Origin: a virus
Virus record (IMG/VR): IMGVR_UViG_3300042879_000951
Location: 1-35,602 of that record
Direction: 5' to 3' (one strand)
DNA length: 35,602 bases
Made by a program: the position numbers and the translations under genes. The notes under the pieces are model-generated. The model worked only from the letters and a program-made list of their open reading frames with translations, did not search any database and was not told the origin of the DNA. The first letter of the stretch is position 1. The number at the start of each line of letters is the position of its first letter. Positions 1 through 35,602 of this stretch are shown piece after piece.

Positions 1-52
1 CATCTACCGAATCCGCTTCCGTCGGCAGTCGGTCAGTTATCCATTCACTCAT
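1..52 (-). CDS. Family A (DUF551-like) small protein, 3' truncated by contig edge
   Basis: An ATG at 52 opens a frame that reads MSEWITDRLPTEADSVD and runs off the window at base 1. The first ten residues are identical to the two other complete family A genes near the right end and to the gene at 49-363. Its start overlaps the stop of that gene by 4 bp (ATGA). The upstream GAGGTG seven bases before the ATG is a usable ribosome binding site. The function is unknown. The opening resembles DUF551 phage proteins (W-I-x-x-x-x-x-LP start). What is seen is only the N-terminus; the assignment rests on identity with the paralogues. Confidence 0.75.
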   Translation of the reverse strand, partial: MSEWITDRLPTEADSVD

Positions 53-363
53 GGCAGCACCTCGTTGAATGCGTCGGCGATGCGTTGGGCGGCGTCGGCT
101 TGGTTGCGACGCAACATCGGCAAGTAATATGAAAACTTACCTGAACCGTCTAACAGAATCCACTCGGCCAATTCAGCATACCATTTGACCGCCCACCGCT
201 TCGGCTTGACGTAGGGGGCGGGTGGTACGATCGGCAGCCATGGCATACCCAGTTTAACCGATACGGCTAGATACATTTGGATATTCCCGTGTTCCGATAC
301 GAACACCCAGTCTTCAAACGCATCATCCGGGTCCGGCAGTCGGTCTGTTATCCACTCACTCAT
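49..363 (-). CDS. Family A (DUF551-like) small phage protein
   Basis: This 104-residue protein begins MSEWITDRLPDPDD and carries the block PAPYVKPKRWAVKW at about residues 48-61. It ends in an NEVLP tail after an AQRIADAFNEV segment. The start and the aromatic-proline block (W-L-P-I-V-P) resemble DUF551, a family of short phage and prophage proteins of unknown function. The first two thirds are nearly identical to the gene at 35037-35345, while residues of about 60-95 are unrelated between the two. It overlaps both neighbours by 4 bp. The codons for NEV (AACGAGGTG) also serve as the ribosome binding site of the next gene. No function can be assigned. Confidence 0.85.
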   Translation of the reverse strand: MSEWITDRLPDPDDAFEDWVFVSEHGNIQMYLAVSVKLGMPWLPIVPPAPYVKPKRWAVKWYAELAEWILLDGSGKFSYYLPMLRRNQADAAQRIADAFNEVLP

Positions 364-626
364 TCCTGCACCCTCCCTTCGGCCTTGGCGATGGCGGCGT
401 AAACTATTTTGGCGGTTCTTGGTCGTCCATCCAGCGCGTCAGGGTCATCCAATACCATTTTCAACGCCTCCAGCATCGCCGGCGCGGCTACCATCGCATG
501 CAGATATGGCGAATCGGCATCCAAACACATGCCGACGACTTTACCTTCTACCGTGCGTATGACAGGGTATTCTACGCGAAGCCCGACCATGTACCCAGAT
601 GTGAGCTTGTACTTTAGTTGTCTCAT
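360..626 (-). CDS. Family B (AAPxMLxALK / AIAKAEGR) small phage protein
   Basis: This 88-residue protein has VAAPAMLEALK near the middle and AIAKAEGRVQE at the C-terminus. This pattern (AAP, a short amphipathic helix, variable segment, AxAKAEG tail) is common in small phage proteins whose function is not known to me. The N-terminal half, from about MVGLRVEYPVIR through HAMVAAP, is identical to the truncated gene at the right end of the window except for one residue. The segment between ALK and AIAKAEGR differs completely. It overlaps both neighbours by ATGA. The GAAGGGAGGG encoding EGR lies seven bases before the next ATG and acts as its ribosome binding site. Confidence 0.85.
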   Translation of the reverse strand: MRQLKYKLTSGYMVGLRVEYPVIRTVEGKVVGMCLDADSPYLHAMVAAPAMLEALKMVLDDPDALDGRPRTAKIVYAAIAKAEGRVQE

Positions 627-967
627 CCTTCGGCCCTCCCTTCGGCCTTGGCGATGGCGGCGTGTACCGTTAACGCCACCGAATACGCATGAGCATCATC
701 GTCGGCGATTGCCGCTAAAACCTCTATCGCATCCTTCAACGCCGCCAGCATCTTAGGGGCGGCGGAAATCAGAGGCCAGTCAGCATCCGACAAGCGGACC
801 ACGTCATACAGCCTGTCGAATGGGTTTTTAAAGTATGGTTCTTGCCACAGCATCAAGTGACCGTCTGCCCCGAACATCTTACGCCTAACACCAAACTGCT
901 CGAACTCTTTTACTTTGATTGTCTCATGCCGCCACGGCCCCGGCGTGTGCTTTGGTGCTATGCTCAT
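623..967 (-). CDS. Family B small phage protein
   Basis: This 114-residue protein starts MSIAPKHTPGPWRHE and has LISAAPKMLAALKDAIEVL at about residues 67-85, then AIAKAEGRAEG at the end. The HTPGPW opening with a later AAP helix is typical of a widespread class of small phage proteins of unknown role. It is more diverged from the gene at 360-626 than that gene is from the right-end copy, so it looks like an older duplication. Four-base overlaps link it to both neighbours. Its terminal GGGAGGG is the ribosome binding site of the next gene at the same seven-base spacing seen in the other copies. Confidence 0.85.
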   Translation of the reverse strand: MSIAPKHTPGPWRHETIKVKEFEQFGVRRKMFGADGHLMLWQEPYFKNPFDRLYDVVRLSDADWPLISAAPKMLAALKDAIEVLAAIADDDAHAYSVALTVHAAIAKAEGRAEG

Positions 968-1287
968 GCTTCGCCCCTCCCTTCGGCCTTGGCGATGGCG
1001 GACTGTGCATCGTAGATTTCAGGCTGATATAGATAGCCCTGCATTTCTTTGTGTGTCTTGCCGTATCGAGCTTGCTCCCATTCCATAGCAAGCAAGTTCA
1101 ACGCCTTCAACGCCTGCAGCATCTTCGGCGCGGCGGCGATAAGATGCATAAACGCCACCGTTTCTGGGTCGTCACTTATTGAACCAAAAATGTTCCGGCT
1201 GCCGCTTCTAATGTAAAACCTGCAAGGCCTTGTCTCGTCGGTTTCGCGTACCACGCGAAGGTTGGTAAAAGATGCTTCTGTGCTCAT
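964..1287 (-). CDS. Family B small phage protein
   Basis: This 107-residue protein carries LIAAAPKMLQALKALNLLA in its middle and AIAKAEGRGEA at its end, so it belongs to the same family as the two genes that follow it. Its N-terminus (MSTEASFTNLRVV) is different, and a long variable segment of about 30 residues separates the AAP helix from the KAEGR tail. It overlaps a 44-residue gene upstream (1284-1287) and family B downstream (964-967). The function is unknown; coupling in a run of three family B genes argues that copy number or diversity is tolerated or selected. Confidence 0.85.
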   Translation of the reverse strand: MSTEASFTNLRVVRETDETRPCRFYIRSGSRNIFGSISDDPETVAFMHLIAAAPKMLQALKALNLLAMEWEQARYGKTHKEMQGYLYQPEIYDAQSAIAKAEGRGEA

Positions 1288-1418
1288 GGCTTCATCTCCA
1301 GTTCACACCAGCAATGCTGACGGCCGCGCGGGTCCATTGAGCAGTAACAGTTGTATTCGGTGTTGATGGTAAACCATCCTGCCAGCCACAAGGCCAGCCA
1401 TACGATAGGTGTCGTCAT
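1284..1418 (-). CDS. 44-residue membrane peptide with Cys-rich tail
   Basis: An ATG at 1418 overlaps the upstream stop by 4 bp (1415-1418) and the frame ends in TGA at 1284-1286, overlapping the next start by 4 bp. The peptide begins MTTPIVWLALWLAGWF, a single hydrophobic segment of about 14 residues. The tail contains CYC and later CWC, four cysteines in about 16 residues. The double coupling and exact fit between neighbours make it a real gene despite its size. An in-frame ATG at 1430 is possible but would break the overlap pattern. I infer an inner-membrane peptide; its role is unknown. Confidence 0.7.
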   Translation of the reverse strand: MTTPIVWLALWLAGWFTINTEYNCYCSMDPRGRQHCWCELEMKP

Positions 1419-1627
1419 AGAAATCTCCATGCGTTAGGGGTGTTATAGATCCGTCCGAAGTCTCTGTTGTCTACGATGCCGAAGATACGGCGCAGGCGTA
1501 CCGCGGTGTATGCGGCTTGTGTTGGGTTGAGGCCCATGTTGCGGCCTGCGCAGTTGACGCCCTGCCCTTCGGCCAGGCGCACAAACATAGCATGCTCGCG
1601 CGCTGTCAGGTGTGGGGCTGTGCTCAT
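1415..1627 (-). CDS. Small helix-turn-helix protein, LuxR/GerE-like
   Basis: This is a 70-residue protein. LTAREHAMFVRLAEG at about residues 8-22 matches the opening of LuxR/GerE-type HTH domains (LTxRE...LxxLAxG). The following segment, GRNMGLNPTQAAYTAVRLRRIFG, fits the turn and recognition helix. There is no receiver or ligand-binding domain, so it is a bare DNA-binding module. It overlaps both neighbours by 4 bp. It could regulate the phage's own genes or those of the host. I see the motif; the target is not known. Confidence 0.65.
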   Translation of the reverse strand: MSTAPHLTAREHAMFVRLAEGQGVNCAGRNMGLNPTQAAYTAVRLRRIFGIVDNRDFGRIYNTPNAWRFL

Positions 1628-1842
1628 CGTACGATCTGGCCAGTAATGACGTCCACCGTCGGCGTATGCACGGGATCGGGTGTCAGCAGTGTTACGGCGA
1701 CAATGAAGGCCAGCACGGTAACGAAGGCCGCGACGCGGGCGGCCGTGCGCTTCTTGTCTGGGCTGTCGACGTACAGGCCGACGTGAACGTAGTCACGTCC
1801 GTTGATGCGGGTCTTATCCCACTGGATGCCAAAGCGTTTCAT
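1624..1842 (-). CDS. Small single-pass membrane protein
   Basis: This 72-residue protein has a soluble, charged N-terminal half (MKRFGIQWDKTRINGRDYVH) ending in DKKRTAAR. One hydrophobic stretch, VAAFVTVLAFIVAVTLL, follows at about residues 37-53, then a short tail. The positive charges just before the segment predict that the N-terminus stays in the cytoplasm. Both ends overlap neighbours by 4 bp. I do not recognise the family. Confidence 0.7.
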   Translation of the reverse strand: MKRFGIQWDKTRINGRDYVHVGLYVDSPDKKRTAARVAAFVTVLAFIVAVTLLTPDPVHTPTVDVITGQIVR

Positions 1843-1970
1843 CGTGTACCTCTTTTGAGTTTGGTAATCCGCTCCCGACGTGTTTCGTCGGTAGCTATCT
1901 TGCGTGTCTGTTGTTTGGTTAGCGGTGCGGGCTTGGAAGCCTTAACAGGGACTAGGCGTAGGCGGGTCAT
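1839..1970 (-). CDS. 43-residue basic peptide
   Basis: The ATG at 1970 is chosen because GGAG lies eight bases upstream; a longer frame begins only with TTG codons. The product (starts MTRLRLVPVKASKPAPL) has about one third Lys/Arg and no hydrophobic core, which suggests nucleic acid binding or an unstructured peptide. The stop overlaps the next start by 4 bp. The function is unknown. A still shorter frame upstream, 1967-2026, is noted among the rejected items. Confidence 0.5.
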   Translation of the reverse strand: MTRLRLVPVKASKPAPLTKQQTRKIATDETRRERITKLKRGTR

Positions 1971-2037
1971 GCGAGCACTCCGTGCGTTGGTTGCGTTGTT
2001 CTTGCGCGTTGTGCAGCCGCGCCCATGCGGGTTATCT

Positions 2038-2253
2038 TTAGACCGCAACAATGCTGCGGTAGTTGCCAGTTCGTGCTGACTTATAGACTAGGTGATGGCG
2101 GCCGCCGTTCGCACGCTTTGCATAGTAACAAACCGGCTCCCAGCCCGACTCGATCATATCGGCTTTGCTATGCGGCAGTGATGCCATGTCGTTAGAGCCG
2201 ATCAATTGCATTTTGACAAACTTGCCATTAAGAAGAACGTTGATCGTTTCCAT
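2038..2253 (-). CDS. Hypothetical small protein, first gene of the left array
   Basis: The product is 71 residues from an ATG at 2253, which has GGAGA six bases upstream. The frame is open to an ATG at 2307, but that start has no ribosome binding site and would add an Asn/Asp-rich leader. The protein begins METINVLLNGKFVKMQL, then has GWEPVCYYAKRANGGRHHLVY, a short beta-rich pattern. It is the first leftward gene after the late operon terminator, so its promoter should lie between about 2260 and 2410. I do not recognise the family. Confidence 0.6.
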   Translation of the reverse strand: METINVLLNGKFVKMQLIGSNDMASLPHSKADMIESGWEPVCYYAKRANGGRHHLVYKSARTGNYRSIVAV

Positions 2254-2312
2254 GTCCGTCTCCGTGTTGTTGTTAACGTCCACGTCCATCGTGAACAGTT
2301 GCAACATACGGC

Positions 2313-2360
2313 CACTGTCCGATAAAAAAAACTTGCGTGTAAACTATTTTCTGTTATAGA
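2313..2360 (+). promoter_or_regulatory. Promoter/operator-like element, inverted copy of the one upstream of the portal gene
   Basis: Read on the plus strand this stretch has CACTGTCCGATAAAA (2313-2327), TTGCGT (2333-2338), a 16-base spacer and TATAGA (2355-2360). The same order, the same 16-base spacing and a 15/15 match to the first block occur on the minus strand just before the portal gene. Here it faces rightward, against all genes, and runs straight into the hairpin at 2368-2394. It may be an operator shared by two leftward promoters or a promoter for a very short antisense RNA. The resemblance is seen; the function is inferred. Confidence 0.5.
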
Positions 2361-2367
2361 CGAAAAT

Positions 2368-2394
2368 ACCCCGTACAGTATGCCCGTACGGGGT
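2368..2394 (-). terminator. Rho-independent terminator of the late operon
   Basis: CCCCGTAC (2369-2376) pairs perfectly with GTACGGGG (2386-2393) around a nine-base loop, extended by an A-T pair. On the minus strand the stem is followed by TATTTTCG, a U-rich tail. It lies directly after the last late gene (stop at 2412), as expected for the end of the portal-to-tail transcript. Confidence 0.7.
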
Positions 2395-2411
2395 GTCATA
2401 TACTCGCGTCG

Positions 2412-2621
2412 TCAGTGGCTACGTTCGCCCTCCCATGCCGCAGTCATCGACCACGACGGGACGTAGTGCCCGAGCTTGTGCAGCTCATGCCACCAGTGCA
2501 TCCGTAGGGCTAGAATCTTAGCACGCTGCACGCTGCGCTTAGGCATGTCATCCAGCACGTAGTCAGATGTCCACACAACGGCGGCCATCTGATCTACTGT
2601 CTGCGGTTCCTGCGCTGTCAC
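2412..2621 (-). CDS. Hypothetical small protein, last gene of late operon
   Basis: This 69-residue protein starts with GTG at 2621, overlapping the upstream stop as GTGA (2618-2621). It contains MPKRSVQRAKILALRMHWWHELHKLG-type helical sequence rich in Trp, His and basic residues in its second half; no catalytic motif is visible. It follows the tail-tip genes and precedes the terminator. Phages often place a small tail accessory or chaperone here, but I cannot assign one. Confidence 0.65.
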   Translation of the reverse strand: MTAQEPQTVDQMAAVVWTSDYVLDDMPKRSVQRAKILALRMHWWHELHKLGHYVPSWSMTAAWEGERSH

Positions 2622-3145
2622 ACGCCCGGCTCGGTAACGATGCGCACCCGCAGCGCAGCCGATGCCGCGTAGGTGATGGCGCTGGATTCATTGGACAAGA
2701 CGACGCAGTGGAAGTCCGATGCAACAGCATCCGACCCAGACGTGAAGACGTGACTCGGCTTGATCGTTGCCTGCCATACGGTGTCTGACCAACGCACATA
2801 GTCCGCTTCTGCGATCTTGAACGCGCCGATGTAGTTCGTCGTCGACGGGTTATAGACGGTGTTCAGCGTCGGCGTTGTCGGCGCAGACGTTGCACGTGTC
2901 CACAAGAGCAGCAGCAGGTCGGCCTTCTTGAGGTTGGCCGACGATCCTGCCGTCTCCTCGATCTGGATCTGTACGATGCGGCCCGGCTCTTGCGTCGTCG
3001 TCGCCATGCCCGGCACAACGAGCACCTCGGCGTGTGTAGGCTCTCCGATGCCGATGGCGTTCGTGGTGTCGATGGGCGTCACGAACGACGTCCAGCCGGA
3101 GTCGAGGTAACGCGATGCGATGGGTGTCTGTGGTATGCAGCTCAT
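2618..3145 (-). CDS. Tail-tip or receptor-binding associated structural protein (hypothetical)
   Basis: This 175-residue protein is Thr/Ser/Ala-rich with alternating hydrophobic strands and contains no obvious enzyme motif. It has IVQIQIEE near residue 57, then YVRWSDTVWQATIK near residue 117, and ends in a strand-rich segment (ALRVRIVTEPG). It lies nine bases after the C1q-like tail-tip gene and couples by GTGA to the last gene. Its beta-rich composition and position suggest a virion component at the tail tip. Small phage proteins with the Gly-Trp-x-Ser-x-x opening in this location are often of this kind, but I do not recognise a named family. Confidence 0.5.
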   Translation of the reverse strand: MSCIPQTPIASRYLDSGWTSFVTPIDTTNAIGIGEPTHAEVLVVPGMATTTQEPGRIVQIQIEETAGSSANLKKADLLLLLWTRATSAPTTPTLNTVYNPSTTNYIGAFKIAEADYVRWSDTVWQATIKPSHVFTSGSDAVASDFHCVVLSNESSAITYAASAALRVRIVTEPGV

Positions 3146-3154
3146 GATGTGTCC

Positions 3155-3904
3155 TTATGTGAATGCGTAGCCGTCGATGTCGTCTTGCGTGTTGATGTTA
3201 TGGTCATAGCCGCACATAGTCCGGAAGCCGCTGACGTAGCCAACGACCGATGAGGGATGCAGATACGTGGCGTTGCCTACGGCGCCGCCGAAGTTCACGG
3301 CGATCTGCACGACGTCACCGACGCCAAGCGACACGTTGCGCCCACCACGTACGATGCAGTCACGTACGAAGGCCGCATCGTCACCGCTGATCTCGGCGTC
3401 GACGCGGTCGATCACCGTGCGCAGGGTGCCGTTGACGATGATACCAAGGCGCACGGCCCCGACGGCTGCCGCCGATGTTATGTTGATGCAGACGAAAGCG
3501 TATAGGAAGTACGTTCCCTCCCACCCTGGGGCGACAGTCCACGACCACGACGTCGGTGTCGAGATAGCCCCCATCGCCCGCATAGCCTCGTTACTGAAGC
3601 GCAACGGGTCCCAGGCGTTGTTGGTGATGTCCTGATCTACGGTAATGTCCCAGTCGATGACGCGGTGCCAGTCGCCGACCCATGCTTTGCTGCGGTGTTC
3701 GGCCTCGCGGTCTGCCGTCGATAGGGCGTGGCGGTCGCGGTTCTGTACCTCGGAGTCAGCATAGACGACGGTGTTGTTCACCACGTCTTGCACGGTCGAC
3801 TGATACGTCGATGACGACACGGCGCCCCCTGCCGCTCCTGCAATGGGGAACGCTAGCGAGTTAGGCGCCACCTTGCGGTCTCTGATCGGGTCATTGATGG
3901 GCAT
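3155..3904 (-). CDS. Tail-tip / receptor-binding candidate with C1q-like C-terminal domain
   Basis: The start at 3904 (MPINDPIRDRKVAPN) lies two bases after the upstream stop; a longer reading into the upstream gene is ignored. The product is 249 residues. The first 90 residues are polar with a likely helical linker. From about residue 105 the pattern GxYxxYAFVCIN, LGIIVNGT, LGVGDVVQIAV, then a strand ending VSGFRT follows the order of strands in C1q/TNF-like jelly rolls (GxYxF, xLxxNG, LxxGDxVxV, FSGxxL). Such domains occur as trimeric knobs at phage tail tips. It sits between the tail hub gene and the last small tail genes. The receptor role is inferred. Confidence 0.5.
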   Translation of the reverse strand: MPINDPIRDRKVAPNSLAFPIAGAAGGAVSSSTYQSTVQDVVNNTVVYADSEVQNRDRHALSTADREAEHRSKAWVGDWHRVIDWDITVDQDITNNAWDPLRFSNEAMRAMGAISTPTSWSWTVAPGWEGTYFLYAFVCINITSAAAVGAVRLGIIVNGTLRTVIDRVDAEISGDDAAFVRDCIVRGGRNVSLGVGDVVQIAVNFGGAVGNATYLHPSSVVGYVSGFRTMCGYDHNINTQDDIDGYAFT

Positions 3905-3906
3905 AG

Positions 3907-5661
3907 TTAGGGCGTCGGTATGAGCATGAATATGACGGTCTGCGTGCCAGCTGTTACGTCGGTCTCTACGGACGTGATGACGGCGTTTGACCATGCGAGG
4001 TGTGGAACGTCTGACGTCACCTGCCCGCTGATCGTCATGCGGTCGCCGACGGACAGACGGTAGTCAATGAGCCGCGTCCGTATCTCGACGGTTGCGAGGT
4101 TGTCGTCACCGAACAACGACACGTAGGCATTCGCCAGCGATGCGGGCATTCCCGTAGTGCGTTGCACCTCGATAGCCCACGCGTTATGCGCTTCCTTGTC
4201 GTAGGGTGGCGTGTCGGCGATGAGGGCGTTGTAGTCGAAGACGTCGCCAGATCCGGCGCCCCACTTGATCTTGATGTTCTCGTGAACCTTGACGATCTCA
4301 TTCGGGCTTACCGACGTGTCCCAAAACCAGAACTGATTGCAGTGCTGCAGGCCGGGCTCGGCGATGTACGGGTCGATGCCGAAGCGCAGGTCCTCACGTT
4401 GGCCCTTGAACAGCGGCACGTTGTGCATGACCATGTCGACAGTGTACTGCCTGTCAGCACGGGCCACGCCCGCGTTAGCGATATGTTGCGTGACAGTAGC
4501 GTCGCCGTACTCAGCACCGAAACGGGTTTCACAGCGCCCGATCGCTGATGCCGTCTCTTCGATGTTCGGCTCGTCCAGGCTGTCCATGATGTCGACAGTC
4601 GCCACATTTGTAGAGATGACGGGGCGTATCTCCCAAGTGACGTTGACGACGCCCGGCTCGATGAACGTGTCGATGGCGTACTTGTAAGACACTTTCAAGA
4701 ACATCGTTTCGCTGATGTCCTTGAAAAAATCCCACCACGACTCGTATCGAGTCCACCCGTACTTGTCCTGTGGCGACGCCAGCCCGCCGATGGTCTGCCC
4801 GTTCTGGGTTATGTGCGTGCACAGGTACGTCGTCGCATTCGTCAGCGTCGAGCCTCGGGGCCTGCCCGATGCTACCGTCCAGCCGTTCGTATCGTACAGC
4901 TGCATGATACCGAGGGCGTCCGAAGATTCCCAGTCGAGGCCATAGTCTGCGGTGTTGAACGTCGACGTCGAACGTATGGACATCTTCTTAGCCTCTTGGC
5001 TGATGTAGTCCATGATCGCACCGAACGACTGTTCCCACGTGTGAAACTGCAGACGTTCGTCGAGGTTCGTCAGGCCCGTATCGTAGACGGCGTCATACAA
5101 TCCATCGCCGGTGTTGGGCGCTCGCAGCTCCCACGCGATGCGGCGTATCTTGCGCGTCGATTCCTGCAGCCCTGTCCACGCTAGGCTGTTCGATGGCTTG
5201 ATGCTGGACATCGTCCACTGCATCGCGTCCTGCAGTTCGATTTCGACGATGTACTCGCCAGACTGCCGCTCGTAGCTCTGAGAATTGATACGCGCTTGCA
5301 CACCGCAGAATACGACGTTGACAGCACCGGCCACGCCGTAGTCAGATTTAAGGATGAACAGGTTACGCGCCACGTACCCACCCGGCCCTGCAAACTCTAT
5401 GAACTTGGCACGAAGGGCTGTTTGCAGCGCTGACGGGAGTCTGTTGATTACGACCTTGCACGTCATCGACGGCGGCGTCATCAGGCCGACGGGCAACTCG
5501 TCGAACGCGTGCGTGATCGTGCCGACTTCGACTAGGTTGGCGTCGGCTGCCGACAGCGTTACGACAGTCGTCTCGTCGGTGTCTGTGTCGTACGGCACGA
5601 TGTCGAGCGTGTACGTGTGGCCGTTGGTGGCCGTCCACTGCTTGCGGTAGATCGTACCCAT
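3907..5661 (-). CDS. Tail hub / minor tail protein
   Basis: This 584-residue protein is the largest gene after the tape measure gene and follows the distal-tail-like gene with a one-base TAATG overlap. The N-terminus (YRKQWTATNGHTYTLDIV) is beta-rich with long alternating segments, and the central part carries many Trp/Tyr residues. Position after tape measure and distal tail is that of the baseplate hub (gp27/Tal-like) in siphoviruses. I see no peptidase or lysozyme motif. The final 100 residues (RLIDYRLSVGDRMTISGQ, then TAGTQTVIFMLIP) look like a beta domain. The call rests mainly on order and size. Confidence 0.6.
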   Translation of the reverse strand: MGTIYRKQWTATNGHTYTLDIVPYDTDTDETTVVTLSAADANLVEVGTITHAFDELPVGLMTPPSMTCKVVINRLPSALQTALRAKFIEFAGPGGYVARNLFILKSDYGVAGAVNVVFCGVQARINSQSYERQSGEYIVEIELQDAMQWTMSSIKPSNSLAWTGLQESTRKIRRIAWELRAPNTGDGLYDAVYDTGLTNLDERLQFHTWEQSFGAIMDYISQEAKKMSIRSTSTFNTADYGLDWESSDALGIMQLYDTNGWTVASGRPRGSTLTNATTYLCTHITQNGQTIGGLASPQDKYGWTRYESWWDFFKDISETMFLKVSYKYAIDTFIEPGVVNVTWEIRPVISTNVATVDIMDSLDEPNIEETASAIGRCETRFGAEYGDATVTQHIANAGVARADRQYTVDMVMHNVPLFKGQREDLRFGIDPYIAEPGLQHCNQFWFWDTSVSPNEIVKVHENIKIKWGAGSGDVFDYNALIADTPPYDKEAHNAWAIEVQRTTGMPASLANAYVSLFGDDNLATVEIRTRLIDYRLSVGDRMTISGQVTSDVPHLAWSNAVITSVETDVTAGTQTVIFMLIPTP

Positions 5662-6155
5662 TACTGGCGACCTCGCAGCTCAATGTCAATCGTCAGGCCT
5701 CGCGTCCCTGCCGATGCGTTGACGGTCTCGGAGAAGCCCGTGACGTTGACAGGGTGCACCTGTCCTGCCGTCGACGGCCACGAACGAACGCCGCCCGTGA
5801 TGACAGCCCACAGGTACTTCTTTCCTGCGATCAGATCCGCGAGTGCGTCGACGTTGTCCAAGTCCTGCACACCAGCTGCGGGAGCGCCGGACACTGTCGT
5901 ACCGTAGTCGAATGGGTAGCACTGCACGCTGAATCGTCGGCGCCTCGTGACGTTGCCGACCTGCCACCCGCTGATGTCCGTGAGCAGTTCGTTCTCTAGT
6001 GCCCACTGCGCTTGCGGTTGTGTGATGTAGACCGTGTAGGACGACGCGCCTGTGTAGGCGTTGACCGTCGAAGCGGTCGCCATCGTGTAGGCCGTCGTCG
6101 CAGGGTCGACCGTAGCGCCGTAGAGGGTGAGTGTCCAGTCTGTTTTGGCTGCCAT
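5661..6155 (-). CDS. Distal-tail-like minor tail protein
   Basis: This 164-residue beta-rich protein (MAAKTDWTLTLYGATVD) lies immediately downstream of the tape measure gene, two bases from its stop, and overlaps the hub gene by one base. Its size is short for a classic Dit (about 250 residues), so it may hold only the ring-forming N-terminal domain or be a different tail-tip protein. The middle contains RRRRFSVQCYPFDYG, then a strand-rich C-terminus (GLTIDIELRG). No enzyme motif is visible. The role is inferred from position. Confidence 0.5.
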   Translation of the reverse strand: MAAKTDWTLTLYGATVDPATTAYTMATASTVNAYTGASSYTVYITQPQAQWALENELLTDISGWQVGNVTRRRRFSVQCYPFDYGTTVSGAPAAGVQDLDNVDALADLIAGKKYLWAVITGGVRSWPSTAGQVHPVNVTGFSETVNASAGTRGLTIDIELRGRQ

Positions 6156-6157
6156 CG

Positions 6158-9100
6158 TTAGCCTCGTAGGTTGCGGATTTGTGCTTTGCGCATGGCCTTT
6201 AACGTCGTGCCATGATCGGCATGAACGGTAAGCTCATGTGCCGATTTGTGCAGCGTCTCCATCGTCTGCAGCTGCGTACGGATGGCCCGCAGCTCCGATC
6301 GTAGGGCGTCATTCTCGCGCTGCAACCCAACGGGCGAAGATACGCCGTTCGTTGCCAACATCGCAGCCAGGCCGGGGAACTCTGCCAATGGCTTGTCAGC
6401 GTAGATGTGTTCGAGCAGGCCGCGGTTCTTGCGGGTGATCGTCTGCGGCATGACGAACTCGCCACGGTGTACGACGCCCGCCGGCTCGTACTTGCCGCCC
6501 GTGCCCGTGTAACCACCTTCGGCAAAGCCTGCGCTTGCACGGGCTGCGGCGACCAGGCCTTTCAAGATGGCCGTAAGAATTGCAGCCTGGGCGATACCTG
6601 CGGGGCCTGCGGTCGCCAGCGATACACCGGTGATCTGCGCCACAAGGATAGGCACCAGAGCGTCGAGGGTGTCGAGCGCTGCTTTGGCTGTTGCTTTGCC
6701 TGCATCTTCACCTTGCGCGATGAGGCCAGTTAATGCACTGCCCGTGCTTGCGAGAATTAGCCCTGCCGATTCTTCGAGTGTCTTCCCGCTTTCGATCGAC
6801 TTGAGTGCTAGGCTTTCCAGCTGCTCGGACACCTGCGCAAACGCCGGCGCCAGCCCTGCTGCAAGCTGCGTCAAGATGGTGTTCTGTTGGGCCGTCGCTT
6901 CGCCCAGCTGCTGCACGGCCTCTTGATACGACAGCGTGCCGTCTGCAAGGGCCTTGTTGATCTCGGATTGCTTGTTGCCGAACTCTTCGATCTGCTTTGT
7001 GACGCCGGCGAAGTCGATAGCGTCGACGATGGCCTTGTACGCTTCGGCTTCCTTCGAGAGTGCCGCGTTGGTCAGGGCCGTGATTTCGGAAGCGTTTTTA
7101 GACCGCAGGATGCGCAGCTGTTCTTCGAGCTTTGTCTTTTCTGTTAGCTCGATGTCGTTTGTGACCTTGATCGCTGCGATGCGTTCGGCGAGGGCCTGCT
7201 CTTCATAGCGTTGGCGTATCTTGGCAATCTCGACGGCCTTCTGTTCTTCGGTCTTTAGCGACAGCTCTACGGCCTTGACCTCGTCGGCCTGCTGTTCGTC
7301 GATCAGGATTTGCCGCAGCTCACCGCGTACCTTCGCCAGTGCTTCGGCGTTGGCACGCTCGCGTTCTTCGGTCTTCGCAAAAGCATCGCGTTGGAGCTTG
7401 TCGAGATCTTCGGCATTGCGGATGCGCAGCTGCTGAATCTGGAACTCAATGTTCCGCCGTTGCGCCTCTTCGACTTTGCCGCTACCGACGATGGCGTCGA
7501 GCTGCTGTTGCAACGCCAGTTCTTGGTATTTCTGTTTGACCTGCAGGAGCGCCACCTGCCGCTCCTCTTCATTCAGCAGAGCCGAACGGGTGATCTGTGA
7601 TTCCTCTTCGGCCTGTGCGGCGGTGACCTGCAATCCGATCAGCACTTCGTCGAGCTTTTTGAGTTCTTCGGCTTGCTTCTTGGCGGCTTCAGCTGCGGCC
7701 TTGCGTGCCGCTGCTTGCTTGGCAAGCTCTTCGGCCGTCAGCCCTTGCGCCTGCGCGTTCTCATTTGTGGCGTCGGTGTTGTCTTTCGTGGCGTCGGTCG
7801 CGGCTTTGGCGACGTCCGCCGTATCCGCAAACAGGTTGTTAAGACCTAAGAACTCACGCACGGCAGCCGGTAAGCTTTGGACAAAGCCGCGGATGGCGTT
7901 GCTGATGTCGGCAAACCAGCCCTGCACGCGTGTAGCGATGGCGCCGAAGTCGATGAAGGATGCCGCCCATTGTCCAAATGCCGCCGCCGCGTTGATCACG
8001 GCGCCGACGATCTCGCTAATGACGCGGTAAAACAGCGTAATCGGCCCCAGCAACGCGCGCACGGCGACGTACACGACCTTAGATATGACGTTACCGACGG
8101 CCGTGAGTACGTTCTTAAGCGTGTCGAAGATGCCAGACCCGTCACCGGCTCCGCTAAACAGTTCGCCGAGGGCGTCGGTAACTGGCTTGACGGCAAATGC
8201 GATGGCGTCAAAAGCAGCCTTGCCGATGCTGAACAGCAACTTAAATGCGTTGACCAGCGGCGTCAATGCCAAGTCGACCAAATTACCCAGCACCGAGCCG
8301 ATCGTCTTTAGTATCTGCTCGAAATCCAGCGCATTGTCCTGCGCTTCGCCGCCGAAGACTTCCTGAAATGCGTTGGCGATGCGGTCGAAGATGCCGAAGA
8401 TGGCGCCGAGGACAGGCCCTGCGAGGGCTTTGTTTACGAAGTCCAGCACGCGGCCGATTGACGTCTGCAAGTTCTCGAGCGTGCCCGACAATGAGAACGT
8501 CGGAATGCTTGCGTCGATCGTTTCGCCGGCCTTCTTGGCTGCGGCTTCGAGACCCTTCGTGTCGAGGTTTGCGGGGTCGAACATGGACGCGAAGACCGTG
8601 CTTCCGACGTCCTCGGCAACAGAGCCGCCCAGGCTTACCAGCAGCTGCCCGCGGAAGGCCTCGGAGATCTGGCCTTTCTTGAACGACTCTTCGATGGTCG
8701 CAACGGACTGCTGGAGTACATCTTTACCTGACAGTATGCCCTTGCTCCCGTCCTCGGCGATCTTGGTTAGCTCGGCGCCGATGGTGCCGCCGACCTCTTG
8801 AAACGACTTGATAAGGTCGCCGCCCTTGATGCGGTTCTCGACCTCCTTGATGCCGTCGCCGACTTTGGCAAAGTCCTTGATGCCGGCTTCGCCAGCCTTG
8901 CCAAGAATGGCCGTAAACTCTTCGACGCTGAAGCCGGCTTCCTTCGCGTTGACGCTGAACTCGTTGATGGCGTCAAGGTAGCCCCCGACGTCACCGACAC
9001 CGTTCTGGGCGCCTGCACTCACGAGGTTTAGCGCTTCGTCGAAGGTCTTGCCAAACTGCTTCATGACAGGCGCCAGCTTGGCCACTAGCTCCGGCGTTTC

Positions 9101-10018
9101 GACGCCCAAAGCCTGCCCTGCCTGCTGTGCCCGTAATGCTACCTTGTCGAGCTGGTCGGTCGGTATCTGTTCGCCAAGCGTCTGCTTGATCGACCCCAGT
9201 ACACGCACGGCCTCTTCGGCGGTCTCGCCGAGGCCACGGCCCAATGCAGCACGGGCTTTCTCACCGAGTACGTCGAGCTCAGCACCCGACAGACCCGTCT
9301 GGATGCCGACTTGCCGAACGGCTTTGTTATAGTTCTCGCCAGCTTCGAGGGCGGCGCCGAACGAATCTGCCAAAGCGCCAAGCGCATCGGTTGCGAGACC
9401 GATTGCAGGCACGGCTCCTGCGACTGTTGCACCAAGGCCCGAGATAGCCGAAAAGTCGCCACCCTTGGCAGCGTCCAAAGCGCCACCAATGGAGCCCTTA
9501 ATCTTGTCGATAGCACCGACGACTTCCTTCGGGGGCTCAATGTCGGCCGCGGCTTGTGCCAGCTTCTGCGCTTCGATCTTAGCCTGTGCGAGCGCTACCT
9601 TCAAGTCGTTGAACTCGGCCGTGTCTTTCTTACCTGCCAACGCCAGCGATTTGAGAGCGCCTTCGATCTTAGCAAGATTTGCCGTAGCAGCCTTTTGTGC
9701 ATCTTCGAACGAATCGGCAAGCGCTTGCGTGGCGTCCTTCGGCGGGTTGATGTCGTCGACGGCGTCGGCCAGCTTCTTGGCTTCGTCTTTAGCCTTAGCA
9801 AGCGCCGTCTGAAGCTCTTTGAACTCTTGCGTGTCTTTCTTGCCTGCAACGGCAAGAGCCTTGAGCGACGCCTCTATCTTACCGACGTTTTCTTTGGCGG
9901 ACTTTTCAGCACGCTCGAATGCATCGGCAAGTTCGTTGATGCCCTTTGCGGATTCGGCCGCGGCCTTGATTGCATCAGCAGCATCGATTGCAAGTCTGTA
10001 CTTGAGTTCGTTCGCCAT
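6158..10018 (-). CDS. Tail tape measure protein
   Basis: At 1286 residues this is the longest gene. It sets tail length in siphoviruses and helps DNA exit. The N-terminus carries two tandem alpha-helical repeats of exactly 70 residues (about 29-93 and 99-163), each with AGKKDTxEFxxL and ending in NPPK or EPPK. The middle contains hydrophobic segments rich in Gly/Ala/Val, typical of the membrane-crossing part. The region of about 770-1000 is a long Lys/Glu/Gln-rich coiled coil. The C-terminus has a Gly-rich [21 protein letters not shown]-type segment, common at the end of tape measure proteins. The start overlaps the chaperone stop by ATGA. Using about 1.5 angstrom per residue, the tail would be near 190 nm, an estimate only. 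Confidence 0.93.
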
Positions 10019-10383
10019 CAGTACCGGCCTCCGAAGGTGTTACGCATGATCTTGTGGTGTTGGTTCTTCGTCGGTCTGCGCATGTTGACGGCCTTCCACA
10101 GGAGCGCACGACGTGTGAACGTCAGGTACTCCATGTCCAGCACGGCATCGACGGTCGTATGCCACGGCTCGCAGTACCTCATTGCCTGCGCTTCCGTGTG
10201 CCACTCTTCGGGAACGTCGGTGTCGACGTAATCCCGCGTAGGCGGTAGCGGGTCGCCGTAGTCATCTTTAGGTTCCCGCTCCCATATCGGCCATTGCTGC
10301 ATCTGCCATAGTTCAAACTCAACGTGCTTTGTACGCTGTAAGAAATCGTGTGCAGTAGTCCGCCACCTCCGCAGCGTCGACAT
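10018..10383 (-). CDS. Tail assembly chaperone, second frame (possible +1 frameshift product)
   Basis: This frame is open from 10437 to 10018 and overlaps the 3' end of the preceding gene in the +1 frame. Its sequence beyond the overlap ([20 protein letters not shown] onward) is Trp/Arg-rich and ends one codon into the tape measure start (ATGA). Two overlapping frames just before the tape measure gene are the classic gpG/gpGT arrangement, in which a small share of ribosomes shift frame to make a fused chaperone. Independent starts at 10437 or 10383 exist; the 10383 ATG has only a crowded GGCAGG upstream. I favour frameshifting but cannot prove it. Confidence 0.6.
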
Positions 10384-10921
10384 CCTGCCAGAAGTCAGAT
10401 TCGAGGTCGCCGTCGATGAGGGCCTTCGTAGCAACATCGCATAGCACGGTCGCTTTGATGCACTCGATGCCCAGTAGCAGGCTGTCGTAGTCGGTGGGGT
10501 ACTCGGTAGCTTGGAACATGAGCATCAGCGCCGCCGCCGGGTTGTCCTTTATCCATTGCTGCCACCGCTCGGTGACCCACCTGTATGCTTCGTCGCGGAT
10601 GTCGTCGGCCGACATGATCGTGTATTCGTTGCCAGCCTCGGCAGCTGCCGCTGCTTTGCGCTCTTCATCAGCACGGACGTAGTCCATACGCGCCTGGAGC
10701 TTGTCGCTGTTGACGTTGCCGACGGCATCGATGAAGTCCAGCGCTTCGGGGAACGTGTCCAGCATCTTGCGGACGGCTGCGAGCTGCACGCCTTGGTTGC
10801 CCTGCTTGACGTGGGCGTCGAGTTTTGATGACCATTCAAGCATCATCTTGTGTGTCCGCAGGGTGACCGAAGGGATATCGATCTTGTGCTTCTTGCCGGC
10901 ATGTGTCAGGTAGGTTGCCAC
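10319..10921 (-). CDS. Tail assembly chaperone, first frame
   Basis: This 200-residue, largely helical and acidic protein (starts MATYLTHAGKKHKIDIP) lies two genes upstream of the tape measure gene. It contains a KAAAAAEAGNEY segment at about 89-100 and ends [13 protein letters not shown] before a TGA. Size, helicity and place fit the gpG-type chaperone that coats the tape measure protein during tail assembly. The last 22 codons overlap the frame at 10018-10383. It is separated from the membrane gene upstream by one base. Confidence 0.6.
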   Translation of the reverse strand: MATYLTHAGKKHKIDIPSVTLRTHKMMLEWSSKLDAHVKQGNQGVQLAAVRKMLDTFPEALDFIDAVGNVNSDKLQARMDYVRADEERKAAAAAEAGNEYTIMSADDIRDEAYRWVTERWQQWIKDNPAAALMLMFQATEYPTDYDSLLLGIECIKATVLCDVATKALIDGDLESDFWQDVDAAEVADYCTRFLTAYKAR

Positions 10922-10922
10922 C

Positions 10923-11768
10923 TTAGACCTCTGTTATTGGTGTGAGATACGTGATGACCGCCACGGCGTATAGTGCCACGGGGTCTATTGATGTCAGTGA
11001 TAGCACGACGGGCAGAGCCGCCGTTGTGTAGAGCCGCGCACGGTCTTGCGCCACGAGGCACTGCCCGTAGGCTACGGCCACCATAGCGAGCGCCCACGCG
11101 CTCAGCTGCGGCAGGGCTACGACAGCACCGCCCCACGGCAGCCACCATGACCACATCTTAGACGTGCGGTGCTTTGCCAGTGCGGTACGGATGGGGTGTT
11201 GTAGCCAGTCGATGTCGGTATCGACGTAAACCTTGCCTATGCGCATGGCCAGCACCCAGACGACGGAGAGCGCCACGGGCGCCGCGATGTACTCCCATGG
11301 TAGCCACGGCCCCGCTGCGAGGGCAGCGAAGATCGGCGTCCGCTCGGTGATGAAGACCGACCAGACGCATACTGCAAAGCCAAGCGCAGGGTTGACCTGT
11401 GCGAGGGCTACGGCCACGGCGATCGTCGCCCAGTGCGGCATATCCAGCAGCACGGGCCACGTCGTAGACTGTCGGATGCTTGGCAGGACGGCGAGGGTCA
11501 ACGCTGCGGGTGTGGCGTGCGCAGCGGACACATGATGCACGGCAGCGAAGGTCGCTGCTATCAGGGCGAGGTAAGACCCTACGTGCATCGCTCGCCATCC
11601 TGCCAAACTCCGAATAGCTTGCGGCAGGTAACGAAGGGCATACGGCATGGGCGTTGCTTCGCCCCTGCCCGATGCCAGGTAAAACGCCCCGTCGGGCGTG
11701 ATGGCAGAACCACCACGCCAGACGTTGAGCGCATATATCGCGACTGCGATGGTGAGCGTGAAGATCAC
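10923..11768 (-). CDS. Polytopic membrane protein, possible GT-C-type glycosyltransferase
   Basis: The start is a GTG at 11768, which overlaps the upstream stop as GTGA; the longer frame runs into the major tail gene. The 281-residue product begins VIFTLTIAVAIYALNVW and has about eight hydrophobic segments. The first loop contains ITPDGAFYLASGRG, an acidic residue followed by Tyr as in the first periplasmic loop of GT-C membrane glycosyltransferases, and a later loop has VFITERTP. A membrane protein is unusual inside a tail gene cluster. Its location beside a GT2-type gene, separated only by the major tail protein, supports a shared role in sugar transfer. The membrane topology is seen; the enzyme class is inferred. 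Confidence 0.55.
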   Translation of the reverse strand: MIFTLTIAVAIYALNVWRGGSAITPDGAFYLASGRGEATPMPYALRYLPQAIRSLAGWRAMHVGSYLALIAATFAAVHHVSAAHATPAALTLAVLPSIRQSTTWPVLLDMPHWATIAVAVALAQVNPALGFAVCVWSVFITERTPIFAALAAGPWLPWEYIAAPVALSVVWVLAMRIGKVYVDTDIDWLQHPIRTALAKHRTSKMWSWWLPWGGAVVALPQLSAWALAMVAVAYGQCLVAQDRARLYTTAALPVVLSLTSIDPVALYAVAVITYLTPITEV

Positions 11769-12328
11769 TGGTAGGTCACGGCTCCGTACTTGCGTGCGGC
11801 GTTGTTCAGCACCAGCTGGGCAGGCGTGACGGCGAACGACGAGAAGTACGTCGATGCCACCGTTGCGGCCGTCGCTTCGATGGGCTGCGACACGGCCGTC
11901 AGCGTCGGACGGTTGTACGTGTTGCCCGACTGCGACCACGAGCCAGACGAACGGCCAACGGTGACGACCGATGCGAAGATCTTGGTAGATCCACCGGTCT
12001 GCGTGCCGCCCTTGATGATGGCCAGCAGGGGCGTGCCCGTGTTGGCAGCACCGAGGAGCTGGTCGCCGTTCTCGTACGTCACGTCTTCAGGCGTTCCCGA
12101 GCTGCCAGCCGTCGGGCGGCCGTAGGTCTCGATGAACGTGTTGAATGCGGCGTCGTCTTGGATCTGCTCGATCGTGATTGTGGCGACGCCTTGGTCGTCG
12201 AATGCAACGTCGGTGTTGATCTGCTCGGTGCACTCAAATGCGGCCGTTGCGCCGATGGCCCATCCGCCGCTCGTGTTGGTTACGGTGTAGAACTTTACAA
12301 GCCTACCACCGCCGACTATCTTAGCCAT
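11765..12328 (-). CDS. Major tail (tube) protein
   Basis: This 187-residue, beta-rich, Thr/Ser/Gly-rich protein (MAKIVGGGRLVKFYTVTN) lies between the tail completion gene and the chaperones, the normal place for the tail tube subunit. It has AFDDQGVATITIEQIQDD at about 42-59, an acidic loop segment, and a C-terminal strand region (SSFAVTPAQLVLNNAARK). Length matches siphovirus tube proteins. It overlaps the glycosyltransferase gene by 8 bp upstream and the membrane gene by 4 bp downstream. The call is from size, composition and order; no signature residue exists for this family. Confidence 0.65.
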   Translation of the reverse strand: MAKIVGGGRLVKFYTVTNTSGGWAIGATAAFECTEQINTDVAFDDQGVATITIEQIQDDAAFNTFIETYGRPTAGSSGTPEDVTYENGDQLLGAANTGTPLLAIIKGGTQTGGSTKIFASVVTVGRSSGSWSQSGNTYNRPTLTAVSQPIEATAATVASTYFSSFAVTPAQLVLNNAARKYGAVTYQ

Positions 12329-13172
12329 TGATGTTTTCCTTCATGTGGAGATAAGTAGTGAGGTTATCCTTGAGGGCATTGAGGTAGTAGGCGGGGATGT
12401 ACTCTTTGTCCTCAGAGATCTGACGGCATAGCAGCATGACGTTACGGCCCATCTTGGCGGCGAGGGCTTTGGTGTCAGTTACATAGCCTACGTGCATGAC
12501 GACGACGGCAGACTCAGCGATGGCGTACCCGCTGTCCTGAATTGCCGTGTCGATCTGTTCGTGTGCATATCCGCGCCACGTGATGCGCGTGTCGACGCGA
12601 TGCAGGCGGCAGTGCGGTACGGCGTAGTATGATCCACGCGCACCGGCTTCGTATGGTGGCTGGTAACCAGCGCACCCCATCATGTACCCACCGACGCCCG
12701 GGTTGTCGGCCTTGACAAGCTCGATGATGTCGTTGTGGTAGATCGCAGGGATGCGGTCGTCGGAGTCCATCCACATCGCCCATGACGTATCGCACGTTGC
12801 GAGCGCCGCGTTGCGTGCCGATGCAAAGTCCCACCGCGGGTATCGCCACTCCCACGTCCTGACGTCGCGGCCGTCCTGAATCGCGCCGTTTGTACTTGTG
12901 GCAGCAGCCTCGATGTCGGCCTGCGGATCGTGGATCGTCTCGACGATGTTGACCTTTACGCCCGTCGGCAGGCTGGCGATCATCTCGGGCAGGAGCTTAA
13001 AGTCTTCCTTGCGCGTGATGATGTAGAACGTCAGGTCATGCCACTGCGTTACGTTGCCCGTATTGCCGTCATCCGTGGCCGTGGTGGCCTCGGAGGGTGC
13101 ATGGTCGGCGTTGGGTATGGCCTGTGATGTCAGACGCTTTGCAGCGCCTGTCAGTCTCTTGTGAAGTCCCAC
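12321..13172 (-). CDS. GT2-like glycosyltransferase
   Basis: The proposed start is GTG at 13172, with GAGG four bases upstream, giving 283 residues; the open frame continues further upstream only as an overlap with the tail gene. After a polar leader, LTFYIITRKEDFKLLP (about 47-62) is the first nucleotide-binding strand. Then RWDFASARNAAL (113-124) and WAMWMDSDD (131-139) form the FxxARNxAL and DxD-like motif of family 2 glycosyltransferases. It transfers a sugar from a nucleotide-sugar donor to a target that cannot be read from sequence. It overlaps the major tail protein gene start by 8 bp. This is an unusual cargo inside a tail operon and may decorate the tail tube or modify the host surface. 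Confidence 0.8.
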   Translation of the reverse strand: MGLHKRLTGAAKRLTSQAIPNADHAPSEATTATDDGNTGNVTQWHDLTFYIITRKEDFKLLPEMIASLPTGVKVNIVETIHDPQADIEAAATSTNGAIQDGRDVRTWEWRYPRWDFASARNAALATCDTSWAMWMDSDDRIPAIYHNDIIELVKADNPGVGGYMMGCAGYQPPYEAGARGSYYAVPHCRLHRVDTRITWRGYAHEQIDTAIQDSGYAIAESAVVVMHVGYVTDTKALAAKMGRNVMLLCRQISEDKEYIPAYYLNALKDNLTTYLHMKENING

Positions 13173-13609
13173 GTTACCTCGATGGAATATTCGACTTTGA
13201 TCTGCTGCTTGCCGTCGTCCAGGAATCCGCCCTGTGCCACAACGACGATATTGCGTAGTGTCGTCTCTTGACCGTTGCCGTGCGTCTCCCACCTCGGAGT
13301 ATTGATCTCCCAGATGGCGTTTTCGATGCGGTCGGTGATGTCGTCCCACACCGCCGTCGCTTTGCCCGTCGTCCCGCTCGGATCCTGTTCGACCTTGGCG
13401 TTGACGTACACCGTCACCATCGTCTTTCCCGACCATGTCGAGAAGTCTTCCATGTAGTCGGTGACGCCGCTCGAACTGATGAAAGGATACACGACGGCAC
13501 GCTGATCGGTAAAGCTGTCACGGAAGACCTTTGTCACCGTGAACATCGGCACCTCAGCGAGGGCCTCGCGTATCGTCCCGATGATGTATGCGTTTCTGTT
13601 GGCGGCCAT
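13151..13609 (-). CDS. Tail completion / tail terminator protein
   Basis: This 152-residue protein (MAANRNAYIIGTIREALAEVP) follows the head-tail joining genes and precedes the tail tube gene. Its mixed alpha-beta layout has one long helix (DDITDRIENAIWEI) at about residues 89-102. It ends in a strand (KVEYSIEVTWDF), as in gpU/gp17-like terminators that form a hexamer capping the tail tube. Adjacent genes overlap by one base at the start and by 22 bases at the end. The call is mainly from order and length. Confidence 0.55.
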   Translation of the reverse strand: MAANRNAYIIGTIREALAEVPMFTVTKVFRDSFTDQRAVVYPFISSSGVTDYMEDFSTWSGKTMVTVYVNAKVEQDPSGTTGKATAVWDDITDRIENAIWEINTPRWETHGNGQETTLRNIVVVAQGGFLDDGKQQIKVEYSIEVTWDFTRD

Positions 13610-14043
13610 TAGAACAGACTCCTGATTCGGTTGTCAATGCGCCTTATAACCTGCGGCCACTCCTCGCGCTCGAATGCCTCGAATGCTGGACGCAAGTAGG
13701 GCCGTGCAGGGATGCGTGTCTTCAGTCCACGGCCAGCGTTGCCGCCGTATTCGTGGATGGCAGCGTACGGGATGATGCCCGTATCGACGCCGTAATCAAT
13801 GGTAATCGTACCGCCTTGGTTTGTCAGCTTGTAGATGTTTCCCTTGCCGCCGCGCTCGGTAGCACGCAGCAGGTCGCCACTGACGATGCGCAACGTACCG
13901 GGGCCGGTCCTCGTGTTGCGAGGGAACTTGCGCCCACGGACGGCGCCGCCGCCTCGGAACACTGCCGAGCCGATGTCATCGCCGAAGTATTCGTTGACGT
14001 AAACAAACAGCTCATCCGGGATGCGCTGCAGCTCGTCTTTCAC
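13609..14043 (-). CDS. Head-tail joining protein, HK97 gp10 / virion morphogenesis type
   Basis: This 144-residue protein has IPYAAIHEYGG at about residues 90-100 followed by IPARPYLRPAFEAF at about 111-124. That is the signature of the gp10/gpS-like virion morphogenesis family (YAxIHExGG then IPARPxLxPA). It links the connector to the tail. The start shown is a GTG at 14043. Upstream in-frame codons encode a plausible helical extension, but they offer only non-ATG starts, so the true N-terminus is uncertain. It overlaps the tail terminator gene by one base. Confidence 0.8.
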   Translation of the reverse strand: MKDELQRIPDELFVYVNEYFGDDIGSAVFRGGGAVRGRKFPRNTRTGPGTLRIVSGDLLRATERGGKGNIYKLTNQGGTITIDYGVDTGIIPYAAIHEYGGNAGRGLKTRIPARPYLRPAFEAFEREEWPQVIRRIDNRIRSLF

Positions 14044-14072
14044 GATGGCGAGAATATCGTCGGCTATCGTCT

Positions 14073-14654
14073 TCAGATCGTTACCCTACGATAGGGCAGC
14101 AGGCGACGTTCGACCTTCGGACGCATCGACTGCAGCGCCTTCGTTACCGTCTGGCCTGCCTGCACTTCACTGACGGACACGATGCCCAATGTCGAGCCGT
14201 TAGGGGCAAACGCTGTTTCGTTGTAGAGTTCGACGACCATCTCGTTAGCACATACCACGATGTCGGCAGGGATGACAGAGTAGCCCACGGTCGCCGTGAT
14301 GCGGTAGTGTGACGCAAGATCCCACGGATACGGCGAACGGAACAGACGTTGCATGCTCGACAGCTGATCCGTGGTGCATTGCGACGTGATTACAGACCAT
14401 GCGCTTTCAGGGTTGACGCGCGTCTCTACTGTCGTCAGCGTCACGGGCGACGTCCACGGCAGCGTAAGCCACCGCTTGCCGTTGCCCATCATGACGATAG
14501 TCTTCGCCGTAGCTTCGACGGGTTGGTCGCAAATGCTTGCTATCTCGGCATCGACCGCAGCGATGAGACGGTCGATCATCGCATCGGATGTCGTGTCACT
14601 CGCAGCGATGTTGAGCCAGTCGCTCTTGATGATCTGGCGTGTCGTCAGGCTCAT
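14073..14654 (-). CDS. Head-tail connector protein, gp6-like
   Basis: This 193-residue protein begins MSLTTRQIIKSDWLN and has a helix-rich start with DAMIDRLIAAVDAEI near residues 24-38. A beta middle part and a helical segment (DIVVCANEMVVELYNET) follow. That is the general layout of gp6/phiE125 gp8-type connectors, which form a ring under the portal. It precedes the gp10-type joining gene, as in HK97-like phages. Its start overlaps the endolysin stop by ATGA, so head assembly and lysis genes are physically coupled here. Confidence 0.65.
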   Translation of the reverse strand: MSLTTRQIIKSDWLNIAASDTTSDAMIDRLIAAVDAEIASICDQPVEATAKTIVMMGNGKRWLTLPWTSPVTLTTVETRVNPESAWSVITSQCTTDQLSSMQRLFRSPYPWDLASHYRITATVGYSVIPADIVVCANEMVVELYNETAFAPNGSTLGIVSVSEVQAGQTVTKALQSMRPKVERRLLPYRRVTI

Positions 14655-15235
14655 GCAAACCTCGCGAGTTCACGATAGAAAAGTTCGTTGTCTTCTGCTC
14701 TCATATTGCGAGGCACGACCAGCGCAAGGCACCGCCCGTGTGCGTACTGCGCCACCGTCACCGCGTCGCCTTGGTTGCCGCCGAGTATCTTGATGCCGTA
14801 GGAGTCCTGCCCCATGTAGAAACCGACGTGCCCGCCGCCGTCACGTGACAGGACGACGATACAGCCTGGCACGGGCGCCGCCAGCCTCTGCCCGTACTGC
14901 AGCCATGACCGCGCCGCTGCCGAGTTCGTGCCCGGATAGCCTGCCTGCTTCATGACCCAGTTAACAAACGATGAGCACCACGGGATTTCGTCCGTGGTGC
15001 CCTTTAACGTCGTCGTCTTGTGATACTCGATGATACGCGGGTTGTGCTTCGCACCCTTGACCTCGCGCTGCCCGAGTTCGGCCTTGGCAATGTCCATCCA
15101 GCTGAACGTGTCGCATTGTGCGACCGGTTCAGCTACCGCAAGCGTCGGTCGTTCAGGTACGTGAACAGTCGCACGTACCGTATCGACCACCTTGCCAGCT
15201 TTGCCAGCTTTGCCGGCAGTATTCTTTGCAGCCAT
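14651..15235 (-). CDS. Endolysin, CHAP/TIGR02594-type peptidoglycan hydrolase
   Basis: This 194-residue protein has a Lys/Ala/Gly-rich N-terminus (AAKNTAGKAGKAGK) and a catalytic domain from about residue 44. It matches the TIGR02594 pattern: an E-x-G-x-x-E helix (AELGQREVKG), NPRIIEYH, then PWCSSFVNWVM with the nucleophile Cys87, SAAARSWLQYG, and GGHVGFY with His136. Such enzymes cleave peptide or amide bonds in the cell wall. There is no export signal, so it needs the holin. GGAGGT precedes the ATG at 15235. Membrane genes directly upstream complete the lysis cassette. Confidence 0.85.
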   Translation of the reverse strand: MAAKNTAGKAGKAGKVVDTVRATVHVPERPTLAVAEPVAQCDTFSWMDIAKAELGQREVKGAKHNPRIIEYHKTTTLKGTTDEIPWCSSFVNWVMKQAGYPGTNSAAARSWLQYGQRLAAPVPGCIVVLSRDGGGHVGFYMGQDSYGIKILGGNQGDAVTVAQYAHGRCLALVVPRNMRAEDNELFYRELARFA

Positions 15236-15260
15236 CCCGATACCTCCATGTCGTTAGGTG

Positions 15261-15641
15261 TCACTCAGCCGTCTTGTCGTCGGCTGCGAACAGGCCGATG
15301 ATGAACATGGCGACCGTCAGGACGCCGACCTGCACGTCGGCAGGGATGACGACGATACCGAGAGCGTTCAGAATGCCAGCCAGTCCGGCGATGATAGCGC
15401 CGAGGGTTGTCTTCCACGATTTCATGGCGAGTCCTAAAATGAGTTTTACGATATGCGGTGTGATCACCGCGATGACCTTCGTTGTCTGCCAAGCAGCTGC
15501 AAGAGATTCCGCAAGCGTCGGCTCACGAAAGTACGGAGTCTCTTGCAACGGCTCGTATGGTTTGGCCTCGACATGATTACGCGGCCGTGGTATTTCATAC
15601 GGCATCTGTTTAACGTTGGTGATGATCGGTTCACCGTCCAC
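15261..15641 (-). CDS. Holin-like membrane protein
   Basis: This 126-residue protein has a Pro-rich soluble N-terminus of about 50 residues and then three hydrophobic stretches (about 55-73, 79-98 and 103-120). The segment MKSWKTTLGAIIAGL followed by a second hydrophobic run and FAADDKTAE is typical of small phage holins of the type that carry a K-TT-x-x-A-I motif. It would form the lesion that lets the endolysin reach the wall. It lies 25 bases upstream of the endolysin and overlaps the coiled-coil membrane gene. The N-terminal extension is longer than usual. Confidence 0.65.
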   Translation of the reverse strand: MDGEPIITNVKQMPYEIPRPRNHVEAKPYEPLQETPYFREPTLAESLAAAWQTTKVIAVITPHIVKLILGLAMKSWKTTLGAIIAGLAGILNALGIVVIPADVQVGVLTVAMFIIGLFAADDKTAE

Positions 15642-15894
15642 GGCGTGCTCGTATTGTGTCCGTGCGGTACACCGTACCGTCGGCCTCCAGCGCCGTGATG
15701 CGGTACTCGTGACCGATCACGATGCGTTCGACAGCGTCGACCTTCGTATTCGTCTGCTTCAGCTCGGCGATGTGTGACTTGACAACGGCCATGTCTTCAC
15801 GTAGCATGACCATCGTCGTCAGCAGGCCAGCGCCAATGCTGATGACCGCAGCCGAGGCCACGCCTAAGACCCATTTCGGGAACTGCTCGTTCAT
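15631..15894 (-). CDS. Membrane-anchored coiled-coil lysis protein, XhlA-like
   Basis: This 87-residue protein starts MNEQFPKWVLGVASAAVIS, giving one transmembrane segment at about residues 8-29. A heptad-like region (REDMAVVKSHIAELKQTNTK) then leads to an Arg-rich tail. This shape, one membrane segment plus a short coiled coil next to holin and endolysin, matches XhlA-type or spanin-like accessory proteins. It overlaps the holin gene by 11 bp and a tiny upstream gene by ATGA. The lysis role is inferred from context. Confidence 0.6.
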   Translation of the reverse strand: MNEQFPKWVLGVASAAVISIGAGLLTTMVMLREDMAVVKSHIAELKQTNTKVDAVERIVIGHEYRITALEADGTVYRTDTIRARRGR

Positions 15895-15983
15895 CGCTTA
15901 TCCTTCGGGAGTAGTAGCGGCAGCAGACACATGATGCACAAGGCCACGCCGCCGATAAGACCTTCTTCAGGGGAGATCATCAT
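15891..15983 (-). CDS. 30-residue membrane peptide of the lysis cassette
   Basis: An ATG at 15983 overlaps the upstream stop by 4 bp (15980-15983), and the TGA at 15891-15893 overlaps the next start by 4 bp. The peptide has a short acidic start (MMISPEEG), one hydrophobic segment (about residues 9-25) ending LLPLLLP, and a basic KDKR tail. The exact fit between two genes on both sides supports translation. It could be a small holin, antiholin or lysis regulator. It is too short for most gene finders. Confidence 0.6.
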   Translation of the reverse strand: MMISPEEGLIGGVALCIMCLLPLLLPKDKR

Positions 15984-16243
15984 GGCAGAACTTTCCCATT
16001 TATTAGACGTGATGGCGGCGCTACCAATGGTATCATTGCTAGTTCTTTAACCCATAAAAAATTAGGGTTCGCGCAATATGCTATCTCTTCTGCACTAACT
16101 ATCCAATTGCCGTTGGCATCTTGTATAGGGTTAAAATAGCTATCAGGCAAGTAGGTGTTGCCACGCAATGCTTCTGCCTGCACAGTAGTTAACAAACCGG
16201 CATATTGCGACATGTTTGCTAGTGGTATCTGACTTAGCATCAT
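15980..16243 (-). CDS. Small virion-associated protein (hypothetical)
   Basis: This 87-residue protein contains TTVQAEALRG near residue 19 and QDANGNWIVSAEEIAYC near residue 41, followed by FLWVKELAMIPL. The order LrG, QDxNGNW and xxWVKxL recurs in small phage proteins encoded next to fibre-like genes, but I know no function. It lies in the AT-richer segment and overlaps the LamG-like gene by ATGA. Together the two look like one imported unit. Confidence 0.6.
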   Translation of the reverse strand: MMLSQIPLANMSQYAGLLTTVQAEALRGNTYLPDSYFNPIQDANGNWIVSAEEIAYCANPNFLWVKELAMIPLVAPPSRLINGKVLP

Positions 16244-17103
16244 ACCGAACGTCCTAACGTTTTTTGGTATCGTTGTACTGAGCTGTTGAACAAAGCAACT
16301 TCGCTATCTGTCAACCCATCGCCGAGGCTGAAAAACGAGATTGTTCTCGTGTTGTAATTTGTGAAAGTAGTGCCATTGAATAACGCTGCCACATTGAAAT
16401 ACATGTTACCCGTCAAGGTGCTAAAGTTGTTGTAGGCAACTGTATTTGTTGCGCCAATCTGTGCATCATTAACAAACATTTTTAATGTTGTTGTCGATGT
16501 CCTCGTCGATGTGTGAAAACCAGCATTGCCCGTTCGCAAAACGATAATCCGATTGTTAGCTTGGTGGCCAATAATACTTACATGGTTGCCAGTGCCATCC
16601 ACCACGCCACTTTGTTCCGATGTGTTAAATGACATGGCGTTTGTATTTGTGGCATCAAAAAGGCCATACTCATTTCGAGGCCCTTCTAAATTAGTAGAGA
16701 CATAAGCTGAAACATGTGCAGAACCAGCGCTGAAAGCCGTAGAAGGCACCAAATATGTTACGCCACGACCTGTCGTACCATTGCCAGTAATGCCGCTGGC
16801 ATTATGCGTTATACCACCTTCCCACAACATACGAAACGCCGCGTCTGTATCCTGCGGGTTTTTCAGGTTCCATTTATGAGTTGTAGCCGTCCCACCTACA
16901 AACGGATAGACGGCTTCCATCTTCGTCCATAGCTGGGCTTTCTTCAGGTCGCGCACAAGCTGCACCACGGCCCGCTGCTGCAAAGCAGACGTTATGCCCG
17001 CGGCATCCAAGAACGCCCACGCGTCGCGCTCGATGGGAAGTGCGGAGGTGCCTTTCGGGAGACGCAATGACAGGTCACTGTATCGTAGCGATCTTACACT
17101 CAC
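16240..17103 (-). CDS. Virion fibre-like protein with LamG/concanavalin-like domain
   Basis: This 287-residue protein starts with GTG at 17103, overlapping the upstream stop as GTGA. The N-terminal 60 residues (RSLRYSDLSLRLPKG and a helical region) probably dock on the virion. From about residue 62, MEAVYPFVGGTATTHKWNLK, then DTDAAFRMLWEGG and GNGTTGRG, match a phage-specific LamG-like module. It closes with FSLGDGLTDSEVALFNSSVQ, its usual end. Such beta-sandwich domains bind sugars or act as head fibres. Base composition is clearly more AT-rich than in the neighbours, and Asn/Thr content is high, which suggests recent transfer. Confidence 0.7.
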   Translation of the reverse strand: MSVRSLRYSDLSLRLPKGTSALPIERDAWAFLDAAGITSALQQRAVVQLVRDLKKAQLWTKMEAVYPFVGGTATTHKWNLKNPQDTDAAFRMLWEGGITHNASGITGNGTTGRGVTYLVPSTAFSAGSAHVSAYVSTNLEGPRNEYGLFDATNTNAMSFNTSEQSGVVDGTGNHVSIIGHQANNRIIVLRTGNAGFHTSTRTSTTTLKMFVNDAQIGATNTVAYNNFSTLTGNMYFNVAALFNGTTFTNYNTRTISFFSLGDGLTDSEVALFNSSVQRYQKTLGRSV

Positions 17104-17432
17104 GTCAGCTCAGCACCGAAGACTGTGAATGTTAGCGTGTTCGCCGCCGATTCCTGCACCGTCACGACGTCGGTAGAATCCAGCGTTGCGCCGATGGTCA
17201 TGATAGTAGAATCGTTCGCCGCCACCGTGGTGTCGTATGCGAGATAATGGCTGGAGGCCAGCGTCGCCGCATTGGGACGGATAGCCAGACGATACGTGCG
17301 TGCGGTCGTCGTCAGGTTGCAAACGACAAGCGACGAGACCACGACCTGAGTCGTAGACGGCACCGTGTACAGCGTCGACGCTGCCGTCGTGCCCGGCGTT
17401 ACCTGTCCTAAGATTTTGTAGGTCGTTGCCAT
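17100..17432 (-). CDS. Small virion beta-protein, head/tail decoration type
   Basis: This 110-residue protein begins MATTYKILGQVTPGTTAAS and continues TLYTVPSTTQVVVSSLVVCN. It ends in a strand-rich segment with TFTVFGAEL. The pattern YKILGQ-x-P, LYTVP, SSLVVCN and FGxE is shared by many small phage structural proteins next to capsid fibre genes; it likely forms a beta-sandwich that decorates the particle. It overlaps the LamG-like gene and lies one base from the upstream gene. The exact position in the virion is unknown. Confidence 0.65.
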   Translation of the reverse strand: MATTYKILGQVTPGTTAASTLYTVPSTTQVVVSSLVVCNLTTTARTYRLAIRPNAATLASSHYLAYDTTVAANDSTIMTIGATLDSTDVVTVQESAANTLTFTVFGAELT

Positions 17433-17433
17433 G

Positions 17434-17829
17434 CTATGCGCCCATCAATAGGAAAGGGTGAATGTCAGGTGCCGAGCTGCCGCCCGTCGCCGCGATCGTA
17501 AGCGTCTCGTCAGCGCCCGCGTTGTTCTTCGTTATCGTGATGTTAGAGCCGGCAACGATCTTGTCTTCGAGGTAGCCAGGGTTGTTGTCGTTCGCCGACA
17601 CGCCGGCGAAGTACAAAGCGTTAACATCATCGAGGCCGATTTCAAGTTCTTCGGCCGCGCCCGGCTGCAAAACATCAATACGGATGCCGCGGTTGCCGAC
17701 GATCTTGAACTCCAAATGATCCGGGCTTGTGTCGTCAGACGACACCCTTACCTTCGGGTCGATGTCGTCTCCCGATTGTAGCTCTTGTATCTGGCCCGAT
17801 GCCAGCACGAGGGGCTTTTTGATTGCCAT
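17434..17829 (-). CDS. Virion fibre-associated protein with two internal repeats
   Basis: This 131-residue protein starts MAIKKPLVLASGQIQELQSG and carries two related units. One has VSSDDTSPDHLEFKIVG followed by IRIDVLQPG; the other has VSANDNNPGYLEDKIVAG followed by ITITKNNAG. This V-S-x-D-x-x-P-x-x-L-x-x-KI-V repeat is common in phage fibre proteins and is thought to build short beta-helical or stalk segments. It lies in a run of small beta-rich genes after the capsid genes, so I infer a head-fibre component. Confidence 0.65.
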   Translation of the reverse strand: MAIKKPLVLASGQIQELQSGDDIDPKVRVSSDDTSPDHLEFKIVGNRGIRIDVLQPGAAEELEIGLDDVNALYFAGVSANDNNPGYLEDKIVAGSNITITKNNAGADETLTIAATGGSSAPDIHPFLLMGA

Positions 17830-17832
17830 TGC

Positions 17833-18336
17833 TTAGGCCAGTGTTATAGGTTGCTGCGGCTCGAAGCTGATCGACGTCGTAGAAACGCCGATGCCAATTT
17901 CCTGTGAAAGCGTGCCCGCAGCGGTCGGCGCCGTGGCCGTGTGCCCGCCCGTCGTGCCTAGGTAGTACGGCGCTCCGAGGGTGATCGACGTCAGGCCAGT
18001 AAGAGCTCCTTCCATGTACACCGTCGCAGTCGCTGCCGACGTCACGCCCGCCAACACAAAACCATGCGCACGACGTGCGTTGGAGTTGTCGGCTTTACGT
18101 GCCTTGCGCGTGCCCCCGTCGTTGAAGATGTTAACGATGTCGCCAGCGGATAAGGTCTCCGAGGCTACCATTGCCTCTGTCTCTACGCCGATGCCTGTGG
18201 GCATCATCGTCTGGTCGATCCTGCCAGCCGAGTCAAGGCCGACGATCTTGCCAGCGTCGCCAGCACCAGCTGATGAGGTGGTCGCTTCGACTTCGGCAAG
18301 TTGCCCGCTGTCGTTCTTGATGTATTTCGCTGCCAT
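17833..18336 (-). CDS. Capsid decoration / head-fibre-like protein
   Basis: This 167-residue protein starts MAAKYIKNDSGQLAEV and has a linker followed by a domain with TVYMEGALTGLTSITLGAPYYL at about 105-126. TAAGTLSQEIGIGVSTTSI follows. This unit (G-A-L-T-G... l-G-x-x-YYLG... QEIGIGVS) is a widespread phage fibre-tip domain and recurs in the next gene. The N-terminal LDSAGRIDQTMMP segment is typical of fibre proteins that thread through the head or tail tip. Its function is inferred as adhesion or decoration. Confidence 0.65.
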   Translation of the reverse strand: MAAKYIKNDSGQLAEVEATTSSAGAGDAGKIVGLDSAGRIDQTMMPTGIGVETEAMVASETLSAGDIVNIFNDGGTRKARKADNSNARRAHGFVLAGVTSAATATVYMEGALTGLTSITLGAPYYLGTTGGHTATAPTAAGTLSQEIGIGVSTTSISFEPQQPITLA

Positions 18337-18339
18337 GTT

Positions 18340-18813
18340 TTACACCGTTGTGATGATTGTGTCTACGTCGATCTGTAGTGTCGTTGCTGTCAAGGCCCGA
18401 CCCACATGCACCACGATAGCACCGCCAGTCGGGGCCGTCTGTGTAAGGTTGCCGTTCGTGCCTAAGTACACCGTGCCTTTGGTCCATGTCCAAAAGCTGT
18501 CGGTGATCGTGCCGTTCATGACCACGCGCACAGTGCCACCCGTCGTTGCCGACGTCGTAGTGATGCCGACGACCTGCGCGTTTGCCAGCGTGTCGTTGGA
18601 TGCGTACACCGCCTGCCCGCTGCCGTCGGTCGTGACTGCACGGAGGGCGCTGATGTTCGCAGCGGCTACGAGGCTGATGTCGGAGCTGATCGGCACGAGG
18701 CCGCCACTGTCCACCGTCAATGTGATCTGCCTGGTGTCGACAGCGATCGTCGTTGCCGCTTCGCCAACGTCAATCGTAACATTCGGGCGCTCTATGTTCA
18801 AGGTCTGTGTCAC
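18340..18813 (-). CDS. Capsid decoration / head-fibre-like protein, paralogue of the next gene
   Basis: This 157-residue protein has an N-terminal strand-rich arm (MTQTLNIERPNVTIDVGEAA). It then carries the same C-terminal domain type as the gene at 17833-18336: VRVVMNGTITDSFWTWTKG, VYLGTNGNLTQTAPTGG, then VHVGRALTATTLQIDVD. Two neighbouring genes with a shared knob domain and different N-terminal arms suggest duplication with divergence of the attachment part. It overlaps the upstream gene by 4 bp. Confidence 0.65.
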   Translation of the reverse strand: MTQTLNIERPNVTIDVGEAATTIAVDTRQITLTVDSGGLVPISSDISLVAAANISALRAVTTDGSGQAVYASNDTLANAQVVGITTTSATTGGTVRVVMNGTITDSFWTWTKGTVYLGTNGNLTQTAPTGGAIVVHVGRALTATTLQIDVDTIITTV

Positions 18814-19160
18814 TGGGCGATCTCACCGTAGACGGTTACCTCACCACGTGCCAGCTCGGTAGTGACTCCCGATGCCGTCTGCTCCAACGACCAGACGTAG
18901 TTGGCACCTGCCGTCAGGGCCGCCGTCGAGGCCGCCGAAAACGACACGCTGAACTTTCCGTTGGCAGCGTCCGTGATCGAGCACGTCGCCGTCGCCGCGA
19001 GCACGTCGCCTGCCGTGCGGATCTGTGCAGCGTACGTGCGGCCGCTGATGTTGACAACGGCGCTTGCTTCTTTGATCGTGAACGTGTACGCCCACGGCAC
19101 GTTGCGCACAACGTCGAGCTGTACCGAAGCGCCAGCATTAGATAGTCGGGGGCTGTACAT
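18810..19160 (-). CDS. Small beta-sandwich virion protein, BppU-N-like
   Basis: This 116-residue protein runs WAYTFTIKEASAVVNISGRTY, then AAQIRTAGDVLAAT, and ends LTAGANYVWSLEQTASG and LARGEVTV. The strand order (F-t-i-k-x, N-I-S-G-x-x-y-x-a-q-I-R, L-t-a-G-x-Y) resembles the N-terminal domain of BppU-type baseplate/fibre attachment proteins and polysaccharide-binding phage modules. It lies upstream of the fibre-like genes and may anchor them. It overlaps its neighbours by 1 and 4 bp. Confidence 0.6.
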   Translation of the reverse strand: MYSPRLSNAGASVQLDVVRNVPWAYTFTIKEASAVVNISGRTYAAQIRTAGDVLAATATCSITDAANGKFSVSFSAASTAALTAGANYVWSLEQTASGVTTELARGEVTVYGEIAQ

Positions 19161-19456
19161 TACGTGTTCACGTCTGCAAGTTTGCGGAAGGGTTGGATGT
19201 TGATAACAGGGTCGCCTGACTTGGCTGTCATCTTCATGAGCATTTCGGGGCCGACGTAAACTTCGTTGGTTTGATCCTTCTTGATGATGAAGCCAATCGT
19301 CGTCGTCGGTGTCGTGCCGTCGTATGTCACCGACAGGTCATGCCCGACGGGATGCACTAGCAAAAAATCCGTCAGATCAGGCCAGGTCACCGTCACGGCG
19401 ACCGATGCGCTGATTGTCTGTAGAGGCCCCAGAGCCTTGCACCTTGTGCTCACCAT
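19160..19456 (-). CDS. Hypothetical small virion protein
   Basis: This 98-residue protein starts at an ATG preceded by a strong GGAGG site seven bases upstream. It has ITXT-like beta strands: ISASVAVTVTWPDLTDFLLV at about 16-35, then TPTTTIGFIIKKDQTNEVYV. No motif is recognised. It is the first gene after the hairpin at 19481-19501, so it probably starts a lower-expressed part of the late operon. Confidence 0.6.
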   Translation of the reverse strand: MVSTRCKALGPLQTISASVAVTVTWPDLTDFLLVHPVGHDLSVTYDGTTPTTTIGFIIKKDQTNEVYVGPEMLMKMTAKSGDPVINIQPFRKLADVNT

Positions 19457-19480
19457 AGCTAACCTCCGTAAAAGCTTACC

Positions 19481-19501
19481 ACGGGCCTGCGTGAGGCCCG
19501 T
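19481..19501. terminator. Hairpin after capsid genes (possible attenuator or weak terminator)
   Basis: ACGGGCCT (19481-19488) and AGGCCCGT (19494-19501) form a perfect 8-bp stem with a five-base loop. The only sizeable gap in this part of the operon contains it. Minus-strand bases after the stem are GGTAAGCTTTTACGG, with just a short T run, so full termination is doubtful. It could lower expression of downstream genes relative to the capsid genes or protect the 3' end of the capsid message. Confidence 0.5.
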
Positions 19502-19510
19502 AGTGAGCTA

Positions 19511-19978
19511 TTACAGCCATGCTCCGAGGCCTGCGTCCGTAGCCGTCACGGGATCTTGCTCGAGCTTGCCGAGCTTACCGTGAGCTGCGAGGTAGGTGCC
19601 CGTCGTGCCGTTGCCGGCGACGGCGATCAGGTTGATGTAGCGCTTGCGGCCTTGCAGCGGCACGCGGAACTGGAACACCTTGTTATCGTCCGTTGCCGAC
19701 GGCAGGGTCGAAGCCGCACCCGTGTCGGGATTGGTCGACGTGCCGAAGACATAGCCGGTGATGTCGGCGCCGCTGTCCAGCGTCGTGCTGTTCGTGATGG
19801 CGTCGGACTCCTGAAGCTTCAGCGTAGCAAGGGCGATGTCGGTCGTGCCGAGCTGTACGTTGACTTCGAGGTAGTCAGCGCCAGCAGTGTCGCAGACGGT
19901 CGACGTGTACGTTGCGTTGTCAACGACAGCGCCGGGAGCGACGAAGACGTGCGTCTTAGCGGTTTGCAGTGGTTGCAT
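19511..19978 (-). CDS. Capsid decoration or cement protein (hypothetical)
   Basis: This 155-residue, beta-rich, Thr/Ala-rich protein (MQPLQTAKTHVFVAPGAVVD) follows the major capsid gene by 13 bases. It has LGTTDIALATLKLQESDAI at about 43-61 and FQFRVPLQGRKRYINLIAVAG at about 107-127. A small abundant protein encoded directly after the capsid gene and before a hairpin is commonly a decoration protein. The family is not recognised; the role is inferred. Confidence 0.55.
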   Translation of the reverse strand: MQPLQTAKTHVFVAPGAVVDNATYTSTVCDTAGADYLEVNVQLGTTDIALATLKLQESDAITNSTTLDSGADITGYVFGTSTNPDTGAASTLPSATDDNKVFQFRVPLQGRKRYINLIAVAGNGTTGTYLAAHGKLGKLEQDPVTATDAGLGAWL

Positions 19979-19991
19979 TAGTCGTTACTCC

Positions 19992-21407
19992 TTAGTCGTT
20001 TTGGGTGATGAGACCGACCATAGCACCAGCCTTCTGCAATGATGCAGTGGCGTTGTAGTTGCCGAAGTCGTGGTTGATGATGTCGAAGCGCTCCGTCACC
20101 AGCACCGACACGAGGCGTGCAGCGAAGTCGGCGTGCTCTGACGTTTCGATCGTGATGCCGCGACGGTCGCCGAAGTACGACGATGCCGATACGTCACCGA
20201 ACAGCAGCGGAACCTGGTTGATGGCCGTAGCCTTCGCCATCACGTTGTTGAGCACAACGGGGTAGCCCATGAGCGTCTGCTGCGGTACGCCGTTGACGAC
20301 TTCTGTTCCCGTCGTGCCGTTCTTGGCAATGGCCAGATTATACACGACGTTCCAGTAGAATTGCGGCGTGCAGTGGAAAGCGTTGTTGGTGCCAGGGTAG
20401 TTGGCGACCTTGCCGATCATTGCGATGATGTCTGCAAGCGTGATGGCCGACCACGTCGTGCCTGTGGCTACGACAGCAGAACCGAGCTTTGCCTTGTCGG
20501 CGTCGGTAGCCCATGTGCCGCCACCGTCTTCAAGGAGCTTGCGGTACTTGTACGTGGCACCGATGATGCGGCCGTACGTCGACGTGCCGTCACCAACAAA
20601 GCCGCATTCGTCTTCGCGCTGTGCCAGCTTGTAGGCTGCCCAGTTCGTGATCTCGTCGGCGATGGAAACCGTTGCGTCTTCGCCGAGCTGCTTGCTGTAC
20701 TTCGTCAGCACTGCCAGTGTCTTAGCTGAGAGCGTAAGGTTTGTCCATGCCAGATCAGATGCCGTAGGTGCGACGCCTTCTCCAACGAAGTATGTATCGT
20801 TGCCTGATACTTCCTTGAGAATATGGCGTGTATCGGAACCCATGCCGACGACGTTGGCTCCACCGCGGAAGACGCCATACTCCTCCTTCAGGTTCCAGAT
20901 TGCCGATTCCATCTCCTCCGGTACGAGGATGCCGCCCGACGTGTTGTTAGCTGACGTCAGCGTCTTGAACGATACGCCGTGATCGTCGCACCACTTCTTA
21001 GCGTCGGCACTGCCCATCTGGGCTTGCAGGAACTGGCCGACCTTGTAGGCTTCGGCGCTGTCCTTGTAGACGCGGCTCTTCTGTCCCTTCGACGTGATCG
21101 TCGGGGCTGATGTCTTCGTTGTCATGGGCTGTGCTCCCGTCGGTGTGTTGATGGCCGACTTGATGACTGCGGCTGTGGCCTTCTTCTTTTCGATGCGGGC
21201 CGTCGCCTTGTTGATGAGGGACGCAAGCGTCAGCGCCTGCGCTTCGACGGCGGGTGCCACTTCGGGGCTGTCCTCGACGTCAGGGGATTCCGTCAACGCT
21301 GTCAAGGCCTCGACTGCCTGAGCTACCGCAGCGGCCATCTCTTCGATGGTGGCGTTGGGGTTCTCAAGCAAGGCCTGCAGCGCCGCAATGATCTCTTCGA
21401 GATTCAT
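19992..21407 (-). CDS. Major capsid protein, HK97 fold
   Basis: This 471-residue protein has an acidic, helical N-terminal part (MNLEEIIAALQALLEN and on to about residue 110) typical of the scaffold-like delta domain removed by the prohead protease. The capsid domain follows: SGGILVPEEMESAIWNL at about 158-174, EYGVFRGGANVV, then FVGEGVAPTASDLAWTNLTL, and FVGDGTSTYGRIIGA. These are the usual landmarks of HK97-like shells (GGxLVPxE, EG, GDGTSxxxGI). It overlaps the protease stop by ATGA, which fits the standard portal-protease-capsid order. Confidence 0.92.
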   Translation of the reverse strand: MNLEEIIAALQALLENPNATIEEMAAAVAQAVEALTALTESPDVEDSPEVAPAVEAQALTLASLINKATARIEKKKATAAVIKSAINTPTGAQPMTTKTSAPTITSKGQKSRVYKDSAEAYKVGQFLQAQMGSADAKKWCDDHGVSFKTLTSANNTSGGILVPEEMESAIWNLKEEYGVFRGGANVVGMGSDTRHILKEVSGNDTYFVGEGVAPTASDLAWTNLTLSAKTLAVLTKYSKQLGEDATVSIADEITNWAAYKLAQREDECGFVGDGTSTYGRIIGATYKYRKLLEDGGGTWATDADKAKLGSAVVATGTTWSAITLADIIAMIGKVANYPGTNNAFHCTPQFYWNVVYNLAIAKNGTTGTEVVNGVPQQTLMGYPVVLNNVMAKATAINQVPLLFGDVSASSYFGDRRGITIETSEHADFAARLVSVLVTERFDIINHDFGNYNATASLQKAGAMVGLITQND

Positions 21408-22186
21408 AGGGTGTGGTCCTTGAGTTGACTGTTGATGAGTTGCCGCAGGGCCTTACGATTTCGACCGGGCTTCGCCTCGGTCTCTTCTTTTGGCTGCGGT
21501 GTTGACGCGGCAAGAAGCCGCTTGATTTCGCCGTGTGCCTCTTTCAAGATTCCCGCCAAGGTCTCGAGCAGAGCCACATTGCGGGACGATAAGATTCGCC
21601 CCTCTTTCATGCGCATATCGAGACGCTGCTTTGTACGCTCCACAAGCCAGGTGACCTCGTTCCCGAGGCCGACCACGTGGTCGTCATAGTCGCCGCGTCG
21701 CTTCAATGCTATCACTTGCGTATTCGGGTTGGCACCGACCAGCACAGGGCTGATCTCGTGCAGGTCGACTTCGTAGATCTCTTTCGTGCCGTCTTCGCCA
21801 AAGCCGTCGACGATGGTTGTGTATCCCACGCTGAACTCGCGGAAGCCGCCCTGCTTGATGAGGGTGTACGTCTCGTCTGCGTCCTTCGTGTCAAACATCG
21901 TGCCGCGGAACCACAGGCCGCCGTTGGCGCGCGTTACCTCGTCGATGTTAGGATCGTCGAGTTCTGGGTCACCGGGCAGGACTTCCTTCGCTTCGGTGCG
22001 GAAGACCGGAAGCGTCCAGTCGTGAGCCTTGACACCAACGGGCATCTGCTTAGCTAGCGACTTGGAATAGCAACCGGGCATCATGCGTTCGTTGTAACTG
22101 TCCACGACGTTGAACGTCGAAGCGATCGCCGTAAAGGTGCGCGCTTCGGGGTCCGTGCCAATGACTTTGAATCTGATGTCGTTCAT
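21404..22186 (-). CDS. Prohead protease (HK97 family, U35-like)
   Basis: This 260-residue protein matures the capsid by cutting the delta domain. The N-terminus FKVIGTDPEARTFTAIAST, the VDSYNERMMPG segment, VKAHDW with catalytic His55, and EFSVGY with Ser119 are the classic landmarks of this herpesvirus-like serine protease family. The C-terminal tail is Lys/Arg-rich, consistent with a removable or capsid-binding end. It overlaps the portal gene and the capsid gene by ATGA. Confidence 0.92.
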   Translation of the reverse strand: MNDIRFKVIGTDPEARTFTAIASTFNVVDSYNERMMPGCYSKSLAKQMPVGVKAHDWTLPVFRTEAKEVLPGDPELDDPNIDEVTRANGGLWFRGTMFDTKDADETYTLIKQGGFREFSVGYTTIVDGFGEDGTKEIYEVDLHEISPVLVGANPNTQVIALKRRGDYDDHVVGLGNEVTWLVERTKQRLDMRMKEGRILSSRNVALLETLAGILKEAHGEIKRLLAASTPQPKEETEAKPGRNRKALRQLINSQLKDHTL

Positions 22187-24327
22187 TGTCCAGCCTCTGC
22201 AGGTTGGTATCCTGATGTGATTTTGCGCTTGCGAACGGGACGGATAACGCAGCGGCAGTTGACGATAGACGACGGGCTGCCAGTGCCTACGGCGGGGCCG
22301 TCTAACGTCTTGCCCGTTCGGCTGATCTGGCCGTTCGCGTCGGCCTTGAGTTCGGGGAACTTGCCCGTGACGTTCACGTACAGGCCGTCCATCTCACGAT
22401 GCGATGGACGCACCTTGTCGTCGCGACGCGTTACCCACACCCGCAAGATCTCGTCCTCGGTGCCTTCCTTGCCTTCGTTCATCTTCTTCCACGTGTCCTT
22501 CTGCGTCTCCGTTGCCGAGGCGCGCGTGACGGTCCGTGCGATCGTCGCAGCACGGGAAACGGTCAGTGTCTCGACCTTGCTACGTAGTGCCGTCTGCAGC
22601 TCCGCTTCGGTAACGCCACGGTTGTCCTCGATGGTCTGCCCGATCTCGTCGCGAGCCGTGCCGTAGGCCATCGTCAACAGCTCGCGCTGCTGCGCTCCTA
22701 CGCGTTCTTGGATCGTGTCGAAGATCGACTGGAACTCGGAAGGGTTGCCCTCGGCAGCTTGCACCGCCAGATAGAATATCTCGCGCAACAGTCCTGATCG
22801 GACCTTTGCCGATGCCGTCAGGTACTGCGCTGTCAGCTGGTCGATCTTGATGCGCGTCACGTCGAGCTCGCCGGCTTTCTGGCCCGTCAGCTGTTGATAC
22901 ATCGTCTTCATGCCGTCGGCCACGAACGGGATCAGCTCGGCTGCGTAGTCGTTCATGATCTTGTCAGCAGCACGCCAGTAGTCGGCCGCTTCCTTCTCCG
23001 TCTGCCGGTAAAACTGGATGGGCGGCTCGGGTTCGGGTGGCGCGATGTTCGGGTTAGTGATCGGGGCTGGTGCTTCGGGGTCGATGCCTTCGGCCTTGAC
23101 TTCGCCTTCGGGAGCTGCAAAAAAGCCGCCCGTGGTGGGCTGCAATTCGTAGTTGTAAACCTCGCCGTCCTCAACTTCGACATAGCCCACTTCTGCGCGC
23201 AACTCGTTTTTCGTTATGGCGTTGGCCGTCCACATCTGGATAGCAAGGGCCTCGCGCTGTGCAGGGTCGGGCTTAAGGGCTTCGATGTTTGTAGTATCAA
23301 ACTGCAGGCGAACGCCGGGGAACTCAGAGGCGAACGATAGCGCCATCTGTTCCTCCCATGCGTTCCACGTTGGTACGCGCGTCAATGTCGTAAACTCGCG
23401 GAAGGCCGTTTCTTTGTTGGCATACGTCGACGACAGCAGGCCCGCACGGGTCATTGCCACGGCAGGGTCCACGCGGAAGGCGCCGCAGATGGCGACCTCG
23501 AACTGCGTGAACTGATCGGGTGCGCTCAGGGCGTTGATCGATTGCCCCATCTCGGAATAGCTTACACCGCCCGACAGCACCAACGGCTTGCCAGACTGCG
23601 GACCCATGCCGCCGATCTTCTCGGCAAACTGTTCTTTGAGCTGTTCGACCACGGGGCTTGGCAGCATCTCCTGACTCGACAGGATGCCAGGGATAACGCC
23701 GCCGTTCTTGGCGATGCTGTACAGCGTCGTCATGAGTTCGTTGTATGCGTCGATGCTGATCGACGACACGACGATAGGCGACAAACCCAGATGCGGTTGC
23801 AGCGGGTCGATGTAATACGACTTGATGTGCACGACGTCGCGGACGTCGAAGGTCGTAGTCTGCCCAGCACCGTCGTCGTAGACGTAACCGTCGATCCATC
23901 CCAACGGGCTGATGTGCGGGACAATCTGCCCGTAGTTGTAAGGATACAGACCGGTGATGCCACCTAAGATGTTGCGCGCCTTGACGATGTACGCACCGCC
24001 GCCGATGTCGATGTAGGTGCTTACCGTCTGCCAGAACTCGGCTTGCGACATGTACGGGTTGGGGTTGGCAAACAGCCGTGTCAGCGGGTGTGCCGGTAGC
24101 AGGTCGCCAGTTGTTGCATTTTGCGCGACGAGCGGCGCTTCGTTCAGCGTGTTCGCACGGACGGCGACACAAGCGGCAACGACGGGGTTAGCCTTGTAGC
24201 CCTCGACGACGCGCTTCTGGAACTCACTGTAGTCCGGTCGGACATACCGAGACCCCACCGCCGTTACGCGTTGCAACGGGGCAGGGGCCTGCTTGAACAC
24301 CGAACGGAGGCGATCGAGTATTGCCAT
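22183..24327 (-). CDS. Portal protein fused to a MuF-type head morphogenesis domain
   Basis: This 714-residue protein is longer than a stand-alone HK97 portal (about 400). Residues 1-410 are portal-like: MAILDRLRSVFKQ, KANPVVAACVAVRANTLNEA, PLTRLFANPNPYMSQAEFW, and AFREFTTLTRVPTWNAWEE. A Pro-rich linker follows (about 415-440). The C-terminus (about 590-714) is MuF-like, with RRDDKVRPSHREMDG and later IVNCRCVIRPV, the H-x-x-x-DG plus NCRC pattern of the Mu gpF family. A fused form supplies portal and minor head protein in fixed ratio. The ATG abuts a promoter-like element, with no ribosome binding site visible, so the message may be leaderless. Confidence 0.9.
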   Translation of the reverse strand: MAILDRLRSVFKQAPAPLQRVTAVGSRYVRPDYSEFQKRVVEGYKANPVVAACVAVRANTLNEAPLVAQNATTGDLLPAHPLTRLFANPNPYMSQAEFWQTVSTYIDIGGGAYIVKARNILGGITGLYPYNYGQIVPHISPLGWIDGYVYDDGAGQTTTFDVRDVVHIKSYYIDPLQPHLGLSPIVVSSISIDAYNELMTTLYSIAKNGGVIPGILSSQEMLPSPVVEQLKEQFAEKIGGMGPQSGKPLVLSGGVSYSEMGQSINALSAPDQFTQFEVAICGAFRVDPAVAMTRAGLLSSTYANKETAFREFTTLTRVPTWNAWEEQMALSFASEFPGVRLQFDTTNIEALKPDPAQREALAIQMWTANAITKNELRAEVGYVEVEDGEVYNYELQPTTGGFFAAPEGEVKAEGIDPEAPAPITNPNIAPPEPEPPIQFYRQTEKEAADYWRAADKIMNDYAAELIPFVADGMKTMYQQLTGQKAGELDVTRIKIDQLTAQYLTASAKVRSGLLREIFYLAVQAAEGNPSEFQSIFDTIQERVGAQQRELLTMAYGTARDEIGQTIEDNRGVTEAELQTALRSKVETLTVSRAATIARTVTRASATETQKDTWKKMNEGKEGTEDEILRVWVTRRDDKVRPSHREMDGLYVNVTGKFPELKADANGQISRTGKTLDGPAVGTGSPSSIVNCRCVIRPVRKRKITSGYQPAEAGQ

Positions 24328-24337
24328 GTGCTGCGAA

Positions 24338-24389
24338 GCTATAACAAAAATATCGAAATACGCAAGCTATTTTATCGGACAGTGTCCGA
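24338..24389 (-). promoter_or_regulatory. Late-operon promoter with palindromic operator
   Basis: On the minus strand the perfect palindrome TCGGACACTGTCCGA (24389-24375, 7-bp arms around one base) runs into GATAAAA. It is followed by TTGCGT (24365-24360), 16 bases, and TATAGC (24343-24338). Transcription would start near 24331, about four bases before the portal ATG at 24327, so the transcript would be almost leaderless. The same string appears in reverse orientation at 2313-2360. It is the only gap of note between 24400 and 19511. Seen: palindrome, hexamers, spacing. Inferred: promoter and operator function. Confidence 0.6.
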
Positions 24390-24399
24390 CAAGTGCAGG

Positions 24400-25506
24400 T
24401 TACCGCACCCGCCCGTTAATGATGATGCGGTTGCTGACGCTGAACTCGCCCGTCTTGTCAAGGTCGACCGTGACGACGCCGTGGTTCCAGTGGTTGCGCG
24501 GGGCGTAGTGCGGGTTTAGATCGCACAGGCAGCCCATCGACCAGCCCGCGAATACCGAGCCGTCTAACGGGCGCTTGTGCATGTCAAAGGTCGTCTTGTG
24601 GACGTGACCGACTAAGATGTTGTCCTGCGCCTTCATGCGGTAGTTGCGTGCCGGGTTGACGCCGCCACTCCCGAACCATTCGTGCCCGTGGTCGATCCAC
24701 AGCTTGCCGACCGTCAGCTTAGACCGTTCGCCGATCCACTCGATACCGTGACTGCGGAGCTTTAGCAGCTCGGGCAGCGTCGCCTCAGGTAAGCCCTGCA
24801 GGGCGTCTGCGTTCTTGGCGATGTAGCGCAACCACCGCTCTTCGTGGTTCCCCTCGCGGTAGATGATACGCACCTTGTCGCCGAAGTACCGCCGCAGGTG
24901 GGCCAGCATCGCACGAGCCACGTCCAGCTCCCAAACAAAGTTGCGCTTGGCTTCGATGCGCTCGTGCGTCGAAATGTTATAGCAGTCCATCGCGTCGCCG
25001 TTAATCACTAGCGTCTGTATGCCGTAGTCCCGCAGGTGCTCGATGGCCGTAAGGTACGGGCCGTGCAGGTGGCCGTCGTCGTCGTAGAGCGCATGGAACG
25101 GCCAGTGCAAGTCAGAGATGACGCCCGTCTTACTCGATGTAACGTCACAGATGGAGTCGGGCCGTAGGTCGCCAGCGATCAGATCCGTCACACCGTCGGA
25201 CCGCTCGCGCCGTCGAAACTCGTTAGCGATCATCGACATCCCCAGCGCCTTCGCTTTGTCGTCGTTCATCTGGTCAGCACCAGTCATCGGAGCAGGTGGT
25301 AGCTCGCCCTTCTTGCGGAGTCTATACCGCTGCTGTGCTGTCAGGCCGTCGTCGTGCTGCACAAGCGCTTTCGTCGCCTGCCCACCGACAGATCCGTTGG
25401 CCCCACGTTCGGCCTTGACACGGGCGTCGCGTGCCTCGCGAATTAGCTCGAACTCTTCGGCAGTCATGCGGTACCGCTTGTTGCCTGCGCTGGTCAGCTT
25501 TGCCAT
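24400..25506 (-). CDS. Metallophosphoesterase (calcineurin-like)
   Basis: This 368-residue protein carries the full set of metal-binding motifs: SDLH (131-134), NGDAMD (169-174), GNHE (219-222), HGHE (273-276) and GHVH (300-303). These bind two metal ions and cleave phosphomonoesters or phosphodiesters. The first 125 residues (starts MAKLTSAGNKRYRMTAEEFE) are charged and helical, with AQQRYRLRKKGE-like HTH character. Its place between the methyltransferase and portal is unusual, and the DNA or RNA target is not known. AAGGAA precedes the ATG at 25506; the 13-bp overlap links it to the methyltransferase. Confidence 0.85.
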   Translation of the reverse strand: MAKLTSAGNKRYRMTAEEFELIREARDARVKAERGANGSVGGQATKALVQHDDGLTAQQRYRLRKKGELPPAPMTGADQMNDDKAKALGMSMIANEFRRRERSDGVTDLIAGDLRPDSICDVTSSKTGVISDLHWPFHALYDDDGHLHGPYLTAIEHLRDYGIQTLVINGDAMDCYNISTHERIEAKRNFVWELDVARAMLAHLRRYFGDKVRIIYREGNHEERWLRYIAKNADALQGLPEATLPELLKLRSHGIEWIGERSKLTVGKLWIDHGHEWFGSGGVNPARNYRMKAQDNILVGHVHKTTFDMHKRPLDGSVFAGWSMGCLCDLNPHYAPRNHWNHGVVTVDLDKTGEFSVSNRIIINGRVR

Positions 25507-26795
25507 AGGTTCGGTTCCTTCGTGACGTGATCGATGCGTGCCCTTGCTATCTCCAGATATTCGGCCTCGCGCTCTATGCCGATGAATCGGAAGCCTTCCA
25601 TGATGGCGGCCTTGCCCGTCGAGCCGCTGCCCATGAACGGATCTAAGATGGTGCCGTTCGGCGGGGTCACCAGCCTGCAGAGATAGCGCATGAGGTCGGT
25701 AGGCTTGACAGTGGGGTGGTGGTTGGCGTCGCCGCGGTCGGCCTTGCTCGCCTTCGCGCAGTAGAAGAAGCGGGCGGCTGAGCCGGAGTCTGGCAATCTA
25801 TCTTCGCGTGTGCGTTGGCGCTCTTTGCCCTTGCTTTGTCCGTTTGTAGGTTGTTGAGTTGTTCCGCAAAATCCACCACTGTTCGTCTGCGGAAACAACC
25901 CCACCACCTCCTCGCTGCCGTCGTGGATCAGGTTGGCGGGCCAGCGGCCTTGTCCAGATTCGCATGGGATGCGAGACCCGTCCACATTCACCCCACCCGT
26001 CCCCCACGTTAGGACGTTGTTCGCCACCGTGCCGACGATCGGCTTGCGTGCCACCGTGATAGGCTCAAGGGCGGGCTTTAATGCCGTGCCCCATCCGGCC
26101 CACTCCTTAGCCGCAGCCGTGGCGGGGGCGGTGATGTCAACAAGTCCGCGGGCGTTGCGGGAGTCCGTGAATCGGCCTACGGTTGCGCCGGTCCCACCAG
26201 ACAGGCCGCTCGACTTTTCGCCCACCACCTCGCGCTCGGCCTCGTCGTATAGCAGCGCGAACTCATTAGGAAGCGACAACATCTCCCTCACCCGCTCCCA
26301 GTGATGACGCGGAGGCATTCCCCCACGATGGTCGGTTCGCGCCCAGTAGCAAGATGAGGATTTGATTCCCAACGCGCGGTCAATATCCGCATGTTTCATG
26401 TCAGATTTCTCAACAGCTGCAGCGTATGATTCAGAGAATGCACGCCATGCCAGCGCGTCGCCGCCAGCCTTGTCGATCGCCTTACTTACGTCCAGCGACT
26501 TCGGGAACCCCGACCCGTACACCCACGCGATCATGTCGCGTATCTCAAAGCCCGCATCCTCGATGCGTACCGCCATGCGATGTTGCGTCCGCGTGCCTGC
26601 AAAGGCCAGCAGGTGGCCACCGGGCTTCAGCACCCGCAGGCACTCACGCCACACGGCCTCGTCGGGAACGTCGTAGTCCCATCGCTTGCCCATGAAGGAC
26701 AGGCCATAGGGCGGGTCTGTGACGATCGCGTCGATGCTGTTATCGGTCATCGTGCGCAGGACATCGAGACAGTCGCCGTGCTTCAGTTCAAACAT
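25494..26795 (-). CDS. DNA methyltransferase, beta-class (N4-C or N6-A)
   Basis: This 433-residue enzyme transfers a methyl group from SAM to an amino group of a base. The catalytic motif TDPPYG is near the N-terminus (26-31) and the SAM-binding motif LDPFMGSGSTG is near the C-terminus (384-394), the order of the beta class. VKPTDLMRYLCRL precedes the latter, a typical motif of this group. The long middle part should hold target recognition; the sequence RIPCESGQGRWPANLI fits similar phage enzymes. No restriction partner is present, so it is an orphan, probably shielding phage DNA. Its start overlaps the terminase stop by 8 bp. Confidence 0.92.
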   Translation of the reverse strand: MFELKHGDCLDVLRTMTDNSIDAIVTDPPYGLSFMGKRWDYDVPDEAVWRECLRVLKPGGHLLAFAGTRTQHRMAVRIEDAGFEIRDMIAWVYGSGFPKSLDVSKAIDKAGGDALAWRAFSESYAAAVEKSDMKHADIDRALGIKSSSCYWARTDHRGGMPPRHHWERVREMLSLPNEFALLYDEAEREVVGEKSSGLSGGTGATVGRFTDSRNARGLVDITAPATAAAKEWAGWGTALKPALEPITVARKPIVGTVANNVLTWGTGGVNVDGSRIPCESGQGRWPANLIHDGSEEVVGLFPQTNSGGFCGTTQQPTNGQSKGKERQRTREDRLPDSGSAARFFYCAKASKADRGDANHHPTVKPTDLMRYLCRLVTPPNGTILDPFMGSGSTGKAAIMEGFRFIGIEREAEYLEIARARIDHVTKEPNLWQS

Positions 26796-27951
26796 TGTAG
26801 ACCCTCACTCCAGAATCAAAGCCCTTCATGGCATACACCACCGCATCGACCATGTCGTCGTGGTCGCCCTCGGGGAACTGCAGTAGCTCGCCCTCGAACT
26901 CTGGCGGCAGGGTCGCGCTGTGATAGACGAGGCCGTGCTCGTACTTGCCTAGCGTCGGCAGGAAGCGGCTGCGCTTGTCACGGTCGGGATGGATCGCGTT
27001 GACGTAGTATTCGCGCATCTCCATCTTCAGGTCTTCGACGATTGCCGCCTGGTACTGTACCGCCTCGATGTTGACGAACGTCGGCTGCCACTTCGCGGCC
27101 ATCTTCTTGATCGCCGTCTTCGTGTCGTTGAAACCCATTTGCCGACGCAACACGTCGACGATGTAGTAACGGTTGTCTACCTTGCCAACGACGGCGATGG
27201 CCGTATAGTCGGCGCCCTCTTTCGTACTGATGGCAAGGTCGACGCCCATGTTATACTCGATGCGTTCGCCCTCGGCAGGGTGGCCGTAGCGGATGTCCTC
27301 GCGGTTGACAAGGGCGCCCTGCAAGTCGATGAACTCCGCCATGTACTCCTGACGGAATACGATGTCAGGCGTGTTCGGGTCTTCCTTCGCGGCCATGATC
27401 TCCCCCACGTCGATGAATGGGTTTGACGTCGTCGGCATCTGCCATGACTGCCAAGCCGGGTGCTTGGTGTCGTACAGGGTCTTGAAATAGTTACCGCCCG
27501 CAGGGGTCGACAGAAAGTAGGCATCACCGAGGAAGTCCGCAAGAGCCGGCCGCACCACCTTCGTCCATGCATCCTCGAGGTTCGGGCTGTGGGCTGCCTC
27601 GTCGATGATGGCACGGGCGTAACGGTTGCCACGGATCCCGTCGAACCTGTGCAGGCCAAACCAGTCCATCCGCGCGCCGTTGGTGAACAGCAGCACGCCC
27701 TCGCTGATCTTCGCATCCTTCAGGATCGGGCGGTAAAACTCGGTAGCCTCTGACCATCGCTTTTCGTAGTCAACGGCCGTCGGGGTCATGTACACCACCG
27801 GCATACGCTGCGCGATCGTCTCCAGTGCCAAGGCAAACGCCAAGCGGCTTTTACCCCACCGTCGCCCGCAGCAGATCACGTTGAACCGCTTACGTTCGTC
27901 GATGACGCGGCGCTGGCCGTCGTGAAGGTCGATCGTTACGTTATCCTTCAT
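26788..27951 (-). CDS. Terminase large subunit
   Basis: The start at 27951 (MKDNVTIDLHDGQRRVID) is chosen because a strong GGAGG lies eight bases upstream; a longer frame would run into the small subunit gene. The 387-residue motor has Walker A CCGRRWGKS (27-35), Walker B RAIIDEA (113-119), the coupling motif LSTPAG (147-152), then the nuclease domain with acidic residues at MGVDLAI (Asp238), IEAV (Glu296) and GDHDDMVDA (about 362-370). It pumps and cuts DNA during packaging. It overlaps the small subunit by 11 bp. Confidence 0.95.
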   Translation of the reverse strand: MKDNVTIDLHDGQRRVIDERKRFNVICCGRRWGKSRLAFALALETIAQRMPVVYMTPTAVDYEKRWSEATEFYRPILKDAKISEGVLLFTNGARMDWFGLHRFDGIRGNRYARAIIDEAAHSPNLEDAWTKVVRPALADFLGDAYFLSTPAGGNYFKTLYDTKHPAWQSWQMPTTSNPFIDVGEIMAAKEDPNTPDIVFRQEYMAEFIDLQGALVNREDIRYGHPAEGERIEYNMGVDLAISTKEGADYTAIAVVGKVDNRYYIVDVLRRQMGFNDTKTAIKKMAAKWQPTFVNIEAVQYQAAIVEDLKMEMREYYVNAIHPDRDKRSRFLPTLGKYEHGLVYHSATLPPEFEGELLQFPEGDHDDMVDAVVYAMKGFDSGVRVYNV

Positions 27952-28249
27952 CGGTCTCACCTCCGCCCGTGAGCAGCTTGGCAGTGCCAAAGTTCAGTTT
28001 GATGTCCCGGGTGTCGTTGGTCGACACTTCGACCTGTTGACGCTGCAGGCGAGGCTTGACGAACTCGAGGATCGTGAGGTAATGCTTCATGAACGTCTCC
28101 GGGTCGGATGACTCCAGTTCGCGCATGTATCTCTCAAGGCCGTCGTTCATGATGTAGTCTTGCAGCTTCAGCCATAGCTCGCGCTTCGGTGTGGGTTTGT
28201 GCGGACCCACAGCGTAGCTATTGCCCTTCAGGTCGTGACGTGCTGCCAC
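27941..28249 (-). CDS. Terminase small subunit (probable)
   Basis: This 102-residue protein starts with GTG at 28249. It has PHKPTPKRELWLKLQDYI near residues 16-33, then LTILEFVKPRLQRQQVEV at about 58-75, a layout seen in short terminase small subunits (a loop-basic start followed by helices and an EFVxPKLQR segment). It lies directly upstream of the large subunit. It should bind the packaging site on phage DNA. The family match is from memory, so confidence is moderate. Confidence 0.7.
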   Translation of the reverse strand: MAARHDLKGNSYAVGPHKPTPKRELWLKLQDYIMNDGLERYMRELESSDPETFMKHYLTILEFVKPRLQRQQVEVSTNDTRDIKLNFGTAKLLTGGGETDEG

Positions 28250-28272
28250 TGGTTAGTCTAGTTCCATTCCAG

Positions 28273-28578
28273 TCACCGCCTCGTGACTATCTGGTGACAA
28301 TCTCTGTACCGTTCGGCGAACTCGCGGTCGGAGTCGAGCAGGACGGAAGCCCGTTTGATGCTGTCGTAGACGTTCGACCGTGTCCGCTGCAGCTCGCGCC
28401 CGATCTGGGCGCCAGAATATCCACAGCACATGTGCAGAAGGTGCGCAACGGTGTGACGTGCATCGGCCAGCTCGCGGTATCGGTGAACGGAGACGAGCGC
28501 GCGAGGCGTCACGCCGTAGACCTGGCACACGGCATGGATGACAATTTCGGCGACGGCGTCACCATCGGACAGGGTCAT
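28273..28578 (-). CDS. Stand-alone DnaA domain IV-like DNA-binding protein
   Basis: The chosen ATG at 28578 lies four bases after the upstream stop; a longer form from 28623 is possible. The 101-residue product has VCQVYGVTPRALVSVHRYRE at about 16-35, then ARHTVAHLLHMCCGYSGAQI and IGRELQRTRSNVYDSIKRA. This follows DnaA domain IV (YgVs...l.s..R.....aR..a..L......s...IG...gR...tV..a...I), with its helix-turn-helix, but lacks the ATPase. It is encoded 450 bp from the iteron cluster and next to terminase. It may bind the origin or packaging site, or interfere with host DnaA. The similarity is seen; the target is inferred. Confidence 0.7.
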   Translation of the reverse strand: MTLSDGDAVAEIVIHAVCQVYGVTPRALVSVHRYRELADARHTVAHLLHMCCGYSGAQIGRELQRTRSNVYDSIKRASVLLDSDREFAERYRDCHQIVTRR

Positions 28579-28582
28579 GATG

Positions 28583-29014
28583 TCACCAGTCGAGGTTAGC
28601 GCATGTGTGGTTCCCGTCGGCATGCTCGAAGATAACCCACGACGATGGCGATTGCAAGGGAATGAGGGCTATCATGCTTCGCCGGTCGTGCGTTCGGTAG
28701 CGCCTGATGACAGCGTCCCGCTCAGGGCCTTCTAAGACCCTACCCTGCGTAAAGGGTCCCTCAGAACCTTCCGACGCCACCACGGGCACGCACGGCGGCA
28801 ATTCTGGGGTCTGTGCGCTTTCCAGTTGGATGCACTCGCGCTCGTATGCGTCGGTGTAGCGATCGTCTCCGGGGTTCACGGGCAAGTAGCGTTTCGGCTG
28901 ATGCGCTCTGACGGGTCGGACCGTCGGCCGTCGGGCCGCGGACGGCGGGGCCGTTGGCACCACCTTAGGGGTTTCGTCGATGTAGATTGAGCGGCTGCGG
29001 ATTAGTTTTTTCAT
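28583..29014 (-). CDS. Hypothetical protein downstream of the origin region
   Basis: This 143-residue protein starts MKKLIRSRSIYIDETPKVV and has a Pro/Arg-rich first third (TAPPSAARRPTVRPVRAHQP), probably unstructured and DNA-binding. The second half is more compact, with VLEGPERDAVIRRYRTHDRR and a hydrophobic SMIALIPLQ segment. I do not recognise it. There is no clear ribosome binding site before the ATG. It is the first gene after the iteron region, so its own promoter should lie in the AT-rich part, where TATAGC occurs at about 29063 on the minus strand. Confidence 0.55.
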   Translation of the reverse strand: MKKLIRSRSIYIDETPKVVPTAPPSAARRPTVRPVRAHQPKRYLPVNPGDDRYTDAYERECIQLESAQTPELPPCVPVVASEGSEGPFTQGRVLEGPERDAVIRRYRTHDRRSMIALIPLQSPSSWVIFEHADGNHTCANLDW

Positions 29015-29031
29015 GGGGTCGGGTTTGCAAA

Positions 29032-29190
29032 GGTTGTAGGGTTGTATGGTTGTACGCTATACTCTATACTCTATATATATACACTTTTTTTTTATGATAG
29101 GATAATAAGGTTACAACCTACAACCTTCTTCGTAACCGCGTCGCATTCTAAGGACTTACGGGTTGTAAGGTGGTTGTAAGGGTTGTAAGG
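29032..29190. other. Candidate replication origin: GGTTGTA iterons flanking an AT-rich core
   Basis: Three exact tandem GGTTGTAN units with an 8-bp period begin at 29032, 29040 and 29048. Two reversed copies (TTACAACC at 29111, CTACAACC at 29118) follow the AT-rich core, and three more forward copies lie at 29161, 29172 and 29181. A ninth, reversed copy is inside the primase gene at 29310-29317. The core of about 29057-29110 includes repeated TATACTC units and a run of nine T. No coding frame fills the stretch. Iterons plus an unwinding region next to a primase-helicase are the standard make-up of an initiator-controlled origin. The repeats are seen; the origin is inferred. Confidence 0.65.
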
Positions 29191-31299
29191 TCAAGCCCAC
29201 TTGACGACCCAAACGTACCTAACTAGGCCGTTTTTCTTCTTCCCGATGCGTACAAAACCGCCAGAATGAAGCGCTTTGCCCAGGTTAAGTTGTAACCTGT
29301 CGTCTGACCTTACAACCGCTTTGAGCTCGTTGAAGTGCCTTTCGGCCAGCTTCGCGGCAAGCTCCGAAGTCATCAGCAATTCGACACCATGGGCGTTCTG
29401 CTGATCCCTGCCGACGGGGCTGCAGTACTTCGCCAGCAGCTCCTCGGCTTCGTTGGTCATCTGGTGGGCCTTGTTGCGTACGTTGATCTCTTCGATCGTG
29501 TCACGATCGAACCAGTGAGTCTCTCCCGTTCGATAGTAGTGATGTGCTTGCGCCCAGACCTGGTCGATGTCGATCTTGCGGAAGGCCTCGATGTTGATGT
29601 TGCCACCCACGCGGATGACGGGAAAGCGCCGGCTGCCGGTCTCGTCGTTCAGGAACATGACCTTGTTAACCGACCCAATAAACGAAGCTCTACGCTGGTG
29701 TTCGGATCGGAACCGTGCGTATGTCTGGCGGAAGCGTATATCCTCTTGCGTGATGATCCGCTTCATGATCTCGGCTTCCTTGCGGTTCATGGTGGCCAGC
29801 TCATCGTCTACGTACATAAACGACCCGGCGATCGCATCCAGCGTGTCCTTGTCGCCGGTGATCGTACCGACGGTCAGGTAGCGCCGCAGCTTGGGCGGGC
29901 ATAGGCCGAGGATAAAGGTGGTCTTGTAAACGCCCTGGTCGCCTTGCAGGATAGGGCAGATGTGGTTTGCCTTGCCTGTCGTCGCGCACGCCACGGCGGA
30001 CATCATCCAGTTCCCGATGACGGTGTAGATGTACGACCGTGCAGCTTCGACGTCGGTGTCGTCTTCGGGTATGGGGATGCACTCGGCGATAGACTCGAAT
30101 CGATCGACGTTGTCCCACGTCGGCAGGTCACGGAAGTACTCGGCGATGGGGTCGTGCTTAGGGCTGAAGTCTGACGTCACGATCTCGACGATGCGGTCTT
30201 TGTTCACGTTGATGTTCTCAGCGCGCAGCTCGCGAAGGATGGAGTGCATGCGGTAGTCGTCGAAGTTGTGCCACTCGCCCTCGGTGTCGTCGATGCTGCA
30301 ATATTCGACCTGGTGGCGGACGACGTTGAACCGCCAGCGGTAGAACGATGCGAGGTACTTTTCAACGGCCTTGATGGCCTCTTTCGGCTTTGGCGGCTCG
30401 TCGTACATCCCTGCGGGCGGGTTCCATCCGTAGCGCTTGGCGTGGTAGATCAGCGTCCCGATGCCCACACGATGCAGGCGCCGCTGAAGCTTGTAGCGCA
30501 CGTCGCCCTGTGACATCTCGGGCCATTTGGATGTGATGAGGTCGAAGGCTACGTCTTCGGGGAAGCTATTGCCGACGGCAGAAACGATGCGCATCCAGTC
30601 GAGGTATTCGATCTTTTCAGGGATGACGGCGAGCATCTTGCGTATCTCTTCGACTGGCGGCACTCCTGACGGGATGTACATACGCGCCTGCTTGGTCTCG
30701 TGCTGTATGCAGTTCATGCGCTCGACGGACGCCTCGACGAAGCTGCGGTCACAGACGTTGCCGAGGACGTGCATGGTGCAATCCTTGGACCCGTAGAACA
30801 GGTTAGCGATCGCACTGGCTGCCGTGTCGGCGTTGAAGCGGTCGATGAACGCATCGACGATGCGCTTGTATGCGTCGGCATCGGTGACAAGGTCGGGCAG
30901 GACAAAGACGACGCGCATCTTATGATGATCGTCGGTATGTGACGACGTGGTGTAGATCATGGCCGCCTGGCGCCTCACGTTCTCATCACGGAGGATATCG
31001 TCCAGGCTGACGTAACCTTCTTCGTCGTTGCGCCTGCGCTTTCCTGTTACGCTGTCGACGGTGTTATCGATGTCGATGGCGACGAGCCGCGCCGACACCC
31101 ACGATGCGTTGTTGCGTGCAGCTTTGCCGTCGCTGCGGGTCTTGAGCCATGCGGGTGTAAAGGGGTGCCCCTGCTGGACGTGTGCCGCCAGTTCGTCCAC
31201 GGTCATATACACCGGCTGCATGGAATGATTCAGAGCGGCCATCTCGGCAGGAAGCGCCTTGTTGACAACCGTCGTGTTAACAGATAGTCCGATCTGCAT
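29191..31299 (-). CDS. Primase-helicase, VirE-type with AEP-like N-terminus
   Basis: This 702-residue replication protein probably primes and opens DNA at the origin. The N-terminus looks like an archaeo-eukaryotic primase: AIDIDN (74-79) as the metal motif and SSHTDDHHKMRVVF (119-132) as the second. Residues of about 215-290 (EEIRKMLAVIPEKIEYLDWM onward) match PriCT-2. The VirE-family ATPase follows with Walker A GDQGVYKTT (453-461), Walker B YVDDE (496-500), sensor GSVNK (542-546) and NDETGSRRFPV. The gene ends one base before the iteron block. Primer synthesis is inferred; the ATPase motifs are clear. Confidence 0.88.
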   Translation of the reverse strand: MQIGLSVNTTVVNKALPAEMAALNHSMQPVYMTVDELAAHVQQGHPFTPAWLKTRSDGKAARNNASWVSARLVAIDIDNTVDSVTGKRRRNDEEGYVSLDDILRDENVRRQAAMIYTTSSHTDDHHKMRVVFVLPDLVTDADAYKRIVDAFIDRFNADTAASAIANLFYGSKDCTMHVLGNVCDRSFVEASVERMNCIQHETKQARMYIPSGVPPVEEIRKMLAVIPEKIEYLDWMRIVSAVGNSFPEDVAFDLITSKWPEMSQGDVRYKLQRRLHRVGIGTLIYHAKRYGWNPPAGMYDEPPKPKEAIKAVEKYLASFYRWRFNVVRHQVEYCSIDDTEGEWHNFDDYRMHSILRELRAENINVNKDRIVEIVTSDFSPKHDPIAEYFRDLPTWDNVDRFESIAECIPIPEDDTDVEAARSYIYTVIGNWMMSAVACATTGKANHICPILQGDQGVYKTTFILGLCPPKLRRYLTVGTITGDKDTLDAIAGSFMYVDDELATMNRKEAEIMKRIITQEDIRFRQTYARFRSEHQRRASFIGSVNKVMFLNDETGSRRFPVIRVGGNINIEAFRKIDIDQVWAQAHHYYRTGETHWFDRDTIEEINVRNKAHQMTNEAEELLAKYCSPVGRDQQNAHGVELLMTSELAAKLAERHFNELKAVVRSDDRLQLNLGKALHSGGFVRIGKKKNGLVRYVWVVKWA

Positions 31300-31332
31300 A
31301 GTATCTTTGTGGTGAACAGTGAATGATACGGC

Positions 31333-31366
31333 GAAGCCCCGACGCGATCTATCGTGCCGGGGCTTT
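31333..31366. other. Long hairpin between ssDNA-binding protein and primase genes
   Basis: AAGCCCCG (31334-31341) pairs with CGGGGCTT (31358-31365), and after one mismatch a further five pairs (43-47 with 52-56 within 313xx) close on a four-base loop. It fills much of the 78-base gap between two coupled-function genes. On the plus strand it is followed by TCCGTTT, on the minus strand by CGCCG, so a leftward terminator is not convincing. It may be an RNA processing or stability site that sets the ratio of the two proteins. Nothing else is seen in the gap. Confidence 0.5.
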
Positions 31367-31377
31367 CCGTTTGTGGA

Positions 31378-32079
31378 TTAGAACGGGAGGCCATCGGGTA
31401 CGTCTGCCGTCGTTGCGGCCTCGCGTACTTCGGCGATGGATGTACGGACGGGCTTAGGCGATGCGTATGCTGACGTGTCCTGAATGAATGCCGACTTCTC
31501 GCACTTGGCTGCGATCTCTTCGGCGGCCTTACACAAGAGTTCGATGATGGGCGTAGCGTCTGGCGTCATCTTGCCGTTGACTTTGACCATCGCCATCTCG
31601 GGGAACGGCTGCGCCCCGTTGCGCTTGTCTTCTGGCACGCGGTGCGATACCCACCGACGCGGCAGCTCCTTATCGCCTTGCGTGACCTTGCAACCGACGA
31701 AGTACTTGTCGGGGTCGTTCTTGTCGGCCATCTTCCACGGTACGAGCGTTACAGGCTTGACAGGGTCGAACGCATCGGACGCCAGATAGCTGATGACAGC
31801 CCGTGCATACGATCCGTCCATGCGGTCGGTGATGATGTACGTATCGTCACCGTCTGCGAAGTTGAAGCAGAACTGTGATCCATAGTCGTTGTCCGTCATG
31901 CGGATGTTCTGCAGGCGTCCGGTGAACGCCTCATGCCTCTGCTCGTATACGGTGTTGCCGACCTTGTTGACGCGCGCGATGAAGCCCTCGCGTGGGTCTC
32001 GTGACCGCAATACGATTTTGCCGTCGGCGAACGACGCCCACGTGGCGACGCTCTGACCTGTTGCGTGATGAAAACCCAT
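31378..32079 (-). CDS. Probable single-stranded DNA-binding protein
   Basis: This 233-residue protein starts MGFHHATGQSVATWASFADG and is preceded by AAGAGG seven bases upstream. It has a beta-rich body (LRSRDPREGFIARVNKVGN, then FNFADGDDTYIITDR) and a C-terminus rich in Ala/Asp that ends DVPDGLPF. An acidic tail ending in Pro-Phe is the classic protein-interaction tip of bacterial and phage SSBs (DxxDIPF). The gene lies between the VRR-NUC nuclease and primase, where an SSB is expected. The OB fold itself is not proven by eye. Most likely it is a T7 gp2.5- or SSB-like protein. Confidence 0.65.
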   Translation of the reverse strand: MGFHHATGQSVATWASFADGKIVLRSRDPREGFIARVNKVGNTVYEQRHEAFTGRLQNIRMTDNDYGSQFCFNFADGDDTYIITDRMDGSYARAVISYLASDAFDPVKPVTLVPWKMADKNDPDKYFVGCKVTQGDKELPRRWVSHRVPEDKRNGAQPFPEMAMVKVNGKMTPDATPIIELLCKAAEEIAAKCEKSAFIQDTSAYASPKPVRTSIAEVREAATTADVPDGLPF

Positions 32080-32089
32080 AGGGTACCTC

Positions 32090-32542
32090 TTAGGTAGTGG
32101 TTGTGCCCGCCGTGGATCGGCGGTTTGGAAATCGTTGCATTGCTTTCTCGACGCTGTCGATGACCACGTAGGGCATCTCGTAGCGCTGGCAGGTGTCCAT
32201 GAACTTACGCTGTTTCTCCGAGAGCCGTCCGCCGGGCTTCTTGATCTCTACAAAGACGGCGCCGTGACTGTGGAAGACGATCCCGTCGGACAAGCCCGCG
32301 GTTTCGTTCGTGTTGACGATGCGGTAGGACGCCAGCCGCGTCCCGTGCTCGGTCATGTGCACCGACGAGTTGACGCGGACGACAAGGTAACCGTTCTTCA
32401 CGATGGCGTCGAATATGTCTTTCTGGAGCTTAGACTCCGAGCGGTTGTACTTGGCCCGCTTGTCTGCCCGTTCGGCCTTGACTTTAGCCTGATGCGCTGC
32501 CCGCAGTTCATCGTCACGGTCGAAGATGTCAAGCACTCCCAT
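32090..32542 (-). CDS. VRR-NUC domain nuclease
   Basis: The ATG at 32542 has GAGG seven bases upstream and is preferred over the GTG at 32554. The 150-residue protein has a basic helical leader, then RSESKLQKDIFDAIVKNGYL (about 34-53) with VVRVNSS, AGLSDGIVF (Asp86), and VFVEIKKPGGRLSEKQRKF (Glu99 and Lys101). This is the VRR-NUC form of the PD-(D/E)xK fold, used in phages for junction or flap cleavage. The start overlaps the upstream gene by 14 bp. It probably works with the RecB-like nuclease in recombination or DNA processing. Confidence 0.85.
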   Translation of the reverse strand: MGVLDIFDRDDELRAAHQAKVKAERADKRAKYNRSESKLQKDIFDAIVKNGYLVVRVNSSVHMTEHGTRLASYRIVNTNETAGLSDGIVFHSHGAVFVEIKKPGGRLSEKQRKFMDTCQRYEMPYVVIDSVEKAMQRFPNRRSTAGTTTT

Positions 32543-32963
32543 ACGGCGCCTCACGGTCGTACTTGACTCCGTATCTGTCTAGCACCGTGCGGACGTCACT
32601 ACGGGCACGCACGACGCCTTCGTGGGGAACGTAAACCTTGATCTCGCGGACGATCGGCACCGGCGCACGGTCTTCGATGAACAGCCGGGCGGCCTTCTGG
32701 CAGTAGAGCACTGCGGTATCGATCGTCGGAATGCTCTCGATCACCTCATCGTGTCCGTGACGTTGGAGCATCTCGTCGCGTCTTATGACGGCTGCGTACA
32801 GTGTCGTCAGCATCGCATCGGCATCGTTGTAGTCGTGCGTAAATGCTACGCTGTTACGCTTCTGTGTGCCCTGTACGTTGAAGGATATGGCAATGAAGGG
32901 CCGCCCTGTTCTCCAGTTGAGGGCCATACCGATATAGCGCAGGGGATGGATGGAGCGCATCAT
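32529..32963 (-). CDS. Hypothetical protein in replication module
   Basis: This 144-residue protein starts MMRSIHPLRYIGMALNWRTG and overlaps the nuclease gene upstream by ATGA. It has SFNVQGTQKRNSVAFTHD at about 28-45, then a helix-rich middle (AMLTTLYAAVIRRDEMLQRH) and a polar end. The layout (short beta part, helices) is found in many small phage replication accessories, but I do not recognise a family or a catalytic motif. Confidence 0.6.
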   Translation of the reverse strand: MMRSIHPLRYIGMALNWRTGRPFIAISFNVQGTQKRNSVAFTHDYNDADAMLTTLYAAVIRRDEMLQRHGHDEVIESIPTIDTAVLYCQKAARLFIEDRAPVPIVREIKVYVPHEGVVRARSDVRTVLDRYGVKYDREAPYGSA

Positions 32964-33829
32964 ACGGCGGCTCCTTCGACGTCATCCAGCAGCACGACGG
33001 CATCTTCGGTAATGGTCTGGCCGGTGAGGGCTTGCCACTTCGCCCGTGCGCTGTCGTCGGGGTTTTCGATGGTGATGGTCGGCATCTCCATACCCAGACC
33101 GACGGGGCCGCTGACAGTGAGGTAGGGGCGTGGTGAGGCGTTGTGCATCGCGTGCCAAAGCTCGCACCGCAGCGAGGCCTCGTTAGGCTTGCAAGCGGCC
33201 GTCTGGTTGACGAGCTTGTACGTCGGCGTCTTCTGCCAGTCGTTAGGGTGCCAGTTGAACGTGAAGACTACGCCCTGACCTAGTGCCTCGCGGTACTGTT
33301 CGTTGAACGCGATGCGGTACATATCCAGCTGCACGGCATGGTCTTCGTAGCTGCCGCCTGACTTGATGTCGATGATGGCAAGCTCGCGGCTCTTGCCGAA
33401 ATCGAGCCAGCAGACAAGGTCACACGTACCGGCGATCTTGAGCGTACGGCTGACCAAGGGGATCTCTACGGCGACCGGCTCGACGTTGCGCTCCTTGCAG
33501 AAGGCGACCCATGACATGAGGTCTTTGGCCTTGCGTTCGCTGTCGGGCGTAACGACTTCGCCGCTCATGATCCGGGCGATGTCGATGTGCAGCGAAGTCC
33601 CGTATTCCGCGGCATCGTCACGAAGTCGGTTGGCCTCCTGCATGCCGTGCTTGGCATACCAAACAAGAAGGCCGTACGGCGTCGGCGACGTGTCACGGAT
33701 CACGGTCGTGACAGATGGGTACCACGTGACGGCGCCCGTCTCGTCGACGTGAGCGTAGTAGCGTGTCCCGTTGCGATCCTCGCGGAAGATCGGCTCGGGT
33801 GTGGGCAGGTCGGGATGGATGTAGTTCAC
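32960..33829 (-). CDS. RecB/Cas4-like PD-(D/E)xK exonuclease
   Basis: The start is a GTG at 33829 that overlaps the upstream stop as GTGA; the longer frame from 33856 lacks this coupling. The 289-residue product has YPSVTTVIRDTSP (37-49), YGTSLHIDIARI with His81, AGTCDLV with Asp137, AIIDIKSG with Asp154 and Lys156, and the helix motif QLDMYRIAF at 167-175. This is the complete set of the RecB-like nuclease fold. It probably resects DNA ends for recombination, with the nearby SSB-like protein coating the product. No partner annealing protein is seen in the window. Confidence 0.88.
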   Translation of the reverse strand: MNYIHPDLPTPEPIFREDRNGTRYYAHVDETGAVTWYPSVTTVIRDTSPTPYGLLVWYAKHGMQEANRLRDDAAEYGTSLHIDIARIMSGEVVTPDSERKAKDLMSWVAFCKERNVEPVAVEIPLVSRTLKIAGTCDLVCWLDFGKSRELAIIDIKSGGSYEDHAVQLDMYRIAFNEQYREALGQGVVFTFNWHPNDWQKTPTYKLVNQTAACKPNEASLRCELWHAMHNASPRPYLTVSGPVGLGMEMPTITIENPDDSARAKWQALTGQTITEDAVVLLDDVEGAAV

Positions 33830-33984
33830 GGCGTAACCTCTGCAATGATCTTGCACACGTAGGCTATGGCCTCGGCGCGTGTTGTGAAATACCGCGTCTC
33901 GCCACGTGACGCGGTTGTTGTTACCATGTATGGTGTCGTCTTGCCGAGCGTGTACTGAATGTGATATGCATGGGCTTTGCTCAT
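33826..33984 (-). CDS. 52-residue hypothetical protein
   Basis: An ATG at 33984 overlaps the upstream stop by 4 bp, and the TGA at 33826-33828 overlaps the GTG start of the nuclease gene. The product begins MSKAHAYHIQYTLGKTTPYM, then has SRGETRYFTTRAEAIAYVCK, a beta-turn-beta-helix shape typical of small phage proteins. It has no recognised function. Coupling on both sides supports translation, and the gene was too short for the usual cut-off. Confidence 0.7.
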   Translation of the reverse strand: MSKAHAYHIQYTLGKTTPYMVTTTASRGETRYFTTRAEAIAYVCKIIAEVTP

Positions 33985-34529
33985 GGCTTACCCCCGAACA
34001 TGACTACAAATCGATGTTTACCTTCATTACGAATTTCAGATAGCAGGCCATCGCGCAGATCTTCGGGCGTGTCGGCCCATGCGCATATCAATAGTTCAGT
34101 GTACCGCATGATTGCATCGCTGCGTGATTCGCCTTCCCTTTGCACGACCGTGTGATAGTTCACGGTCTGACCGTCTTTCGTTGTTCGTGGGCTGACCAGA
34201 ATATCGGATCTGCGCCAAGTATAACGTGCAGGATATCCGTCCTTATCCCTGACGGGTTCGGTATCGCCGAAACCATGAGCGTGACGGCTGTTCCAAGCGA
34301 TCGATGCCTGCACGCCCGCGGTGATGATCTGATATGCACGCTGCCCCGCAGGCGTGCCGATGAGCACGACAGGGCGCAGGAAGTCCGATACCTTCCTGCT
34401 GATGTTCAGGTTGAGCGTCCGCGCGGCCACGTCCAATGCGTCTTTTTCTTCGCGGTCTAACCTGATCACCAGGCGTGGCCGTGATTCGTCGTATTTACGC
34501 CAATCGTATTTTTTCGCTTCTTTGCTCAT
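33981..34529 (-). CDS. Hypothetical protein with RHH-like N-terminus
   Basis: The ATG at 34529 (MSKEAKKYDWRKYDESRPRL) overlaps the upstream stop by 4 bp; longer readings into the upstream genes are ignored. The product is 182 residues. RLVIRLDREEKDALDVAART at about 19-38 followed by SRKVSDFLRP is reminiscent of a ribbon-helix-helix regulator. The C-terminal half (REGESRSDAIMRYTELLICA) is helical with no named domain. It may be a regulator of the early genes, but this is inference only. Confidence 0.55.
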   Translation of the reverse strand: MSKEAKKYDWRKYDESRPRLVIRLDREEKDALDVAARTLNLNISRKVSDFLRPVVLIGTPAGQRAYQIITAGVQASIAWNSRHAHGFGDTEPVRDKDGYPARYTWRRSDILVSPRTTKDGQTVNYHTVVQREGESRSDAIMRYTELLICAWADTPEDLRDGLLSEIRNEGKHRFVVMFGGKP

Positions 34530-34735
34530 TGGTCGTACTCCTCCCATGCTCTCAGTGCCTTGGCTACGTCCTGCGCCAGCTCGGTGTCTGGTGCTAGCGC
34601 CTTGTCGACATCTGCCAGCACGTAGGCCATACCCTGCGCTACGTGTCGCAGCTTGCGGACGTCGTCCCACCGGCACCATTGCCCCCTTGGATGTTCGGGC
34701 GATACGACTGCTCCGTGGTGGTTGTATCGCTTCAT
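34526..34735 (-). CDS. Small hypothetical protein of the right array
   Basis: The ATG at 34735 (MKRYNHHGAVVSPEHPRGQW) overlaps the family A stop by 4 bp, and the stop overlaps the next start by 4 bp. The 69-residue product has an Arg/Trp-rich start and a helical second half (MAYVLADVDKALAPDTELAQ). It carries no AAP or KAEGR motif. It is preceded by the GAGGTC of the family A NEVMP tail, which serves as its ribosome binding site. The function is unknown. Confidence 0.75.
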   Translation of the reverse strand: MKRYNHHGAVVSPEHPRGQWCRWDDVRKLRHVAQGMAYVLADVDKALAPDTELAQDVAKALRAWEEYDQ

Positions 34736-35040
34736 GGCATGACCTCGTTGTAGACGTCGGCAATACGCTGGGCGGCTGCCGTCGTAAGGTTCTTGTCTAA
34801 TACCAGCACTACAACATCCTCGTCTAACAAACACCAGATCGCATAGTCCTCGTACCATTTGACCGCCCACCGCTTCGGCTTGACGTAGGGGGCGGGTGTG
34901 GGAATTGGCATCCACGGCTGGCCTTCGTTGACACCGTCATAAGACCATATCAATACACCTTCGTCCTGATCCCATAAAAGCACACAATAATGAACCGCAT
35001 CTTCCTCCGTCGGCAGTCGGTCAGTTATCCACTCACTCAT
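34732..35040 (-). CDS. Family A (DUF551-like) small phage protein
   Basis: This 102-residue protein starts at the MSEWITDRLPTEED methionine, not at the longer upstream start that runs into its neighbour. It carries QPWMPIPTPAPYVKPKRWAV and ends AAAQRIADVYNEVMP. The middle (WYEDYAIWCLLDEDVVVLVL) differs from both paralogues. The W-M-P-I-P-x-P block is the best DUF551 match of the set. ATGA overlaps link it on both sides. The function is unknown; its paralogues flank the contig ends. Confidence 0.85.
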   Translation of the reverse strand: MSEWITDRLPTEEDAVHYCVLLWDQDEGVLIWSYDGVNEGQPWMPIPTPAPYVKPKRWAVKWYEDYAIWCLLDEDVVVLVLDKNLTTAAAQRIADVYNEVMP

Positions 35041-35345
35041 GGCATCACCTCGTTGTAGATGTCGCAGATGCGCTGTGCGGCGGCGGCTTGGCTTGAGTCT
35101 AAATGTAGATAACCCATAACGGCATATGTGTCTATGACATGCCAGCAATTAGTAAGGGCATGCCACTGCACCGCCCACCGCTTCGGCTTGACGTAGGGGG
35201 CTGGTGGTACGATCGGCAGCCATGGCATACCCAGTTTAACCGATACGGCTAGATACATTTGGATATTCCCGTGTTCCGATACGAACACCCAGTCATCAAA
35301 CGCATCATCCGGGTCCGGCAGTCGGTCTGTTATCCATTCACTCAT
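35037..35345 (-). CDS. Family A (DUF551-like) small phage protein
   Basis: This 102-residue protein is nearly identical to the gene at 49-363 over its first two thirds (214 bases differ at three positions across 35170-35383). Then it switches to a different middle (QWHALTNCWHVIDTYAVMGY) before the shared AAAQRI and NEVMP end. It overlaps both neighbours by ATGA. It is the clearest example of the constant-variable-constant layout of this array. The role is unknown. Confidence 0.85.
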   Translation of the reverse strand: MSEWITDRLPDPDDAFDDWVFVSEHGNIQMYLAVSVKLGMPWLPIVPPAPYVKPKRWAVQWHALTNCWHVIDTYAVMGYLHLDSSQAAAAQRICDIYNEVMP

Positions 35346-35383
35346 TCCTGCACCCTCCCTTCGGCCTTGGCGATGGCGGCGTA
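35170..35383. repeat. Near-identical repeat of 188-401 spanning the A/B cassette junction
   Basis: This 214-base stretch matches 188-401 except at three positions. It covers the constant part of family A and the 3' end of family B. The bases on each side diverge at once, with variable spacers of different length (58 bases at 402-459 against 73 bases at 35384-35456) before homology resumes. This is repeat homology with swapped inserts, not a simple duplication. Confidence 0.85.
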
Positions 35384-35602
35384 TGCCTTATCCCATGCGG
35401 CCAGTTCTTCGTTTGACACCTCGCACGGGCACTCCCGTTTGAAGTTACATAGAACCTTCAACGCCTCCAGCATCTCCGGCGCGGCTACCATCGCATGCAG
35501 ATATGGCGAATCGGCATCCAAACACATGCCGACGACTTTACCTTCTACCGTGCGTATGACAGGGTATTCTACGCGAAGCCCGACCATGTACCCAGATGTG
35601 AG
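35342..35602 (-). CDS. Family B small phage protein, 5' truncated by contig edge
   Basis: The frame starts outside the window, with LTSGYMVGLRVEYPVIR as the first visible residues, as in the gene at 360-626, whose start lies upstream in the same context (MRQLKYK). It has VAAPEMLEALK, a new middle with CNFKRECPCEVSNEELAAW, and AIAKAEGRVQE at the end. The last 127 bases match 479-605 exactly. So the gene is intact but cut by the assembly edge, not by mutation. Confidence 0.8.
   Translation of the reverse strand, partial: LTSGYMVGLRVEYPVIRTVEGKVVGMCLDADSPYLHAMVAAPEMLEALKVLCNFKRECPCEVSNEELAAWDKAYAAIAKAEGRVQE
35476..35602. repeat. 127-bp exact direct repeat of 479-605 ending at the contig edge
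   Basis: These bases equal 479-605 at every position; base 35475 (T) against 478 (G) is the first difference. The match is therefore exactly 127 bases and ends at the last base of the window. It lies within a longer block, 35457-35602 against 460-605, with that single mismatch. A match of this exact length at a contig end is the mark of a de Bruijn graph break. Confidence 0.9.

Follow-up and report, generated by a model that had tools for sequence, protein, structure and literature searches.

Probable strain alleles of one phage locus at the two ends of a viral contig, and exchange of modules within two families of small proteins

The two ends of the viral contig IMGVR_UViG_3300042879_000951 carry small genes of two families, A and B, that agree closely over long constant blocks and differ in short inserts between them. 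This raises the questions of whether one genome holds two copies of the same gene cassette or whether the ends are versions of a single locus, and of how the inserts came to differ. We analysed the contig over its entire length (35,602 bp, hereafter the window) together with homologous arrays from other metagenome contigs, and consider it probable that the two ends represent different strain alleles of a single locus on a circular map, with modules swapped by recombination at conserved blocks.

Probable alleles at the ends of one contig

Two constant blocks are common to the ends: 214 bp at 188-401 and 35170-35383, with three mismatches (exact runs of 32, 92, 41 and 46 bp), and 146 bp at 460-605 and 35457-35602, with one mismatch (478 versus 35475). 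Judged from the sequences, this match is far beyond chance. The inserts between the blocks, of 58 bp (402-459) and 73 bp (35384-35456), cannot be aligned, and the C-terminal part of gene A (approximately 104-175 versus 35092-35157) is likewise unalignable as DNA. The coordinates, mismatch counts and insert lengths that a preliminary description had given for this constant-variable-constant layout were all reproduced exactly on recomputation. Its statement that the variable segments are unrelated holds for the DNA, but not entirely for the proteins of family A, whose C modules can be partly aligned (W...D ... AAQRI-DIYNEV-P) and would fill one predicted beta-beta-beta-alpha slot. The GC content of the inserts, 39-53% in four short pieces against 58.6% for the genome, hints at import.

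All array genes lie on the minus strand (Table 1). In order of decreasing coordinate, the left end holds a conserved small gene, three B genes, one A gene and the start of another, and the right end a B gene cut by the contig end, two A genes and a second conserved small gene. The two families had been described as alternating or repeating; the actual array is B-B-B-A-A between the two conserved genes. In family A proteins (approximately 100 aa), the hinge PYVKPKRW connects two lobes; those of family B (approximately 85-115 aa) are made up of an N-terminal part and a helical hairpin, joined at AAPEMLEALK, and end in AAIAKAEG.

Table 1. Coordinates of array genes, their parts and associated features in the window.
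Feature	Position	Strand	Profile match
Family A gene start, cut by left contig end	1..52	-	
Family A gene, left allele	49..363	-	
Family B gene, left allele; 98% aa identity to L016, C module included (99% nt)	360..626	-	
Variable insert, C module of the left B allele	402..459	-	
Family B gene of the HTPGPW type, with a C module like that in the L089/L128 gene	623..967	-	
Family B gene; N module clusters with L016, L137, L128, L166 and L169, whose C modules differ	964..1287	-	
Conserved small gene, left array boundary; 96% aa identity in L016	1284..1430	-	
Phage exonuclease, possible part of a recombination system	32960..33856	-	phrog_298, E 1e-36
Conserved small gene, right array boundary; 97% aa identity in L016, 98% in L013, 72% in L012	34526..34735	-	
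Second family A gene; C module and downstream 96% nt identity to L016, N module unrelated	34732..35040	-	
Right allele of the family A gene, with constant N module and hinge and a C module (approximately 35092-35157) swapped relative to 49-363	35037..35345	-	
Right allele of the family B gene, truncated at its start by the contig end	35342..35602	-	phrog_1273, E 5e-9
Modules of the right B allele	N 35457-35602; C 35384-35456 (variable insert); constant tail/junction 35342-35383	-	
Exact 127-bp match, putative de Bruijn graph vertex at the last base of the contig	479..605 / 35476..35602		

A near relative of the window, L016 (34,648 bp), aligns with it in stretches that are mostly 96-98% identical in nucleotides, and crosses the locus once, without interruption, from the left-end genes of the window through B, B and A to its right-end genes. 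Since L016 runs through uninterrupted, the ends of the window meet on a circular map, where the left and right B-A-A units fall on one position. The sequence comparison thus makes it most likely that the two 'copies' are alternative alleles of a single locus on that map. Their earlier reading as two loci is most probably incorrect, given the same B-A-A order at both ends, the single locus of L016 and the only 127-mer that is repeated in the window, which ends at its very last base. JGI assemblies are made by metaSPAdes with k-mer sizes of 33-127 (PMC10604447), and from this general practice, with its k of 127, we infer that the end of the contig marks a graph vertex at which one allele rejoins the other. 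Closing the ends gives approximately 35.0 kb; the figure for L016, in which the end overlap lies at another place, is 34.5 kb.

If the genome did contain a tandem duplication whose repeat was exact for 127 bp or more, the contig ends would bear an identical signature, and tandem paralogues of A and B do exist (three adjacent B genes in the window, and eight A genes in L108, a contig of 260 kb). Nevertheless, a single unit is found at the corresponding place in both L016 and L012, the window ends correspond gene for gene, the closed length is near that of L016, and the contig terminates exactly at the unique 127-mer, so that a genome truly holding two tandem B-A-A units, with the contig broken within a longer array, appears unlikely.

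L016 is itself a mosaic relative to the window. It keeps the N part of the B gene at 964-1287 with a changed C part, follows the left allele along the whole length of the B gene at 360-626, and has an A gene in which the C module of 34732-35040 is kept (96%) beside an unrelated N module. The contig of L016, also classed as linear, has ends that overlap almost exactly (L126, 1-159, versus L127, 34463-34648). Variant end overlaps of this kind seem to conceal circular genomes from end-repeat detection, and strain-variant contig ends labelled 'linear' can pass for repeats within one genome. Elsewhere, the window and L016 are strongly diverged, or one has been replaced, at 6972-9997 (part of the tape measure gene), 15979-17783 (structural region), 25494-26795 (methyltransferase-like) and 26788-27990 (terminase), which are further mosaic places in this genome. 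The terminase large subunit encoded by the last of these matches a psiM2-type NCBIfam model, and its best matches among cultured phages include haloarchaeal viruses (approximately 24-28% identity).

Exchange of modules across contigs

The 46 family A loci and the window yielded 27 distinct A genes that could be divided into modules, with the start motif, the hinge (PYVKPKRW) and the tail as boundaries. Clustering at 60% amino acid identity gave 14 N clusters and 16 C clusters, which occur together in 22 combinations. C modules are at most 35% identical in 23 of the 42 pairs whose N modules share at least 70% of their amino acids, and N modules at most 35% identical in 5 of the 17 pairs whose C modules do so. 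The four-gamete set is complete, N4 and N5 each occurring with both C2 and C4. At the DNA level, L130 and L140 are nearly identical in N (99%) and dissimilar in C (51%), while the match lies in C for L130 and L132 (C 95%, N 55%) and for L140 and L138 (C 97%, N 65%); L132 and L138, the N5 pair of the set, reach only 74% in N, with 51% in C. N and C identities correlate weakly (r = 0.38, p = 0.0015), which indicates that shuffling is not free. Estimated breakpoints in 25 A pairs fall between 8 codons before and 16 codons after the start of the hinge, a result that describes the range of positions rather than the existence of a switch, since the pairs were preselected for differing modules. In the window, inspection by eye likens the left A C module to C7 (KFSYYLPML) and the right one to C2 (CWHVID...VMGYLHL) of other phages.

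Two further arrangements were seen among the A loci. At L166:2842-3462 and L167:304-936, a single open frame of 207-211 codons joins the N half of an A gene, in frame and at the hinge, with a B gene, an apparent by-product of hinge recombination. L108:3735-8444, in the 260 kb viral contig, holds its eight family A genes within 5 kb, several of which end in a common tail, LLNYHKELNNE, unlike that of the window.

Family B behaves similarly: its 29 genes fall into 16 N clusters and 20 C clusters, combined in 24 ways, and a four-gamete set is formed by L169, L166, L156 and L144. The corresponding DNA comparisons match in N for L169 and L166 (N 98%, C 48%) and for L156 and L144 (N 89%, C 47%), and in C for L169 and L156 (C 92%, N 52%) and for L166 and L144 (C 89%, N 54%).

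In loci of 6.3 kb, L130 has just 218 bp in common with L132 and 367 bp in common with L140, while L129, L132 and L151 share approximately 5 kb at 89-92% identity yet differ in their modules. Modules frequently show 89-99% DNA identity beside unrelated partners, at times in contigs that have hardly any other DNA in common, which indicates that modules move independently of genomes. Fragments at least 70% identical are joined to unrelated remainders, as expected of intragenic mosaicism, and traces of homology (hinge, tail and start blocks) are present around the exchanged pieces. The preliminary description had proposed that inserts are traded between constant flanks, to be checked by comparing homologous arrays from metagenomes, and had named ordinary point divergence in place as the contrary pattern. 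The comparison across metagenome contigs found variable segments exchanged among loci, with four-gamete combinations at the DNA level in both families and across contigs, which supports the proposal and contradicts the contrary pattern.

Recombination at conserved blocks and its alternatives

Homologous recombination at hinges and other conserved blocks is likely the best mechanism for these exchanges, although the enzyme acting is no more than a candidate. The window ends are probably two strain alleles of one locus in a phage genome of approximately 35 kb that is circular or circularly permuted, and the N and C parts of A and B behave as modules that can be exchanged. The comparisons demonstrate how the alleles are arranged relative to L016 and that modules are exchanged in the DNA of different contigs. 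Under the recombination model, short conserved blocks (start/junction, hinge, tail) would supply homology between co-infecting phages or prophages, and a module of approximately 60-150 bp would be replaced in frame with its flanks retained. As for enzymes, RecT is encoded in the contig of L130 and Erf in that of L140; neither these nor Rad52 or a DUF2815 SSB were detected in the window, where the exonuclease is present. No identifying match was found for 31378-32079 of the window.

The data come from metagenome contigs, and de Bruijn assembly can join strains at common k-mers. However, for the A genes of L140 and L132, whose N and C modules both differ, the longest exact match is 22 bp, at the hinge, compared with k-mers of 33-127; hinge matches of approximately 22 bp, below the smallest cited k-mer (33), are too short to produce assembler chimeras. 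Combinations also recur in independent metagenomes (N5C2 in 5 contigs; N5C7, N5C4, B N0C2 and B N9C1 in at least two each), and it is very improbable that the apparent swaps are chimeras. The weak protein similarity and the single predicted fold slot retained by the A C modules would suit inserts that are simply fast-evolving parts of vertically inherited genes. Against this, modules recur at 89-97% DNA identity beside unrelated partners in contigs with little other DNA in common, and complete four-gamete sets occur in both families, leaving ordinary divergence with hardly any credibility. The constant-variable-constant layout itself recalls a dedicated diversification system, be it a diversity-generating retroelement, an invertase shufflon or integron-like cassettes, and the preliminary description had suggested a diversification locus while noting that no reverse transcriptase or recombinase lay nearby. 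The latter is confirmed: no reverse transcriptase (PF00078, controls positive) or serine resolvase was found in nine contigs, and a tyrosine integrase in one of the nine only, the 66 kb contig of L130, so that it is absent from the other eight, including the window. No inverted repeats of at least 30 bp occur in the window; the shufflon pairing of a serine or tyrosine recombinase with inverted repeats is thus lacking there, and no such enzyme was found in the contig of L016. The variable parts are, moreover, whole unrelated modules rather than adenine-targeted substitutions. Dedicated machinery is thus unsupported and, as the driver of the swaps, extremely improbable, and ordinary homologous recombination between phages explains the data.

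Predicted proteins, role and known systems

The exchanged pieces can be placed on predicted structures. In the AlphaFold model of A (pLDDT 90, pTM 0.50), the N lobe is a beta-hairpin and the C lobe has a beta-beta-beta-alpha arrangement; the hinge lies between them, and the exchange units therefore coincide with the predicted lobes. In the model of B (pLDDT 78), N-terminal strands are followed by a C-terminal helical hairpin whose first long helix starts at the common AAP-ML block, and the exchange unit is the far part of this predicted hairpin. Within modules, pN/pS is 0.21 when pooled (0.87 in the small group C4, on 8 changes); such constrained substitutions, indicating purifying selection, argue that A and B are working proteins. 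Foldseek returned no match for model A in the PDB at E ≤ 0.001, and VIA-align gave weak rows over residues 53-102 (best Z 3.7). The hairpin of model B (window 623-967) aligns with cullin-9 (Z 6.9). Several Tad1 (anti-Thoeris) entries also resemble it (Z 4.5-5.5 over approximately 42 residues), perhaps merely through a common helix arrangement; Tad1 was not returned by a profile search of PDB sequences, and we do not claim this likeness.

Family B corresponds by profile to phrog_1273 ('HTPGPW' proteins), with E values from 7e-5 to 5e-9 for the four B genes of the window; a literature search found no paper on the HTPGPW motif. Family A had been called DUF551-like. This label finds no support, as none of 38 A proteins matched it in a Pfam search at E ≤ 0.1, and a direct PF04448 search of five contigs gave no match at E ≤ 10 with a positive Escherichia coli control. 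A search of 50,697 records of cultured phages gave no match to family A, nor did a scan of 84,980 genomes with a degenerate pattern yield a confirmed relative.

The small size of the proteins, their position beside replication genes and the precedent of Ea22 suggest, as a best guess by analogy, that A and B may be accessory early or host-interaction proteins. That they form a selected combinatorial repertoire, in which new N/C combinations alter a host or rival-phage target, for example in anti-defence or host takeover, is a rather doubtful possibility. Should the proteins prove to affect host defences, their combinations of modules would offer a natural library in which to look for the targets. 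In these tiny proteins, modules of approximately 60-150 bp move between contigs with almost no other DNA in common.

De Paepe et al. (2014, PMC3945230) showed that Rad52-like recombinases of phage lambda and its relatives build mosaics where homology is short and diverged. The mosaics described here are similarly bounded by short diverged homology, and RecT or Erf, both members of the Rad52-like class, is encoded in two partner contigs; the window differs in that, beside its exonuclease, no known single-strand annealing protein was detected in it. Smug et al. (2023, PMC10684548) found recent exchange of fragments across families in receptor-binding proteins only. As in that domain mosaicism, recent sub-gene fragments (at least 70-90% identity) are common to otherwise different phage proteins, but here they belong to two families of approximately 100 aa with no sign of receptor binding, in which both halves are swapped around short hinges. 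The case is sub-gene mosaicism of an already known general type, in small proteins that show no sign of belonging to the receptor-binding class. Ea22, from lambda and Stx phages, is a small early protein whose C-terminal domains can replace one another, a portable DUF551 being among them (PMC10834534). Both N and C parts are exchanged in A and B, in contrast to Ea22, and no sequence relation was found (PF04448 and Pfam searches negative for A). Nevertheless, Ea22 too is encoded by a small phage gene near a recombination region and combines a common N-terminal part with unrelated, interchangeable C-terminal domains, and by this analogy it would be the nearest functional counterpart of the two families.
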